In this document: piece by piece, positions 1 to 64,000 of the stretch | Layout: each line of letters starts with the position of its first letter | How positions within the stretch are numbered: the first letter of the stretch is position 1 | The notes under the pieces: generated by a model | Seen by the model: the letters and a program-made list of their open reading frames with translations, nothing else | Told to the model about the DNA's origin: nothing | The model's database searches: none | DNA from: Fidelibacterota bacterium | Lineage (GTDB): Bacteria > Fidelibacterota > Marinisomatia > SCGC-AAA003-L08 > JACNLC01 | Direction: 5' to 3' | Assembly (NCBI GenBank): GCA_013204025.1 | Contig: JABMOW010000147.1 | Coordinates: 1-64,000, forward strand | Length of the DNA stretch: 64,000 nt | Made by a program: the position numbers and the translations under genes

Positions 1-74
1 ATTAAAAATCGCGTCGAGTCAAATCAATAATCGGTTTAAATTCTCCTCACCAAATTTAACAGAAAGTCAATTTT

Positions 75-605
75 ATGAATACTCGTATTATATCAATCGC
101 TCTACTAATTTTGTTTGCTATCGCATCCAGATTTGTTCCGCACCCACCAAACTTTACCCCTATTATTGGGGTTGGGTTATTTGCAGGTGCATACATCTCA
201 CGTAGAATATGGGCATTCATTGTTCCACTTCTCATTTTGCTCATTTCTGATGTTGTTTTGGGATTTCACACCACAATGATATGGGTATATGGCTCCATAA
301 TTTTAATCGTTGCGATAGGCATTCTACTATCGAAGAAATCTAAAATTACTTCCATCATCGGCGGTTCGATCTCCGGATCTGTTCTTTTTTATATCGTGAC
401 TAATTTTGGGGTGTGGATAACAGGTGGTGGATTTGCTCATCCCTTATCTTTTCAGGGATTAATGTTATGCTACATTGATGCGATACCCTTTTTTCTGAAC
501 ACTTTATCAAGCACAGTATTGTACTCCGGGATACTCTTTGGAGCCTATGAAATTTTATGCAGAGTTGTGCCTGCTCTTCAATTAACCAAACCTGTGAATG
601 AATAG
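75..605 (+). CDS. DUF6580-like multi-pass membrane protein, candidate transport component
   Basis: A 176-residue, very hydrophobic protein with about five or six predicted membrane helices and almost no soluble domain. Its N-terminal pattern (helix, then a short PHPPNFTPI-type loop, then further helices) resembles the DUF6580 group of putative S-component-like transport proteins; this is recognition from memory. The ATG at 75 has only a weak AGAAAG ribosome site. The gene lies about 100 bp before a plug-less outer-membrane barrel and on the other side of a riboswitch-controlled cobalamin receptor pair, so a role in cobalamin or a related small-molecule uptake is a contextual inference. No riboswitch is visible in the 74 bases upstream. 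No ECF ATPase or T component is next to it. Confidence 0.55.
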   Translation: MNTRIISIALLILFAIASRFVPHPPNFTPIIGVGLFAGAYISRRIWAFIVPLLILLISDVVLGFHTTMIWVYGSIILIVAIGILLSKKSKITSIIGGSISGSVLFYIVTNFGVWITGGGFAHPLSFQGLMLCYIDAIPFFLNTLSSTVLYSGILFGAYEILCRVVPALQLTKPVNE

Positions 606-607
606 GA

Positions 608-634
608 TTGACTTCATCTCTGATCATTCATAAT
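608..634 (+). promoter_or_regulatory. Possible sigma-70-like promoter before the barrel gene
   Basis: TTGACT at 608-613 is followed after 15 bases by CATAAT at 629-634. The spacer is short, so this is a weak candidate. It fits with the barrel gene starting at 710 rather than at the TTG at 608. Confidence 0.25.
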
Positions 635-709
635 CTCAATCATCTGTCCAAAGGTATTACCGGATTTTCAACAAATATCTTTGTGTTATTGGAATCGCAT
701 CTCCGAATT

Positions 710-2206
710 ATGAGTAAATATCTTCTCATTTTTGTCTTAATTGCTTTCGGTAATTCTCAAAATACCGGCGGTTCAATTGAGTTTAATCCAGATCAATTAG
801 GACAGTCTACGTTCTTTATCTCGAATTCAAACCCTTACATCTTTGACGATTTGGAATACCGAACACTTCGATTTGAGGGAAATTTCAGATTGCCCACAGG
901 AAGTACACTTATACCAGATGTACTGTCACATTTTGAAATGGATACATCCCTGACAACATATTTCAACTGGAATCAAGGCGATTATCAATTTCGTCAAATT
1001 CAGCTGGGAATTCAAACACATATCCAGGAAAATAAATCAATAGAGTTGGCTGGATTGAGCAGATCTTTTCCGGGCAGATACTCTCATCTCGGACCTGAAG
1101 GAACTTCCACAGACAATGTGCTTCAAAACTACCTTTTGGGATTCAGAAGAGCTGATGAACACCACGAACTTGAGTTCGATTGGTTTTATCATAAAGAGAA
1201 TACCGGACTGCCTATCGCGGATTTTACTTATTTTAACCGACAAGTTGAGTCATTTCTTATTGGTGGGGCATACAAGTACGTATCAGATAATATTAAAAGT
1301 GAAGTAACCAGTTCTGTTCAGGTATCTAAAGTTCTAAATCAAGGCTGGGTCAGTTTTTGGAATATCCAAAATACCATGAGTAAATGGTTCACAAATACTA
1401 CACAATATTCATTAAATAAGAATCTCGATTATCATTTCAAGGTAAACTATAAAAATCTGGAATTTCAAAACCCAACAGGTGATACACAGGAATTGACCTA
1501 TTCAACGGTCTATAATGGAGTGAAATGGAAAATATCTGAATCGAGTATTTTAACAGCCGGCATCAAATACTCAAACAATTCAAAAATTTCATTTGAATGT
1601 GGTTATCAATTTGCATCCAGAATATTTTTATTTGATCTGCATCGACAATATTTAAACACGTTTTATCACAGTTCCGATCTTCTTGTTAAAACGTCAGGAT
1701 GGTTCGACAATTCTGCAACCATCAGACTTCAGACTGCCGTATTTCAAACGGAAATTACCTCACATCAAATCACTTTTGAAGGAGAAGATGTTTGGATAAT
1801 TAACCCAAAAATTGACCTGACTTTGCCCTGGCTTTCAATATCGTTACAGTCCAGCATTAATTCTGCGGATTCCAGCCTTTTTACAAACTATTCTCAGTAT
1901 AAGGTAAAACTGAGTCCTTATTTGAAAAATAAACCATTCAGACCATTTATTGCAGTTGATGGAATTTATATGAAATCCACGGGTTTTAAAGTGCTCGATT
2001 TATTGACACCTGACCAATTTACCACTATTAACTATGATGAATTTGAACATAGCACACTCAATGCTTCCGTCGGACTATTGTTCGAAAAGTTTGAGATCAG
2101 TTTTAATTGGATCCAGTTTATAGTACCTGTCAGTACCGCCTCTCCATATATCATGCCAATCGAACCTCTGAATTATCTTCAGGTAACCTGGTTATTTACG
2201 GATTAG
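710..2206 (+). CDS. Outer-membrane beta-barrel protein without plug domain
   Basis: About 498 residues from the ATG at 710. That start places a short signal peptide (MSKYLLIFVLIAFGNSQ) at the very N-terminus, whereas the longer frame from TTG 608 would bury it. The mature part is rich in alternating hydrophobic/polar strands and aromatic residues, ending in a hydrophobic strand (TWLFTD), as expected for an outer-membrane barrel of roughly TonB-receptor size. No plug domain or carboxypeptidase-like N-terminal domain is present, so it looks like a porin-type or receptor-barrel-only protein. Its 3' end overlaps the stop of the convergent minus-strand propeller gene by 11 bp. Function is unknown; the position beside the cobalamin locus suggests participation in uptake, as inference only. 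Confidence 0.6.
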   Translation: MSKYLLIFVLIAFGNSQNTGGSIEFNPDQLGQSTFFISNSNPYIFDDLEYRTLRFEGNFRLPTGSTLIPDVLSHFEMDTSLTTYFNWNQGDYQFRQIQLGIQTHIQENKSIELAGLSRSFPGRYSHLGPEGTSTDNVLQNYLLGFRRADEHHELEFDWFYHKENTGLPIADFTYFNRQVESFLIGGAYKYVSDNIKSEVTSSVQVSKVLNQGWVSFWNIQNTMSKWFTNTTQYSLNKNLDYHFKVNYKNLEFQNPTGDTQELTYSTVYNGVKWKISESSILTAGIKYSNNSKISFECGYQFASRIFLFDLHRQYLNTFYHSSDLLVKTSGWFDNSATIRLQTAVFQTEITSHQITFEGEDVWIINPKIDLTLPWLSISLQSSINSADSSLFTNYSQYKVKLSPYLKNKPFRPFIAVDGIYMKSTGFKVLDLLTPDQFTTINYDEFEHSTLNASVGLLFEKFEISFNWIQFIVPVSTASPYIMPIEPLNYLQVTWLFTD

Positions 2207-3371
2207 CCAGGATCTGATCTACCCAGTAAACGACATCCATAATATCAATCACTCCATCTGAATTACTGTCGGCGCGACAGAATTCATCTTCAAGTAATTC
2301 AGTAGAGCCCAGAATGTGAGAGACCATCTGTACCAGATCTAAAATATCAAGGGATGTATCATTATTGGTATCTCCTGTTGGTTCACAGGGTGTAGTGTGT
2401 TGATAAAATGCAAACGAACCAGGAATGGCACCTACTTGAAATGAGGCGATTTCATTTCCGAAAAAATCGATGATTTTAACATCGTCCGGAGCAACGAAAT
2501 TTGATAACCCAAGATAAAGAAAATTCTGGTAATTACTCATTGAATACAGTCCGGGGAAACCACCCAAATGACTTTCAGATATGGGGGAGAGGTTGTTATC
2601 CAATCTGATAATCCCGTTATTATAAATACGGTAAACACTGCTCTGGTAATAAATAATATCTGTCCCAAACAAGGTGGATTGACCGTAGTCATTGATGTCA
2701 ATAGCACCGGTTGACAAATTTATTTTGGAGGTCGCTGCGTATGAATTCCATGAGGCATCGTAATAAGTACTGGATACGATGAGCTCCTGATTGATTAATA
2801 TTAAGGGACCGGGACCGTCTGCCACCTGATATTCTGTGATGACGGATTCCGTTTCTGGATCAATGACAACGATCAGGTTTGAGGAAGTCCAGTCCGGATT
2901 CATGGTGATGCTGGCATACAAAAATTCGCCGTCCGTCACGATGTCTTCAGGCAAACCCGAGACAGCGATATTGCCGATAATGGATAGAGTCGTAATATCC
3001 AAAATAGCGATGCTATTTGTGTACCATTCCGTAACGTATCCTTTGCCATTTAGAACAACCATTTCGCGAGGTCCGGAAAAATTCATATTAATTGATTGCA
3101 GGTAAGTCAAATTACCTGAAGTTTGGATATCAAAAACTTCGATCGTTCCGGTTCCGTTCATGATCGCATATAATCTATCCTCGTGGATTGTCAAAGATTG
3201 CCCAGTATCTCCCAGTGGATTTTCCCCGACCCCGGATATATCATTCTGTTCATCGATTCGCCAAAGTGTGGAATTCCCCACCGAAAAATTCCCTTCGCAT
3301 AGAATGTATGCAATTGGTTGACCTGTCAGGATTGCTGTAAATAGTAAAAGGGCGATGATTTTCGAAATCAT
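2196..3371 (-). CDS. BtuG-like beta-propeller protein with C-terminal dockerin-type repeats
   Basis: 391 residues. A signal peptide (about residues 1-17) is followed by a YncE/DUF5074-type beta-propeller (about 20-325) whose opening (ILCEGNFSVGNSTLWRID, then LGDTGQSLTI and LYAIMNGTGTIEVFD) strongly recalls BtuG, the surface cobalamin-binding propeller that partners BtuB in Bacteroidetes. The last 65 residues hold two EF-hand-like dockerin type I repeats (DTNNDTSLDILD and DSNSDGVIDIMD), which should bind calcium. It starts 8 bp after the TonB-dependent receptor and so should share the cobalamin riboswitch. Known BtuG proteins are lipoproteins; here there is no lipobox, and the dockerin tail is the unusual part. 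No type IX sorting domain is visible after the repeats. Confidence 0.7.
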   Translation of the reverse strand: MISKIIALLLFTAILTGQPIAYILCEGNFSVGNSTLWRIDEQNDISGVGENPLGDTGQSLTIHEDRLYAIMNGTGTIEVFDIQTSGNLTYLQSINMNFSGPREMVVLNGKGYVTEWYTNSIAILDITTLSIIGNIAVSGLPEDIVTDGEFLYASITMNPDWTSSNLIVVIDPETESVITEYQVADGPGPLILINQELIVSSTYYDASWNSYAATSKINLSTGAIDINDYGQSTLFGTDIIYYQSSVYRIYNNGIIRLDNNLSPISESHLGGFPGLYSMSNYQNFLYLGLSNFVAPDDVKIIDFFGNEIASFQVGAIPGSFAFYQHTTPCEPTGDTNNDTSLDILDLVQMVSHILGSTELLEDEFCRADSNSDGVIDIMDVVYWVDQILANP

Positions 3372-3379
3372 TGTTTTCC

Positions 3380-5488
3380 TTATTTTCGTGTTATGGTTGA
3401 TTTGAAATTAAATGAACGCCCTGGTTCGGGGTATCCGTGAATGGATTGGTACTGAATATCTTGCAGATTGTGGATCGTAAATACATATGAGACGTTCGCG
3501 TATTTCATCCTGAACTCTTTTGATAAACCCAAATTTATTAGACTGTACGCAGGGATTGTTTGGTCCTTGGGATAGTCATAAAAAAATACTTGTTTCGAAA
3601 TGAACTTAAAATCAGTAGTCAGAATAAATCCTTCAAAAAGTGTACTGTGATTTATCGAAAAAATATACTTGGGGGAATACCGGAGTGATTTTGATTCCAG
3701 GTCAGCATTTCCGGGAGAGTGATAATACGTATCATTTTTTAACAAACTAACAGCTACTCGAAACAGTGGATTTGTCTGGTATGTCCAATACAAATTATAA
3801 CCGAAAGACTCCGCATTAGGAATATTTTCAGGTGACCAAACAATTCCGTTATTCATTGGTGTCCATTGGATCAGGTCATCATATTTAATAAAGAACACAT
3901 TCAAATCCAGGCGTGTATTATGAACATCAAATTTGTTTCTGAAACTAATATTGAGAGATCGCTCTATTTTTAAATTTGGGTTTCCAAAGGGAATCCAGTA
4001 GAGGTCATTAAATCCCGGGCGTTTATAATTGTTGGATAAGGTCAGCGAAGATTGTTGCCACGACGTACCTTGGTGGAAAATCAACGTACCTTCACCTGCA
4101 GCAAGACTCTGATGATGTTTTTCAAATTCAGAACGAAACACAAATACTAATTCAAACTTTGAAAGTTCAATATCCAAGTCTATGATTGAAGACATGATAG
4201 TTCTAGTGGTATCAATTGAATTTGTACTTTTACTGTTTTCAGATCTGATTTTTAACTGATATCCCAGATCGTGGTGATTTGTGCTGATAATAAAGTCAGA
4301 TGTACGTAGTCGATGATGCGCTGATACTGGAGGTCCGGGTCCAGGTGGATTATTATAATCTATGATATTTAATTTTTGATTCCACTGAAATGTAATCGGT
4401 GCTTTGTGTATTTCAAAAGAAACAATCTGCAAACGATCATTCATTTGCGCAATATCACGACCTGAATAAATGTATCCTGATAAAAGTCTGATATTTTTTA
4501 CATCCAGTACCTGTGCTTTTATCAAAATTGAATCGGGAAGTATTACTTTATTGATAAAATAATAATACCGTTGATCGATCGAATTTTCGAAGTAATCAAA
4601 TTCTATCCCGTTCTCTTTCCATTTATATAAGCCATCATATCTGAAACGTCCCGCAGAAGCCGAGGAAGAGAACCAATTTTTCTTAAAGGAAAGTTGGATT
4701 ATATCATCATTCAAATTGTAACTGCCCGCCGTGTGAGAGATAAAGTTTTTCCCATGTTTCGGGGTTAGATTGATCACACCTGTGATAGCGGATGACCCAA
4801 ATCGAGCAGATGAACCCTGTGGATAAAAACTCATATTTTCCAAAAGACTGTGCGGAATTTGTGAAATATCAGCGCTTCCATTTTGTTCGTTATTTAGCAT
4901 CACGCCGTCCAGTAGAATTGCCATTCGGTCTGCCTGGCCACCAAATAGAGAAACAGTACTGACACCCGCGGGACCGCCATAAGATTTCGTGATAATCCCC
5001 GGGAGTTGATTGATTGCGTCTGCAGTTGAAATTGATGATTCCACTTGAACGGTATTAAGTGTAAAACTACCGGAAGGAAACCCGATATCAGACGGGTTAC
5101 GGTATTTTCCTTCAATGTGAACTGGTGAGAAGGGATAAACAACTGGCTCCAAACTAATGACAATGGATTGATCTGTCTGAGTAATTTCGATTAGTTGAGT
5201 ATGATAATTTGGGCGAGAAACGATTAATAAATTGATTTCCATTAAACCAATTTCGGATAACTCTTTCTTTGGGAGAGAAATTAAAAACTGGCCATGAGAA
5301 TTCGTGACTACTTCAAAACCATCCGAGGATTTTATGATACAATCCTGCAAAGGTATTTGAGTAATTGAATCAACCACCAGACCTGAATATTCAACAGCCA
5401 TTAAAAAGGTAAGTGATATGGTCACTAAAAGCAGAATAGCTAACGGGGGTTTGAATCCGACAACGGTTCGATAGAAATAACGAATCAT
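3380..5488 (-). CDS. btuB: TonB-dependent outer-membrane receptor, probable cobalamin receptor (BtuB-like)
   Basis: 702 residues: hydrophobic export segment (about 12-31), a carboxypeptidase-regulatory-like beta-sandwich (about 33-110, with the typical GQFLISLP strand), a plug domain (about 125-245; DAINQLPGII, ILLDGVMLNNEQNG and the GSSARFGSSAITGVINL end), then a long beta-barrel. The family takes up ligands across the outer membrane using TonB energy. Substrate assignment rests on the cobalamin riboswitch directly upstream and on the BtuG-like partner 8 bp downstream, not on barrel residues. Cobalamin repression by premature termination is the expected control. The barrel is divergent, so sequence alone would only say TonB-dependent receptor. 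Confidence 0.8.
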   Translation of the reverse strand: MIRYFYRTVVGFKPPLAILLLVTISLTFLMAVEYSGLVVDSITQIPLQDCIIKSSDGFEVVTNSHGQFLISLPKKELSEIGLMEINLLIVSRPNYHTQLIEITQTDQSIVISLEPVVYPFSPVHIEGKYRNPSDIGFPSGSFTLNTVQVESSISTADAINQLPGIITKSYGGPAGVSTVSLFGGQADRMAILLDGVMLNNEQNGSADISQIPHSLLENMSFYPQGSSARFGSSAITGVINLTPKHGKNFISHTAGSYNLNDDIIQLSFKKNWFSSSASAGRFRYDGLYKWKENGIEFDYFENSIDQRYYYFINKVILPDSILIKAQVLDVKNIRLLSGYIYSGRDIAQMNDRLQIVSFEIHKAPITFQWNQKLNIIDYNNPPGPGPPVSAHHRLRTSDFIISTNHHDLGYQLKIRSENSKSTNSIDTTRTIMSSIIDLDIELSKFELVFVFRSEFEKHHQSLAAGEGTLIFHQGTSWQQSSLTLSNNYKRPGFNDLYWIPFGNPNLKIERSLNISFRNKFDVHNTRLDLNVFFIKYDDLIQWTPMNNGIVWSPENIPNAESFGYNLYWTYQTNPLFRVAVSLLKNDTYYHSPGNADLESKSLRYSPKYIFSINHSTLFEGFILTTDFKFISKQVFFYDYPKDQTIPAYSLINLGLSKEFRMKYANVSYVFTIHNLQDIQYQSIHGYPEPGRSFNFKSTITRK

Positions 5489-5522
5489 CGTACCGATGTT
5501 ACTTTCTGTCGATCTAGATTAA

Positions 5523-5558
5523 GAAATAAAAAACCCATTTGGTTAAAAATCAAATGGG
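5523..5558 (-). terminator. Intrinsic terminator of the cobalamin riboswitch expression platform
   Basis: On the minus strand an 8-bp stem CCCATTTG/CAAATGGG (5551-5558 with 5534-5541) encloses a 9-base loop and is followed by a T-rich run (5523-5533). It sits between the aptamer and the receptor start codon at 5488, about 35 bases before the ATG, the right place for ligand-dependent termination. Confidence 0.8.
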
Positions 5559-5695
5559 CGAAGAATGGGAACTTCAATTCGCACCTCATTTCGCGAAGGT
5601 ACCTGAAATTGGAAGTATCTGGCTTATCTATCAAGATTTACAGTTGCGCGTCAGCTCCGGACTCTCACCGGAATTCCTTCCTTAAAAACAGATGT
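5559..5695 (-). ncRNA. Cobalamin riboswitch aptamer
   Basis: Read on the minus strand, the region contains the class hallmarks in order: GGAATTCCGGTGAGAGTCCG, then GCTGACGCGCAACTGTAA (5638-5655), then the B12-box core AAGCCAGATACTTCC (5611-5625). A later hairpin with stem GCGAA/TTCGC (5558-5582) is in the place of the kissing-loop stem. It is followed immediately by a terminator. Expected behaviour: adenosylcobalamin or a related corrinoid turns off the receptor and propeller genes. Confidence 0.92.
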
Positions 5696-5752
5696 TGATT
5701 TTCAAAAATCGTTCATTATGAACTGATAGTAATTTACGTCATCAAAATTATC

Positions 5753-5780
5753 ATAATATGCAGATAAATTATCAGATCAA
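5753..5780 (-). promoter_or_regulatory. Candidate promoter of the riboswitch-controlled operon
   Basis: On the minus strand TTGATC (5775-5780) and TATTAT (5753-5758) are separated by 16 bases, a reasonable sigma-70-type arrangement. Transcription would begin about 50 bases before the aptamer. The rest of the 450-bp gap between the receptor and trxA (5781-5938) shows no other convincing element. Confidence 0.4.
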
Positions 5781-5938
5781 TCCAATAAATTCATTAATTC
5801 AGGAATTTAATCTCTTTTGTAACCAAATAAAGAAATTACCATCAAAAGTTATAATTTTGAGTTCGGAATTGGGAAATCCCTCTGGATAAATTAACACAAT
5901 GTTTTTTTCCGAAATGTTGTTAATATGGAAAGTAGAAA

Positions 5939-6268
5939 ATGGAAAAATATACAATAACAATATCTGATTCAAACTTTGAGTCGGAAGTATTAAAATCCAC
6001 AAAGCCTGTACTGATTGACTTCTGGGCCGAGTGGTGTGGACCTTGCCGGATGGTTGGACCAATCGTGGACCAACTTGCTGAAGAGTATGATGGCAAAGTA
6101 GTCGTCGGAAAAGTAAATGTAGATGAAAATCCATCTATTGCGTCACAATACGGGATCAGAAGCATCCCAAGTTTGCTTGTATTTTCAAATGGGAAAGTAG
6201 AAGAACAAATTGTTGGTGCGGTGCCAAAAGCACGTTTGCAAGACTCTTTAAATAAATATATTTCTTAG
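5939..6268 (+). CDS. trxA: Thioredoxin
   Basis: 109 residues, the normal thioredoxin length. The active site WCGPC is in FWAEWCGPCRMVGPIVDQL and the cis-proline is in GIRSIPSLLVF. It reduces disulfides of cytoplasmic proteins and is recycled by thioredoxin reductase, encoded 9 bp downstream in the same direction. The ATG at 5939 is preceded by GGAAAGTAG. The leader upstream is shared with the divergent cobalamin operon. Confidence 0.96.
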   Translation: MEKYTITISDSNFESEVLKSTKPVLIDFWAEWCGPCRMVGPIVDQLAEEYDGKVVVGKVNVDENPSIASQYGIRSIPSLLVFSNGKVEEQIVGAVPKARLQDSLNKYIS

Positions 6269-6277
6269 GCGAGGTTT

Positions 6278-7207
6278 ATGAGACGAAAAGTTATAATTAT
6301 TGGTTCAGGTCCAGCTGGTTTAACAGCAGGATTGTACACAGCACGAGCAAATTTGGAACCAATTATTTTCGAAGGTATGCAACCCGGTGGACAGTTAACC
6401 ATCACTACCGAAGTTGAAAATTTCCCTGGATTTCCTGATGGAATCCAAGGACCTGATCTTATGGATTTGTTTAGAAAACAAGCCCAAAGGTTCAAAGCGG
6501 ATACCCGATTTACACACGTGGACAAAGTTGATTTTTCTAGCCGACCATTTAAAGTTTGGACGGGTGATGAATTATTTGAGTCCGATGCCATCATCATTGC
6601 CACAGGAGCATCTGCCAAATTACTTGGTTTAGACTCCGAGTCAAAGTTGATGGGTTATGGTGTATCTGCATGTGCAACTTGTGATGGCTTTTTTTATAAA
6701 GGCAAAGAAATAGCAGTTGTGGGCGGTGGAGATTCCGCTCTTGAAGAATCCCTTTATCTGACGAAGTTCGCATCCAAAGTCACACTTATACATAGGCGTG
6801 ATGAACTTCGTGGATCTAAAATTATGCAGCAAAGGGTTTTGGATCATCCTAAAATCCATGTACAATGGAACTCAACAATTGAAGAGATGGTCGGTGAGAC
6901 ACAAACAGGTGGTTTAACCGGTGTGAGACTAAAAAACACACAATCCGGTGAAATATCTGTGTTTAGATGTGATGGCGTTTTTATTGCCATTGGTCACCAA
7001 CCCAACTCTGACTTATTTAAAGGTCAAATTGAATTAGATTCAAAAGGATACATAAAAACCAATCCCAATTCAACATACACTTCTGTTGATGGTGTCTTTG
7101 CATGTGGAGATATTCAGGACTCTATCTATCGTCAGGCAATCACAGCCGCCGGATCCGGATGCCAGGCTGCGATAGATGCAGAACGATGGCTAGAATCACA
7201 AAACTAA
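6278..7207 (+). CDS. trxB: Thioredoxin-disulfide reductase
   Basis: 309 residues. The FAD-binding motif GSGPAGLTAGLYTAR is at the N-terminus, the redox-active CATC (SACATCDGFF) is near residue 130, the NADPH-binding GGGDSALEE follows, and the C-terminal FAD motif GVFACGDI is present. It transfers electrons from NADPH to thioredoxin. It follows trxA by 9 bp, so the two form a complete thioredoxin system in one unit. Confidence 0.96.
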   Translation: MRRKVIIIGSGPAGLTAGLYTARANLEPIIFEGMQPGGQLTITTEVENFPGFPDGIQGPDLMDLFRKQAQRFKADTRFTHVDKVDFSSRPFKVWTGDELFESDAIIIATGASAKLLGLDSESKLMGYGVSACATCDGFFYKGKEIAVVGGGDSALEESLYLTKFASKVTLIHRRDELRGSKIMQQRVLDHPKIHVQWNSTIEEMVGETQTGGLTGVRLKNTQSGEISVFRCDGVFIAIGHQPNSDLFKGQIELDSKGYIKTNPNSTYTSVDGVFACGDIQDSIYRQAITAAGSGCQAAIDAERWLESQN

Positions 7208-7252
7208 TCTCGCCAGTACATACCTGATGGCTTTTCGTCCATTTGAAAATGG

Positions 7253-7933
7253 ATGGAAGCAATACGACAAGATAAATTAGGATACATTCTGACCGTTTTC
7301 AGAACGGAAGGGATACATCCTGAAATCCAATTGAGTAATCCGCTGGAATACCTCATCACTACGATTGTATCAAAACGAGTACATTTTGGAATACGCAATA
7401 TTGCATTCAAAAGACTCATCAACTACTCCAATAATTATGAGACACTTGCGATTACTGATTCTGATATTATTGCGAATTGGATACAACCTACCAAGTTCGC
7501 ATTCAACAAAGCTTCAATCATCAAATCTCTGCTAACGTGGACCCACCAATCCTTCAGAAATTACTCACTTGATGGCATAGATTCGTGGTCAGATGAAAAA
7601 ATCCTTATCAGTTTGTCAAAGATCAAAGGGATGAATCTAAAAACGATCTCCAGGATGATGTGCTTCTCTCTGGGTAGAGATATATTTCCCATGGATACCT
7701 GTGTACATCGCGTGTTCTCAAGAATAGGAGTATCCGGTAAAAAATCGACACCCGAGCAGTTGTTTTCGTCCATCAATTCAGTCATGCCATACTGGAAAAG
7801 CCATTTTCTGTACAGGAACGTTTTAAAATTTGGACAGAAGTTCTGTCGAGCTAGAAAACCAGATTGTGGTGAGTGCACACTGCGTGAAATTTGCGATTTC
7901 AATCTTTTGAAAAATGATTGGGCGTCTCTGTGA
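7253..7933 (+). CDS. Endonuclease III-like DNA glycosylase/AP lyase (HhH-GPD, 4Fe-4S)
   Basis: 226 residues. The helix-hairpin-helix with the catalytic lysine (KIKGMNLKTISRMM), the catalytic aspartate (PMDTCVHRVFSRIG) and a C-terminal iron-sulfur loop with exact Nth spacing C-x6-C-x2-C-x5-C (CRARKPDCGECTLREIC) are all visible. These predict removal of oxidised or mismatched bases with AP-lyase activity. The sequence is divergent from classical Nth, so substrate (oxidised pyrimidine versus other) is uncertain. The start at 7253 follows an alternative in-phase-shifted ATG at 7249 that does not give this frame. Its stop overlaps the next gene in a GTGA junction. Confidence 0.85.
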   Translation: MEAIRQDKLGYILTVFRTEGIHPEIQLSNPLEYLITTIVSKRVHFGIRNIAFKRLINYSNNYETLAITDSDIIANWIQPTKFAFNKASIIKSLLTWTHQSFRNYSLDGIDSWSDEKILISLSKIKGMNLKTISRMMCFSLGRDIFPMDTCVHRVFSRIGVSGKKSTPEQLFSSINSVMPYWKSHFLYRNVLKFGQKFCRARKPDCGECTLREICDFNLLKNDWASL

Positions 7934-8622
7934 AAGTGAATATTCTCACAGTTGGGAAGCCCCCAATCCCTATAGAAAGTACATTTGGAAGTACAGGAGA
8001 ATGGATTCGAAAAATCATTCCCACTGAGTGGGAATCGTATATCATCAATTACTCAGGGAAACCATTCTTAACTGAAAAAATATCAGATAGTTGGATAATT
8101 GCAGGTTCATTTTCTTCAATCACCGATACATCCGAGTGGATGCAAACATTAATTGATGAAACGAGAGAGTTAATCCGATCGAAGATCCCCATTTTGGGCG
8201 TATGCTTTGGGCATCAACTATTGGCCACATCAATGGGTGGCAAAGTCATACCCAATCCGATGGGAATGGAAATCGGATACTCAGAAATCCATCTGACAGA
8301 AGCAGGCAGAAAAACGTATTTGTACGAGGATAATCTCGACGGCTTTTTTGTTTGCCAATCCCATGTAGATACCGTTATAGAACCTCCCAGAAGTTCTATC
8401 ATATTGGCCAAGAACCAATATGGAATTCAGTCTATCCAATACGATGAGCACGTTTTCGGTGTACAATATCATCCTGAATTTAGTTCAGGACTGATGTGCT
8501 CTTTATTCGATTATTATCGGATAGATAATACCGCCCAAGACGGGCATGAGATATTGCCTGACCTGACAGTGTCCGAGCAGGTTTTATTTAATTTTCTTAA
8601 TGCGTTAAAAAAGGAAAAATAG
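7930..8622 (+). CDS. Class I glutamine amidotransferase domain protein, orphan
   Basis: About 230 residues from GTG 7930, whose GTGA overlap with the preceding stop makes it more likely than TTG 7918. The catalytic triad of class I amidotransferases is present: the nucleophile in GVCFGHQLLA, and the histidine and glutamate in VQYHPEFS. The domain resembles the GMP-synthase-type glutaminase, but no synthase domain is fused or adjacent, so the acceptor reaction is unknown. It may be a gamma-glutamyl hydrolase-like or stand-alone GATase. It sits between a DNA glycosylase and an ABC ATPase, 2 bp before the latter. Confidence 0.75.
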   Translation: MKVNILTVGKPPIPIESTFGSTGEWIRKIIPTEWESYIINYSGKPFLTEKISDSWIIAGSFSSITDTSEWMQTLIDETRELIRSKIPILGVCFGHQLLATSMGGKVIPNPMGMEIGYSEIHLTEAGRKTYLYEDNLDGFFVCQSHVDTVIEPPRSSIILAKNQYGIQSIQYDEHVFGVQYHPEFSSGLMCSLFDYYRIDNTAQDGHEILPDLTVSEQVLFNFLNALKKEK

Positions 8623-8624
8623 TT

Positions 8625-9314
8625 ATGCAGTTACCACTTTATGAATTAAAAGAAGTTACTTATCAATCAGGCGATTTTAGAGCGCTAGACATTAAAAAAT
8701 TCGAGATTCACCGGGGGACCGTCTATTCAATTTCAGGTAAACCCGGTTCGGGAAAATCTGTTTTTATTGATATTTTATCAAATAAATTGAAAGCAAATTC
8801 AGGTGAAATTAATTTTGAAGGTCAGAAAATCCAGGCTGTTTCTCGAAAAGAATTTGCTAGTCAATTGGCAATTGTTTCACAGATCGATAAAGCGCCTTGG
8901 GGTACTGTCCAAAAATATATGGAAAAAACTTTAAGCCGTTATGAACATACTAGTAAAGATAGAGAAAAACGGATTGAAAAAATTTCTAAACAAATGGAAA
9001 TCTCTCACTTACTTGAAAGACCGATGAAACAACTCACACCGGGTCAATTACGATGGGTGATATTGGCCGCAAACATCGCCGCAGATACAAAAGTTCTGTT
9101 GATTGATGAGATAGAAAAACATTTGTCACCAGATGCACTGATGAACATAGTCAGAATATTGTACAAAAAAAGTAATTATGATGGAAACACCGTCATTGTT
9201 TCTACTCAAAATCCTGAAGCGCTGAAAAAAATGGTTACTATCTTCATTACGATGAACAGTGGTAGAATTTCCAGTGTTCGCTCAGCCACAAAACGAAGAA
9301 GAAGTAATTCCTAA
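8625..9314 (+). CDS. Orphan ABC-type ATPase with altered signature and H-loop
   Basis: 229 residues with an ABC fold: Walker A GKPGSGKS, a Q-loop-like VSQ segment, a signature LTPGQ in place of LSGGQ, Walker B with catalytic glutamate (VLLIDEIEKHLS), and a switch region VSTQNPE where the usual histidine is glutamine. No permease or substrate-binding gene is adjacent. The C-terminus is unusually basic (TKRRRSNS). It may work with a distant permease, or in a non-transport role like other soluble ABC ATPases. The H-to-Q change suggests slow or regulated hydrolysis, as inference. Confidence 0.7.
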   Translation: MQLPLYELKEVTYQSGDFRALDIKKFEIHRGTVYSISGKPGSGKSVFIDILSNKLKANSGEINFEGQKIQAVSRKEFASQLAIVSQIDKAPWGTVQKYMEKTLSRYEHTSKDREKRIEKISKQMEISHLLERPMKQLTPGQLRWVILAANIAADTKVLLIDEIEKHLSPDALMNIVRILYKKSNYDGNTVIVSTQNPEALKKMVTIFITMNSGRISSVRSATKRRRSNS

Positions 9315-9399
9315 ATCATGAATTATTTATGCTTAAGTTCATGTCTATTGGATCCATTAAAACAGGATAAAATCCATTCATTATGGGAGTAAAGTAAGA

Positions 9400-9468
9400 A
9401 TGCAAATTGATTTGTATGAGATTGGAAATATTTACTCAATCCGGGTAAATTTCAGACTTAATTTATGA
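9400..9468 (+). CDS. Possible 22-residue leader ORF coupled to nrnA
   Basis: ATG at 9400 has GGGAG about 11 bases upstream and opens a 22-codon frame whose TGA (9466-9468) overlaps the nrnA start in an ATGA junction. nrnA itself lacks a good ribosome site, so translational coupling is plausible. The remainder of the 150-bp gap shows nothing else clear. The peptide has no recognisable motif. Confidence 0.25.
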   Translation: MQIDLYEIGNIYSIRVNFRLNL

Positions 9469-10484
9469 AGACAAGCAACAATATATCCCAAGCCATTCTT
9501 GATCGCCAAATTCTGGAGGCAAGTACAATTTTGTTGACATCACACATCAATCCAGATGGTGATGGCATTGGATCAGAGCTTGCACTCTATTATCATTTAT
9601 CTGAAATGGGAAAAGATTGTAGGATTATCAACACATCGAAAACACCTGAAGTGTATTCATTTTTGAATGAAAATAAAGTCATTGAGACATATTCGGTAGA
9701 TCATGATGAGTGGATAAAAAAAGCTGCTCTTGTTATCATATTAGATATCGGTGATATTAGTCGTATTGGTGAAATGAGAAATTTATTTTCTAATAAATCC
9801 ATCTCAATTTGTATTGATCACCATCCCGCAAGAGATGAAAAAGTGTACACATACACGATGATTAATACAGAAGAGCCTTCAACGGGTTCGATCGTGTACA
9901 AATATCTTATTCATGCGCGAAATAATAAAAAGCTGCCTCTAAACATTGCCGTACCATTATATGTTGCATTGATCACAGATACAGGCTCATTCAGGTATAG
10001 CAACACCAATTCAGAAGCTCACCATATGGCTGCTCATCTAATTGAATCAGGCGTAAAACCAAATGAGATACAAAACTACGTTTATGAAAGCAGACCAATG
10101 GTTCAGGTGAAGTTGCTTGGTAAAATCATTGATGGACTTCAATTCCAATTCGAGAAGCAATTTGTTTGGTTCATTGTCAACTCGAAAATGATGAGTGAAT
10201 GTGGTGCCTCTCACAAGGATATCGATGGATTTACCGATTTTGCCAGAACTATTCAAGGTGTGGAAATTTCATGCATGATCCTTGAATTACCGGATAATAA
10301 CATCAGATTGAATTTTCGTTCAAAGGGAAAATATTCAGTTAATGATATTGCTGGGAAATTTAAAGGTGGCGGACATCCTTTTGCCGCAGGTGCCGTTATC
10401 GAAAATTGTGATGTGACGGATGCAGAAAATCTAGTACTTGAAGAAATGAAATCAAAATTTTGCGGAAGTAGTGATGTCAATTAA
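9465..10484 (+). CDS. nrnA: DHH-family phosphoesterase, NrnA-type nano-RNase/pAp phosphatase
   Basis: 339 residues. The DHH domain motifs are present: [24 protein letters not shown] and IDHHPA, with the C-terminal DHHA1 motif [10 protein letters not shown]. The family degrades short oligoribonucleotides and dephosphorylates 3'-phosphoadenosine 5'-phosphate. Length agrees with bacterial NrnA. It overlaps the start of dcd by 11 bp. Confidence 0.88.
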
Positions 10485-11037
10485 AAGTGATCGATGGATC
10501 GAGCAGATGGCTATCCAACACAAAATGATTGAACCGTTTGAATCAAAACAGAATCATAATGGGAAGATATCGTATGGTGTGTCATCATATGGCTACGATT
10601 TAAGAGTATCAGATGAATATAAAATATTCACAAATGTAAACAACAGCATTGTCGACCCAAAACATTTCGATGAACGTTCATTCGTAAACTTTCGTGGAGA
10701 TATTTGCATCATTCCCCCAAACAGTTTTGCGTTGGCAAGAAGTGTTGAATACTTTCGGATACCCAGAAATATTTTGACCCTTTGCGTGGGAAAATCCACT
10801 TATGCCCGTTGTGGAATCATCGTAAACGTAACTCCCTTTGAGCCGGAATGGGAAGGATTTGTGACGTTGGAAATTTCAAATACTACACCTCTTCCTGCAA
10901 AAATCTATTCCAATGAAGGATTATGTCAGGTATTATTTTTTGAAAGTGATGAAGTGTGCCGGACCTCGTACAAAGATAAAGCTGGGAAGTATCAAGCACA
11001 AACCGGTATTACCCTCCCCAAAATGAAAGACAATTGA
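10474..11037 (+). CDS. dcd: dCTP deaminase
   Basis: 187 residues from ATG 10474 (a GTG lies one codon earlier). Conserved stretches include [13 protein letters not shown], the core [19 protein letters not shown], the catalytic-glutamate strand [17 protein letters not shown], and the C-terminal [11 protein letters not shown] tail that closes over the nucleotide. It converts dCTP to dUTP for thymidylate synthesis. It overlaps nrnA and ends 1 bp before ispH. Confidence 0.95.
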
Positions 11038-11038
11038 T

Positions 11039-11881
11039 GTGAAAATCATCGTTGCAAAAGATGCCGGTTACTGTTTTGGTGTTCGTGATGCAGTAAATAT
11101 CGCGTATGAAACCACTAAAAAGTACGGGTCAATTTATATGCTGGGTGATATCGTCCATAATGAAAAAGTTGTGGCCGATTTGGCAAAAGCAGGCACAAAG
11201 GTTGTCGAAAATCTGGAAGATATTCCTTCGGACAGTCCGATATTATTCCGAGCACATGGTACATCAACACCTGTTTGGGAAAAAGCAAAATCCAGGAATA
11301 TGGATATCATCGATGCAACGTGTCCATTAGTGCACGAAATCCACAATGAAGTTAAAAAACTTGATAAAGAAGGCAGACACATTATCGTTGTTGGTGACCA
11401 CGGGCACGATGAAGTTCTTGGAATTTCAAGTCAGGTACAAAATGTGCTGGTCATCGCTACCCCCGAAGAAGCTTCTAAATTACCAAAAATGAAACGAGCT
11501 GGTGTAGTTTGCCAGTCCACACAAACTATTGAAAATGTACAGGAAATTATAAATATTCTGATGACAAAAGTATTTGATCTTCATTTCGTGAATACTATCT
11601 GTTTCCCCACAAAAAGAAATCAGGAGCAAATAAAAATTCTGGCCGAAAAATGTGATATCATGTTAATTATTGGATCATTCACCAGCGCAAATTCAAAAAG
11701 GCTGACTCAGCTATCAAGTGATATAAATAAAAATTCTTATCAGGTAACCTGCGCCGATGATCTCAACCCGGACTGGTTTACAGGTGCAAAAACAATCGGA
11801 ATTTCTGCCGGTGCGTCAACACCTGACTATATTATCAATGAAGTAAAAAAAAAATTAAAAGAATTGGGAAATAAAAAATGA
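11039..11881 (+). CDS. ispH: 4-hydroxy-3-methylbut-2-enyl diphosphate reductase
   Basis: 280 residues from a GTG start. The three iron-sulfur cluster cysteines are in [18 protein letters not shown] and [11 protein letters not shown], and the HGTSTPV segment is typical. It performs the last step of the MEP pathway, yielding IPP and DMAPP; dxs, the first step, is 1.4 kb downstream in the same run of genes. A run of ten A residues (11845-11854) lies in the last codons. The TGA overlaps the pdxS ATG (ATGA). Confidence 0.95.
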
Positions 11882-12759
11882 AAACAGGAACATTTGAAGT
11901 TAAAAAAGGCCTAGCTGAAATGCTTAAAGGTGGTGTGATAATGGATGTGACCACACCCGAACAAGCCAAAATTGCTGAAGATGCAGGCGCTGTTGCAGTA
12001 ATGGCTTTGGAGAGAATTCCCGCGGATATACGGAGAGACGGTGGAATTGCCCGGGCATCAGATCCCAAAATGATCAAAGAAATACAAGCGATAGTGTCAA
12101 TTCCTGTAATGGCAAAATGTAGGATTGGACACTTTGCAGAAGCTCAAATACTTGAAGCGCTGGGAGTCGATTTTATTGATGAAAGCGAAGTATTGACGCC
12201 TGCAGATGAATCCAATCATATCTGGAAGCAGGATTTTAAAATTCCTTTTGTATGTGGTGCGAGGGATTTGGGTGAAGCTCTTCGACGGATTGGCGAAGGT
12301 GCTGCAATGATTAGAACAAAAGGTGAGGCTGGTTCTGGAAATATCGTTGAAGCGGTTAGACATATGAGAACTATTCAGAACGATATGAAACGTTTGACTA
12401 CATTAGGATACGATCAACTAATGGCTGAAGCGAAGAAATTAGGCGCTCCTCTTGAATTGATACTGGAAATATCCAAAACGGGAAAGCTACCTGTGCCAAA
12501 CTTTAGTGCGGGTGGAATTGCAACTCCGGCAGATGTTTCACTTATGATGCAACTGGGGGCAGAGTCAGTTTTTGTAGGTTCAGGGATTTTCAAATCTGAG
12601 GATCCTGCACCCAGAGCAAGAGCCATCGTAGAAGCCGTAACCTATTATAATGACTTCCTGAAATTAGCCGAAATTTCAGAAGGTTTGGGAAGCCCAATGA
12701 AGGGCTTGGACATAAAGGATATTCCCGAAAATCAGAGAATGCAGGAAAGAGGCTGGTAA
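11878..12759 (+). CDS. pdxS: Pyridoxal 5'-phosphate synthase, PdxS subunit
   Basis: 293 residues. Conserved segments include [40 protein letters not shown], the catalytic-lysine strand [10 protein letters not shown] and the second-lysine region [12 protein letters not shown]. It condenses ribose 5-phosphate, glyceraldehyde 3-phosphate and ammonia into PLP. The glutaminase partner pdxT begins 2 bp later. Confidence 0.97.
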
Positions 12760-12761
12760 GA

Positions 12762-13325
12762 TTGACAATTGGCATATTAGCATTACAAGGTGGTTTTGAC
12801 CTTCATAGACACGTATTCGAAAATCTGGGACAAAAAGCTGTTTTGATCAAATATCCCGATCAGCTTCAAGATTGTGACGGATTAGTCATTCCGGGAGGAG
12901 AATCTACTACCATGACCATGCAAATGCATTCTAATGGATTATTTGATTCGATTTATGAATTTTCGCAAAGTCATCCTGTAATGGGTACTTGTGCAGGTGC
13001 GATTCTGATGGGGAACGATGTTGATGATCCACGTGTAACACCTTTGAAAATTATGAATATTGAATGTCAACGAAATTCATGGGGAAGGCAGGTATTCTCA
13101 TTTCAATCAGAGATATTATTAACTTTTGATCCTGACGAATCGTTTTATGCCACCTTTATCCGAGCACCTAAAATGATTCCATCCGATGAAAAAATTGAAA
13201 TTCTAGCACAATTTAACGGTGAGCCCATACTATTAACTGATGGAAATCATATAGCAGCTTCCTTCCATCCTGAAATCGGTACAGATTACCGGATTCACGA
13301 ACATTATCTGAGATTATTGAAATGA
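12762..13325 (+). CDS. pdxT: Pyridoxal 5'-phosphate synthase, PdxT glutaminase subunit
   Basis: 187 residues from a TTG start 2 bp after pdxS. Visible are the N-terminal IGILALQGGFDLH, the GGESTTM loop, the nucleophile GTCAGAI and the FHPEIG histidine/glutamate pair. It hydrolyses glutamine and channels ammonia to PdxS. Its stop overlaps the dxs ATG. Confidence 0.95.
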   Translation: MTIGILALQGGFDLHRHVFENLGQKAVLIKYPDQLQDCDGLVIPGGESTTMTMQMHSNGLFDSIYEFSQSHPVMGTCAGAILMGNDVDDPRVTPLKIMNIECQRNSWGRQVFSFQSEILLTFDPDESFYATFIRAPKMIPSDEKIEILAQFNGEPILLTDGNHIAASFHPEIGTDYRIHEHYLRLLK

Positions 13326-15181
13326 TACAATACAAATATTTAAATACAATCGATGATCCATCGGACTTAAAGAAATTGAGTGTTGAGGAGCTATTCGAAT
13401 ATTCAAGCGAACTCAGCCATTTCATGCGGACCACTATTGAAGAGATCGGTGGACATTATTCTTCTCCACTTGGAGTAGTCGATCTGTCAATTGCTCTTCA
13501 CTATGTTTATAATTCTCCATCTGATAAATTGATATGGGATGTAGGTCATCAAGCATATGCACATAAAATTATCACTGGCAGAAGAGATAGATTTAATACA
13601 TTACGTAAGAAAAACGGGATCAGTGGGTTTCTAAAGCGCGATGAAAGTCCTCATGATATTATCGGTGCTGGACATGCTAGTACGGCGATATCCTCTGCAT
13701 TGGGTATCGCACATGCCAGAGATAAACAAAATCTTAATGAGAGAGTCGTTGCGATCGTAGGTGATGGCGCCATGACGGGAGGGTTATCTTACGAAGGACT
13801 CAATAATCTAGGATACCATCGGACGCAATTGACGGTAGTTTTAAACGACAACTCATTGTCCATATCACCAAGTGTAGGTGCATTATCCGGATATTTGACC
13901 CGGGTTGTAACGAACCCTACTTATAATAAGATCAGAGATGATATCTGGAATGTCACCGGTAAAATCCCAACCTTTCCATCAAAAGTTATTCGAAAATTTC
14001 TTCGCAAAACAGAGGAAGGGATTAAGGGATTTTTCACCCCAGGTGCACTTTTTGAAGAACTTGGATTGCGATATGTTGGACCAGTTGATGGACACAATTT
14101 AGAACTTCTGATTCAGACTTTTAATTCAGTTAAGGATTTTCCAAATCCCACATTAGTACATGTTTATACTAAAAAAGGTAGAAGTTCCGAACTTGCAGAA
14201 TTGGATTCGGTCAAATATTACAGCATGCCCGGCAAAAAAAATAAAGTGGCTGTTAAGCCTGCTCCTGACTACTCTGAAATATTTGGAAAATGCCTCAGGT
14301 CTTTAACAGAAGAAAAAGATATTTTCTGTGTTACTGCTGCCATGGGGATCGGTACTGGAATGAGCAAATATGTGGATGAATTTAAGGGTCGATATATCGA
14401 TGTTGGTATTGCTGAAGGGCATGCAATCACCTATGCCAGCGGATTATCTTCCTCGGGTCTTCTCCCCATTGTTGCAATTTATTCAACGTTTATTCAACGA
14501 GCATACGATAACATTTTCCACGATATTTTACTTCAAAATCTCCCGGCGATATTTTGTATGGACAGAGCAGGTCTGGTAGGGCCGGATGGACCAACGCACC
14601 ATGGCGTATTTGATATTCCACTTTTAAGAATGCTGCCCGGTATTATCCTGTCAGCACCATCAGACGGCGACGAGTTTTTTGACCTCCTGTTTACAGCCGT
14701 TCGGGAACGTAAACCGTTTGCCATTCGCTATCCAAAAGATACAAGCCATTCATATGATGAGAATCGTAAACCTGAAAAGTTGAAAATAGGATCATGGGAA
14801 ATTCTGAATGATGGTAGCGAAATCGCTGTGATAGCAGTGGGTAGCATGGTCAAGATAGCGGAGAATTCTGTTTCAAAGATTCAGCAGGAGCTAAACGTAA
14901 ACCCGACGATTATCAATGCCAGATTCATTAAACCTTTCGATGTGGAAATGTTAAACAATATCGCAAAATCCCATTCTCATATCATCACAATGGAAGAAGG
15001 CGCTCTGTCAGGTGGATTTGGTTCATCGCTTCTCGAATATCTTAATCAGGAAAAATTAAATGTCGCAGTACGTTGTCTTGGAATACCAGATCAGTATATT
15101 GAACAGGGTACGAGACAAGAATTGCTTGATGACCTAAAGTTAAATGTTGATGGATTGAAAGAAGTAATAAGTAAACTTTGA
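13322..15181 (+). CDS. dxs: 1-deoxy-D-xylulose-5-phosphate synthase
   Basis: 619 residues, full length. The thiamine-diphosphate site is seen in [16 protein letters not shown] and [16 protein letters not shown]; the pyrimidine domain has [10 protein letters not shown] and [19 protein letters not shown]; a transketolase C-terminal domain follows ([19 protein letters not shown]). It makes DXP from pyruvate and glyceraldehyde 3-phosphate for isoprenoids (and thiamine). It is translationally coupled to pdxT. Confidence 0.97.
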
Positions 15182-15188
15182 GGCAATC

Positions 15189-16838
15189 ATGAATCGAAAA
15201 TACAATGAATGCAGGGATAAATGGCTTGACGAAGCAACGAAGTCAAAAAATCGTGACTATGACTTCAATACGGTTTCCGGCGAAACAGTAGATTTGCTTT
15301 ATTATCCAGAAAATGGAGATGAAAAATATCTGGACAAGTTGGGTTTTCCCGGACAATTCCCTTACACTCGAGGAGTACATCCAAATTTGTACAGAGGTCG
15401 TCTGTGGACCATGAGGCAGTTTGCTGGATTTGGTACTCCATCGGAGACGAATAACAGATTCAAGTTTCTGCTTAAACAAGGTCAAACCGGTTTATCTGTG
15501 GCATTTGATATGCCCACGCTAATGGGATATGATTGTGATCACGAATTTTCTGATGGGGAGGTGGGCAAATGTGGTGTTTCAATAAGCTCACTGAAAGATA
15601 TGGAAGAATTATTTGACGGAATTCCACTAGATAAAGTCAGTGTATCACAAACGATTAATGGACCAAGCGTAATCCTGTTGGCATTTTATATTGCAGTAGC
15701 AGAAAATCAAGGGATTGATAGCTCGATCCTTCGTGGTACACTTCAAAATGATATTTTAAAGGAGTATATCGCTCAAAAGGAATGGATTTACCCTCCTCGA
15801 GAATCCATGAAAATCATTACGGATATGATCGAATACTGCACTGAACATCTTCCTCAGTATAACACTATCTCAATCAGCGGATACCATATTCGTGAAGCTG
15901 GATCTACCGCTGCTCAGGAACTGGCGTTTACTCTCGCTGATGGATTTACCTATGTAGAACATGCCATCGAACGAGGACTGGATGTTGATCAATTTGCACC
16001 AAGATTATCCTTTTTCTTTAACTCACATCTGGACTTTTTTGAAGAAATAGCAAAATACAGAGCTGCGAGACGGATTTGGGCAAAACGGATGAAAAATAAA
16101 TATGGAGCCAAAGATCCGCGGTCATGGAAATTGAGATTCCATACGCAAACTGCAGGTTATACACTTACAGCCCAGCAACCTGAAAATAATATTGCCAGAA
16201 CATCCTTTCAAGCGCTTGCTGCAGTCATTGGAGGGACGCAATCCTTGCATACCAATTCCATGGATGAAACTCTTGCATTGCCTTCTGAAAAAGCAGCTGA
16301 GATAGCACTTCGCACTCAACAATTGATCGCATTTGAAACTGGTGTCGCCAATGTGATTGATCCGTTGGGAGGATCTTGGTATGTTGAAGAATTGACGGAC
16401 AAACTCGAAGAAAAAGCTGAATCCTATTTCAAACAAATCGATGACCTCGGTGGAGTGATTCCAGCCATTGAACAAGGATTTTTGCAGCGTGAGATTGCTG
16501 AATCCGCATCGGCATATCAAAGATTAGTCGATGAAAAGAAGAGAATTGTGGTTGGCGTAAATGAGTTTATAAAAGATGACGAGAATATCGAAATTCCAAT
16601 TCTTGAAATTGGTGATGATGTCGAAAAAAAACAAATTCAAAAATTACATGATGTGAGGGCTTCAAGAGATAATCAATTTACATTGCAATGCCTTTCTGAA
16701 CTTACGCAAGCCGCCCGGACTGGTGATAACGTTATGCCTCATCTTATTCAATGTGCAAAGGCATATGCCTCGTTGGGAGAAATGGTAGATGCAATGAAAG
16801 TTGTGTACGGAGAGTGGACTGAATCCACAGTGATTTAG
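15189..16838 (+). CDS. Methylmalonyl-CoA mutase large subunit (catalytic TIM barrel)
   Basis: 549 residues covering only the substrate-binding/catalytic half. Hallmarks: [35 protein letters not shown], the barrel motif [20 protein letters not shown] and [19 protein letters not shown]. The C-terminal cobalamin-binding domain (DxHxxG) is absent, so a separate small subunit carrying it must be encoded elsewhere. The enzyme interconverts methylmalonyl-CoA and succinyl-CoA using adenosylcobalamin, giving a consumer for the uptake locus at the start of the window. It is 7 bp after dxs. Confidence 0.92.
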
Positions 16839-16863
16839 CACGGCCAGGGAGTCCCATAACATC

Positions 16864-17994
16864 GTGAAAACTTATTCAAAAGTATTTGATCATAATCACC
16901 CGTTTACGCTAGGCGTTGAAGAAGAATATATGCTTTGTGATCCGACCTCAGGAGAATTAGTACCTAAAGCGGATCAAATTATAAAAAGAATACCTGAAGA
17001 GTTTAAGGATCGTTTTAGTTTTGAACTGATTCAGACAGAAATTGAAGTGAATACGAAGGTTTGTAAATCTGTCGATGAAGCCATTGATGAAGTCATAAAT
17101 CTCCGAAATCGGGTAGCTGATATAGGACGCGCAGAAAATTACCGCATTGGGATTAGCGGTACGCATCCCACTGCTAAACCCCTTGATCAAAAATTTGTAA
17201 CTGCACCCGGATATCAGTGGGTCGCAAACCAACTTGGATATTATGCGAAAAGGAACATTACGTTTGCTACTCATGTGCACGTTGCAGTTCCTGATGCAGA
17301 ATCTGCTATTTGCATCTGTAATGCCTTGAGAAGATGGATTGCTCCACTTCTTGCGTTAAGTACAAACTCGCCCTTTTTTGAAGGTGTTCAAACCGGAATA
17401 TTATCATCCAGATGTTTTCAATTCGGGACATTCCCTCGGACTCATATACCTGCTACCTTTAAATCTTATGAAGAATACGAGAGCTTTGTTAATAGACTGA
17501 TCGAAATTGGAAGCATTGAAAAGCCTCGACAAATTTGGTGGAAAATACGTCCCTCTATGGATTTTGGGACGATTGAGTTTAGAATGTTCGACATTCAGAG
17601 ATCATTAAAACGAACTAAATTGCTGATAGCTCTGTCTCAAGCATTGGTTTTTCAAGCTTATGACGAATATGTAAATGGTGTTTTAACCGAAGATTTACCA
17701 ATGGAATTTCTTGAAGACGGATTATGGAAAGCCATTCGGTTTAAGTTTGATTCTAAAATTGTAGACCCTGTAAAATTAGATACAGTTACAATGGAAGAAT
17801 TTATTCTGCGGTTAATAGACTATGTCAAACCAGCTCTTATTCATTTTGGAAATCAGGGAGTCCTAAAGACGGTAGAAAAGATTTTGAAAAACGGATCAGA
17901 AGCAGATGAACAAATCGCCATTTTCAATAACGAAGGAATGTCAAAACTGTTGAATTATCTCATGGATAAAACAGAATTTCAGATTGAAGATTAA
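16864..17994 (+). CDS. YbdK-type carboxylate-amine ligase (GCS2 family)
   Basis: 376 residues from GTG 16864, with GGGAG upstream. The family signatures TLGVEEEYMLCD, the YRIGISGTHP segment, the ATHVHVAVP metal-binding strand and FGTIEFRMFD are present. Members are glutamate-cysteine ligase relatives with weak ligase activity; the physiological substrate is usually unknown. No glutathione synthetase is nearby. It ends 64 bp before the type II GAPDH-like gene. Confidence 0.85.
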   Translation: MKTYSKVFDHNHPFTLGVEEEYMLCDPTSGELVPKADQIIKRIPEEFKDRFSFELIQTEIEVNTKVCKSVDEAIDEVINLRNRVADIGRAENYRIGISGTHPTAKPLDQKFVTAPGYQWVANQLGYYAKRNITFATHVHVAVPDAESAICICNALRRWIAPLLALSTNSPFFEGVQTGILSSRCFQFGTFPRTHIPATFKSYEEYESFVNRLIEIGSIEKPRQIWWKIRPSMDFGTIEFRMFDIQRSLKRTKLLIALSQALVFQAYDEYVNGVLTEDLPMEFLEDGLWKAIRFKFDSKIVDPVKLDTVTMEEFILRLIDYVKPALIHFGNQGVLKTVEKILKNGSEADEQIAIFNNEGMSKLLNYLMDKTEFQIED

Positions 17995-18058
17995 CATCAG
18001 ATCACACTTCAAATGAGTCCAGATCACGAAAGATTAAAATTATTATAAGGAAAGAATT

Positions 18059-19132
18059 ATGCCCAGAAAAATAGTACATATTGTTGGTACAGGTACAATT
18101 GGGGAACCTCTGATCGGGTTACTTAGCGATTTTCGGGATAAATTGGGGATTGATGAAGTCACATTCCATAAAAACACGCCTTTAACAACTGATCGGGCAA
18201 AAGTGAAGGCTTTACTTAAACGCGGAGCTCGCCTGGCTACACTGGAAGATCGTTTTGATGGATTCAATGCGATTGGTCTTCGTCCTGAATTTACGACGGA
18301 AGAAGCCATCGAAAGAGCCCGTGTGGTCATTGACTGTACGCCCAGTGGAGTGGGCCACCAAAATAAAACCCAGTATTATGAAAATTATAAACATAATACG
18401 TTGGGATTTATTGCTCAAGGAAGTGAGTTTGGTTTTGGAAAAATGTATGCCAGAGGAATCAACGATGAGGTTCTTGACACAAAATCGGATCAGTATATTC
18501 AGGTAGTTTCCTGCAACACTCACAACCTATGTGCTATTATCAAAACTTTAGCTATCGAAGATGAACCTGAAAATAATCTGATAAGTGGTCGCTTTGTAAT
18601 GATTCGTCGGTCAAATGATGTAAGTCAGTCGTCATCATTTGTCCCATCACCACAAGTTGGCAAGCATGAAGATCAGATTTACGGAACTCATCATGCACGT
18701 GATGCTGCGTTACTTTTTAAAACCGTTGGTCTGGATTTAAATTTATTTTCTTCAGCGATGAAAGTGAATACCCAATACATGCATTCACTCCATTTTCATT
18801 TAAAAATTAATAATCCCACGACGCTTCAAAAGGTGCTTGCGAAGCTGGATGGGAACAAGCGAATCGCTACCACAGACAAGCGAGATGCCTGTCAGGTATT
18901 TTCGTTCGGACGAGATCAGGGACATTTTGGCAGAATTTTGAATCATACGGTGGTTGCAGTCCCCAGCTTGCATGTCAGTTCAGATGGTAAGGATATTACC
19001 GGCTTTTGCTTCACTCCACAGGATGGTAATTCATTGATGTCATCCATATCAGCTGCTATGTGGTTTTTATATCCGCATTCTTATGAAAGCAAGATACAAT
19101 GTCTACTACCACTATTTTTTGATGAGGTATAA
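18059..19132 (+). CDS. Archaeal-type (type II) glyceraldehyde-3-phosphate dehydrogenase homologue
   Basis: 357 residues. An N-terminal Rossmann motif (VGTGTIGEPLIGLL), the characteristic VVIDCTPSGVGHQNK strand, and an active-site-like VVSCNTHNLCAI (archaeal consensus VVSCNTTGL) place it with type II GAPDH rather than the bacterial GapA family (SCTTNC). The RRSNDVSQS segment matches the archaeal RRGADP region. Archaeal enzymes are phosphorylating NAD(P)-dependent GAPDHs. The TTG-to-THN change beside the cysteine and the divergence mean activity is not assured. It has AAGGAAAG upstream. Its stop TAA is in frame with, and abuts, the following MBL gene. Confidence 0.7.
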   Translation: MPRKIVHIVGTGTIGEPLIGLLSDFRDKLGIDEVTFHKNTPLTTDRAKVKALLKRGARLATLEDRFDGFNAIGLRPEFTTEEAIERARVVIDCTPSGVGHQNKTQYYENYKHNTLGFIAQGSEFGFGKMYARGINDEVLDTKSDQYIQVVSCNTHNLCAIIKTLAIEDEPENNLISGRFVMIRRSNDVSQSSSFVPSPQVGKHEDQIYGTHHARDAALLFKTVGLDLNLFSSAMKVNTQYMHSLHFHLKINNPTTLQKVLAKLDGNKRIATTDKRDACQVFSFGRDQGHFGRILNHTVVAVPSLHVSSDGKDITGFCFTPQDGNSLMSSISAAMWFLYPHSYESKIQCLLPLFFDEV

Positions 19133-19135
19133 ATA

Positions 19136-19762
19136 ATCAGCATAAAAATAACTCAAATCGAGAATGGTCCCTTTTCGGAGAATGCATGGATTATAAGTGA
19201 TACCGATAGTAGGGATGCGATATTAATTGACCCGGGTGACGAATCAAAAAGAATTGCAGGTATTATAGAAGATAATCGGTTAAATCTTCAATTCATTCTT
19301 GCAACACATGGTCATCTTGATCATATCGGAGCTGTCTGCGATTTAACAAATAAATTCAATGTTCCATTTATGATTCATATGAGGGATGAATCAATGGTTA
19401 AGGATCTTCCGAAAGTTCAAAAAATGTTTGGTTTACCGGAATCGGAAGTTCCCATTATATCAGGATATGTTTCAGATCAGGAGAAAATCATCATGGGTGG
19501 CGTTAACATCAATGTCATCGAAACACCGGGTCATACGCAAGGCGGAGTGTGTTTTTTGGTAGAAGGACATTTATTTTCAGGTGATACACTGTTTAGTGGA
19601 TCAATCGGTAGAACTGATCTACCTGGCGGTGATTACTCTGTTTTAATTTCTTCAATAAAACAAAAATTGATTAGTTTACCAGATGATACAATTGTTCATA
19701 GTGGTCACGGTCCTGACACTATGATAGGAATTGAACGACAACAAAATCCATTTTTACAGTGA
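19136..19762 (+). CDS. Metallo-beta-lactamase-fold hydrolase (YcbL/glyoxalase II-like), non-canonical start
   Basis: About 208 residues if begun at ATC 19136. The frame is open from the GAPDH stop (19130-19132), and the first ATG (19370) would cut away the zinc-binding core THGHLDHIGA, so the real start must be upstream. No ATG, GTG or TTG exists there; candidates are ATA 19133, ATC 19136 and ATA 19142. GATGAGGT (19121-19128) lies 7 bases before ATC 19136. The translated N-terminus (SIKITQIENGPFSENAWIIS) matches the family. Further ligands: ETPGHTQGG, FSGDTLF, HSGHGPDT. It probably hydrolyses a thioester. It overlaps the tilS start. Confidence 0.8.
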   Translation: MSIKITQIENGPFSENAWIISDTDSRDAILIDPGDESKRIAGIIEDNRLNLQFILATHGHLDHIGAVCDLTNKFNVPFMIHMRDESMVKDLPKVQKMFGLPESEVPIISGYVSDQEKIIMGGVNINVIETPGHTQGGVCFLVEGHLFSGDTLFSGSIGRTDLPGGDYSVLISSIKQKLISLPDDTIVHSGHGPDTMIGIERQQNPFLQ

Positions 19763-21129
19763 TGGATCTGGTTACTCATTTAAAGCGGAAAATCAGAAAA
19801 TACTCTGACGATCCTTCGTCCACGCATCATATACTGATTGCAATTTCTGGAGGTGTAGATAGCGTTGTATTAACAGATGTCATGTTAAAAACTGTATTGG
19901 GAACCTCTAACTCAATCGGACTCGCACATGTTAACTATGGAATCAGATCGGATGCAAATGAAGCAGAAGCGTTTTGTAGTCAAATTGCTAACCAGTCAAA
20001 TTGCCAATTCCATAATGTGAATTTCGAATTTACTTCGAAGGGAGAATCATTTGAAAAATGGGCACGTGATGTGAGATATCAGTATTTATCAGAAATTGCA
20101 CATGAATATAATTATCAGTGGATATTGACTGCCCATCATAAAGACGATCAATTGGAAACCCTATTTATGCGATATTCTCAAAAGGCTGATTGGGTTACGA
20201 TGCAGGGTATCCGAGAACAATTAGGAAAGATTAAAAGACCATTTCTGGATGTAGATAAATCCCAGCTAACAAAGTATGCTCGTGAACATGATCTAAAATG
20301 GATTGATGATCCAACTAATATGGATTTAGTATTTTTAAGAAATGAAATTCGGCATATTGCTCTTCCAAAAACGTTAAGAAATGAGCCAGGACTACCTGAT
20401 TATCTATTCAGATTATCAGCAAATGCAAAACGTAGATTTAACCGGTTGGTAAATCAGTTAGATGTAGGAAATCTGATAATAGAATATAAAAAATCAGATC
20501 ATGTCGAAATTTCGAAATCTGAATTTCTGAAAATGAGTGATGATAAAATGAAAATCGTAATCAAGTTGCTTATGACAAATTATCTTGGTAAAGCGAGTAT
20601 CTCATTGAGTGGCAGTCATTGGGCATCATTTTGGCAATTTATCCGAAATGCATCAACTGGTACGGTTTTTGAGCTTTCTAAAGATGTGTTCTCAATAATG
20701 GATAGAAAGTCACTATACTTGGCAAAAAATAAAAAAGAAGTAGGTGATAGAAAAAAAATCGAAAGTACATGTACTACGAATTGGTACAATAATCAATTTA
20801 GAGTTGAATTATTGACTGGTAAGCATACTCCGAAATCGACAGATAAAAAATTCGCTGTAATTACCATAAATGAGTTTGACAAAGGGGTTTTTATTCGTCG
20901 ATGGAAAAGTGGCGACAACGTGAAGATAAATTCGGGAACACATAAGGTCAAAATCAGTGACTTGTTTATTAATCACAAGATACCTGTTTTTAAGAAATGG
21001 TACTATCCTGTTGTTGTTAATAAGAATGATGAAATCCTTTGGGTCCCGGGTCTGAAGCATGCTTCGCTGATAGAAGATGTGAAGGCAAATACAAAAAATA
21101 ACATAAAAATAGAGTGTTTATGGACGTGA
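19762..21129 (+). CDS. tilS: tRNA(Ile)-lysidine synthetase
   Basis: 455 residues from ATG 19762 (an in-frame GTG is one codon earlier). The PP-loop ATPase motif AISGGVDSVVL, LAHVNYGIR, the AHHKDDQLET motif and RNEIRHIALP are visible, followed by a TilS substrate-binding domain and a C-terminal domain (KVKISDLFINHKIPVFKKW). It converts C34 of the AUA-reading tRNA-Ile to lysidine. The start overlaps the MBL stop. Confidence 0.93.
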   Translation: MDLVTHLKRKIRKYSDDPSSTHHILIAISGGVDSVVLTDVMLKTVLGTSNSIGLAHVNYGIRSDANEAEAFCSQIANQSNCQFHNVNFEFTSKGESFEKWARDVRYQYLSEIAHEYNYQWILTAHHKDDQLETLFMRYSQKADWVTMQGIREQLGKIKRPFLDVDKSQLTKYAREHDLKWIDDPTNMDLVFLRNEIRHIALPKTLRNEPGLPDYLFRLSANAKRRFNRLVNQLDVGNLIIEYKKSDHVEISKSEFLKMSDDKMKIVIKLLMTNYLGKASISLSGSHWASFWQFIRNASTGTVFELSKDVFSIMDRKSLYLAKNKKEVGDRKKIESTCTTNWYNNQFRVELLTGKHTPKSTDKKFAVITINEFDKGVFIRRWKSGDNVKINSGTHKVKISDLFINHKIPVFKKWYYPVVVNKNDEILWVPGLKHASLIEDVKANTKNNIKIECLWT

Positions 21130-21704
21130 AAGAATTTATAATACCTGAAGGATATCCCTTTGAAGGAAAGTCTTTAGATATATTAATCTCCGCTGACGAA
21201 ATTAAAAAACGAGTCGAAGAGTTAGCCTTGCAGATATCCGAAAAATTTAAAGGTACGGTTCCAATATTTGTTGGAGTCATGAATGGTTCATTTATGTTCT
21301 TTGCGGATATAATGCGCGAATTGAGCATTGACTTTGAAGTGGATTTTATTAAAATAGATTCCTATGGAAGTAGAACATCATCATCAGGTACCGTCCGACT
21401 GTTAAAAGACATCAGCGCAGATATTACCAACCGCAACGTTGTGGTCGTGGAAGACATCATTGACACAGGACTTTCCATACAGTTTCTTAAACATCGTTTG
21501 GAAGATGCTTTGCCAAAATCTGTAACGTTTGTCACATTGTTACTTAAAAAAGATATTGCTAAGGTAAGCTTTGATATTGACTATGTTGGTTTTGATATCC
21601 CAAATCGGTTTGTAGTTGGATATGGCTTGGATTATAATCAGGGACTTAGAGGATTAAAACATATATTGGCGTTTAAAGAGGGAGACATTATTGATGGCGA
21701 ATGA
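21120..21704 (+). CDS. hpt: Hypoxanthine-guanine phosphoribosyltransferase
   Basis: 194 residues from ATG 21120, inside the tilS end. The PRPP-binding motif VVVVEDIIDTGLS, the VGVMNGSFMFFADIMREL segment and the C-terminal GYGLDYNQGLRGL are diagnostic. It salvages hypoxanthine and guanine. The tilS-hpt-ftsH order is widely conserved in bacteria. Confidence 0.95.
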   Translation: MDVKEFIIPEGYPFEGKSLDILISADEIKKRVEELALQISEKFKGTVPIFVGVMNGSFMFFADIMRELSIDFEVDFIKIDSYGSRTSSSGTVRLLKDISADITNRNVVVVEDIIDTGLSIQFLKHRLEDALPKSVTFVTLLLKKDIAKVSFDIDYVGFDIPNRFVVGYGLDYNQGLRGLKHILAFKEGDIIDGE

Positions 21705-23751
21705 TAAAAATGACCATCAGAAGAAATATAATACACCGAAAAAAACCGGTAGTAAAAATAAAAAATTAACTGGGGGTAACGAGAAATTTTGGAATTTCTG
21801 GTCAAACGGTGGAAAAACAACAATTATTTGGTTGATCATCGTTTTAGCTGCTATTTCCATAATGCAGTTCTACGGTGGGGAATCGAAGACAAAAGTCGTT
21901 TCATTTACTGAGTTTATCAGGTATGTAGAAGACGATAAGGTCCAATCTGCAGAGATCGTTGGGAATAAATTCGTTGGTACTTTAAAACAACCAGAGGAAC
22001 AAAGATTTCGGTCGGTTAAACAGGTTTATGAAAAATTCTCAACCACGCTTCCCTATGTGGATAGCGAACTGATTAATAAGTGGAATGAAAAAGAATTTCC
22101 GTATCAGTTCAAGGAATCGTCTCCTGGTATGATAGATTACCTAATCAATTTTTCACCATGGATTTTGATCATTTTTCTTTGGATATTTTTTATGAAACGC
22201 ATGCAGGGTTCAAGCGGTCAAAGCGGGATATTTGGGTTTATTAAAAGTCGTGCTAAATTGATCCCTCCAGATCAACCAAAGACTACTTTTAAAGACGTCG
22301 CGGGGTGTGATGAAGCTAAAGTAGAACTTGAAGAGATTGTCCAGTTCTTAAAAAATCCCAAAAAATATAGTAAACTCGGTGCAAAAATCCCAAAAGGTGC
22401 ATTGCTTTTGGGACCTCCTGGAACCGGCAAAACATTACTGGCAAAAGCAGTTTCAGGTGAAGCGGGAGTTCCGTTCTTTAGCATCAGTGGTGCTGAATTT
22501 GTCGAAATGTTTGTTGGAGTGGGTGCCAGCAGGGTAAGGGATTTATTTGATCAAGCAAAAAAAAGTTCTCCATCAATAATTTTTATCGATGAAATAGATG
22601 CTGTGGGACGACATCGTGGCGCCGGCCTTGGGGGCGGTCATGATGAAAGAGAACAGACCCTGAATCAAATTCTCGTAGAGATGGACGGTTTCGACACAGA
22701 TATTAATGTGATATTACTGGCAGCCACAAACAGACCTGATGTGTTGGACAAAGCGCTTTTAAGACCAGGAAGATTTGATCGCCAAATCGTTGTGGATGTT
22801 CCAGGAATTGATGGACGAGAAGCCATCCTGAAAATTCATTCAAAAAATGTTCCATTAGGTCCAGACGTTGTTTTAAAAACGGTTGCAAAAGGGACACCCG
22901 GATTGGTTGGCGCTGATTTGGAAAACCTTGTCAACGAAGCCGCATTATTAGCTGCTCGGAAAAACAGAAAATTTGTTACGATGATGGATTTTGAAGAAGC
23001 AAAAGACAAAGTCATGATGGGAGTTGAGCGAAAGAGCATGATCCTAACTCCCGAAGAAAAGAATACTACCGCTATCCATGAAGCAGGGCATGCGCTCGTT
23101 GCATTTCATACTGAAGGATCAGACCCTGTACACAAAATTACCATCATTCCAAGAGGTCGTGCATTAGGACTCACAGCCCAATTGCCGGATCACGAAAAAC
23201 ATAACTACAATAAAAACTTTCTAAATGGACAATTGTACATTCTCATGGGTGGAAGGATGGCGGAAAAATTGATATTTAACGATTATTCGACTGGTGCTGC
23301 AAATGATATTGAGGTAGCTACCAATATCACCAGAAAAATGGTGTGTGAATGGGGGATGAGTGATAAAATCGGACCACTAACCTTCGGTAAAAAATCAGAA
23401 GAGGTATTTCTTGGAAGAGAAATAAGTCATTCTCGTGATTACAGCGATGATATGTCTAAAACAATCGACAGCGAGATTACTCTAATCGTACGGAATGCAG
23501 AAAAACAAGCCGGTGCTATTCTGGAAGAAAATCGTGATCAACTTGTTTCTCTAGCAGAAGCACTTTTGGAATATGAAACCATAAGCGGAACCGAAATGGA
23601 ACTGCTTCTTAGTGGAGGGGACATCTCCACCCTTCGCAACCAGCCTGTGAAAAAGAGACGACGTCGATCAAACAGACGAAAATCCAGTAATGCAGCACCT
23701 CAAAATACTGAAGATATCAAAGAACCGGCGAATGAGGGTTCTACTCCATAA
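21694..23751 (+). CDS. ftsH: ATP-dependent zinc metalloprotease FtsH
   Basis: 685 residues from ATG 21694. A membrane helix near residues 35-55 and a second near 145-165 flank a periplasmic domain; then come the AAA module ([21 protein letters not shown], second region of homology [20 protein letters not shown]) and the zinc protease motif HEAGH. It degrades membrane and regulatory proteins. The tail is strongly basic then acidic ([13 protein letters not shown]). It overlaps hpt and is 2 bp before folP. Confidence 0.97.
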
Positions 23752-23753
23752 CA

Positions 23754-24572
23754 ATGAAACCGTTTAAACTCAGCGTTCCTGCGGTGATGGGTATTTTAAA
23801 TATCACTCCTGATTCATTTTATGATGGAGGCAGGTATCAGACTGAAAAAGAAATATCCACTCAAATTGATGTGATGGTGAGTTACGGTGCACAAATGATA
23901 GATATTGGTGCTGAATCATCCCGACCGGGTTCTACACCGGTGTCTGCAGCCGACGAAATAAATAGAATATCTTCTGTAATTCCGGTTATCAGTAAATATC
24001 AAGATGTTTACTTTTCAATTGATACCTGGAAAGTAGAAGTTGCCGAGTTTGCTTTGAAAAATGGATTTCGTATGTTAAATGATATCACTGGTGGAGGAAG
24101 CAACGGACATATGTTTAATCTATCCAAAGAATATGATGTCCCGGTAATCATTATGCATATGTTGGGTAAACCTGAAATGATGCAGCAAAACCCGAAATAT
24201 TTGGATTTGATCCCAGAACTGATTCAATTTTTCAGTTTGCGTATAGAAATGGCAAAATCACTAGGCGTTTCAGATAAAAATATCATCCTTGATCCCGGCA
24301 TCGGTTTTGGAAAAAGTGTACAAGATAATTTTGAAATCATTAATTCGATTGACAGATTTGCTCAATTAGGGTATCCTGTCTTAATCGGAGCATCCAGAAA
24401 ATCTTTTTTGCGTGTCCAGGATGATTATCCTAAAGATCGTCTTGGTGCCAGTATTACTACTGCAATTATTGCCGTAAGAAATGGTGCGAGTATTGTACGG
24501 GTTCATGATGTATCCCAAACCGTTAAATCTCTATTCATCTATAATAAATTTAATCACCCTTCAATGAATTAA
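23754..24572 (+). CDS. folP: Dihydropteroate synthase
   Basis: 272 residues. Motifs: MGILNITPDSFYDGGRY, IDIGAESSRPGSTPV, LNDITGGG, LDPGIGFGKSVQDN and GASRKSFL. It joins p-aminobenzoate to hydroxymethyldihydropterin diphosphate in folate synthesis. The ftsH-folP linkage is common. Confidence 0.95.
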   Translation: MKPFKLSVPAVMGILNITPDSFYDGGRYQTEKEISTQIDVMVSYGAQMIDIGAESSRPGSTPVSAADEINRISSVIPVISKYQDVYFSIDTWKVEVAEFALKNGFRMLNDITGGGSNGHMFNLSKEYDVPVIIMHMLGKPEMMQQNPKYLDLIPELIQFFSLRIEMAKSLGVSDKNIILDPGIGFGKSVQDNFEIINSIDRFAQLGYPVLIGASRKSFLRVQDDYPKDRLGASITTAIIAVRNGASIVRVHDVSQTVKSLFIYNKFNHPSMN

Positions 24573-24584
24573 TTCTGAATAAAC

Positions 24585-25073
24585 ATGGTGAAGAAAATAT
24601 CCATATTATATATTTTATGCTCGTTGATGATCGCCGGATCACCCCAGATAAGTAAGTATAATTCCAATTCAGGTGAGGGTGAAGTAGCACAATACATTAT
24701 ATCAGATCAACCCACTTTGACAATGAAAGTCAATATATGGGGAGAAGTTAAGCATCCAGGTCAATATTTGGTTCCGTACACGATGAAAGTTGATATTATA
24801 TCCTTGTTGTCCATGGCAGGTGGTCCCACACCCGAAGCCAATTTAAAAAAAATAATTATCATTAGAGCAGACAATGATGCTGGTGAGGCAGGAAAAATAA
24901 CTGTGAATATGGATGAATATTTTACAAAAGGCGAATTATCGGGCATCCCTGATCTGGGACCAAACGATACAGTGATCATTCAGAAAACTTTCATTGGCCG
25001 ATTAAATTCGAATAATACTATTTTTAATGTACTACAGCTGCTGGCCACAATCTACTTAATTACGAACGGATAA
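24585..25073 (+). CDS. SLBB-domain exported protein
   Basis: 162 residues: N-terminal signal peptide (hydrophobic core about 5-18), then a soluble-ligand-binding beta-grasp domain (WGEVKHPGQYLVPYTMKVD, ISLLSMAGGPTPEANLKKI) of the kind in polysaccharide export proteins, and a hydrophobic C-terminal end (VLQLLATIYLITNG) that may be membrane-associated. The N-terminal poly_export domain is missing and no capsule genes are near, so the role is unknown. It is 1 bp before prfB. Confidence 0.7.
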   Translation: MVKKISILYILCSLMIAGSPQISKYNSNSGEGEVAQYIISDQPTLTMKVNIWGEVKHPGQYLVPYTMKVDIISLLSMAGGPTPEANLKKIIIIRADNDAGEAGKITVNMDEYFTKGELSGIPDLGPNDTVIIQKTFIGRLNSNNTIFNVLQLLATIYLITNG

Positions 25074-25074
25074 T

Positions 25075-26188
25075 ATGGATATTCAAGTATACAAAGAACG
25101 ATTCAAAAAAGTCAGTGAAAAATACCACCAACTCCGGGAGTATCTTTGAGTGGGATACACTCATTCAATCGATTACGCAATTACAAGAAAAAACGGTCAA
25201 TCCGGAGTTTTGGAACGACAATGAATCCGCTCAAAAAATTCTGAAAGATATCAGTAAACTAGAAAATGAAAAGAACCTGTGGGAAAAACTGGATGATATG
25301 TACTCGGAAGTTGAAATTCATGTGGAACTCTATGAAACAGAAGATGAAGCAGACCCGGACATAGAAAAAGCCTTTCTTCGATTTGAGACATACCTGACTG
25401 AGGTAGAAGTCCGGAAGATGATGAATGACGAAGATGATATTCGGGGAGCAATTCTGACCATACACCCGGGTGCAGGAGGTACAGAATCTCAGGATTGGGC
25501 GAGTATGTTATACCGTTTATATACAAGATGGTGTGAAAGAATGGGATTCTCAACTAAAATCCTTGATTTTCAACCTGGGGATGAAGCCGGATTAAAAGAT
25601 GTTACAATCGAAATAGTTGGTGACTATGTGTACGGCAATTTAAAATCCGAAGCTGGCGTTCATAGGCTGGTAAGAATCTCGCCATTTGATAGCAATTCTC
25701 GTAGGCATACATCATTTGCATCCATATTTGTATATCCAATATATGAAGAAGAGCTTGATATAGAAATCGATGAAAAAGAACTTCGCATAGATACTTACCG
25801 TTCCAGTGGTGCAGGTGGACAGCATGTAAATAAAACGGATTCAGCAATACGACTCACGCATTTACCAACCGGAATTGTGGTTCAATGTCAAAACGAACGA
25901 AGTCAGTTAAAAAATAAAAATGTAGCGATGAAAATGTTAAAGGCAAAACTATACCAGAAAAGAAAAGAAGAGCAGGCACAGGATAAACAAGTAATTGAAG
26001 ATCAGAAAATGGATATCGCTTGGGGAAGTCAGATCAGATCGTACGTTTTTCATCCGTATAATCTTGTAAAGGACCATCGAACAAAAGTTGAAACAGGAAA
26101 TATCCAATCTGTAATGGATGGTGAAATTCGCTCATTCATCCGGGGATTTTTACTAATGAATATGGAGAGCAGCAACATTGTCAACTGA
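25075..26188 (+). CDS. prfB: Peptide chain release factor 2, with programmed +1 frameshift
   Basis: Translation from ATG 25075 reads 24 codons to an in-frame TGA (25147-25149); a +1 shift at CTT-TGA continues with GAG at 25148, giving a 370-residue protein (25075-25146 joined to 25148-26188). The stop-recognition SPF motif (VRISPFDSNSRR) and the catalytic GGQ (SSGAGGQHVNKTDSA) identify RF2. Shifting is autoregulatory: low RF2 slows termination at UGA and favours the shift. The first frame alone would start only at a non-ATG codon around 25115 and lose the N-terminus. It overlaps lysS by 11 bp. Confidence 0.95.
25136..25150 (+). promoter_or_regulatory. prfB +1 frameshift signal
   Basis: GGGAG (25136-25140) acts as an internal Shine-Dalgarno-like stimulator, followed by TAT, then the slippery CTT and the TGA stop. 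Spacing is identical to the Escherichia coli site (SD-like, TAT, CTT, TGA); the base after the stop is G rather than C. Confidence 0.93.
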
Positions 26189-27677
26189 ACATAAAACCTT
26201 ACAGCAAATTATTGAACATCGTCATCTAAAACTTAATAAAATTCGTGAATTTGGTGTTGATCCTTTTCCACATGAATTTAAAAGAAGTGATTTCTCTGAA
26301 GAAATATTAGAATCGTATAATCCCGATATTCAACGGAATGTCACTGTTGCAGGGCGAATTATCTCAATTCGAATCATGGGCAAGGCGAGTTTTGTCCATA
26401 TTCAGGATGAACTGGGTAAGATTCAACTTTATGTCCGCAGGGATGACGTAGGCGCTGAATTTTATAATAACGTATTTAAAAACCTCGATCTAGGTGACAT
26501 CATTGGACTAAGTGGGTTTGTGTTCAAAACCAAAATGGGAGAAATCTCGATCCATGTAGAATCTCTTACATTGTTAGCAAAGAACCTGCGTCCGCTTCCA
26601 AATCTAAAAGAGAAAGATGGAATCGCCTTTAACGCTTTCGAAGATAAGGACCATACTTATCGATACAGACATTTAGATTTTATCGCAAATCCACAAAGGA
26701 AACTTGTATTTATCCAAAGAGCAAAAACCATTGGGGCTATTCGTCAATTTCTGGACGTTCATGGCTACATTGAGGTGGAGACTCCCGTATTGCAACCTCA
26801 ATATGGAGGTGCGTCTGCTCGTCCGTTCACTACCTATCACAATACCCTTGATGAAAAATTATTTCTCCGGATAGCTGACGAATTATATCTCAAAAAACTG
26901 ATCATTGGCGGGTTTGAAAAAGTTTATGAGTTGGCGAAAAATTTCCGGAATGAAGGTATGGATCGCAGTCATAATCCAGAATACACATCTTTGGAATTTT
27001 ATAGAGCATACTCTGACCTCTTCGATATGATGGATTTCACAGAAGAATTGATTCAGACCGTTGCAAAAAGTGTTGACGCGAACCAACTGGTGTATAATTC
27101 ACATGAAATATTTCTTAATAAGCCGTTTAAAAGAGAATCAATGTTTTCATTGTTAGAGGACTGCACAGGTCATTCTTTTGAAGATTTGGATCGCGATGGT
27201 CTTCTGAAAATTGCGCGGGAAAAACATCTCGACATAAATGAAAAAATGAACTACGGACAGATTCTAGATGAAATATTCAGTGAGTTGGTGGAACCGACCC
27301 TCATTCAACCTACATTTGTTTACGATTACCCGACAGCAATTTCACCTCTGGCAAAGCATCGTAGAGACGGAAATCAAAATATCGTCGAAAGATTCGAATT
27401 GTTCATCGGACAGACCGAATTTGCAAATGCTTTTACTGAATTGAATGATCCAGTTGATCAACGTGAACGATTGGAAAATCAGGCAAAACTGCGCGATCTT
27501 GGTGATGAAGAAGCACAACCGGTAGATGAAAGTTTCCTTGAAGCTTTGGAGTGTGGCATGCCACCAACAGGCGGCGTTGGTATTGGTGTCGATAGGTTAG
27601 TCATGTTGATCACAGGACAGAACTCAATTAAAGATGTCATTTTATTTCCGGCAATGAAATCACTTAAAGACCAATAA
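26178..27677 (+). CDS. lysS: Lysyl-tRNA synthetase, class II
   Basis: 499 residues from TTG 26178, overlapping prfB. An N-terminal OB-fold (VAGRIISIRIMGKASFVHIQ) precedes class II motifs: motif 1 around FLDVHGYIEVETPVLQP, motif 2 FRNEGMDRSHNPEYTSLEFY and motif 3 GVGIGVDRLVMLITG. It charges tRNA-Lys. The prfB-lysS order is conserved in many bacteria. No T-box is visible. Confidence 0.96.
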   Translation: MSTEHKTLQQIIEHRHLKLNKIREFGVDPFPHEFKRSDFSEEILESYNPDIQRNVTVAGRIISIRIMGKASFVHIQDELGKIQLYVRRDDVGAEFYNNVFKNLDLGDIIGLSGFVFKTKMGEISIHVESLTLLAKNLRPLPNLKEKDGIAFNAFEDKDHTYRYRHLDFIANPQRKLVFIQRAKTIGAIRQFLDVHGYIEVETPVLQPQYGGASARPFTTYHNTLDEKLFLRIADELYLKKLIIGGFEKVYELAKNFRNEGMDRSHNPEYTSLEFYRAYSDLFDMMDFTEELIQTVAKSVDANQLVYNSHEIFLNKPFKRESMFSLLEDCTGHSFEDLDRDGLLKIAREKHLDINEKMNYGQILDEIFSELVEPTLIQPTFVYDYPTAISPLAKHRRDGNQNIVERFELFIGQTEFANAFTELNDPVDQRERLENQAKLRDLGDEEAQPVDESFLEALECGMPPTGGVGIGVDRLVMLITGQNSIKDVILFPAMKSLKDQ

Positions 27678-27699
27678 TAGGGTTCAGGATACAATCGGT

Positions 27700-28923
27700 T
27701 TGAGATTGATCCCAAAAATTGCATTCAGGCATATCCGTTCGGGCCATCGGTTCGGATTTATATCATTCACATCCATCCTTAGCATTATCGGACTCATGTT
27801 AGGTGTGGCATCATTGAATGTTATTTCCTCTTTTTCGTCTGGGTTTTCAAATTCCATTCAACATAAATTGGCTTCACTCGATGGGCACTTGCGGATAACA
27901 AAATATCAGTCTGACTCTGGTGAAATATTATCCGGAGATGAAATCAAATCCATTCAAGCAGAACTTGGATCAGTAAAAAATTTGCTGACACTTGTGCCTT
28001 ACATTGAAAAAAAAGCCATCATCCGGTCCGGAAGAAATTCCGAAGGGGTGATTGTTTACGGTGTACCAGAAAAATCACTCATTGAAATATTTAACCTTGA
28101 CGATCTGATCATCGATGGTAATCTAATGGATTTTAATAAAGGAATGATTGTCGGTACAGGATTAGCTAAAAGCCTGGAGTCAGAGGTTGATAAATCGGTA
28201 TTTCTGTTTGATATTCAACGATATATTAATGAGGGAATCACCAAAGGCGAAAAACTCCATGTATCTGGCGTATTTAAAAGTGGGTTTTCTGAATACGACA
28301 AACTATTAGTCTTTTTATCTCTGGAAAAAGCACGTTCATTTTTTGAAGTTCAAGATGGTGCTACCGGTTTGATTGGGATGCTATCAGACCCTTTACTGGC
28401 ATCTCAAGTTGACGAAGAAGTTATCAATATACTGGGGTTTTCCCCTTATGTAACATCCACATGGCTGGAAAGACATTCCATGCTTTTCAATTGGTTGAAT
28501 ATCTATGATCTCCCCATCAAATTAGTCATAGGATTTATTATCATCATTGCTGTTTTCAATATTGCAGCAATTTTATGGATGACCATTAAGGAAAAAACCA
28601 GTGAGGTGGGGATTCTAACAGCTATTGGGTTCAGCGGTAAACAAATCAGATCCATATTTCTGATAGAAGGGTTACTAATCGGAGTCATCGGTTCCGTATC
28701 CGGTTTGATATTAAGCGTGGTAGTGCTTGTCCTTCAGATGAAGTTTAAATTTATTTCATTATCATCTGATATCTATTTTGTCGATTTTCTTCCTGTTGAT
28801 TGGTCCATAAATCACATCTTCATTTATCCAGGTTTAGCGATTTTACTTTCTGTAATGTCAGCCTATTTCCCTGCAAGGTGGACAAAGAGAATTAATCCTG
28901 TTGAGGCGATCAGGTACGAATGA
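27700..28923 (+). CDS. LolC/LolE-family lipoprotein-releasing ABC permease
   Basis: 407 residues from TTG 27700. Topology is typical: one helix near 20-45, a large periplasmic MacB-like domain, then three helices in the C-terminal third (about 265-290, 315-345, 370-390) with the FtsX motif TAIGFSGKQIRSIFLIEGL. The N-terminal RHIRSGHRFGFISF and C-terminal PARWTKRINPVEAIRYE are family signatures. With the next two genes it forms a LolCDE complex that extracts lipoproteins from the inner membrane. It overlaps the next gene by 4 bp (ATGA). Confidence 0.88.
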   Translation: MRLIPKIAFRHIRSGHRFGFISFTSILSIIGLMLGVASLNVISSFSSGFSNSIQHKLASLDGHLRITKYQSDSGEILSGDEIKSIQAELGSVKNLLTLVPYIEKKAIIRSGRNSEGVIVYGVPEKSLIEIFNLDDLIIDGNLMDFNKGMIVGTGLAKSLESEVDKSVFLFDIQRYINEGITKGEKLHVSGVFKSGFSEYDKLLVFLSLEKARSFFEVQDGATGLIGMLSDPLLASQVDEEVINILGFSPYVTSTWLERHSMLFNWLNIYDLPIKLVIGFIIIIAVFNIAAILWMTIKEKTSEVGILTAIGFSGKQIRSIFLIEGLLIGVIGSVSGLILSVVVLVLQMKFKFISLSSDIYFVDFLPVDWSINHIFIYPGLAILLSVMSAYFPARWTKRINPVEAIRYE

Positions 28924-30101
28924 ATAAGTTATCTTTTATCATAAAATTTGTGACCGCAAAGGGATCAGGAGCAAAGCGGAGCAAATCTGTATTCCTACCT
29001 GTAATCGGTTTGGCCCTGGGAATTATGATCGTATTGTTGACCCTCGCCATAATGAATGGAATGGAGGAGGAAGTATTTTCGAAACTCCGCAACTTTCATT
29101 CACCTGCCAAACTGAAGTTTGATTCCAAATCCTTGGGTGAAGTCGAAAACGTAAAAACATTTCTGGATACTCATGATGTTGAATATTTTTCCACTATTTA
29201 CAGAAATGCAGTGATTAAAAAGGATGATGACTTTAGATTCATATCGGTAATTGCCGTTGATGACATAGGTAAGTTCGCCGATCATCAATTGGGGATATCC
29301 TCACTTGAATTAAATAGATCTCCTCTAAACCCTCTTCTCATTGGTAATGAACTTGGATACTCACTGAATTTGTCTCCGAATGATGAGTGTGAATTACTTT
29401 CTCCCGTGGACATTAATTTGGCAACGGGTTCCGTACCAAAGGCGTCATTTCAGGTAAATGGGATTTTTGATTTTGATATCCTCAATATTGATATGAGTTA
29501 TGCTATTATTCCGCTTGAAGCGGGTAAAAAATTATTCGATAAAATAGATTATGAGTACCTGCTACTGGACACTGAACTAGACAGGAAACAATTGATAAAA
29601 ATCCAGCAACGATTTCCCACTGTTCAGTATATTAGTTGGGAAGATGAGTACGAGTCATTAGTGTCAGCTATGAAACTTGAGAAAATTGCGTATTCATTTT
29701 TTGGATTTATAATCATATTTATTTCGGCATTTAATTTGTTGAGTATAATGAGTATGATGGTAATGAGAAAAATCCCGCAGTTAGGGATACTGATGGCAAT
29801 GGGGATGAACTCAAAAAAGATATCAGAGATATTTTTAGTACAGGCAGGTCTGACTGTTTTAGTAGGGAGTACCTTGGGCGGTATTTTAACGTATCTGGTC
29901 TTCAGGCTTAATGAAAAATATCAGTTATTAAAAATGCTATTGTCTGATTTCCCTCTTTCAAATTTTCCATTGATCATATCGTGGCAAGGCGCTCTAGCTG
30001 TAATTTTCGGAGCAAGTATGATCATCATGTTGGCGGGTTTCTATCCCGCAGTAAAGGTGAGCAAATTGAACCCTGTTGACGCAATAGATTATATCAAATG
30101 A
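28920..30101 (+). CDS. LolC/LolE-family lipoprotein-releasing ABC permease, second subunit
   Basis: 393 residues with the same architecture as the preceding gene: helix near 25-48, periplasmic domain, three C-terminal helices, LMAMGMNSKKISEIFLVQAGL and a C-terminal PAVKVSKLNPVDAIDYIK. It diverges enough to suggest a LolC/LolE heterodimer rather than a recent duplication. It overlaps lolD by 4 bp. Confidence 0.88.
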   Translation: MNKLSFIIKFVTAKGSGAKRSKSVFLPVIGLALGIMIVLLTLAIMNGMEEEVFSKLRNFHSPAKLKFDSKSLGEVENVKTFLDTHDVEYFSTIYRNAVIKKDDDFRFISVIAVDDIGKFADHQLGISSLELNRSPLNPLLIGNELGYSLNLSPNDECELLSPVDINLATGSVPKASFQVNGIFDFDILNIDMSYAIIPLEAGKKLFDKIDYEYLLLDTELDRKQLIKIQQRFPTVQYISWEDEYESLVSAMKLEKIAYSFFGFIIIFISAFNLLSIMSMMVMRKIPQLGILMAMGMNSKKISEIFLVQAGLTVLVGSTLGGILTYLVFRLNEKYQLLKMLLSDFPLSNFPLIISWQGALAVIFGASMIIMLAGFYPAVKVSKLNPVDAIDYIK

Positions 30102-30763
30102 TTCTTCAAGCAGAAAATCTCAAGAAGATTTATCATACCGCAAACGAAAGCATTACGGTACTAAATGGAGCTGAACTGACCGTTACTGAAAATGAAATAG
30201 TAGCGATCATGGGACCCAGCGGTAGCGGAAAGTCCACATTACTTCATTTACTGGGTACATTAGACACGCCAACTGCGGGTACTATCCAGATTGACGGTAT
30301 CATCGTTGGTCCTGAAACAAACCTTTCCAAATTGAGATCAGAAAAAATTGGATTCGTTTTCCAGCACCATTATCTTTTACCAGAATTTACCGTATTAGAA
30401 AACCTGATCATCCCTCAATCTTTGATAGGTAAGGACGATAAGTCATCTGTTCACCGAGCACAAGAGCTATTAAATCATGTCAATTTATGGAATCGGAGAT
30501 CACACTACCCAAATCAGCTTTCAGGTGGTGAAAAACAAAGAGTTGCAGTTGTACGGGCATTAATCAATAATCCCAAAATTGTTCTTGCGGACGAACCTAC
30601 CGGAAATCTGGATGCAGGAAATCGTGAGAGATTATTATCACTTATCACTCAATTGCATGAAAAAGAGGACCAATCCTTCATCATTGCTACCCATGACGAT
30701 AGAGTTGCTGACATTGCAGGACGAGTATTATTTTTGGAAGACGGAAAACTGAGTCAAAAGTAG
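30098..30763 (+). CDS. lolD: Lipoprotein-releasing ABC transporter ATPase LolD
   Basis: 221 residues. Walker A GPSGSGKST, Q-loop FVFQHHYLLPEFTVLEN, signature LSGGEKQRVAVVRAL, Walker B VLADEPTGNLD and switch histidine ATHDDR are all intact. It powers the two permeases immediately upstream. The order permease-permease-ATPase differs from the lolCDE order of gamma-proteobacteria. Confidence 0.93.
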   Translation: MILQAENLKKIYHTANESITVLNGAELTVTENEIVAIMGPSGSGKSTLLHLLGTLDTPTAGTIQIDGIIVGPETNLSKLRSEKIGFVFQHHYLLPEFTVLENLIIPQSLIGKDDKSSVHRAQELLNHVNLWNRRSHYPNQLSGGEKQRVAVVRALINNPKIVLADEPTGNLDAGNRERLLSLITQLHEKEDQSFIIATHDDRVADIAGRVLFLEDGKLSQK

Positions 30764-30772
30764 AAAGAAGAT

Positions 30773-33226
30773 ATGAAAAGAAATTTATCAAAAAGTGTCC
30801 AAGTCATTCTTAAAATTGCCAAAGATGAAGCCATCAGGTTGGGACACAGTTATGTGGGCTCAGAACATTTATTATTGGGAATCATCCTCGATCATAACAG
30901 CAAAGCTGCAGGATTATTGGAATCCATCGGGGTATCTCTATTAGATTTACATCATAAGTTGGAAGCACTATTAAAATCAGTTGGTGGGACGATAACTCTT
31001 GGGCATCTTCCCTTGACACGAAGGTCAGAGCGGATTTTAAGGAATACCTTCTTAGAATCAGAAAAATTGAATAAAAAAGTCGCCGACGATACTCATTTAT
31101 TATTAGCGATGGCACGGGAAAATGAAGGAATAGTAAAAGAAGTACTCGAAGACTTCAACGTTGATTATGACTTACTTCTTACTTATATCAGTTCATTGGA
31201 ATCCTCTGACCCTAAAACAGCACCACGATCCACATCAAATACGCCTACATTGGATATGTTTAGTAGAAATTTTTCAACTTTGGCTGCAGATGATAAATTG
31301 GATCCGGTTATTGGTCGATCCATTGAGATTGAACGAGTAGCACAAATTCTCGCCCGTCGTAAGAAAAATAATCCGGTTTTAATTGGAGAACCCGGTGTTG
31401 GAAAGACAGCTATCATAGAAGGACTTGCTATTCGTATTCACAAAAAAATTGTTCCTCGAATATTATGGGGAAAGCGAGTCTTGGCATTAGACTTGGCAGG
31501 ATTGATTGCCGGGACAAAATATCGGGGCCAGTTTGAAGAACGAATGCAGAAAGTAATGATGGAGCTTGAAAAAACAACAGATGTCATTATTTTTATAGAT
31601 GAGTTACACACAATTGTAGGTGCCGGTGCCGCGTCTGGTTCTCTTGATGCCGCAAATATGTTCAAACCAGCCTTAGCGCGAGGAGAAATACAGGTCATTG
31701 GTGCTACTACTCTGAATGAGTATCAAAAGTACATTGAAAAAGATGGAGCACTCGAACGGCGATTTCAGAAAATACTGGTAGATCCACCATCAATCGGAGA
31801 TACAGTTAAAATATTAGCAGGACTTCAGTCTAAATATGAAGAACATCATCATATCAGATATCTCCCAGAAGCTATCAATGCATGTGTTGAACTCAGTGAA
31901 CGATATATCAGAGATAAATTTCTTCCAGATAAAGCGATTGATGTCATGGACGAAGTGGGATCGAGAATCCATATATCGAATATATTTGTACCTGAAAATA
32001 TCCTGAAATTGGAAAAAGAAATTAAGGAATTGCGTGAGAAAAAAGAGGAAGTTATCAAGAACCAGCAATTTGAAGATGCTGCAAACCTCCGGGACAAAGA
32101 ACGAAAGCTGGTAAAAAAATTACAGGAAACTGAGGCAAACTGGAATTCTGAAAAAAGTAAATCTCTCCCCGAAGTGAATAAAGAAGATGTGGCTAGTGTG
32201 ATATCTATGATGACGGGTATCCCCGTGACCCAGGTAGCCGAATCTGAATCACGTCGCCTTATTAGAATGAATCAAGAGATTGAAAAGTATATCATCGGTC
32301 AGAAAGAATCGGTTGATATCCTATGTCAGGCGATTAAACGAGCTAGGACGGGTTTTAAGAATCCTAATCACCCAATCGGCTCATTTCTATTTTTAGGTCC
32401 TACGGGCGTGGGGAAGACCGAACTGGCAAAGGTCCTTGCGAGATACCTGTTTAATAATGAATCATCCCTGATCAAAATTGATATGTCTGAATACATGGAG
32501 CGACATAACGTTTCTCGTTTGGTAGGCGCTCCTCCCGGATACGTTGGTTACGATGAAGGAGGACAGTTAACCGAAAAAGTCAGACGTCATCCTTTTTCTG
32601 TGATCCTGTTTGATGAAGTTGAAAAAGCTCACCCGGATGCATTTAATATATTACTTCAAATACTTGATGAAGGTAAAATCTCCGACAGTATTGGCAGAAT
32701 TGTGGATTTTCGAAATACAATCATTATCCTGACTTCAAATCTCGGGACAAAAAACATAACCTCAACATCCATTGGATTTTCAAAAAGCGATTCGAGCAAT
32801 ATAAAGGAAAAAGTAAAATCCGATATTAATGCAGAAGTTAAAAGAATCTTCAAACCTGAATTTCTTAACCGTCTTGATGAATTAATTATTTTCAGATCGC
32901 TAGATGTCAATGACCTCACTGACATTATTGATTTACAATTGAAAGATCTAAAATCAAATCTACTGGAGAAAAATATCCAATTTAAAATGTCTCAAAAAGC
33001 GAAATTGCATCTTATTAATAAATGCAATTACCAGGAATGGGGTGCAAGACCATTGAGACGTATAATTCAAAAAGAGATAGAAAATACGATTTCTGAAAAG
33101 TTTCTAACCGGAGAATTCACTGATGGTGGACGAATTTCCGTTAAAATTCAGAAAGATAGTTTTGTATTTTCACAAACTTCAAAATCAACATCGGACAAAA
33201 CCATCCGAAAAAAGTACGCCACCTGA
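30773..33226 (+). CDS. clpC: ATP-dependent Clp protease ATPase subunit ClpC
   Basis: 817 residues: Clp N-terminal repeat domain (about 5-145; [14 protein letters not shown]), first AAA+ ([29 protein letters not shown]), a UVR-type coiled coil near 425-460 ([16 protein letters not shown]), second AAA+ ([32 protein letters not shown]) and the D2-small domain. The UVR insert points to ClpC rather than ClpA or ClpB. It unfolds substrates for ClpP, which is not in the window. It follows lolD by 9 bp. Confidence 0.94.
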
Positions 33227-33336
33227 CATAAAGATCCGTGAGTTTATCACTGCTGTCAAAACGTCTGATTTTCCAAACGGCATCATTGTTGTTTTAAAAT
33301 AACTAAAATTAAATCATTTTATAATTTGGAGTTATA

Positions 33337-35235
33337 ATGGGAAAAATCATTGGTATAGATCTGGGAACAACAAATTCATGCGTATCCGTAATGGAAGGTG
33401 GAACCCCGGCAGTTATACAAAATTGCGAGGGTGGACGAACCACTCCATCTGTGGTTGCATTTACTAAAGATGGTAGCCGATTAATTGGTCAACCTGCAAA
33501 GCGTCAGGCAGTGACCAATCCTCAAAACACAGTTTCATCCAGCAAAAGATTTGTCGGTAGAATGTATAATGAGGTTGGGCAGGAAATTAAAGAGATGCCT
33601 TATTCGATTGTTAAAGGATCGAAGGGCGAGGTCCTATTTGATATTCAGGGAAAAAAATACACACCACCTGAAATCAGTGCGATGGTTCTTCAGAAACTTA
33701 AACAAACTGCTGAAGAATATTTAGGCGAAACGGTTACTGATGCCGTCATCACAGTCCCTGCCTATTTTAATGATTCGCAAAGACAGGCCACAAAAGATGC
33801 AGGTGTCATTGCTGGATTAAATGTTAGAAGAATAATTAATGAACCCACTGCTGCTGCATTAGCGTATGGTCTGGATAAAAAACACGATGAAAAGATCGCA
33901 GTTTTCGATTTGGGTGGAGGTACTTTCGATATCTCCATTCTGGAAATCGGTGACGGCGTATTTGAGGTCAAATCTACAAATGGTGATACTCATCTGGGTG
34001 GTGATGACTTTGATCAGATGATGGTTGATTGGCTTGCAGAAGAATTTAAGAAATCCGACGGAATTGATATCCGAAAAGACCCCATGGCTTTACAAAGGTT
34101 GAAGGAAGCTGCTGAGAAAGCGAAGATTGAATTGTCATCATCTATGCAAACGGATGTAAACCTTCCGTTTATTACTGCAGACTCCAGTGGACCGAAACAT
34201 TTAAATATTGTTCTCACACGTGCAAAGTTTGAATCATTAGTTGAGCGTTTGATTGAAAGAACTCGCAAACCCTGTCTCGACGCAATGAAGGATGCCGGAC
34301 TATCCACAAGTGAAATCGATGAAGTTATACTTGTTGGTGGCTCTACCAGAATTCCAGCGGTTCAGGATATGGTAAAAAAAGTATTTAATAAAGAACCCAA
34401 CAAAAGTGTAAATCCCGATGAAGTTGTTTCTGTTGGAGCAGCTATCCAAGGTGGAGTGCTCTCCGGAGATGTGGAAGACATTCTATTACTTGATGTCATT
34501 CCATTGTCATTAGGAATTGAAACGTTGGGTGGGGTAGCAACCAAATTAATCGAATCCAACACGACAATTCCGACCAAGAAATCACAAATATTTTCTACTG
34601 CTGGGGACAGACAGCCGTCAGTTGAAATCCATGTACTTCAAGGTGAAAGAGGAATGGCTTCAGATAATAAATCATTGGGCAGATTTCATCTTGATGGTAT
34701 TCCACCTGCTCCACGAGGGATTCCACAAATTGAGGTTACTTTCGACATTGACGCAAATGGCATCTTAAATGTATCTGCAAAAGATAAAGCCACCAGCAAA
34801 GAACAAAGTATTCGTATTGAAGCTTCGAGTGGGTTAAGTGACTCGGATATTGAAAAGATGAAACGGGATGCGAAAGATCATGAAAAGGAAGATCATGATA
34901 AACGGGAAATGGTTGAAACGCATAATCAAGCAGAGCAACTCACCTACCAGACTGAAAAACAAATAACAGATTTGGGTGATAAAATCTCTGAAGATGATAA
35001 AAAAACCATTCAGGATGCCGTTGATGATTTAAAAGAGAAGAATAAAAGCACGGATTTAGATGCAATTAAATCTTCTATGGAAGAACTTAACAAAGCCTGG
35101 AGCTCAGTGTCTGAGAAGTTATATCAGCAAAGCCAACAAACATCTTCTGACCAGACTGATGCCGGTTCACAGGAATCTACTGGCCAAGATTCAAGCGTTG
35201 AAGATGCAGATTTTGAAGTTGTCGACGAAAAATAA
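33337..35235 (+). CDS. dnaK: Chaperone DnaK (Hsp70)
   Basis: 632 residues. The ATPase domain begins [21 protein letters not shown] and has [28 protein letters not shown] and [15 protein letters not shown]; the substrate-binding domain and helical lid follow, ending with the acidic [11 protein letters not shown] tail. A 110-bp gap separates it from clpC; I found no CIRCE inverted repeat or clear heat-shock promoter there. No dnaJ or grpE is adjacent. A strong terminator follows. Confidence 0.97.
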
Positions 35236-35263
35236 TTTAAATCGAAAATTATAATTCACATAC

Positions 35264-35293
35264 AAAAACGGACAGTTAAAACTGTCCGTTTTT
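35264..35293 (+). terminator. Intrinsic terminator after dnaK
   Basis: A 13-bp perfect stem (35264-35276 with 35281-35293) with core ACGGACAGT/ACTGTCCGT and a 4-base loop, ending in a T run. It also separates dnaK from the tamB unit, whose ATG is at 35327. The hairpin is symmetrical with A/T flanks, so it could act in both directions. Confidence 0.9.
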
Positions 35294-35326
35294 GTTATCT
35301 ATCACATGTAATTTTTCTAGATTATT

Positions 35327-38300
35327 ATGTCTGTAATTCGTAGAAAACATGTAACACTCGGGGCACTTTCCCTAATTGTAGTTGTGGCGGGATTCGCAAT
35401 TATAGGTGGTTATTATTTTACGGATAAAATATTTTTAAAATATAAACAACATATCCTGTCATATCTGTCAAACAGAACATCAGTACAAATTTCTTTCTCT
35501 CACTTGGATGGGAATTTCTTAACCGGGTTTAATATTTATAACATGGAATGCCATGTTCCATCAGGAGAAATCTTCCATTCAGACTCAATGTCTATTCGTA
35601 TTAATCCCTTTAAAATAATTTCGGGGGAATTTAATTTCAGCGATATCTCTATAAAAAACTCCAGATTAGATTTGGATAAATACAGTGATTTTCAAAAATC
35701 TAATACCTCCGATTCAGAAAAAAACAACCGACACAAAACCATTCAAATTCAACAATGTAAGTTGAATAATTTTAAATTACATAAAGAATCAAATGACGTC
35801 ATCATATCTTCAGAGTTACGATTCATCTCAACGAGGGAGAAAGCTTCGATATTTCTCTATTATTTTGAAGTAGAAACAAATGGAATCATCAGCTCAATTG
35901 ATTCCACAATAATGACATTCAATAATCAGATTGTTACGGTTGAATCTTTCAACTATACTTTTAACAATGGAGATGCCATTATAGGGGATATGGCATTTAC
36001 ACTTGAGACTAATCAGTGGGGCTTCCCTGTCGATTTTAATTTAACCGGATCAGCTGTTGGAAAAGGACTGAATCTGAATAAGTTAGAACTGACAGGTGCC
36101 ATATTTTCCGATAAAATAAAATTACAGCGAGGTAAGATTAGTGTAGACCAATCTTACTTTGATTTATCCGGTCAATATTTTTATACCGACGGCAGGTGGA
36201 ATGTTGATTTAAAATTTGATGAATTCGCAACCTATCTGGATTCTGTTTCATTACTCATATCGGGTAGTATAAATTCTATTGGTTCAAGCAAAACAGACAG
36301 TATTCATTTTACCACTGATATTTCAAAACTGAACTACGGATTATTTGAAATTGGTAATATTAAAGGAAATGTTTCACTGGCTGATTCCATTTTAACGAAC
36401 ACAAAACCCGTAGAATTCGAATTTGCAGGTGTTACCGGACTTATTGATTCGATTTTTCTTAAAAAGAACGATTATAAAATTTCTGCTCAGGTAGGTTTAA
36501 ACGAATTCTCTCCCGGTAAATACATCGAGGGACTTCCATTATTGGATTTAACGGGCGTTGGTTCAGTCAATATCGTGAGTAAATTCGGAATAATGGATTT
36601 ACAGTCGAAGCTATTTTTAAAACCAATAGTTTATCATAATTTAAATTTTGGTGATAGCTTCTGGGAAGCATCTGTCGAAAGTGCTAATGGCAAACTAAGC
36701 GAACTGAAGTTAGTCGGAAGCGCTAAATCAATGAATTTCCCTCTGTTGACGCTTGACAGGTCAGTGATCAGCGCACAGTATAATGATGGTAATATTATCT
36801 TAAACCATATTTATGGATTAAATAAAAATGGAGACTATGTATTTGTCTCCGGATTTACAGACTCATCCATGGCAACTATTATTTTAGATTCACTTTTTCT
36901 AAATCTGAATGGAGTAAAAAGTTATTCAGGAAACTTGGATATTAAAAAACAAGATGACATCTATCATGTTAATTGCGAAAATCTTTCAATAAATGATGGA
37001 AATATCGCCATAAGTGGAAAATACGCCAATCAAGAAAAATTCGAGTTTGATATGAGCATGGAAGATGTGGATATCGTCGATATTGTTAAAATGTTGAGAA
37101 AAGAATCCACATTATCGGGAAAAATTAATGGAAATTCCCAATTTTCAAAATGGAATTCAAAGCCTGTACTATTTTCAGATATTAGAATTGTTGATGGTCA
37201 AATCAGTGATTTCAAAATGAATGAATTAGAAGGAAAAGTATCCTACTTTGATCATAGATGGTTAATCGGAGGAATTTCAGCTCAGTCAGACTTAGGATTC
37301 ATTGAATTATCCGGGTGGGTGAATTCTTCAATTGATTCAGAAAAAACTGTTTCATTTCTGCCACAAGATTCATTGTCAATACAGGCATCATTAGATGGAT
37401 TTCAAATTGAATCCATAAAAGAATACATACCTTGGAATTTTAAAACTGAAGGAAAGTTATCTGGTACAATTGATATATCTGGGCAATTATCTAAACTATT
37501 TATGGCATCCGATATTCAAATAGAAAACCCTATTTTTGATCAATTAGAAGGAAAGTCTGCTAATGGAAAATTAATTTATGACAACAAAAGACTATTCTTT
37601 AAAGAGACACAGATGAATATGCAACATGGAGATTATTTCATTAGTGGATTTATTCCTTTGGATCTGGATTATTTTTCAGAAAATAGACCGGAAGTCTGGA
37701 GCAACCCTATTGATTTGATGATCAGTGGAAAAGCATCTGAAATGGAATTCTTTTATCCATACTTCGATATTATTGATTCTCTGATTTGCGATTGTTCAAT
37801 GCAGCTTTCTATTGGTGGGTCTTTTAGAAATCCTATTAGAAATGGCCAGCTAATTATCAATAATGGTAAAGTAAACGTCACTCCACTAAATAACTCTTTT
37901 ACAGATATAACCGGACTTGCCACGATTGATAACAATCTGTTAAATATATCAACAATGGAAGGAAAATCGAGAAAACTTGAAAAGGGCGATATTCTAAAAA
38001 CGCCTTTAGATTATATTTACAAAATTTTCCACATTTCTCAAAAAACGAAACAAAAGTCAAATAATATTTCAGTAAATGGCACGATAGATTTAACTGAATT
38101 TTTCAATCCAAATTTTCAACTAATAGCATCGGGAAAAAATTTGTACATTGAGGATTCTCAAGATGAATTTATCGGAAGCGGACTTACTGAAATATCCGTG
38201 TCAGGGCAAGATACTATTCTGATTTCCGGCACCTTTGAACCGGACCCTTACGAATTTACCATTAGCCCTGTCATGACTACTGAGTCCGTAACTAACGCTG

Positions 38301-39058
38301 CATATGATCCGGGTGGGATAATGATGTTTTATGACATTCATATTCCTCTGGATAATGGTGTCATTATCAAAAATGATTTTATGGATATAGAAATCGAAGG
38401 TGAGATAACTCTCACAGCTATTGGTAGCGATGATTTTGTCCTGTCTGGAAATGTAAATATTGTGGACGGTTCATTTTTTCTAAACGGCAATGAATTTACT
38501 GATACGGAAGGACGAATTACGTTCGATCCCGCTTCGGATTTTCCTGAAATGGACATAATTGCTTATACTTTCATCACTGGAAAATCATACAAAGTTCTAT
38601 TTTCCGGACCGTTAAACAACCCCGTTTTAGGATTTGAATCTGAAGATCCTACAGATTCATATTCTCAGGATGAAATTCTACGCATATTACTGGCGGGAGA
38701 TGAGTCTCTTGTCGCAGGTAAAGATTTCAAAATACAGGATGCTGGTACGAACATCATTTCAAATTATCTCGCAACAGAACTGGAAAGGTTGATTACGGCA
38801 AAAGGACCGGTAGATCGATTTCAATTAAAGAGTCAGGGTGCATTGTTCAGAGATATTAATAATATGGATGTCAATCTTTACATGGGTAAACGGATGTCCC
38901 GAAAATTGTATATGAATATTAAAAGTGACATATTCTCTGATCAAATAAAAAATGAATATGAGATTACCTATCGGGTGGATAAAAATCAATCGATTGTTGT
39001 CCGTTTGGATGATGAAGGATATCCTCACCTCAATTACCGGATTAAATTCAAATATTAA
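35327..39058 (+). CDS. tamB: TamB-like translocation and assembly module protein (DUF490)
   Basis: 1243 residues. One N-terminal membrane anchor (about 11-33), then a very long repetitive beta-rich region typical of AsmA/TamB proteins, and the conserved C-terminal TamB domain (about 900-1243; GRITFDPASDFPEMDI, DEILRILLAGDESL, IISNYLATELERLI). Such proteins span the periplasm as a hydrophobic groove and act in lipid transport or outer-membrane protein assembly. The stop overlaps the ATG of the Omp85 gene (TAATG), matching the classic TamA/TamB pairing although the order is tamB first. Confidence 0.88.
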   Translation: MSVIRRKHVTLGALSLIVVVAGFAIIGGYYFTDKIFLKYKQHILSYLSNRTSVQISFSHLDGNFLTGFNIYNMECHVPSGEIFHSDSMSIRINPFKIISGEFNFSDISIKNSRLDLDKYSDFQKSNTSDSEKNNRHKTIQIQQCKLNNFKLHKESNDVIISSELRFISTREKASIFLYYFEVETNGIISSIDSTIMTFNNQIVTVESFNYTFNNGDAIIGDMAFTLETNQWGFPVDFNLTGSAVGKGLNLNKLELTGAIFSDKIKLQRGKISVDQSYFDLSGQYFYTDGRWNVDLKFDEFATYLDSVSLLISGSINSIGSSKTDSIHFTTDISKLNYGLFEIGNIKGNVSLADSILTNTKPVEFEFAGVTGLIDSIFLKKNDYKISAQVGLNEFSPGKYIEGLPLLDLTGVGSVNIVSKFGIMDLQSKLFLKPIVYHNLNFGDSFWEASVESANGKLSELKLVGSAKSMNFPLLTLDRSVISAQYNDGNIILNHIYGLNKNGDYVFVSGFTDSSMATIILDSLFLNLNGVKSYSGNLDIKKQDDIYHVNCENLSINDGNIAISGKYANQEKFEFDMSMEDVDIVDIVKMLRKESTLSGKINGNSQFSKWNSKPVLFSDIRIVDGQISDFKMNELEGKVSYFDHRWLIGGISAQSDLGFIELSGWVNSSIDSEKTVSFLPQDSLSIQASLDGFQIESIKEYIPWNFKTEGKLSGTIDISGQLSKLFMASDIQIENPIFDQLEGKSANGKLIYDNKRLFFKETQMNMQHGDYFISGFIPLDLDYFSENRPEVWSNPIDLMISGKASEMEFFYPYFDIIDSLICDCSMQLSIGGSFRNPIRNGQLIINNGKVNVTPLNNSFTDITGLATIDNNLLNISTMEGKSRKLEKGDILKTPLDYIYKIFHISQKTKQKSNNISVNGTIDLTEFFNPNFQLIASGKNLYIEDSQDEFIGSGLTEISVSGQDTILISGTFEPDPYEFTISPVMTTESVTNAAYDPGGIMMFYDIHIPLDNGVIIKNDFMDIEIEGEITLTAIGSDDFVLSGNVNIVDGSFFLNGNEFTDTEGRITFDPASDFPEMDIIAYTFITGKSYKVLFSGPLNNPVLGFESEDPTDSYSQDEILRILLAGDESLVAGKDFKIQDAGTNIISNYLATELERLITAKGPVDRFQLKSQGALFRDINNMDVNLYMGKRMSRKLYMNIKSDIFSDQIKNEYEITYRVDKNQSIVVRLDDEGYPHLNYRIKFKY

Positions 39059-40821
39059 TGAATATCAGGTTTAAACATTTACTTATCCTGATACTGATCT
39101 TTTCAGGTATCGTTTTTTCGCAAGGGAAAAGACTTGTAAACCATATTTCATTTACGGGAAATGAGAATATTCGCGATAAAACACTTATCAGTGACTTGCA
39201 TCTGCAACCAAAAAAGTTTCTAAAAGGGTATCCTTTTAAAGAGCGAGCACTTAAACTGGATGTCTTGTCCATTAAAAACAATTACATTTCGAATGGTTTT
39301 TTGGATGTATCTATCAATTCAGAAACAAACATAGTTAATGATCGGCTCATAGACATCACTTATCACATTTCTGAAGGAATTCGGTACCATTTGCAAAATG
39401 TTAATGTATCAGGAAACGAGGTCCTTTCTACAGAAGAATTATTAAAATTACTTCAGTTCAAAATGGGGGATGCTTATAATCCTTTTCAAATGTCCAGGTT
39501 CATTTCTGAAATTGAATATTTTTACTTTTCTAAAGGTAAAGTACTTGTTAAAATCGATACAGAAGTTATTCGAATTGAAAATACTGTCAGTACAAATATA
39601 ACAATTGATGAAGGAGGCACTTTTTACGTTTCCAATGTCACAATTTCTGGAATTATAAATTATCCTGAAAAATTTATATTAAGAGAGCTGACATTTAAAA
39701 ACGGTGATATTTATAATATAAAAGAAATTGAAAAATCACAATCCAGGGTTTTTTCATCAGGATTATTCGGCTCTGTTGAAATTCGTCCCGTGATAGGTTC
39801 CTTACTGGATAAGAATGTGACGATTGAAATCAAGGTGAGGGAATATTCATCAAAGCAGATAAAAACAGATATTGGGCTAGGACAGGAGCCATCTTCTTTG
39901 GGAGAAGGTTCACCTCCTGCCTCTGTATTGGAACTGGATGTTAAATGGCAACCAGGTACTATTCCTAAAACCACAAGCCGAATTGAGTTTGGTAGCAATC
40001 TTGCGGTAAGATTGGATGAAAATATTACACTTCCCAATCTCAACTATGATATCACTTGGTTTACTCCGTGGGTATTGGGTTTTAGACTGCCTCTTCGGAT
40101 GAGATACTATCATAACGAACAAATAGATGAGAAACTTGACGGTGTATCATCCTCATTCATTTATCGGACAGGAGAGAGATACAAACTATCCGGTAGTATC
40201 AATCTGGAATTTATTGAATCTCTGGTTGAATCTGATCAAAAAAGAAGTGTCCAGATTAATTATATTGAGCAAAGACTAAACGATTTTATCTATCCTTCAA
40301 CAGGGTATTTTTATTCTATTAACACTGAATTAAATGGCACTGTCCTTGGGGGAGAAGTTCACTTCCTAAAATTGGACTTTGAGTATAAAAAGTTTTATCC
40401 ATTGGATAAAAATATCACATTCGGTGTACATCATCGGGTTGGCTATTTACATTCGATCAACTACAAGAATGAAAATTCTGATCCGTTACCTCCATTTTAT
40501 AAATTTAAATTGGGAGGGAGTACATCATTGAGAGGCTGGAGAAATACTGATGAGATAAATTCTGATGGGGGAATGATCCGATTTCAATCGAATTTTGAAT
40601 TCCGCTATCCATTATTTTGGCTCATCGGTGGGGAACTATTTTTAGACATGGGCAAATTAGCCGATCAGTTTGATAAAACATTATCTGACGGTTGGTATTG
40701 GGATGTAGGAACAGGCATTACGGTCAACTCACCTATTGGACCAGTCAGGACGGATGTGGCATTTCCACAAGGTAATTGGTCAGATCCAATGGTGCTTTTA
40801 TCTATTCTTTACTTATTCTAA
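39058..40821 (+). CDS. Omp85-family outer-membrane assembly protein (TamA/BamA-like)
   Basis: 587 residues: signal peptide (about 1-20, ending FSQG), about three POTRA-like repeats (to about residue 260; for example HISEGIRYHLQNVNVSGNEV and ITIDEGGTFYVSNVTISG), and a C-terminal 16-strand-type barrel with the conserved GGSTSLRGW motif and a terminal GPVRTDVAFPQGNW. Being shorter than BamA (usually five POTRAs) and coupled to tamB supports a TamA-like role. A BamA function cannot be excluded because no other Omp85 gene is in the window. Confidence 0.85.
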   Translation: MNIRFKHLLILILIFSGIVFSQGKRLVNHISFTGNENIRDKTLISDLHLQPKKFLKGYPFKERALKLDVLSIKNNYISNGFLDVSINSETNIVNDRLIDITYHISEGIRYHLQNVNVSGNEVLSTEELLKLLQFKMGDAYNPFQMSRFISEIEYFYFSKGKVLVKIDTEVIRIENTVSTNITIDEGGTFYVSNVTISGIINYPEKFILRELTFKNGDIYNIKEIEKSQSRVFSSGLFGSVEIRPVIGSLLDKNVTIEIKVREYSSKQIKTDIGLGQEPSSLGEGSPPASVLELDVKWQPGTIPKTTSRIEFGSNLAVRLDENITLPNLNYDITWFTPWVLGFRLPLRMRYYHNEQIDEKLDGVSSSFIYRTGERYKLSGSINLEFIESLVESDQKRSVQINYIEQRLNDFIYPSTGYFYSINTELNGTVLGGEVHFLKLDFEYKKFYPLDKNITFGVHHRVGYLHSINYKNENSDPLPPFYKFKLGGSTSLRGWRNTDEINSDGGMIRFQSNFEFRYPLFWLIGGELFLDMGKLADQFDKTLSDGWYWDVGTGITVNSPIGPVRTDVAFPQGNWSDPMVLLSILYLF

Positions 40822-40922
40822 TTTTTGCTTTTCAAGAAGGAACAAAAGAAAAACGAACTTGTTTGGAAGTAGTCTTGAATTCATAAATTTCGTTTGAAAA
40901 TAAATACAGGAGAATCGTTTTA

Positions 40923-41429
40923 GTGAATAAAGTTACATTTCTTTTAACTGCTATGTTAGTATTGGTTGGATGTTCAAAAAACAGTGAGATCGTTGACCAA
41001 TTATGGAATGAAGCAGAAAATTTAAGACAACAGGAAAATCTTGGAGCTGCAATATCTAAACTTGTGGATATAAAAACGAATTTTCCCGATGACCCAAAAG
41101 CTGCTGAAGCTCAATTCATGGTAGGTGAAATCTATCTGAATGATGTTAAAAATTACCCAATCGCACTTGAGGAGTTTAAAACTGTCATTCATGATTTCCC
41201 GAAATCTGAAATGGCGGAAAAAGCGTTTTTCATGATCGGTTATATTTACACAAACTATCTGCAAGCATTTAGCGATGGCATAGAGTATTATAATTTGTTT
41301 CTGGAAAAATACCCCAAAAGTGAATTGGTTGCTGCAGTCAAGTATGAGCTGGAAAGTTTAGCTGACGTCGAAAAAGAGATTTTAGAATTGTCAACTGCGA
41401 GCAAAACACATTCGGAGGTGGCTAATTAA
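40923..41429 (+). CDS. TPR lipoprotein (BamD/YbgF-like)
   Basis: 168 residues from a GTG preceded by AGGAG. A lipoprotein signal with lipobox LVGC (cysteine near 17) is followed by three tetratricopeptide-type repeats (WNEAENLRQQENLGAAISKL; AQFMVGEIYLNDVKNYPIALEEF; AFFMIGYIYTNYLQAFSDGIEYY). It should be anchored to a membrane facing the periplasm. It is shorter than BamD. It follows the TamB/Omp85 pair by about 100 bp and overlaps moxR by 1 bp, so it could serve either group. Confidence 0.75.
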   Translation: MNKVTFLLTAMLVLVGCSKNSEIVDQLWNEAENLRQQENLGAAISKLVDIKTNFPDDPKAAEAQFMVGEIYLNDVKNYPIALEEFKTVIHDFPKSEMAEKAFFMIGYIYTNYLQAFSDGIEYYNLFLEKYPKSELVAAVKYELESLADVEKEILELSTASKTHSEVAN

Positions 41430-42424
41430 TGACTGATTTTGATCTGGCAGGATTAAATGAAAAAATAAAGCAGGAATCTGCTTTTATCAATATCCTCAAA
41501 AGTAATCTTTCATCTGTAATTGTCGGTCAGACCGATTTGATAAATAAATTGATGATTGCCATGTTGTCCAATGGGCATGTTTTTCTTGAAGGTGTACCCG
41601 GACTCGCCAAAACACTTACAGTTAAAACATTGGCAAGCCTGATTGATACCAAATTTCAACGGCTTCAGTTTACACCTGATTTGCTACCTGCAGATCTTTT
41701 AGGTACGCTGATTTATAATCCCAAAGACTCAACCTTTGAGGTAAAAAAAGGTCCTATTTTTGCGAACATAATTCTTGCCGACGAAATCAACCGAGCGCCC
41801 GCTAAGGTTCAAAGTGCTCTATTGGAAGCGATGCAGGAAAGACAAGTGACTATTGGAGAATCTACCTTTAAGCTGGATGCACCATTTTTAGTAATGGCTA
41901 CTCAAAATCCTATCGAGCAGGAAGGAACATATCCGTTACCCGAAGCTCAGATTGACAGGTTTATGTTTAAGGTGCTGGTTGGCTATCCAACTATCGATGA
42001 GGAATTGAAAATTCTTCAAACTATGGGAATGGTTGCTGAAAGTTCACAGTTAAAACCTGTCGTGACGGCAGATTCAATCTTAAAAGCTCGAAAACTCGTA
42101 GATCAAATTCATATCGCTGAAAATATTCAAAAGTATATCGTTGCGCTCACCTTTTCTACTCGTGATCCTGAAACAGCTGGGATGAAAGATCTGAAGGGAT
42201 TTATAGAATATGGTGTATCACCGCGTGCAACAATATTCATGGCAGTTGCGGCAAAAGCATCAGCATTTATGTCTCATAGAGGATATGTGATCCCTGAAGA
42301 CATCCGCGAAGTAGGGAGAGCCATTTTAAGGCATAGAATCATCCTTACCTATGAAGCTGAAGCTGAAAATGTTACAACCGAAGACATTATCACACGCATG
42401 TTTGAATCTGTTCCCACACCTTGA
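41429..42424 (+). CDS. MoxR-family AAA+ ATPase
   Basis: 331 residues. Walker A in LEGVPGLAKTLTVKTLA, Walker B in ILADEINRAPAKVQSALLEAM, the ATQNPIEQEGTYPLPEAQIDRF sensor region and the C-terminal lid (GVSPRATIFMAVAAKA) are typical. MoxR proteins are thought to be chaperones for assembly or activation of metalloproteins or VWA proteins. It precedes a DUF58 gene by 24 bp, the standard partnership. Confidence 0.93.
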   Translation: MTDFDLAGLNEKIKQESAFINILKSNLSSVIVGQTDLINKLMIAMLSNGHVFLEGVPGLAKTLTVKTLASLIDTKFQRLQFTPDLLPADLLGTLIYNPKDSTFEVKKGPIFANIILADEINRAPAKVQSALLEAMQERQVTIGESTFKLDAPFLVMATQNPIEQEGTYPLPEAQIDRFMFKVLVGYPTIDEELKILQTMGMVAESSQLKPVVTADSILKARKLVDQIHIAENIQKYIVALTFSTRDPETAGMKDLKGFIEYGVSPRATIFMAVAAKASAFMSHRGYVIPEDIREVGRAILRHRIILTYEAEAENVTTEDIITRMFESVPTP

Positions 42425-42448
42425 GTAAACCAGGTTGATAAAAATTAG

Positions 42449-43324
42449 ATGATCCCTTCAGAGATACTTCAAAAAGTTAAGCTGATCGAGATTCGTACTC
42501 GTCGTATAGTCAACGATCTATTCGGCGGAGAATATCATTCTGCGTTTAAAGGCATGGGAATGGAATTCGCTGAAGTCCGTGAGTACACCCCAGGGGATGA
42601 TATCCGAAATATCGATTGGAATGTGACAGCTCGTACCGGGAAACCACATATCAAAAAATTTGAAGAAGAGCGCGAACTCACCGTCATGCTGCTGGTGGAT
42701 GTAAGCGCTTCAGGATATTTCGGTACTGGAGATTCACTTAAAACAGATGTCATGATCGAAATTGCAGCTGTTTTGGGATTCAGCGCTATCAAAAATAATG
42801 ATAAAGTGGGATTATTGTTATTTTCTAATAAAATTGAAGAGTTTATTCCTCCTAAAAAGGGGAAATCTCATGTGCTGAGGGTAATCCGTGAATTGATCTA
42901 TTATCAGGCTCAGGATCGCACTACCAATATGGCAGCAGCTCTTGAACATTTGCTGGAAACTCAAAAGAGAAAATCGGTCGTATTTTTAATCTCTGACTTT
43001 TTCGATAAAGATTTTGAAAAAGCAATAAATATAACTAATCGAAAACATGACTTGATTTGTATCCGTGTACTTGACAATGCTGAATTGGAAATTCCCAATT
43101 TAGGACTGGTAAAAATTCATGATCCTGAACTCCAATCCTCGCATTGGATTGATACAGGTTCAGCTAAGTTGAGATCAATGGTTAAAGAAAATTTGACAAA
43201 AAAAATGAATGATTTCAATAAATTTTGTCAAAAACACGAAGTAGATCTAATTAGTGTGAATACTAATGATGGCTATGTTGACCCGCTGGTTTCGTATATG
43301 AACAAAAGAATCGCAAGGTATTAG
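42449..43324 (+). CDS. DUF58 domain protein (VWA-like)
   Basis: 291 residues, the short soluble form with no membrane helix. The DUF58 core VREYTPGDDIRNIDWNVTART is at about residues 46-66, followed by a von Willebrand A-like fold with a MIDAS-type DVSASG. It normally works with the upstream MoxR ATPase and BatA-E proteins at the membrane. It shares one base with the next gene. Confidence 0.88.
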   Translation: MIPSEILQKVKLIEIRTRRIVNDLFGGEYHSAFKGMGMEFAEVREYTPGDDIRNIDWNVTARTGKPHIKKFEEERELTVMLLVDVSASGYFGTGDSLKTDVMIEIAAVLGFSAIKNNDKVGLLLFSNKIEEFIPPKKGKSHVLRVIRELIYYQAQDRTTNMAAALEHLLETQKRKSVVFLISDFFDKDFEKAINITNRKHDLICIRVLDNAELEIPNLGLVKIHDPELQSSHWIDTGSAKLRSMVKENLTKKMNDFNKFCQKHEVDLISVNTNDGYVDPLVSYMNKRIARY

Positions 43325-44232
43325 TGAAGCGACTCCTCTTTATCATATTGTTGCCATTTATGATTTTTGGGCAGGTTTCCGTCGAAACTCAAATCTCCGA
43401 ACGAACGGTACGAGTCGGCGATCAACTTACGCTGACAATCTCTGTCACCTGTCCAAAGGATAAATCGGTTAAATTCAGTGAATTGACTCCGGAATCCAAT
43501 GGTATGTCAGTTCTAAGTGAAGAGATCACACCAGAGTCAATTACGTATACGCTTGTATTCTGGGAAGTGGGAGAATTTAAAATTCCAGGGATTTCCTTTG
43601 ATATATTATATCATGGACAGATTGAATCAACGCTGATGACTGATCCTGAAGTTGTTCTGGTTGAAAGTATATTGACAGATCAGAATGAACAGATCCGGGA
43701 TATAAAGGGGATGCATGAAATTCAATTGCACAGTCCATATCTGAAGTATCTTTTTGTGTTGGGTATTATTCTTTCGGCAATTGCTATATGGGTGATTCTA
43801 AGGAAAAGACGAAAACCAGTCGTAAAAGCAGAAAAATGGCAAAAACCTAAAGATTCTCCCAGAGTCCGTGCAAGAAAAAGGCTGGAAAATCTGAACTGTC
43901 CTTATCCAATCACCAATAAAAATAGTGAGACATTTTATCTGGAACTTACGTCTATTTTTAAAGAGTATCTCGAGAACGAATTTTTCTTCAAAGCTATGGA
44001 GATGACAACAGGAGAAATTTATACATACTTATCTGCATCGACAGATGACGAACAATTGTTAGAGGATACACATCAGTTATTGAGTAGTTCAGATTTATCG
44101 AAGTTTGCAAAACATATCCCTGAAAGAGAAAAATTCCAGAATGATAAAGTGTGGATCAGCACGATCATCGATACATTTTATCAAAAAATTGAAAAAGACT
44201 TATTCACTTATAACCAAAGGATTAAACAATGA
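43324..44232 (+). CDS. BatD-like membrane-anchored protein
   Basis: 302 residues from GTG 43324 overlapping the DUF58 stop. A signal peptide (1-16), an Ig-like/BatD-type extracytoplasmic domain (about 17-135), one membrane helix (about 139-159), then a basic stretch and a helical cytoplasmic tail. This arrangement fits a short BatD-type protein of aerotolerance operons. The usual VWA proteins BatA and BatB are not next to it. Identity is based on architecture and neighbourhood more than on motifs. Confidence 0.55.
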   Translation: MKRLLFIILLPFMIFGQVSVETQISERTVRVGDQLTLTISVTCPKDKSVKFSELTPESNGMSVLSEEITPESITYTLVFWEVGEFKIPGISFDILYHGQIESTLMTDPEVVLVESILTDQNEQIRDIKGMHEIQLHSPYLKYLFVLGIILSAIAIWVILRKRRKPVVKAEKWQKPKDSPRVRARKRLENLNCPYPITNKNSETFYLELTSIFKEYLENEFFFKAMEMTTGEIYTYLSASTDDEQLLEDTHQLLSSSDLSKFAKHIPEREKFQNDKVWISTIIDTFYQKIEKDLFTYNQRIKQ

Positions 44233-44810
44233 AAAAATACATAATCGCCTTAATCATACTGGCATCTTTTTCGTTTGGGAAACTCAATTACTATCGTCCT
44301 ATCAGTGCAGGGATCACTTTTGGGCGGAATATTGGAGGGTCGCAATATGAGGACACAAAAATCCTTGGCGTAAGTGGTGAATATAAATTAAATCCATCAA
44401 TTGGCATTGGTATGGAATACAAAACTTTCCATAATTCACCATCACCTGATTACGAAGAATTTCTTACGGATGAAAATATCAGTTTGGTCTCGCTGTTTAT
44501 GAATAGGTATCATGAATTCAAGCAATTTGACAATAATGGTGTTAAAGGAATGGCCTCTGTGGGGGGGGCAAGCATGACCATAGACGGCTATGATAAAATC
44601 TACTTTATGCTGGGGATTGGATTACAAATTGAACTAGCAGATCGTCTGAATCTGGAGTTGTCATTAAGAGATTATATGAAGGAATTCCGAATTCCGTTTA
44701 CCAGTTTTCCCGAAGTGAATGTTGCAGCTATTGGCGGTGGAGGGCATTATATGCATTTCAACGTCAATCTCTCGATGGATTTAGGTGATGTCAAATCAAG
44801 TAATGATTAA
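44229..44810 (+). CDS. Small outer-membrane beta-barrel protein with poly-G tract
   Basis: 193 residues: signal peptide (about 1-17), then alternating strands with glycine and aromatic residues, as in OmpA/OmpX-like 8-strand barrels (GITFGRNIGGSQYED, LGVSGEYKLNPSIGIGMEY, GGGGHYMHFNVNLSMDLG). No family is recognised. It overlaps the BatD-like gene by 4 bp. A run of eight G at 44561-44568 encodes glycines in mid-protein, unusual in this AT-rich sequence. Confidence 0.6.
   Translation: MKKYIIALIILASFSFGKLNYYRPISAGITFGRNIGGSQYEDTKILGVSGEYKLNPSIGIGMEYKTFHNSPSPDYEEFLTDENISLVSLFMNRYHEFKQFDNNGVKGMASVGGASMTIDGYDKIYFMLGIGLQIELADRLNLELSLRDYMKEFRIPFTSFPEVNVAAIGGGGHYMHFNVNLSMDLGDVKSSND
44561..44568 (+). 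repeat. Homopolymeric G8 tract inside a barrel gene
   Basis: Eight consecutive G in the codons for valine-glycine-glycine-alanine. A one-base slip would shift the frame and truncate the protein about half way. Such tracts are typical of phase-variable surface genes; whether this one varies cannot be seen from a single sequence. Confidence 0.6.
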
Positions 44811-44848
44811 TCCTTCTGAATAAATAGTATTTAAGAGGACAGACAGTA

Positions 44849-45457
44849 ATGATTATCTCGGTTCATTCAGAAAATCCAAATTTAAGGCATGTCCGTCATG
44901 CAGTGGATGCACTTAAGGAAGGCGAGTTAATTGTATATCCTACGGATACATTGTATGGATTAGGTTGCGATATTTTTAATAAAACCGCCATTGAAAAAAT
45001 TTATGCTCTACGTAAAATGGATCGGAAAAAGCCACTCAGTTTTATTTGTCATGACTTTTCTCAAATTGCTGAATATGCAAAAATATCCAATTACGTATAC
45101 AAGGTTATGAAAAGCATTCTTCCAGGACCTTACACCATTGTTTTGCCTGCCACCAATAAAGTCCCCAAAATGCTGGTCACAAAACAAAAAACCGTTGGAA
45201 TCCGGATTCCCGATAACGAATTTGCGCTCGCGTTGGTCAAGGAATTTGGAGGACCCATTATTTCCACTACCTTGACATCTGATGACCAGATCGCAATATC
45301 AGACCCAGACGCGATTCACGAATTATATAAAACACAGATCAAATATGTTTTTTCGTCTGGTATAAGTGCATCAGAACCCTCAACTGTCATTGAAATCAAG
45401 GATGGTGAGATAGGCGTTTTAAGAGAAGGTAAAGGAGATATTAGTTTTCTGGATTAA
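44849..45457 (+). CDS. L-threonylcarbamoyladenylate synthase (TsaC/Sua5/YciO family)
   Basis: 202 residues with the YrdC fold: the substrate segment GELIVYPTDTLYGLGCDIFNK, the basic KMDRKKPLSFI loop, LPGPYTIVLPA and GIRIPDN. It makes threonylcarbamoyl-AMP for tRNA t6A37. The KMDRKKPLS form is close to the YciO subgroup, whose function is less certain, so I do not choose between tsaC and yciO. AAGAGGAC lies upstream. It ends 18 bp before the convergent PHP gene; no terminator is evident. Confidence 0.82.
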   Translation: MIISVHSENPNLRHVRHAVDALKEGELIVYPTDTLYGLGCDIFNKTAIEKIYALRKMDRKKPLSFICHDFSQIAEYAKISNYVYKVMKSILPGPYTIVLPATNKVPKMLVTKQKTVGIRIPDNEFALALVKEFGGPIISTTLTSDDQIAISDPDAIHELYKTQIKYVFSSGISASEPSTVIEIKDGEIGVLREGKGDISFLD

Positions 45458-45475
45458 TCTTTCAGCGACAGTTCT

Positions 45476-47098
45476 CTAAAGCACTCTGACAGGGTTAATC
45501 CAAATCGGATTTGTCATAGCAAAATAGAATCTGCCAGAGCAATTTGTTTCCAATTCCACTCTGAAATAACAAGACAATTCTTCTGAAATATCCTGTTGAA
45601 AAACATAATTATATGCTTGAGTATCAGGAGCAATATCTTGAAGACAGGTTTCAATTTCGTCTCGATATCCTTGAAAAATTTTGATAAAAGATATTCCACC
45701 GTAATCAACAGATGATTCACACTCAATCCGAATTGTAAACTTTGATGAATAACAGGTCTCTCCAGTTTGAGTTATTCCAAATTCATCTTTGATTATAAAG
45801 TGTATAAATGGACCATTTGAGATAATACAATTTCCTCTGCGTAGCGCATTTACAATCGTCTGAGTAGAATTATCCTCTGCGAAAACACCTGTTTTCCATT
45901 TTCCAAATATTTGCTCATTTTTTTCCCATAAGGACATCATGGGTGTTTTGATTTGTCTGAAAATGTTGAAATTGCCATGTGCATCGTTACCGGCATAAAT
46001 AAATTTCTGTATTCCAAATTTTAATAATTCCAACCATTGCTCTTTGCCGCGTTCAAACCCGGAATCTAAACAACCATTCATAATTTGGAATCCAGCGACA
46101 TGTTGATTTTCACAATCCAGGTGATTCCAAATGCCTCGTTTGATCAGGAGCCACTGAAGAAACGGAGTAGGTGTAAAAGGATGTGCTGCGATAACCAGAG
46201 CATCTTCAGAAATTAGATCTTGTAGTTCATCGATTGAATGTTCTGATCGGGTTTTGAATCGTTTTTCAGCACCATCTCCTGAACCGGGGATATATGTAGG
46301 GTTGTTAAAAACAAGGGCATGTACGTTTCTCCCACTTGAATTTCGTACAGTAACCTCTTCAGAGGGGATTATAGTACAGGATCGATTTGAATCATTTATT
46401 GCCTGAATGTCCTTTCGTGAATTCTTCCATTTCTTCAATAAAGGATCGGTAATTGTCCAAGATCCGGGCAGGTCATCCAGATCATATGAATGATCCGAAG
46501 GGCAAAAGAACGACAATCCCAATGCATTTGCGGCATCGAGAGTCGGAATAAGTGGGGCACCAAATTCTACCATATCTTCAGTCAGATTACTGTGATAGTG
46601 GAGATCTCCCCAATGAATTTTATCAACGCCTGGCAAAGGTTCATGAGGTAAGTATACCTGAAAAGGAGTAATGGAAAGTAATGCAAGATTATGATTGATA
46701 CATGATTTGGATTTTCCATTAACCCGATAATCAATATGGATGTTCAATGCCACCTGATCAAATATATCAGTTCTGTCAATTTTAATTGATTGATACCAGA
46801 AGTGATCAGAGATATTTTGATGAGAATCAACCGACTTGACTGTTTTTTGTCCAGATGACGTTGTTAGCTGTATTTTAATTTTTTCTAAAATAATTGGATA
46901 CTGATCTGCGTCTTTTACCAGCAGCATTATAGGTATGTGCGTATTTAATTTGACCAGGTGGGGGACATCTACAAGTATTTCAGGTTCTCGTTTGAAGTAT
47001 CGGCTCCCTGTAAATTTAAAGCGGTAGTGCATTTCCGTATACAAAAACAAATAAGGAAGAAATTGAAGATTGTCAGGTGAATTTAGGAGAATTTCCAT
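45476..47098 (-). CDS. PHP-domain metallohydrolase (CehA/McbA-like)
   Basis: 540 residues. An N-terminal beta-rich domain (about 1-160) is followed by a PHP metal-binding module: WGDLHYHSNLTED, CPSDHSYDLD, a glutamate in IPSEEVTVR, AAHPF and GNDAH. These give the expected HxH, DH, E, H and DAH ligands for a multi-metal phosphoesterase or amidohydrolase-like site. A C-terminal beta domain follows. There is no clear signal peptide. It is the only minus-strand gene between 5.9 and 59 kb, with its own start region (AAGGTAAT upstream). Substrate unknown. Confidence 0.75.
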   Translation of the reverse strand: MEILLNSPDNLQFLPYLFLYTEMHYRFKFTGSRYFKREPEILVDVPHLVKLNTHIPIMLLVKDADQYPIILEKIKIQLTTSSGQKTVKSVDSHQNISDHFWYQSIKIDRTDIFDQVALNIHIDYRVNGKSKSCINHNLALLSITPFQVYLPHEPLPGVDKIHWGDLHYHSNLTEDMVEFGAPLIPTLDAANALGLSFFCPSDHSYDLDDLPGSWTITDPLLKKWKNSRKDIQAINDSNRSCTIIPSEEVTVRNSSGRNVHALVFNNPTYIPGSGDGAEKRFKTRSEHSIDELQDLISEDALVIAAHPFTPTPFLQWLLIKRGIWNHLDCENQHVAGFQIMNGCLDSGFERGKEQWLELLKFGIQKFIYAGNDAHGNFNIFRQIKTPMMSLWEKNEQIFGKWKTGVFAEDNSTQTIVNALRRGNCIISNGPFIHFIIKDEFGITQTGETCYSSKFTIRIECESSVDYGGISFIKIFQGYRDEIETCLQDIAPDTQAYNYVFQQDISEELSCYFRVELETNCSGRFYFAMTNPIWINPVRVL

Positions 47099-47281
47099 AT
47101 TGAAAATTACCTTGAGAACGCTTGAAGTTCAGATATCAAACTGCAACCTAATATGAAGTGTCAAATTAGTTGTAAATGATTGGTGAATTTCCTTCGGATG
47201 ATCAGTCTCCATTTATTGTTTGAGATGACAGCCTGATTGTAAATTATTTAGCTATTTTACGTAATAATATTAAAGGAATTT

Positions 47282-47845
47282 ATGGCAACGACTTCTGATT
47301 TTAAAAATGGTTCAATCCTTCAGTGGAAAGATGGTTTATGGAAAATTGTTGATTTTCAGCATGTAAAGCCGGGAAAAGGACCTGCATTTGTTCGTACAAA
47401 ACTAAAAAGTGTTAAAACTGGACAAGTAGTAGATGAGACTTTTCGCGCAGGCGAAAAAATTGAATTTGTAAGACTTGAGGCTCGTGACTATAATTATATG
47501 TATAATGATGGTGAATTCTATTATTTCATGGATAATGGGACCTATGAGCAAATCCGGCTAAACAAAAATCAAATCGATGACGTTCTGGACTATTTAATTG
47601 AAAATACTCCAACGATCATCGCTTTTAACGGTACAGAGCCTATCGAAGTACGCATTCCTCAACACATGAATCTGACGGTAATTGAAACTGATCCCGGTGA
47701 AAAAGGGAATACTGCTACGGGAGGTACAAAGCCTGCTACTCTGGAAACGGGAGTAGTTGTTCAGGTTCCGCTTTTTGTTCACCAGGGTGAAACTATTCGG
47801 GTTGATACAAAAATCGGAAAATACATTGAACGGGTTAAATCCTAA
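47282..47845 (+). CDS. efp: Translation elongation factor P
   Basis: 187 residues. The KOW-like N-domain carries the lysine loop KPGKGPAFVRTK, normally modified, followed by two OB domains with the signature VIETDPGEKGNTATGGTKPA. It relieves stalling at polyproline. It begins an efp-accB-accC run, a common bacterial order. The 183-bp gap upstream is the shared divergent promoter region with the PHP gene; I could not fix a confident promoter there. No EF-P modifying enzyme is in the window. Confidence 0.96.
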   Translation: MATTSDFKNGSILQWKDGLWKIVDFQHVKPGKGPAFVRTKLKSVKTGQVVDETFRAGEKIEFVRLEARDYNYMYNDGEFYYFMDNGTYEQIRLNKNQIDDVLDYLIENTPTIIAFNGTEPIEVRIPQHMNLTVIETDPGEKGNTATGGTKPATLETGVVVQVPLFVHQGETIRVDTKIGKYIERVKS

Positions 47846-47885
47846 TTCCATTCTTTAATAATAAAACAAAGATTTTGGGGATACA

Positions 47886-48353
47886 ATGATTAGTAAACAT
47901 AAAATACAGGAACTGATCACATTAGTAGAGAACTCAGGTGTATCAGAGGTTGAGATGTCGTCGTTCTGGGGTTTTACAAAATTAAAAATCTCAAAGAATC
48001 AATCCACTCATTTACCTGCGCAAATGGTATCTCATACTATTGCAAATACTCCGGTTCAATCAGGACCTCCAGCTACCAATTTACAAACGGAAGTACCGAA
48101 ACCATCTGATAATCAACTTGAGATAAAAGCACCGCTGGTGGGGACATATTATTCTGCAGCGAAACCAGGCGATGCACCGTATCTAAAAACAGGTGACGTC
48201 GTATCCGTCGGACAGGTTGTTTGTATCATTGAAGCAATGAAGATATTCAATGAGATAGAATCAGAGATAGCTGGGCGCGTGACGGAAGTGTTGATACAGA
48301 ATGAACAACCGGTAGAGTTTGATCAGCCTCTTTTTATTATCGAACCCTTATAA
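47886..48353 (+). CDS. accB: Biotin carboxyl carrier protein of acetyl-CoA carboxylase
   Basis: 155 residues: N-terminal helical segment, a proline-rich linker (about 40-75), and a biotinyl domain with the lysine in [14 protein letters not shown]. It carries carboxybiotin between biotin carboxylase (accC, 5 bp downstream) and the carboxyltransferase, which is elsewhere. It feeds fatty acid synthesis. Confidence 0.95.
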
Positions 48354-48358
48354 GATAC

Positions 48359-49714
48359 ATGTTAAAAAAAATCCTTATTGCAAACCGGGGTGAGATTGCT
48401 CTTCGCATCATTCGCGCATGCCGGGAACTCAACATCCCTACTGTAGCGGTTTATTCCACGGCAGATTCTCTCTCTTTACATGTAAAATTCGCTGATGAAG
48501 CAATTTGTATCGGACCCGCTGAAAGTTCAAAAAGCTATTTAAATATTCCCGCCATCATGTCAGCCGCTGAAATCACTGCAGCCGATGCTATTCATCCTGG
48601 GTACGGATTTTTAGCTGAGAACGCTGAATTTTCCTCTATTTGCCGGGATCACAAAGTGACGTTTATTGGACCTCCTCCTGAAACAATCAATTCTATGGGA
48701 GATAAAGCAAACGCCAAACACACTATGAAATCCGTAAACGTTCCGGTTATTCCTGGCTCTGAAGGGATTTTAATATCCCATACTCAGGCTATGGCTTTAG
48801 CTAAGGAAATTGGATATCCTGTAATTCTGAAAGCCACTGCAGGAGGTGGTGGAAAAGGGATGCGACGCGCAAATGATCAGGATGAATTGATCAATGGATA
48901 TAATATGGCTCAGCAAGAGGCAATGTCTGCTTTTAAAAATGGTGATTTATATCTTGAGAAATATCTGGTAAAACCCAGACATATTGAAGTTCAGATATTG
49001 GCAGATAGCCATGGAAACACCGTCGCTTTAGGTGAACGTGAATGCTCCATACAGCGCAGGCACCAGAAGTTGATTGAAGAATCACCCTCATCAGCAGTAA
49101 ACGAAGAGCTGAGACAAAAATTATACGCAGCTGCTATCGCAGGTGCAAAAGCGGTTAACTATCTGGGCGCAGGGACCATCGAATTTTTATTGGATACTAA
49201 AGGTGATTTCTATTTTATGGAAATGAACACTCGAATTCAAGTGGAGCACCCAGTTACAGAAATGGTCGTTGGTGTTGATCTCATCAAGGAACAGATTCGT
49301 TGCCATCGTGGTGAAAAAATCCCGGAATGGATGGGCAATATGAAACTTCGCGGTCATTCAATTGAGTGCAGGGTTAACGCTGAAAATCCGGATAAAAATT
49401 TCATGCCATCTCCTGGAGTTATTACCAGTTTTCACATGCCCGGAGGCAAAGGAATTCGCGTCGATACTCATGCTTATGCTGGATATAGCATTCCTCCAAA
49501 TTATGATTCTATGATCGCTAAGATCATTGTTCGATCACCAAGCCGAGCAGAAGCAATCCAACGAATGAAGGGTGCATTAGACGAATGTATCATTGAGGGA
49601 ATATATACAAGTATTCCATTCCAAAAACAGATATTGAACGACCCTAAATTTCAGTCAGGAGACATTGATACTGGCTTTCTTGAAACATTTGAATATATAC
49701 CAGGGAAAGGGTAA
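48359..49714 (+). CDS. accC: Biotin carboxylase subunit of acetyl-CoA carboxylase
   Basis: 451 residues, standard length. [21 protein letters not shown], the ATP-grasp glycine loop [41 protein letters not shown] and the catalytic [13 protein letters not shown] are present. It carboxylates the biotin on AccB using bicarbonate and ATP. It is 5 bp before gcvH. Confidence 0.97.
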
Positions 49715-49719
49715 AATAT

Positions 49720-50097
49720 ATGAATATACCGGACAATTTAAAATATTCAACAGACCATGAATGGGTAACTATCGAAAATAACATCGTGACATTAGGCATC
49801 ACTGATTTTGCACAAGGTGAACTGGGAGATATCATTTTCATCGAATTTCCCGAAGTAGGAGATTCGATTGAAAAAGGTGACTCATTTGGAACGGTAGAAG
49901 CAGTGAAAACGGTATCTGATCTATTTACACCATTGTCAGGTGAAGTTGTGGAAATTAACAATACTCTCGAAGACAATCCCGAAATCGTAAATGCTGATCC
50001 TTATCATAAAGGCTGGATTATAAAATTAAGCATTACAGATGAATCTGAACTTAATGATCTGATGGATGCCAAATCTTATAAAGAACATATCGGTTAA
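49720..50097 (+). CDS. gcvH: Glycine cleavage system H protein
   Basis: 125 residues. LKYSTDHEWV at the N-terminus, GITDFAQGELGDI and the lipoyl-lysine loop GTVEAVKTVSDLFTP are diagnostic. The lipoyl arm shuttles the aminomethyl group between P and T proteins. Its stop overlaps the gcvPA start by 1 bp. The placement directly behind accBC, another swinging-arm carrier system, is notable. Confidence 0.96.
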   Translation: MNIPDNLKYSTDHEWVTIENNIVTLGITDFAQGELGDIIFIEFPEVGDSIEKGDSFGTVEAVKTVSDLFTPLSGEVVEINNTLEDNPEIVNADPYHKGWIIKLSITDESELNDLMDAKSYKEHIG

Positions 50098-51428
50098 TGC
50101 GATTTATACCCATAACGCCTGAAATTGAAAAAGAAATGCTCAGTGAAATGGGCATTTCTTCTGTGGAGGATTTACTGAGTATTATCCCTGAATCGCTAAG
50201 ATTAAAAGAAAATCTCGACATGGGTGATTCACTGTCTGAATTAGAATTGTTGTCTAAAAGTACAAAATTCTCCAATGCCAATCACTCTATGTCCAGTGGT
50301 ATTCATTTCCTTGGCGGTGGGGCATACGATCATTTTATCCCGACAGCTGTTGATTTTTTGTCAGGTCGTTCAGAATTTAATACTGCGTATACTCCCTATC
50401 AAGCTGAAGTCAGTCAGGGGACATTGCAGGTGATGTACGAGTTCCAATCCATGATCTGCGAATTATCTGGGATGGAGGTTGCGAACGCTTCATTATATGA
50501 CGGAGCATCAGCAGTTGCAGAAGCATGTTCGATGGCATTATCCGTCACAGGTAATAAAAAAGTTATCTTGTCGGGGCTTCTTCATCCGTCATCCATAGAG
50601 GTAGTAAGAACTTATCTTCAAAATCGTGGTACTGAACTTATCATACTCCCTCACAAAAATGGCAAAACAGATTTGACAACACTAGCATCCTATGATGACG
50701 ATATTGCATGTGTCGTAATTCAATCGCCTAATTATTATGGAGTAATCGAAGATTGGACGGCCACATCTAAACTATTAGAGGGTAAAAAAGGACTACTCGT
50801 TGCAGTAAGTAATCCAATGGATATGGTGTTATTAAAATCACCCGGCGAAAGTGGCGCTCATATTTATGTTGGCGAGGGGCAATCTCTCGGGAATCCAATT
50901 TCTTACGGTGGCCCCTATTTGGGACTTATGGCTACTCGCATGAATCTCATAAGGAAAATGCCCGGCAGAATCGCAGGTAAGACGACTGACCTCGATGGAA
51001 AAGAAGGATTTGTTCTTACATTCCAAACCAGAGAGCAACACATTCGACGTGAAAATGCAACTTCAAATATCTGTACCAACCAGGGTTTAATGGCACTTCG
51101 GGCGACGATATTTTTGGAATTGATGGGGAAAGTTAATCTAAAGTCTATGATCGAACTTTGCTTTAATAAAGCACATTACCTTGCTGATAAAATCTCAAAT
51201 ATTCCTGGTTTTGAAATTCCGTTTGGCAACGAATTTATTAAAGAATTCGTCCTGAAAACACCGATATCTGCACAGAAAATTGTAAATGATGCAGAACAAG
51301 CAGGAATTTATATTTCACAAGTTGAGGGAGATTTGTCAGATCGATTTCTCCTACTGGCAGTGACAGAGAAACGTAGTAAAGAGGAAATGGATCAATTTGT
51401 CCAATTTCTTATGAAGTATAACATTTAG
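50097..51428 (+). CDS. gcvPA: Glycine dehydrogenase (decarboxylating) subunit 1
   Basis: 443 residues of the split P protein. FLGGGAYDHFIPTAVDFL, YTPYQAEVSQGTLQVMYEFQ and NASLYDGASAVAEA identify subunit 1. The PLP-binding lysine is on subunit 2 (gcvPB), which is not next to it and not in the window; gcvT and lpd are also absent. It cleaves glycine to CO2 and the aminomethyl group on GcvH. Confidence 0.95.
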   Translation: MRFIPITPEIEKEMLSEMGISSVEDLLSIIPESLRLKENLDMGDSLSELELLSKSTKFSNANHSMSSGIHFLGGGAYDHFIPTAVDFLSGRSEFNTAYTPYQAEVSQGTLQVMYEFQSMICELSGMEVANASLYDGASAVAEACSMALSVTGNKKVILSGLLHPSSIEVVRTYLQNRGTELIILPHKNGKTDLTTLASYDDDIACVVIQSPNYYGVIEDWTATSKLLEGKKGLLVAVSNPMDMVLLKSPGESGAHIYVGEGQSLGNPISYGGPYLGLMATRMNLIRKMPGRIAGKTTDLDGKEGFVLTFQTREQHIRRENATSNICTNQGLMALRATIFLELMGKVNLKSMIELCFNKAHYLADKISNIPGFEIPFGNEFIKEFVLKTPISAQKIVNDAEQAGIYISQVEGDLSDRFLLLAVTEKRSKEEMDQFVQFLMKYNI

Positions 51429-51482
51429 TAAAACTTGATAAAAAACGATAATAGGTAAGATAGCAAGTGCCAATTCAGAATT

Positions 51483-52232
51483 ATGAAAATATTTGAGACA
51501 TTAGAAAATACAAGATTAGTGAAAGGATCAGGTGCATTAGCGCTCATTGATCCTGATCTAAAAAATGATGGGTTATTAAACGACATTACATCAAGTATAG
51601 TGGATGCAGATTTTGATGCGATCCTCGTCGGTGGTAGTCTGATAATGGATAACGGATTTGAGGACCGTATCAGTCATATACGTGAACTTACATCTCTTCC
51701 GATCATTATTTTCCCAGGATCTTCTCGTCAATTATCAGGAAAAGCTGATGCAGTTCTGTTCCTGTCTTTACACAGCGGTCGGAATCCTCAATATCTCATC
51801 GGAGAGCATGTTGAATCAGCTCCTGTTATTCGCAATTTAGGAATCGAAGCTATTCCAACCAGTTATTTGCTGATTGATGGAGGTGTAAAATCCTCTGTAC
51901 AGGTCATGAGCAATACAACACCATTACCACCTGATAAACATGATATTATTCTTGCACATGCTCTTGCTGGCCAATATATGGGATCTAAATTCGTTTTTTT
52001 CGAGGCAGGAAGTGGGGCAAAGGAATCCATACCGATTAAATTGCTGGATTATGTCTGTCAAAATTTGAAAATTCCGGTTATTGTTGGAGGAGGAGTCCGT
52101 GATGAGCACACCGCAGCGAAGATGGTTTCAGCAGGTGCAGGTTATGTGGTTATTGGTAATTTCCTTGAAAAATGTAAGGATCAAAGCGTCTTGAACTCTA
52201 TTGTCCGAGCTATTCACTACCGGGAGAATTAG
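51483..52232 (+). CDS. Geranylgeranylglyceryl phosphate synthase family protein (PcrB/GGGPS)
   Basis: 249 residues with a TIM-barrel GGGPS pattern: GSGALALIDPDLKN at the N-terminus, DAILVGGSLIMDN, PIIIFPGSSRQLS, the FFEAGSGAKESIP strand and the phosphate-binding PVIVGGGVRDEHTA. The family couples sn-glycerol-1-phosphate to a polyprenyl diphosphate, the first committed ether bond in archaeal lipids. Bacterial group II members occur in Bacteroidetes. Chain length and stereochemical substrate cannot be read here. No glycerol-1-phosphate dehydrogenase or DGGGP synthase gene is in the window. It sits 54 bp after gcvPA. Confidence 0.88.
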   Translation: MKIFETLENTRLVKGSGALALIDPDLKNDGLLNDITSSIVDADFDAILVGGSLIMDNGFEDRISHIRELTSLPIIIFPGSSRQLSGKADAVLFLSLHSGRNPQYLIGEHVESAPVIRNLGIEAIPTSYLLIDGGVKSSVQVMSNTTPLPPDKHDIILAHALAGQYMGSKFVFFEAGSGAKESIPIKLLDYVCQNLKIPVIVGGGVRDEHTAAKMVSAGAGYVVIGNFLEKCKDQSVLNSIVRAIHYREN

Positions 52233-52265
52233 ATCGATCAGCAAGGAATACAACCGGTAAGCCCT

Positions 52266-53183
52266 TTGCACCAATATGTGAAACACTACCTACTTCACTT
52301 GCAGTTTGAACGAAGATTATCTCAAAACACTGTAACCGCATATTGGGGTGATCTGAAAAAATATACGGATTATTTGTACACCACATTTAATATCGCTCAT
52401 CCGAGAAATATAAAATTAGAACAAATTCGTGAATTTGTGAAGATGTTAACACTATTGCCAATGAAGCATTCTACTCATATCGGACTTCGAAAGAGCAGCA
52501 TCATCCGATCCTATTCTGCGTTGAAGGGATTTCATCAATACTTGCTGGATGAAAATTATACAAAAAAGGATCCTACTCAACTTTTAGCCAGTCCAAAAAT
52601 TGAAAAGAAATTACCTGAAGTGCTGACGGTAAATGAAGTGGAGCTAATCCTTAATTCGGTGGATTTGGAAGTTGAAACGGGTATCCGAGACCGTGCAATC
52701 ATCAGCCTGTTGTATGCTTCAGGATTACGTGTGTCAGAGTTAATTCAGTTAAAGCTTATGGATATTTTCTCCGAAGAAGGTTTGATTCGAATTATGGGGA
52801 AGGGAAACAAGGAACGATATGTACCAATTGGTGACATCGCGCTTGCAGACACTACGACTTACGTACAGATACTCAGACCCCGTCTCGCCAGAAAAGGAGA
52901 TGCCCGGGGTGCAGTCTTTCTTAATATTAGAGGTAAGCCATTATCGCGAATGAGTATTTGGAACATTTTCCATACGCATACCGTTAAGGCAGGGATCTTA
53001 AAAAAAGTCAGTCCGCATTCGTTACGACACAGTTTCGCTACCCATATGCTTGAGGGTGGAGCAGACTTACGTATGGTACAGGAAATGCTGGGGCATTCCA
53101 GCATCATCACGACACAGATATACACTCATATGGATAAAATCCATTTGAAAGAAATTCATAAACAATATCACCCAAGAGGATAA
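52266..53183 (+). CDS. Tyrosine recombinase, XerC/XerD-like
   Basis: 305 residues, probable TTG start. An N-terminal SAM-like core-binding domain (about 1-90; HLQFERRLSQNTVTAYWGDL) and a catalytic domain with all key residues: arginine in SGLRVSELI, HSLRHSFATHML, LGHSSIITTQIYTHM. The size and lack of phage neighbours favour a chromosome-dimer resolvase rather than an integrase. It directly abuts the M50 protease gene. Confidence 0.9.
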   Translation: MHQYVKHYLLHLQFERRLSQNTVTAYWGDLKKYTDYLYTTFNIAHPRNIKLEQIREFVKMLTLLPMKHSTHIGLRKSSIIRSYSALKGFHQYLLDENYTKKDPTQLLASPKIEKKLPEVLTVNEVELILNSVDLEVETGIRDRAIISLLYASGLRVSELIQLKLMDIFSEEGLIRIMGKGNKERYVPIGDIALADTTTYVQILRPRLARKGDARGAVFLNIRGKPLSRMSIWNIFHTHTVKAGILKKVSPHSLRHSFATHMLEGGADLRMVQEMLGHSSIITTQIYTHMDKIHLKEIHKQYHPRG

Positions 53184-53828
53184 ATGTTATTTAGATTACC
53201 AATGGAAGTACTCGTACTACTGCTGCCAACTTTATTATTTGCGCTGTGCTTTCATGAATTCTCGCATGCATATATGGCATATCGATTAGGAGACGATACC
53301 GCAGCAAGGATGGGGAGGTTGACGCTTAATCCCCTTTCTCATATTGATCCTGTGGGGGCAATGATGATTTTGTTTGTGGGATTTGGATGGGCAAAACCAG
53401 TACCGGTAAATCCCATGAATTTGAGAAATATGCGGGTGGACATGATGAAAGTTGCATTTGCTGGTCCTCTATCAAATCTTATATTAGCGCTCATCGCAGG
53501 TATATTCATCAGATTGACCGGATACAAAACAGGTGTGGAATTACAAATTGGGGGGACCATTCCATTCCTGCTATTAATATTTATGCAAATCAACATCATG
53601 CTCGCTGTTTTCAATATGATTCCGCTGGCTCCCTTGGATGGTTCACGAATATTTTCAGGATTACTCGAAAGAAAATTTCCGGACATGGTTCGAAATTTGC
53701 AAATTTACGGTCCCCGGATTCTGATGGGAATAATCATGGTTGGTTATTTGACCAATATTCATATCCTTGGATGGATCATTCAACCATTTTTAAAGCTGTT
53801 TATGTATCTTTTTGCAGGTATTCAATAG
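53184..53828 (+). CDS. Site-2-protease-like (M50) membrane metalloprotease, short form
   Basis: 214 residues with about five membrane helices. The zinc motif HEFSH (FALCFHEFSHAYMAYRLGD) is in the first helix and NMIPLAPLDGSRI (NxxPxxxxDG) later. It lacks a PDZ domain, like the rseP-unlike SpoIVFB/YwhC group. Substrate is unknown. It begins immediately after the recombinase stop. Confidence 0.88.
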   Translation: MLFRLPMEVLVLLLPTLLFALCFHEFSHAYMAYRLGDDTAARMGRLTLNPLSHIDPVGAMMILFVGFGWAKPVPVNPMNLRNMRVDMMKVAFAGPLSNLILALIAGIFIRLTGYKTGVELQIGGTIPFLLLIFMQINIMLAVFNMIPLAPLDGSRIFSGLLERKFPDMVRNLQIYGPRILMGIIMVGYLTNIHILGWIIQPFLKLFMYLFAGIQ

Positions 53829-53834
53829 TCATTT

Positions 53835-53981
53835 ATGGTTATTAAAAAGAAAACGGATATGCCTCATAAATTCAGACATTTAATTAGCCAACATTACAGA
53901 AATGCAAGTACTCCTTTGCAGACGCTGAAATTTTTAGTTATTTTACTTCTGGTCATTTATATGATCAGCAAACTCAGTTAG
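53835..53981 (+). CDS. Small single-pass membrane protein (48 residues)
   Basis: A 48-codon frame starting 6 bp after the M50 gene: a basic N-terminal half (MVIKKKTDMPHKFRHLI) and one hydrophobic helix (LKFLVILLLVIYMI). The composition and the position in the operon look protein-like, but there is no strong ribosome site and no recognised family. It could assist the preceding membrane protease, as speculation. Confidence 0.4.
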   Translation: MVIKKKTDMPHKFRHLISQHYRNASTPLQTLKFLVILLLVIYMISKLS

Positions 53982-54053
53982 TATTAATCCTTAATGTCTA
54001 CAACTTCAGCATTAACACGATTTAATCACTCACATCATTGATAAAGGAAATCC

Positions 54054-55727
54054 ATGAAAATCGTTGAATGTGTTCCTAATTTTAGCGAAGGACGCGATCA
54101 TAATAAAATCAAGATTATTACCGATGCTATTAGTTCGGTTTCGGGAATCAGTTTATTGGATGTGGATCCGGGTGCGGATACTAACCGTACTGTAGTCACT
54201 TTTGTGGGTGAACCTGATAATGTGATAGAAGCAGCCTTTCAAGCCATCAAGACCGCCGCTTCTGTTTTGGATATGAGATTACATCATGGCGCTCATGCCA
54301 GAATGGGAGCAACGGATGTATGTCCATTTGTACCGGTTGCAAATATTACGATGGAAGAATGTGTTTTACTTTCTCAGCGGCTGGCAAAAAGAGTGGGAGA
54401 TGAACTGAACATTCCTGTTTTTCTGTATGAAAACTCGGCGTCCAAACCGGATCGTCAGAACTTAGCCAATGTCCGTTCAGGAGAATATGAGGGGATGGCG
54501 GCAAAACTGAAAGATCCAGAATGGCACCCTGATTTTGGTCCTGTGGTATTGGATGAAAAAGCAGGAGTTACCGCTATTGGAGCAAGAGAGTTTCTCGTCG
54601 CCTACAATGTGAATCTGAATACTCAATCAAAAGCCATCGCTTCGGATATTGCTCTGGATATTCGTGAAGCTGGTCGGCGCGCTAGAAACGAAAAGGGCAA
54701 ATTTATCTCCGATGAGGAGGGTAATCCTGTTATGACCCTCGGAAAATTAAAATTTGTGAAGGCGGTGGGGTGGTATATCGATGAATACCAAATTGCTCAA
54801 TTATCCATGAATCTGACAAATTACAAGATTACCCCTGTTCATAGTGCTTTCGAAGAGTCACGCGAGCAAGCCCGATTGAGAGGAGTCAGAGTTACAGGAA
54901 GCGAATTGGTGGGACTGATCCCTCTGCAAGCCATATTGGATGCCGGCATTTATTACTTACAAAAACAAAACCGATCCATCGGTATACCCACAGAGGACAT
55001 CATCCATATTGCCGTAAAATCACTTGGACTGGATGATCTGTCACCTTTTGATCCCAAAGAAAAAATTATCGAATACCAGATTGGTCATGAATTTGGATCA
55101 TTAGCAACCATGTCAATTGACAAGTTTATGGATGAGTTATCAAGAGAATCTCCAGCACCAGGAGGAGGAAGTGTATCTGCCTTAGCTGGCTCTTTAGGTG
55201 CAGCTTTAGCAGCTATGGTATCCAATCTCACAACTGGTAAAAAGAAATTCCGAGGCGTTTTTGATAAAATGCAGACGCTGGGAATTCAGGGACAGGAGTT
55301 GAAAGTCAGATTACTTAAATTGATCGACGAGGATACCAATGCCTTCAACGAGGTAATGAATGCATATCGATTACCCGCCGGCGATAAAGACGAAACTGCT
55401 AAAAAGGAGCAGGCCATTGAAATGGCGAATCAGCACGCAACAAACATTCCGTTCCAAGTTGTGAAAGCCTGTGCTGAAGTGATGACTCTGGCAACACAAG
55501 CTGCGTCATTTGGTAATCCTAATTCAGTCTCTGATGCCGGTGTTGCAGGAGAAATGGCTCATGCAGGTGCACACGGCGCAGCACTAAATGTGATCATAAA
55601 TTTAAATAGCATTTCGGATGAGAGCTTTTGCAACAGTATGCGTCAAAATACTGAACAAATTCTCCAAGCAGTGGATAATGATCTGGCATCATTAAGACAA
55701 ATCGTAAACGGAAAACTCAACAATTGA
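54054..55727 (+). CDS. ftcD: Bifunctional glutamate formimidoyltransferase / formimidoyltetrahydrofolate cyclodeaminase
   Basis: 557 residues. The transferase domain (about 1-330) starts KIVECVPNFSEGRDHNKI and has DPGADTNRTVVTFVG and LHHGAHARMGATDVCPF; the cyclodeaminase domain (about 345-557) starts with FMDELSRESPAPGGGSVSALAG. The fusion, best known from vertebrates, also occurs in some bacteria. It moves the formimino group of histidine breakdown (or other formimino donors) to folate and deaminates it. No hut genes are nearby. AAAGGAAA precedes the ATG. Confidence 0.94.
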   Translation: MKIVECVPNFSEGRDHNKIKIITDAISSVSGISLLDVDPGADTNRTVVTFVGEPDNVIEAAFQAIKTAASVLDMRLHHGAHARMGATDVCPFVPVANITMEECVLLSQRLAKRVGDELNIPVFLYENSASKPDRQNLANVRSGEYEGMAAKLKDPEWHPDFGPVVLDEKAGVTAIGAREFLVAYNVNLNTQSKAIASDIALDIREAGRRARNEKGKFISDEEGNPVMTLGKLKFVKAVGWYIDEYQIAQLSMNLTNYKITPVHSAFEESREQARLRGVRVTGSELVGLIPLQAILDAGIYYLQKQNRSIGIPTEDIIHIAVKSLGLDDLSPFDPKEKIIEYQIGHEFGSLATMSIDKFMDELSRESPAPGGGSVSALAGSLGAALAAMVSNLTTGKKKFRGVFDKMQTLGIQGQELKVRLLKLIDEDTNAFNEVMNAYRLPAGDKDETAKKEQAIEMANQHATNIPFQVVKACAEVMTLATQAASFGNPNSVSDAGVAGEMAHAGAHGAALNVIINLNSISDESFCNSMRQNTEQILQAVDNDLASLRQIVNGKLNN

Positions 55728-55740
55728 TCATACAGGCCAC

Positions 55741-57558
55741 ATGAAAATGATTCCTTCTAAAATCCAATTGTTACCGACTCAGCTGATTAATCAGATTGCT
55801 GCTGGTGAAGTCATTGAAAGACCGTCATCGATCGTGAAAGAATTGATCGAAAATTCGGTGGATGCTCATGCAAAAAATATCGAAATCATTATTCAGGATG
55901 GTGGTAAATCCCTCATCCAGATTATTGACGACGGAGACGGTATGGACTCAGAAGATCTGGGCATGAGTTTTCAAAGGCATGCGACAAGTAAAATCCGACA
56001 TCAGGAAGAATTGAGAAATATTACATCCCTTGGATTTCGAGGAGAAGCTTTACCCAGTATCGCTTCGGTCTCTCATATCAATGCCAGAAGTTCAATAAAT
56101 GGTGAAGAAGGAAATGAAATCAGCCTCAAGGGTGGTGAAGTCCAATATATTCGACCAGCGCCATCAAATACAGGGACGTCAATTCAGATTAAAAATTTGT
56201 TTTTCAATACGCCCGCTCGTCGGAAATTTCTGAAAACTACAGAAATTGAGAAAAGAAATATTTATCTTGTGGTGCGCACTTATTCTCTAGCCTATCCTAA
56301 AATAGGCTTCACTCTGACAGATGCAGAAAAACATGTTTACAAGCTTCGTGGAAATGATCTTGCTGGACGTATCAGTGATATTTATGGTAAAAAATTCGGC
56401 GAAAATCTTTTACCAGTTACACTTACCAAAGATCATTTCATGGTTTCCGGATTTACCGGGAATCTCAATCTGGTAAAAAAACGTATGGGTGAGCAGTTTC
56501 TCTTTTTAAATGGAAGAGCTATCCAAAACCGATTGATCAATTCAGCTGTCTTTGGCTCATATAAATCCCTTCTCTCAAGAGGAGAATATCCGTTTTTCAT
56601 TCTGAATCTGCAAATACCTCCAGATATGGTTGATGTCAATGTCCATCCTGCAAAATCAGAAGTTCGTTTTAAGGATGAATGGCGTGTTTTTTATGTGGTT
56701 AAATCTGCAGTTACTCAGGCACTTACAGATTTGCTGAAGACGATACCTGATTACACACCATTCAATTATTATGGTGCAGACAAGTCTGTAACATCAGATC
56801 ATGGACAACTAAAGTTATCACCATCTATCCCAGGACAATTCCCGGCAGGATTTGAAACAGCGCCACATCACAGAGATCAGGAAAAAGTTCTGGGGAATAC
56901 GTCCAGTGTTATCACAGAATCCACAATCAGGAAAGCGCATGAACGGATTGAGGCACTCACAAAGTCGTCTCAAGTAGATGACAAAATAATCCCCACTGAC
57001 AATCTGTGGCAAATTCAGAATAAATATATTCTTACTGAAGTGAATCAAGGTCTTATCATTATCGATCAGCATGTAGCACATGAACGGATCTTATTTGAAT
57101 CTGCAAAAAAAGCACTTGAAGGAAATGGTATCCCGTCTCAAACCGTATTATTTCCGCAGACCATCAAATTTTTACCAGAAGAATACTCAAAGTTTTTAGG
57201 CGTTATTCCATACTTGCATAAAATCGGATTTAAAATGCGCGAATTTGGCGTAAATACTATTATTGTCGAGGGTGTACCTTCGGACATTTATTCTGGTTCT
57301 GTTGAAGAAATAGTCCACGAGATATTGGATAAATACATTGAGAAACAGGAAATGAATGCGTCGTTCTTGGATCACATGGCTGCGACCTATGCCTGCAAAG
57401 CGGCTATCAAAGCAGGTGATCGTCTGAAACAAGAGGAAATGAAAAATCTGGTGGATAAGCTATTTGCGACGGACCATCCTTACTATTGTCCTCATGGAAG
57501 GCCGATTATCGTTCGTCTCGGGATTGATGAACTGGACAAACGATTTGAACGAATTTGA
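55741..57558 (+). CDS. mutL: DNA mismatch repair protein MutL
   Basis: 605 residues. The GHKL ATPase motifs are present: QIAAGEVIERPSSIVKELIENSVDA, DDGDGM, TSLGFRGEAL and the GTSIQIKNLFFNTPARRKF loop. The C-terminal dimer domain has an endonuclease-type motif DQHVAHERILFE (consensus DQHA-x2-E-x4-E, with Val for Ala) and the CPHGRP zinc-site motif, so it should be a nicking MutL as in bacteria lacking MutH. Its stop overlaps the miaA start. Confidence 0.95.
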   Translation: MKMIPSKIQLLPTQLINQIAAGEVIERPSSIVKELIENSVDAHAKNIEIIIQDGGKSLIQIIDDGDGMDSEDLGMSFQRHATSKIRHQEELRNITSLGFRGEALPSIASVSHINARSSINGEEGNEISLKGGEVQYIRPAPSNTGTSIQIKNLFFNTPARRKFLKTTEIEKRNIYLVVRTYSLAYPKIGFTLTDAEKHVYKLRGNDLAGRISDIYGKKFGENLLPVTLTKDHFMVSGFTGNLNLVKKRMGEQFLFLNGRAIQNRLINSAVFGSYKSLLSRGEYPFFILNLQIPPDMVDVNVHPAKSEVRFKDEWRVFYVVKSAVTQALTDLLKTIPDYTPFNYYGADKSVTSDHGQLKLSPSIPGQFPAGFETAPHHRDQEKVLGNTSSVITESTIRKAHERIEALTKSSQVDDKIIPTDNLWQIQNKYILTEVNQGLIIIDQHVAHERILFESAKKALEGNGIPSQTVLFPQTIKFLPEEYSKFLGVIPYLHKIGFKMREFGVNTIIVEGVPSDIYSGSVEEIVHEILDKYIEKQEMNASFLDHMAATYACKAAIKAGDRLKQEEMKNLVDKLFATDHPYYCPHGRPIIVRLGIDELDKRFERI

Positions 57559-58505
57559 GTATTCCGGATTCAATCATTTCATCGATTGGAAGTAAAATTC
57601 CTGTTGTCGTTGGACCTACTGCAGTGGGTAAAACCGGATTTTCTATACAGCTTGCAAAACAACTGAATGGTGAAATCATTTCTGTTGACTCCAGACAAAT
57701 TTATCGTGATTTCATCATTGGAACTGCTCAACCCACAAATGAAGAGTTGAAATCTGTTCCACACAACCTCATTGGTACCTTAAATGCGGACGAAATCGTG
57801 AATTCAGGACAGTATGCTGATTGGGTCTCTGCTCTTATCGTAGCAATAAAAGATCGTGGTCATCTCCCGGTGCTTGTTGGTGGATCCTTTTTGTATCTTC
57901 AGTCTATCATAAATGGGATTATAAGAACGGCAGATGGGAGTCCGAAGATTCGACAAAATATAATGCAGGAAATCGACGAAAAAGGGATTGATACCATGAT
58001 GTCAAGACTTCACCAAATCGATTCGGACTATGCAGCAATCGTACACCCAAATGATGTGAAACGGCTGGTGAGAGCATTAGAGATTTATGAGATTACAGGG
58101 AAACCCCCCAGTGAAGTATTTCTCGAACAACAGAAATTAGATCAGGAGTTACAGCACCAGTATTTCGTCATCGGACTGACTTGCGAAAGAGCCAAATTAT
58201 ACCAGAGAATAGAAAACCGCGTAGATGATATGATTCAAGCTGGTTGGCAACAGGAAACTCATAATTTGCTTGCTTCAGGAGTAAGCCGTACATCTCATGC
58301 CATGCAAAGTTTGGGATATAAACAATTGGTGGAGGTCGAACAGGGGGCCGTCGCATTAGAAGAGGCGATTGTGATTATTAAGCAGAAAACACGACAATTT
58401 GCGAAAAAACAGATTACCTGGATGAACAAAATGTCAATTGATATGATTTTAGATTGCGACGTAAGTTATAAAAGTAGTTCACTCTACGATTGGAAAACAG
58501 ATTAA
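57555..58505 (+). CDS. miaA: tRNA dimethylallyltransferase
   Basis: 316 residues from TTG 57555 in a TTGA overlap with mutL. The P-loop GPTAVGKTGFSI, ISVDSRQIYRDFIIGTAQP, LVGGSFLYLQSIING and SLGYKQLVE match the family. It prenylates A37 of tRNAs reading UNN codons using DMAPP, which the MEP genes upstream supply. mutL-miaA is a conserved pair. Confidence 0.95.
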   Translation: MSIPDSIISSIGSKIPVVVGPTAVGKTGFSIQLAKQLNGEIISVDSRQIYRDFIIGTAQPTNEELKSVPHNLIGTLNADEIVNSGQYADWVSALIVAIKDRGHLPVLVGGSFLYLQSIINGIIRTADGSPKIRQNIMQEIDEKGIDTMMSRLHQIDSDYAAIVHPNDVKRLVRALEIYEITGKPPSEVFLEQQKLDQELQHQYFVIGLTCERAKLYQRIENRVDDMIQAGWQQETHNLLASGVSRTSHAMQSLGYKQLVEVEQGAVALEEAIVIIKQKTRQFAKKQITWMNKMSIDMILDCDVSYKSSSLYDWKTD

Positions 58506-59134
58506 TGAAAAAAGGAATTAAACAAACCGTATTTGCTGGTATTTTGGCTGTCCTACCCTTTGCTTTGACAGTTTTGATTTTGTTGTGGCTATTCCGGTTT
58601 TTCGCTAAACCTGGTGCCAGAATCCTTGAGTACATTTTTGTAAAGCAGGAAATCCCAAAATACGTCCCTGAATTACTGGGATTCATCCTCACATTTCTGT
58701 TTATCTACATTTTAGGTCTGATCGTTAGGAATGTACTGGGAAAGCGCTTGATTACAAAAATGGAAAATGCTATTTCCAGAATCCCGGTAGTCAATTCTAT
58801 TTTCAATACAATTAAACAGATCACTTCCACTATTAGTGAACCCCGAGAACAGGCATTTCAAAAAGTAGTTCTCGTAGAATATCCGCGAATTGGGATTTGG
58901 ACTATCATGATGGTTACAGGAAGCTCTCAGAATAAAAGTGGCAAAGAATTTTATCAGTTATTCGTACCAACAACACCCAATCCCACATCCGGATATATGT
59001 TAATCGTGCCAAAATCTGATGTAGTCGAAACAAATCTCACAATTGAGGATGGTTTGAAAGCCATCATTTCCGGTGGACTTTTAGCTGGAAAGATCAATTC
59101 TATACCTGATTTAGTAGAAGGAAAAGAGTTATGA
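58505..59134 (+). CDS. DUF502 family membrane protein
   Basis: About 209 residues from ATG 58505 (TAATG with miaA). Two N-terminal helices (about 7-32 and 60-82), then a soluble domain with the DUF502 signatures RIPVVNSIFNTIKQI, PRIGIWTIMMVTG, VPTTPNPTSGYMLIVPKSD. Function is unknown in bacteria; plant homologues (LCV-like) are membrane proteins. It overlaps tag by 4 bp. Confidence 0.85.
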   Translation: MKKGIKQTVFAGILAVLPFALTVLILLWLFRFFAKPGARILEYIFVKQEIPKYVPELLGFILTFLFIYILGLIVRNVLGKRLITKMENAISRIPVVNSIFNTIKQITSTISEPREQAFQKVVLVEYPRIGIWTIMMVTGSSQNKSGKEFYQLFVPTTPNPTSGYMLIVPKSDVVETNLTIEDGLKAIISGGLLAGKINSIPDLVEGKEL

Positions 59135-59736
59135 TCGAAGCTCCCGTAAGATGTGGTTGGCCTGGTGATAATGAGTTAATGGTTCGTTATCATGACGAAG
59201 AGTGGGGTGTACCGGTAACTGACGACCGTAAGATATTCGAGTTTATGATTCTGGATGCGTTTCAGGCTGGACTCAGTTGGTCAATTGTCTTGAATAAACG
59301 AATTGGTTTTGCGCAGGCATTTGATAATTTTGATCCTGAAAAAATTGCACTCTACGACGAAAATAAAATTCAGGAGTTAATTCTAGATCCATCAATTATC
59401 AGAAATAAACTAAAAATCAGATCTACCGTCCGAAATGCTCAATTATTTTTGGAAATCCAATCCAAGTACAATGGTTTTCATCATTATATCTGGCAATTTA
59501 CGGATGGTAAACCTATAGTGAATCAATTTAGTGTAATGAGCGAAATTCCTGCAAAAACGGATGAATCGGATTTAATGAGCAATGACCTCAAAAAGATAGG
59601 ATTTAAATTTGTAGGATCAACTATTTGTTATGCATTCATGCAAGCCGCAGGGATGGTGAATGACCATATGGTAGATTGTTTTAGGTATGAACCACTGAAG
59701 CAGTTAGCGCTTCAAATGGGATCTGATAAGCAGTAA
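59131..59736 (+). CDS. tag: DNA-3-methyladenine glycosylase I
   Basis: 201 residues. RCGWPGDNELMVRYHDEEWGVP, then FMILDAFQAGLSWSIVLNKR and YHHYIWQFTDG-like residues identify Tag. The zinc ligands are visible: cysteine in RCGW, histidine in YHDEEW, and the C-terminal DHMVDCFRY pair. It removes 3-methyladenine from DNA. Its last 56 bp overlap the end of the convergent dusB gene. Confidence 0.94.
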   Translation: MIEAPVRCGWPGDNELMVRYHDEEWGVPVTDDRKIFEFMILDAFQAGLSWSIVLNKRIGFAQAFDNFDPEKIALYDENKIQELILDPSIIRNKLKIRSTVRNAQLFLEIQSKYNGFHHYIWQFTDGKPIVNQFSVMSEIPAKTDESDLMSNDLKKIGFKFVGSTICYAFMQAAGMVNDHMVDCFRYEPLKQLALQMGSDKQ

Positions 59737-60688
59737 ATATTTCTTCAAATCGGGTTTCAATCTCCTCAATGGATTGGCTTACCATAAACCGTTTTCGCCA
59801 TTCAGCAGCACCCGAAAATCCCTTCAAATACCAACTCACTTGTTTTTTAGTCAAATTAAAACAAATCGTCGGGTGTCTGTCTGCTTTTAATAAAGTATAG
59901 TGGGTGTAGCACATCTCAATTTTATCTTCCAACGTCACTGGTATTGCCGGCTCTCCCTTCAAAGCTCGGGAAACAGATCTAAATATCCATGGATTTCCCA
60001 GTGCTGCCCGCGCAATCATAATGCCATCGCATCCGGTTTCGTCAAACATTCTCAATGCGTCGTCTGCATTTTGAATATCGCCATTGCCGATAACTGGGAT
60101 ACCGATCGATTCTTTTAATTCCCGGATAAGATTCCAGTCTGCAGATCCGGTGTAGAGTTGTTTCATTGTTCGGGGGTGGAGGGTAATGGCAGATACCCCG
60201 CATTTTTCCAAAAGCTCACCTGCCTGAGTTGAGACGATGCTTGTTTTATCTGCTCCGGCTCTCATCTTTACCGTTACGGGTGTTCCCGCTGCATTTTCAA
60301 TCACTGACCTGACGATATCTTCCATCAGTCCCAGATCTTTCAAAGCGCCTGCTCCTGCACATCTTTTTACAACTTTAGGAACAGGACAGCCGAAGTTGAT
60401 ATCGATAATATCCGGATTAAATATTTCTCTGATCATTTTTGCGGATGTGCCCACAACATCAGGTTGGTGTCCGAAGATTTGGATACCGATAGGGCGTTCA
60501 TTTTCAGTAAAATTCATCATATTCAGAGTTTTTATGTTTTCACGTATTATTCCCTCTGAACTGACAAATTCCGAATAGACGACTCCAGCTCCTAATGATC
60601 TACTGATTACTCTGAACGAATGATCGGTTACGCCCGCCATTGGAGCAAGAAAAACCGGATGATCGATGTTGAGATTACCGATTTTCAT
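59681..60688 (-). CDS. dusB: tRNA-dihydrouridine synthase
   Basis: 335 residues. PVFLAPMAGVTDHSFR, INFGCPVPKVVKRCAGAGAL with the catalytic cysteine, VTVKMRAG, TLHPRTMKQLYTG and IGNGDIQNADDA are diagnostic of the DUS TIM barrel with FMN. It reduces uridines of the tRNA D-loop. It begins directly at the stop of the preceding minus-strand gene. Confidence 0.94.
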   Translation of the reverse strand: MKIGNLNIDHPVFLAPMAGVTDHSFRVISRSLGAGVVYSEFVSSEGIIRENIKTLNMMNFTENERPIGIQIFGHQPDVVGTSAKMIREIFNPDIIDINFGCPVPKVVKRCAGAGALKDLGLMEDIVRSVIENAAGTPVTVKMRAGADKTSIVSTQAGELLEKCGVSAITLHPRTMKQLYTGSADWNLIRELKESIGIPVIGNGDIQNADDALRMFDETGCDGIMIARAALGNPWIFRSVSRALKGEPAIPVTLEDKIEMCYTHYTLLKADRHPTICFNLTKKQVSWYLKGFSGAAEWRKRFMVSQSIEEIETRFEEIFTAYQIPFEALTASVVHT

Positions 60689-61129
60689 CTATTCTTGAAT
60701 AATACGCTTTGATTGTAATTGTTTAAAAAAGACATCAATCTCTTGGAGGACATTTTCAATTCGAGTATAGGAGCAAACATGAACATTGGGGTCACCGGCT
60801 ATCATAGCAGAAATGCGTGAGACAGATTCTTTTTGGTAAAAAGCAAGGACGGGTATGTGACTTTCATGAGCGATGGCGATTTCATACCCGACACCCAAAG
60901 AGGGTTGAGTAACTTCGGCAACGAGAACTTGTGACTCACGTACCCATCGCACATCCCTTTCCCAGATAAATGTATCTGATCTGCCTTCTCCATTAATGAG
61001 ATCAAGATTAGGATCACCAATATACGCAGTGAGCACTGTCCCGAATTTTTCCAGATGTTGGATGATTTGTCGGTAAATATTCACATCATCCCGGCCACCT
61101 CGAATGGCTCCACTAAAATAAATTTTCAA
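60689..61129 (-). CDS. 2'-deoxynucleoside 5'-phosphate N-hydrolase-like protein (DNPH1/RCL family)
   Basis: 146 residues. KIYFSGAIRGGRDDVNIY at the N-terminus, VAEVTQPSLGVGYEIAIA (with the catalytic glutamate of the nucleoside deoxyribosyltransferase fold) and ISAMIAGDPN closely match vertebrate DNPH1, which cleaves the N-glycosidic bond of deoxynucleoside monophosphates, including modified ones such as hydroxymethyl-dUMP. A pool-cleaning role is the best guess. Its stop abuts dusB and its start overlaps the methyltransferase gene by 4 bp. Confidence 0.82.
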   Translation of the reverse strand: MKIYFSGAIRGGRDDVNIYRQIIQHLEKFGTVLTAYIGDPNLDLINGEGRSDTFIWERDVRWVRESQVLVAEVTQPSLGVGYEIAIAHESHIPVLAFYQKESVSRISAMIAGDPNVHVCSYTRIENVLQEIDVFFKQLQSKRIIQE

Positions 61130-62301
61130 TCGTCTGGGTTCTTATATTTCTGCTTCCGGCTACCGGAATAGAGATCATATTTTAAAAGTCTGCAATCGAG
61201 TCCGCCATTTCTAAGGTGGATTTTCCTGCTGGTCTTAAGTCCCACTTTTTTTGCGAGATCAAGATTTCCTGTGAAAATGAAAGCGGTATGTTCTTGGCAT
61301 CGTTGTTTTAAAGTATCGCCTATACCTGCATACAGATTTGATAATATTTCGATCTCACCGGTACGGATTCCGTAAGGAGGATTCATTATTATTACTCCTT
61401 GTTCACCGCTGGGTGTGAAATCCTCTGCCGGTTGAGTTGTCCATTGTATCAGAGATCCTATTTTAGGAACAGAACGGGCATTTTGTATTGCCATGTGAAG
61501 AACATCTTTTCGGATATCCGATCCAAATATCAATGGTTTATTTGGTACTCTAATGGATTTAATAGCGTTACTTACAACCGTCTTCCACAGGATAGGATCG
61601 AAGTTTTTCCAGCGCATGAATCCAAAGTCTTTTCTATTCAGCCCAGGCGCGTAATTTGAAGCGATCATTGCAGCTTCGATGGGAAAGGTGCCTGATCCGC
61701 ACATCGGATCATAAAATGGCATTATTCCATCCCATTCCGTTAATTTAATGATTCCGGCTGCTAATGCTTCATTCATAGAGGCTTTATGGATGACACCCTG
61801 ACGATATCCTCGTTTTGATAACGGTGTATCTGAACTGTCTAAATAAATGGTGCCTCTGTTATGATGGACATGGATCAACACTCGGATATCAGGATGATCT
61901 TTATCGACGGATGGTCTGGATCCGGTGTCTTTTCTAAATCGGTCTGCGATACCGTCTTTTACTACCATCGCCGCATATTGGCTGTTTCTGAGCTCAAGAT
62001 GTGTCCGGTCAACAAATGCATTGATAAAAAAGGATTGACTGACATTCATATAAAGTTTCCAGTCAACTTGAGTGACTGCTCGGAGTAGATCAGTTTTCGT
62101 TTGGCATTCGAATTCAGAGAGTTTAAGCAAAAGTCGGATACCCACACGACTGTGTAAATTCACATTGTAAATGGTTTTTAAATCTCCGAAAAAACGGATA
62201 CCTCCCGGTAGGGACCGAGTATTTCGAATACCTAATTGTTCAAGTTCAGATTGACAGACAGATTCGAGTCCACCTCCGCATGATAGAAATAATGATTGCA
62301 T
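61126..62301 (-). CDS. THUMP-domain rRNA guanine-N2 methyltransferase (RlmL N-half-like)
   Basis: 391 residues: N-terminal ferredoxin-like and THUMP domains (about 1-160), then a class I methyltransferase with the SAM loop YDPMCGSGTFPIEAAMIA and the N2-guanine catalytic motif IIMNPPYGIR. This matches the m2G2445-type domain of RlmL without the fused RlmK half. The start at 62301 gives the full QSLFLSCGGGLESV N-terminus. It leads the three-gene minus-strand unit, divergent from yajC. Confidence 0.88.
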   Translation of the reverse strand: MQSLFLSCGGGLESVCQSELEQLGIRNTRSLPGGIRFFGDLKTIYNVNLHSRVGIRLLLKLSEFECQTKTDLLRAVTQVDWKLYMNVSQSFFINAFVDRTHLELRNSQYAAMVVKDGIADRFRKDTGSRPSVDKDHPDIRVLIHVHHNRGTIYLDSSDTPLSKRGYRQGVIHKASMNEALAAGIIKLTEWDGIMPFYDPMCGSGTFPIEAAMIASNYAPGLNRKDFGFMRWKNFDPILWKTVVSNAIKSIRVPNKPLIFGSDIRKDVLHMAIQNARSVPKIGSLIQWTTQPAEDFTPSGEQGVIIMNPPYGIRTGEIEILSNLYAGIGDTLKQRCQEHTAFIFTGNLDLAKKVGLKTSRKIHLRNGGLDCRLLKYDLYSGSRKQKYKNPDD

Positions 62302-62461
62302 AACGTCAAATTTAGGGGAGTTAGGGTAACCGCAAAAACCTTCAAATGGAAGGATTATGTTTTATTTAATCCAAATATTCTCATTCTAACGATTGTCAAA
62401 TATTTACACTGCTTCAAGTCGACATTTTCTGTAAATTTCGTGACTTAATCAGGAGTATTTT

Positions 62462-62794
62462 TTGGATATTTTATTCGCAGCGGATCAAGCTGCACCTGTA
62501 GGAAGCGGTATAGGGGCTTTTTTGCCCATCGTTTTAATGTTTGGTATTTTATATTTTTTAATATTTCGTCCACAGATGAAACAAAAAAAAGTTCACGCAA
62601 AAACACTGGTAGAATTAAAAAAGGGCGATAAGATTCTCACTCGAGGTGGTGTTTATGGTAAAATCGTCGAGGTTACCGGCAAAGGCGATAGTAGGTTGAT
62701 TATTGATGTAGGTGGGAATGTTAAAATCGTCGTTGCGCGTGCATATGTTGCTGGTTTAGCAGAAACAGCTCCGGAGAATCCTGAGGACAAATAA
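62462..62794 (+). CDS. yajC: Preprotein translocase subunit YajC
   Basis: 110 residues from TTG 62462, fixed by AGGAG 6 bases upstream (62451-62455). One membrane helix with the motif FGILYFLIFRPQMKQKK and the GDKILTRGGVYGKIVEV domain identify YajC, an accessory of SecDF. It overlaps def by 1 bp. secD and secF are not in the window. Confidence 0.93.
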   Translation: MDILFAADQAAPVGSGIGAFLPIVLMFGILYFLIFRPQMKQKKVHAKTLVELKKGDKILTRGGVYGKIVEVTGKGDSRLIIDVGGNVKIVVARAYVAGLAETAPENPEDK

Positions 62795-63327
62795 TGGCTC
62801 TACTCTCCATTGTTAAATACGGCGATCCCATTCTTCGGAAAAAAGTGAAACCGGTAACGGATTTTACTAATCTGGAGAAACTTGTAAATGATATGCTTGA
62901 AACCATGTCGCATGAGGATGGAATTGGTTTGGCTGCGAATCAGGTCGGGAAGGATATGAATTTGATGGTGCTGGACGTGTCTCACCTTGAAGATGAAACG
63001 GATACAGAACCCCGGATATTTGTCAATATTAAAATTGTCGAAACTGATGGCGAAATTATGATGGAAGAGGGATGTCTAAGCATCCCGGATATTCGAGCAG
63101 AAATCACTCGTCCTGAAAAAATCACCATCTCATATCAAGATCTGAACAGAGAAATGCACACGAAACAATTCACCGGATTATCCTCGAGAGTCCTTCAACA
63201 TGAATTCGATCATTTGGAGGGAAAATTCTTCACCGATTATCTGGCAATGGCCAAAAAATTGATCATTCAAAAGCGTCTTAAAGAGATATCAGAAACAGGA
63301 TTTCCATCAGTTTCCGTCACTTTATAG
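62794..63327 (+). CDS. def: Peptide deformylase
   Basis: 177 residues with the three motifs GIGLAANQVG, EEGCLSIP and QHEFDHLEG holding the metal ligands. It removes formyl from nascent proteins. The partner fmt, which adds formyl to Met-tRNA, is 151 bp downstream. Confidence 0.96.
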   Translation: MALLSIVKYGDPILRKKVKPVTDFTNLEKLVNDMLETMSHEDGIGLAANQVGKDMNLMVLDVSHLEDETDTEPRIFVNIKIVETDGEIMMEEGCLSIPDIRAEITRPEKITISYQDLNREMHTKQFTGLSSRVLQHEFDHLEGKFFTDYLAMAKKLIIQKRLKEISETGFPSVSVTL

Positions 63328-63478
63328 GGTGAGTCATTTCATCTCCATCGCGTTCAATCTACAACACCGTTTCTCTCGCGATCATATTAACCTAACTTTT
63401 AGTAAAATATTTATGATTGTTTTATTTAGAGATTTCGGTAAAAACGGATGGACTCAACCCCGTGTTTGAGGTGAGTCA

Positions 63479-64000
63479 ATGAGAGTCGTGTTCATGGGGA
63501 CACCGGATTTTGCTGTTCCCACTCTAAAAGCGATACATGCATCACCACATCAGTTGGTAGCTGTTGTGACCATCCCTGATAGACCTTCAGGGAGAGGGTT
63601 GAAAACACATCCGTCTGAAGTGAAAGTAGCAGCGACAGAGTTGGGATATCCAATTCTTCAACCGGATTCACTTAAAACCCCTGAGCTTGCCGGTCATATC
63701 AAGGATTGTTTCCCTGATATCATTGTTGTTGTGGCGTTTCAAATTCTACCACCATCTGTGTATGAGATCCCCAAGTTTGGTGCTGTGAATGTTCATGCGT
63801 CTTTACTACCAAAATACCGTGGTGCAGCACCTATCCATCGTGCAATATTGAACGGTGAAACAGAAACGGGTGTCACGACGTTTCAGATTGTCAAAAAAGT
63901 GGATACCGGGGGCGTTCTATTACAGGAAAAAACAGCGATTGGTAATAACGAAACCTGTGGTGAATTATGGAAAAAGCTATCCGTTTTAGGTGCAGAGTTA
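63479..64000 (+). CDS. fmt: Methionyl-tRNA formyltransferase (partial, runs off the window)
   Basis: The first 174 residues are present from ATG 63479, which has GAGGTGAG just upstream. RVVFMGTPDFAVPTL at the N-terminus, the VTIPDRPSGRG loop and the folate-site motif NVHASLLPKYRGAAPIHRAI are diagnostic. It formylates initiator Met-tRNA. The 151-bp gap after def contains partly self-complementary GACTCA/TGAGTC segments around the ribosome site. Confidence 0.95.
   Translation, partial: MRVVFMGTPDFAVPTLKAIHASPHQLVAVVTIPDRPSGRGLKTHPSEVKVAATELGYPILQPDSLKTPELAGHIKDCFPDIIVVVAFQILPPSVYEIPKFGAVNVHASLLPKYRGAAPIHRAILNGETETGVTTFQIVKKVDTGGVLLQEKTAIGNNETCGELWKKLSVLGAEL

Follow-up and report, generated by a model that had tools for sequence, protein, structure and literature searches.

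How is a vitamin B12 lid kept at the surface of a cell when it has no lipid with which to hold on? This question is raised by a btuB-btuG locus from a Fidelibacterota bacterium, in which a riboswitch, a receptor gene and a propeller gene follow one another on the minus strand of a 64 kb stretch of DNA (hereafter the window; Table 1). Among 313 gut genomes, BtuG was found in Bacteroidetes only (PMC6143338). TonB receptors with a lipoprotein cap likewise seem to be exclusive to the Bacteroidetes, and the hinge of the Bacteroides lid is formed by its N-terminal lipid anchor together with a linker (PMC10404256). We found no report of BtuG in the literature for the phylum Ca. Neomarinimicrobiota (Fidelibacterota).

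The general layout of the locus had been given correctly in a preliminary description of this DNA, which placed a cobalamin riboswitch ahead of a TonB receptor and a propeller 8 bp further on. The open reading frame coordinates put the ATG of the propeller gene 8 bp past the stop codon of the receptor gene, and the aptamer was recovered at 42.5 bits against a gathering threshold of 31.5 bits for RF00174, as a full-length match (model span 1-189) and as the sole Rfam match within the window. The propeller gene thus both adjoins btuB and stands under a cobalamin riboswitch, and every one of the 15 relatives' BtuG loci scanned likewise has a cobalamin or AdoCbl riboswitch. The receptor has a plug and a barrel and is nearest to BtuB of the Bacteroides type: its closest solved structures are B. 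theta BtuB3/BtuB2 (8p97/8p98/8bmx; E 1e-23 to 1e-21), with E. coli BtuB ranking behind them. It also matches the NCBIfam family TonB-B12, but far under the equivalog cut-off.

Table 1. Features of the btuB-btuG locus, in window coordinates; residues are numbered within each protein.
Feature	Position	Strand	Evidence
Cobalamin riboswitch aptamer, RF00174	5593-5722	-	5' of receptor gene; cmscan 42.5 bits, E 2.4e-7
BtuB-like TonB-dependent receptor, 702 aa	3380-5488	-	Pfam Plug and TonB_dep_Rec above cut-off
Receptor plug domain, residues 147-238	4775-5050	-	PF07715, E 3e-12
Receptor beta-barrel, C-terminal part, residues 435-674	3467-4186	-	PF00593, E 7e-15
BtuG-like protein, 391 aa	2196-3371	-	8 bp 3' of receptor gene; phmmer, profile, AF2, Foldseek
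Signal peptide without lipobox, about residues 1-17	3321-3371	-	Sequence reading and hydropathy rule; putative cleavage site
BtuG beta-propeller, residues 20-324	2400-3314	-	AF2 pLDDT about 97; Foldseek top 16 are BtuG
C-terminal type I dockerin, residues 333-391	2199-2375	-	PF00404; own-genome profile; AF2 helices
Dockerin calcium loop 1, DTNNDTSLDILD, residues 334-345	2337-2372	-	Pattern scan
Dockerin calcium loop 2, DSNSDGVIDIMD, residues 368-379	2235-2270	-	Pattern scan

The resemblance of the propeller to BtuG, proposed earlier from its sequence, was borne out by both sequence and structure searches. A phmmer search with the 391-residue protein returned BtuG1/2/3 chains at 1e-12 to 2e-6, and a profile built from 51 homologues of relatives found BtuG2 at 2e-37. 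The motifs EGNF..N.SL, LGD..QS, NNS/NG and PR are common to BtuG and the homologue profile. When the AF2 model of the propeller was compared with the PDB by Foldseek, ranks 1-16 were BtuG or its B. uniformis (BACUNI) orthologue without exception (16/16; E 2e-20 to 1e-16), with the next match at 1e-12, four orders weaker. The TM on target was about 0.7-0.83 for the BtuG chains, except for 0.41 against 8blw_B, which is a longer, two-domain BtuG1 chain. These searches confirm that the predicted propeller has the BtuG fold and the identity of BtuG, and it would be expected to bind corrinoids. Taken with the riboswitch and the receptor, the window locus is, as far as sequence and models can tell, a true BtuB-BtuG uptake pair for vitamin B12 (corrinoid), in which lid and receptor would contact one another and bind B12.

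The means by which this BtuG is held at the surface is a different matter. The protein has no lipobox and so lacks the lipobox cysteine of a surface lipoprotein; the plain signal peptide of the preliminary description is therefore upheld. Cys25 (in LCEGN) was considered as a lipobox cysteine and rejected: it sits in the first propeller strand, and it is not a lipobox residue because it is invariant also in lipoprotein homologues that have a separate lipobox cysteine upstream. Pfam and NCBIfam searches of the protein did not find a T9SS C-terminal sorting domain (TIGR04183/PF18962) either. Its last 60 or so residues, predicted earlier to be a dockerin, are one according to profiles, calcium loops and predicted helices. 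PF00404 scores 26 bits (cut-off 22.9), a profile of the same genome's dockerins scores 70 bits, and the two repeats each have a 12-residue calcium loop, as in type I dockerins. Both loops (DTNNDTSLDILD and DSNSDGVIDIMD) are intact and lie 34 residues apart, and AF2 places three C-terminal helices (343-353, 361-367 and 377-389) at a modest pLDDT of 60-70. The recognition positions read I-L and I-M in the two repeats. The BtuGs of two members of the same family (G001 and G003) share the tail, with both loops intact and a spacing of 34-35 residues, and the loops remain intact in all three dockerin-tailed BtuGs (G000, G001, G003) at 47-49% overall identity. A chance dockerin match was rejected given the two intact loops, the score against the own-genome profile and the conservation in G001 and G003. 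Given the missing lipobox and the conservation of Cys25 as part of the propeller, we class the window protein outside the lipoprotein BtuGs, as a homologue that is anchored in a new way.

BtuG shares its kind of tail with many other proteins of this genome. We found 112 dockerin matches in this genome, and in 62 of the 104 examined the dockerin ends 0-11 residues from the stop codon, the next nearest being 49 residues away, so at least 62 proteins end in a dockerin. Most of these C-terminal dockerins have a uniform V/I-L at the recognition positions of both repeats. Among the C-terminal-dockerin proteins with a complete N side (n = 53), 43 look Sec-exported and 1 has a lipobox. They include gingipain-like C25 peptidases, a PAD-type deiminase, subtilases, GH18, M14 and esterases, and many proteins of this genome carry a dockerin and a T9SS domain together. 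Further, orthologues of the GH18 protein have a dockerin end in 8/8 dockerin-rich genomes and a T9SS domain in 13/14 dockerin-poor ones (p 3e-5), and dockerin tails therefore replace T9SS domains beyond BtuG alone. A swap of the GH18 type was not seen among PAD_porph homologues, nearly all of which have a dockerin end. The earlier observation of a dockerin on BtuG is thus real, but the module is a general surface or secretion module of the lineage rather than an invention of BtuG.

We also searched the genome for cohesin-like partners. The Pfam cohesin search gave one weak match, at 23.1 bits against a cut-off of 24.1, in a domain (C111) whose model matches the solved cohesins 6kgf, 2xdh and 1aoh (TM on target 0.63-0.67). 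The near-absence of partners suggested by the Pfam search alone was overturned by a profile of the order's cohesins, which detected 31 cohesin-like modules in the genome, so the cohesin search proposed in the preliminary description gave a positive answer with a lineage-specific profile. This profile was built from the family and order of this genome and is biased to them, yet G002, of the same family, scored low, with 7 dockerins, 3 cohesin-like modules and a BtuG bearing a T9SS domain. A secreted ORF of 3,886 residues combines six cohesin-like modules with a T9SS domain, and the genome thereby has the surface-attached protein with repeated cohesins that a cellulosome-like scaffold system calls for. 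In addition, two 262-residue proteins each carry a single cohesin-like module between a signal peptide and a T9SS domain; the family members in G001 and G004, which are of the same size, score above the Pfam cut-off. The T9SS of this genome is represented by SprA and at least 67 C-terminal sorting domains. Counts of dockerins and cohesin-like modules are correlated over 60 genomes (rho 0.77) and over 13 family means (0.79); within families the correlation is not significant. With a dockerin in place of the lipid anchor, the lid probably clips onto such surface scaffold proteins.

To place the window BtuG among its relatives, genome contigs were searched with an 11-sequence alignment; the same search with the single window protein gave no match. 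The named relatives retrieved with a BtuG were mostly MAGs of Ca. Neomarinimicrobiota (Marinimicrobia, GTDB Fidelibacterota), among them the two genomes in which BtuG has the same architecture as in the window (JAADGM010000001 and JABHXA010000002). Dozens of genomes of this phylum have BtuG, usually adjoining BtuB; the genomes are incomplete. Some members of the order have a riboswitch-controlled BtuG without an adjacent BtuB. The commonest form has a lipobox and no tail, with 25 of 59 BtuGs being tail-less lipoproteins, a count that is approximate and probably low because some genuine lipoboxes escape the automatic pattern. T9SS sorting domains occur on the BtuGs of G002 (after a plain signal peptide, as in several others), G059, G072, G081, G088 and G096 and of named MAGs, and one BtuG (L216) has both a lipobox and a T9SS domain. 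A tail consisting of a dockerin only is confined to G000, G001 and G003. In G025 and G030 the tail comprises a dockerin, an X domain and a T9SS domain. The X domain belongs to no Pfam family, and we tentatively call it cohesin-like because HHalign gave a probability of 78-81% against cohesin and 0.7-5% for the T9SS-domain, dockerin and BtuG controls; an initial joint alignment of cohesins and dockerin-X tails had set the cohesins onto X, and the two were separated before folding. Finally, one BtuG (L219) has neither a lipobox nor a tail, and BtuG may therefore stay on BtuB without any anchor.

On this sequence evidence, the anchors of the relatives' BtuGs are exchanged among lipid, T9SS domain and dockerin. 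With trxA on one side and, on the other, a 532-residue ORF and a DUF6580 gene, BtuG has the same neighbourhood in G000, G001 and G003 as in G008, G011 and G031, where it has a lipid anchor and no tail. In a propeller tree the tail type needs at least 18 changes, with the dockerin group too weakly resolved for origins to be counted. BtuGs with a dockerin all come from dockerin-rich genomes (5/5) and those with a T9SS tail from dockerin-poor ones (6/6; Fisher p 0.002, uncorrected for phylogeny). The dockerin is not required for BtuG even in the dockerin-rich family f3, where BtuG is mostly still lipid-anchored, and a dockerin tail is therefore an option and not the rule even in dockerin-rich genomes. 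The suggestion of a different way of attachment holds in that a dockerin replaces the lipid anchor; it has to be widened, as T9SS domains are also used in BtuGs of the same phylum, so that the lipid can be replaced in several ways, of which the dockerin is one.

Given these observations, the explanation that we favor, and to which we give somewhat better than an even chance, is that a dockerin-cohesin bond would tie the BtuG of this pair to T9SS-anchored proteins and so keep it at the surface. B12 would repress the pair through the riboswitch, and the propeller would cap BtuB as in Bacteroides through a predicted lid-receptor contact. As a non-lipoprotein, BtuG would be exported via Sec by its plain signal peptide, and its calcium-loaded C-terminal dockerin would keep it on the cell surface by binding a cohesin-like module of a protein that is both exported and anchored by the T9SS. 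Candidate partners are the 3,886-residue six-cohesin protein or the 262-residue cohesin-T9SS proteins. BtuG might cross the outer membrane docked to T9SS cargo, by recognition of the dockerin itself, or possibly alone.

The dockerin could instead be a secretion signal for the T9SS or another outer-membrane exporter, with cohesin pairing secondary or absent. The genome does have a T9SS, proteins of types typical of its cargo (C25 gingipain-like, PAD_porph, subtilase) have a dockerin at the extreme C-terminus, the place normally taken by a T9SS domain, and GH18 orthologues exchange the two. However, the dockerin fold bears no relation to that of the Ig-like T9SS domain, the many proteins with both would be redundantly equipped if the dockerin were the signal, relatives exist that are rich in T9SS and poor in dockerin, and cohesin-like modules expand along with the dockerins. 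We regard a signaling role as unlikely. It is less likely again that the dockerin is a passenger of a genome-wide spread of tails and that BtuG is held solely through its contact with BtuB. Such a spread would fit a tail found on at least 62 proteins of the genome, and contact alone would fit the L219 BtuG, which has neither tail nor lipobox, and the high stability of BtuBG complexes (PMC10404256), but a passenger would hardly keep both calcium loops intact in all three family members at their level of identity, and the lipid anchor is replaced by the tail, not supplemented. The plain signal peptide, the lack of a lipid or T9SS anchor and the riboswitch-controlled BtuGs without an adjacent BtuB in some members of the order would also suit a released B12 catcher, soluble or matrix-bound, which the dockerin fixes to extracellular material and not to the producer cell. 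Against such release, BtuG lies directly downstream of BtuB in this genome, the interface of the solved BtuBG complex measures 3463 A2 (PMC10404256), and a producer would gain little from a diluted public lid; we hold it to be the most improbable of these explanations.

The locus shares with the Bacteroides BtuBG systems (BtuG1/2/3 and BtuB1/2/3) the riboswitch-controlled btuB-btuG operon, the propeller fold and the core motifs, and differs from them in phylum, in the missing lipobox and in the C-terminal dockerin that replaces the N-terminal lipid anchor. BtuG1, described among the surface lipoproteins, also has an additional C-terminal domain, BtuH, which binds B12 (PMC10404256), whereas the extra domain of the window BtuG is a docking module. 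A parallel to the anchoring is the cellulosome-like dockerin/T9SS-scaffold arrangement proposed for Ca. Stygibacter (Cloacimonadota), in which, as here, there are secreted proteins with C-terminal dockerins and a large protein of repeated cohesins that ends in a T9SS domain (PMC8542988); that system was described for degradative enzymes, while here a vitamin-uptake lid carries the tail. Besides a large scaffold like that of Ca. Stygibacter, small single-cohesin T9SS proteins occur here. Clostridial surface anchors of the OlpA/OlpC type join one cohesin to a surface-anchoring module. Unlike these, the putative single-cohesin anchor of the present genome uses a T9SS domain, and the organism is diderm.

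Our data show that the BtuB-BtuG pair extends widely through a second phylum, a marine one that is largely uncultured, in contrast to the exclusivity to Bacteroidetes in the literature, and that the same lid is displayed in three ways, by lipid, T9SS domain or dockerin. The result with the lineage profile explains why cohesin counts at the level of Pfam are misleading in this lineage. It is possible, at slightly less than even chances, that in this marine phylum T9SS domains and lipid anchors have given way, over much of the surface proteome and in BtuG too, to dockerins that fit into a small number of cohesin scaffolds anchored by the T9SS, and that dockerin cargo may even pass the outer membrane while bound to cohesin proteins that the T9SS exports. 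Both the interchangeability of the lid anchor and the pairing of dockerin with cohesin in place of T9SS sorting can now be tested.

The source genome (G000) encodes a very large secreted protein carrying six cohesin-like modules and a C-terminal type IX secretion (T9SS) sorting domain, and the Pfam cohesin model failed to detect these modules. Comparable large T9SS proteins with cohesin are also encoded by four relatives' genomes (G001, G003, G004 and G005). In two much shorter G000 proteins, a single cohesin-like module is all that lies between the signal peptide and a T9SS domain; these proteins resemble minimal surface anchors, and relatives of similar size occur across the order.

A further arrangement, in which a dockerin is followed by a domain of ~100 residues and then by a T9SS domain, recurs at the C-terminus of 19 G000 proteins (for instance, those at loci L156, L157 and L172). 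The intervening domain belongs to no Pfam family and is probably a reduced cohesin. In this marine genome, we also observed gingipain-like C25 peptidases with a C-terminal dockerin in place of a T9SS domain, and the same holds for a PAD-type deiminase.

In many streamlined genomes of the dockerin-rich family f3, BtuG was found as an orphan with no BtuB gene beside it. A cobalamin riboswitch directly precedes the orphan at three of these loci (L099, L068 and L073), and a search for BtuB in f3 returned no match, or weak matches at best, in most genomes.

Features of the window, the source genome (G000) and f3 genomes
Feature	Sequence	Position	Strand
3,886-aa secreted protein, six cohesin-like modules, T9SS domain	L234, contig C96	ORF start base 12441	
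262-aa cohesin-T9SS protein	L237, contig C70	30007-30327	
262-aa cohesin-T9SS protein	L236, contig C77	31344-31715	
C25 peptidases/PAD-type deiminase, terminal dockerin	L182; L175; L184	566-5068; 14532-17381; 402-1976	
Orphan BtuG	L099	6000-7860	
Orphan BtuG	L068	4368-5549	
Orphan BtuG	L073; L081		
DUF6580 membrane protein and 532-aa protein	window	75-605 and 608-2206	(+), convergent to BtuG

Several genomes retain, next to the B12 locus, the gene for the DUF6580 membrane protein together with that for the 532-aa protein, which belongs to no family. The DUF6580 protein could be an inner-membrane component of corrinoid uptake.
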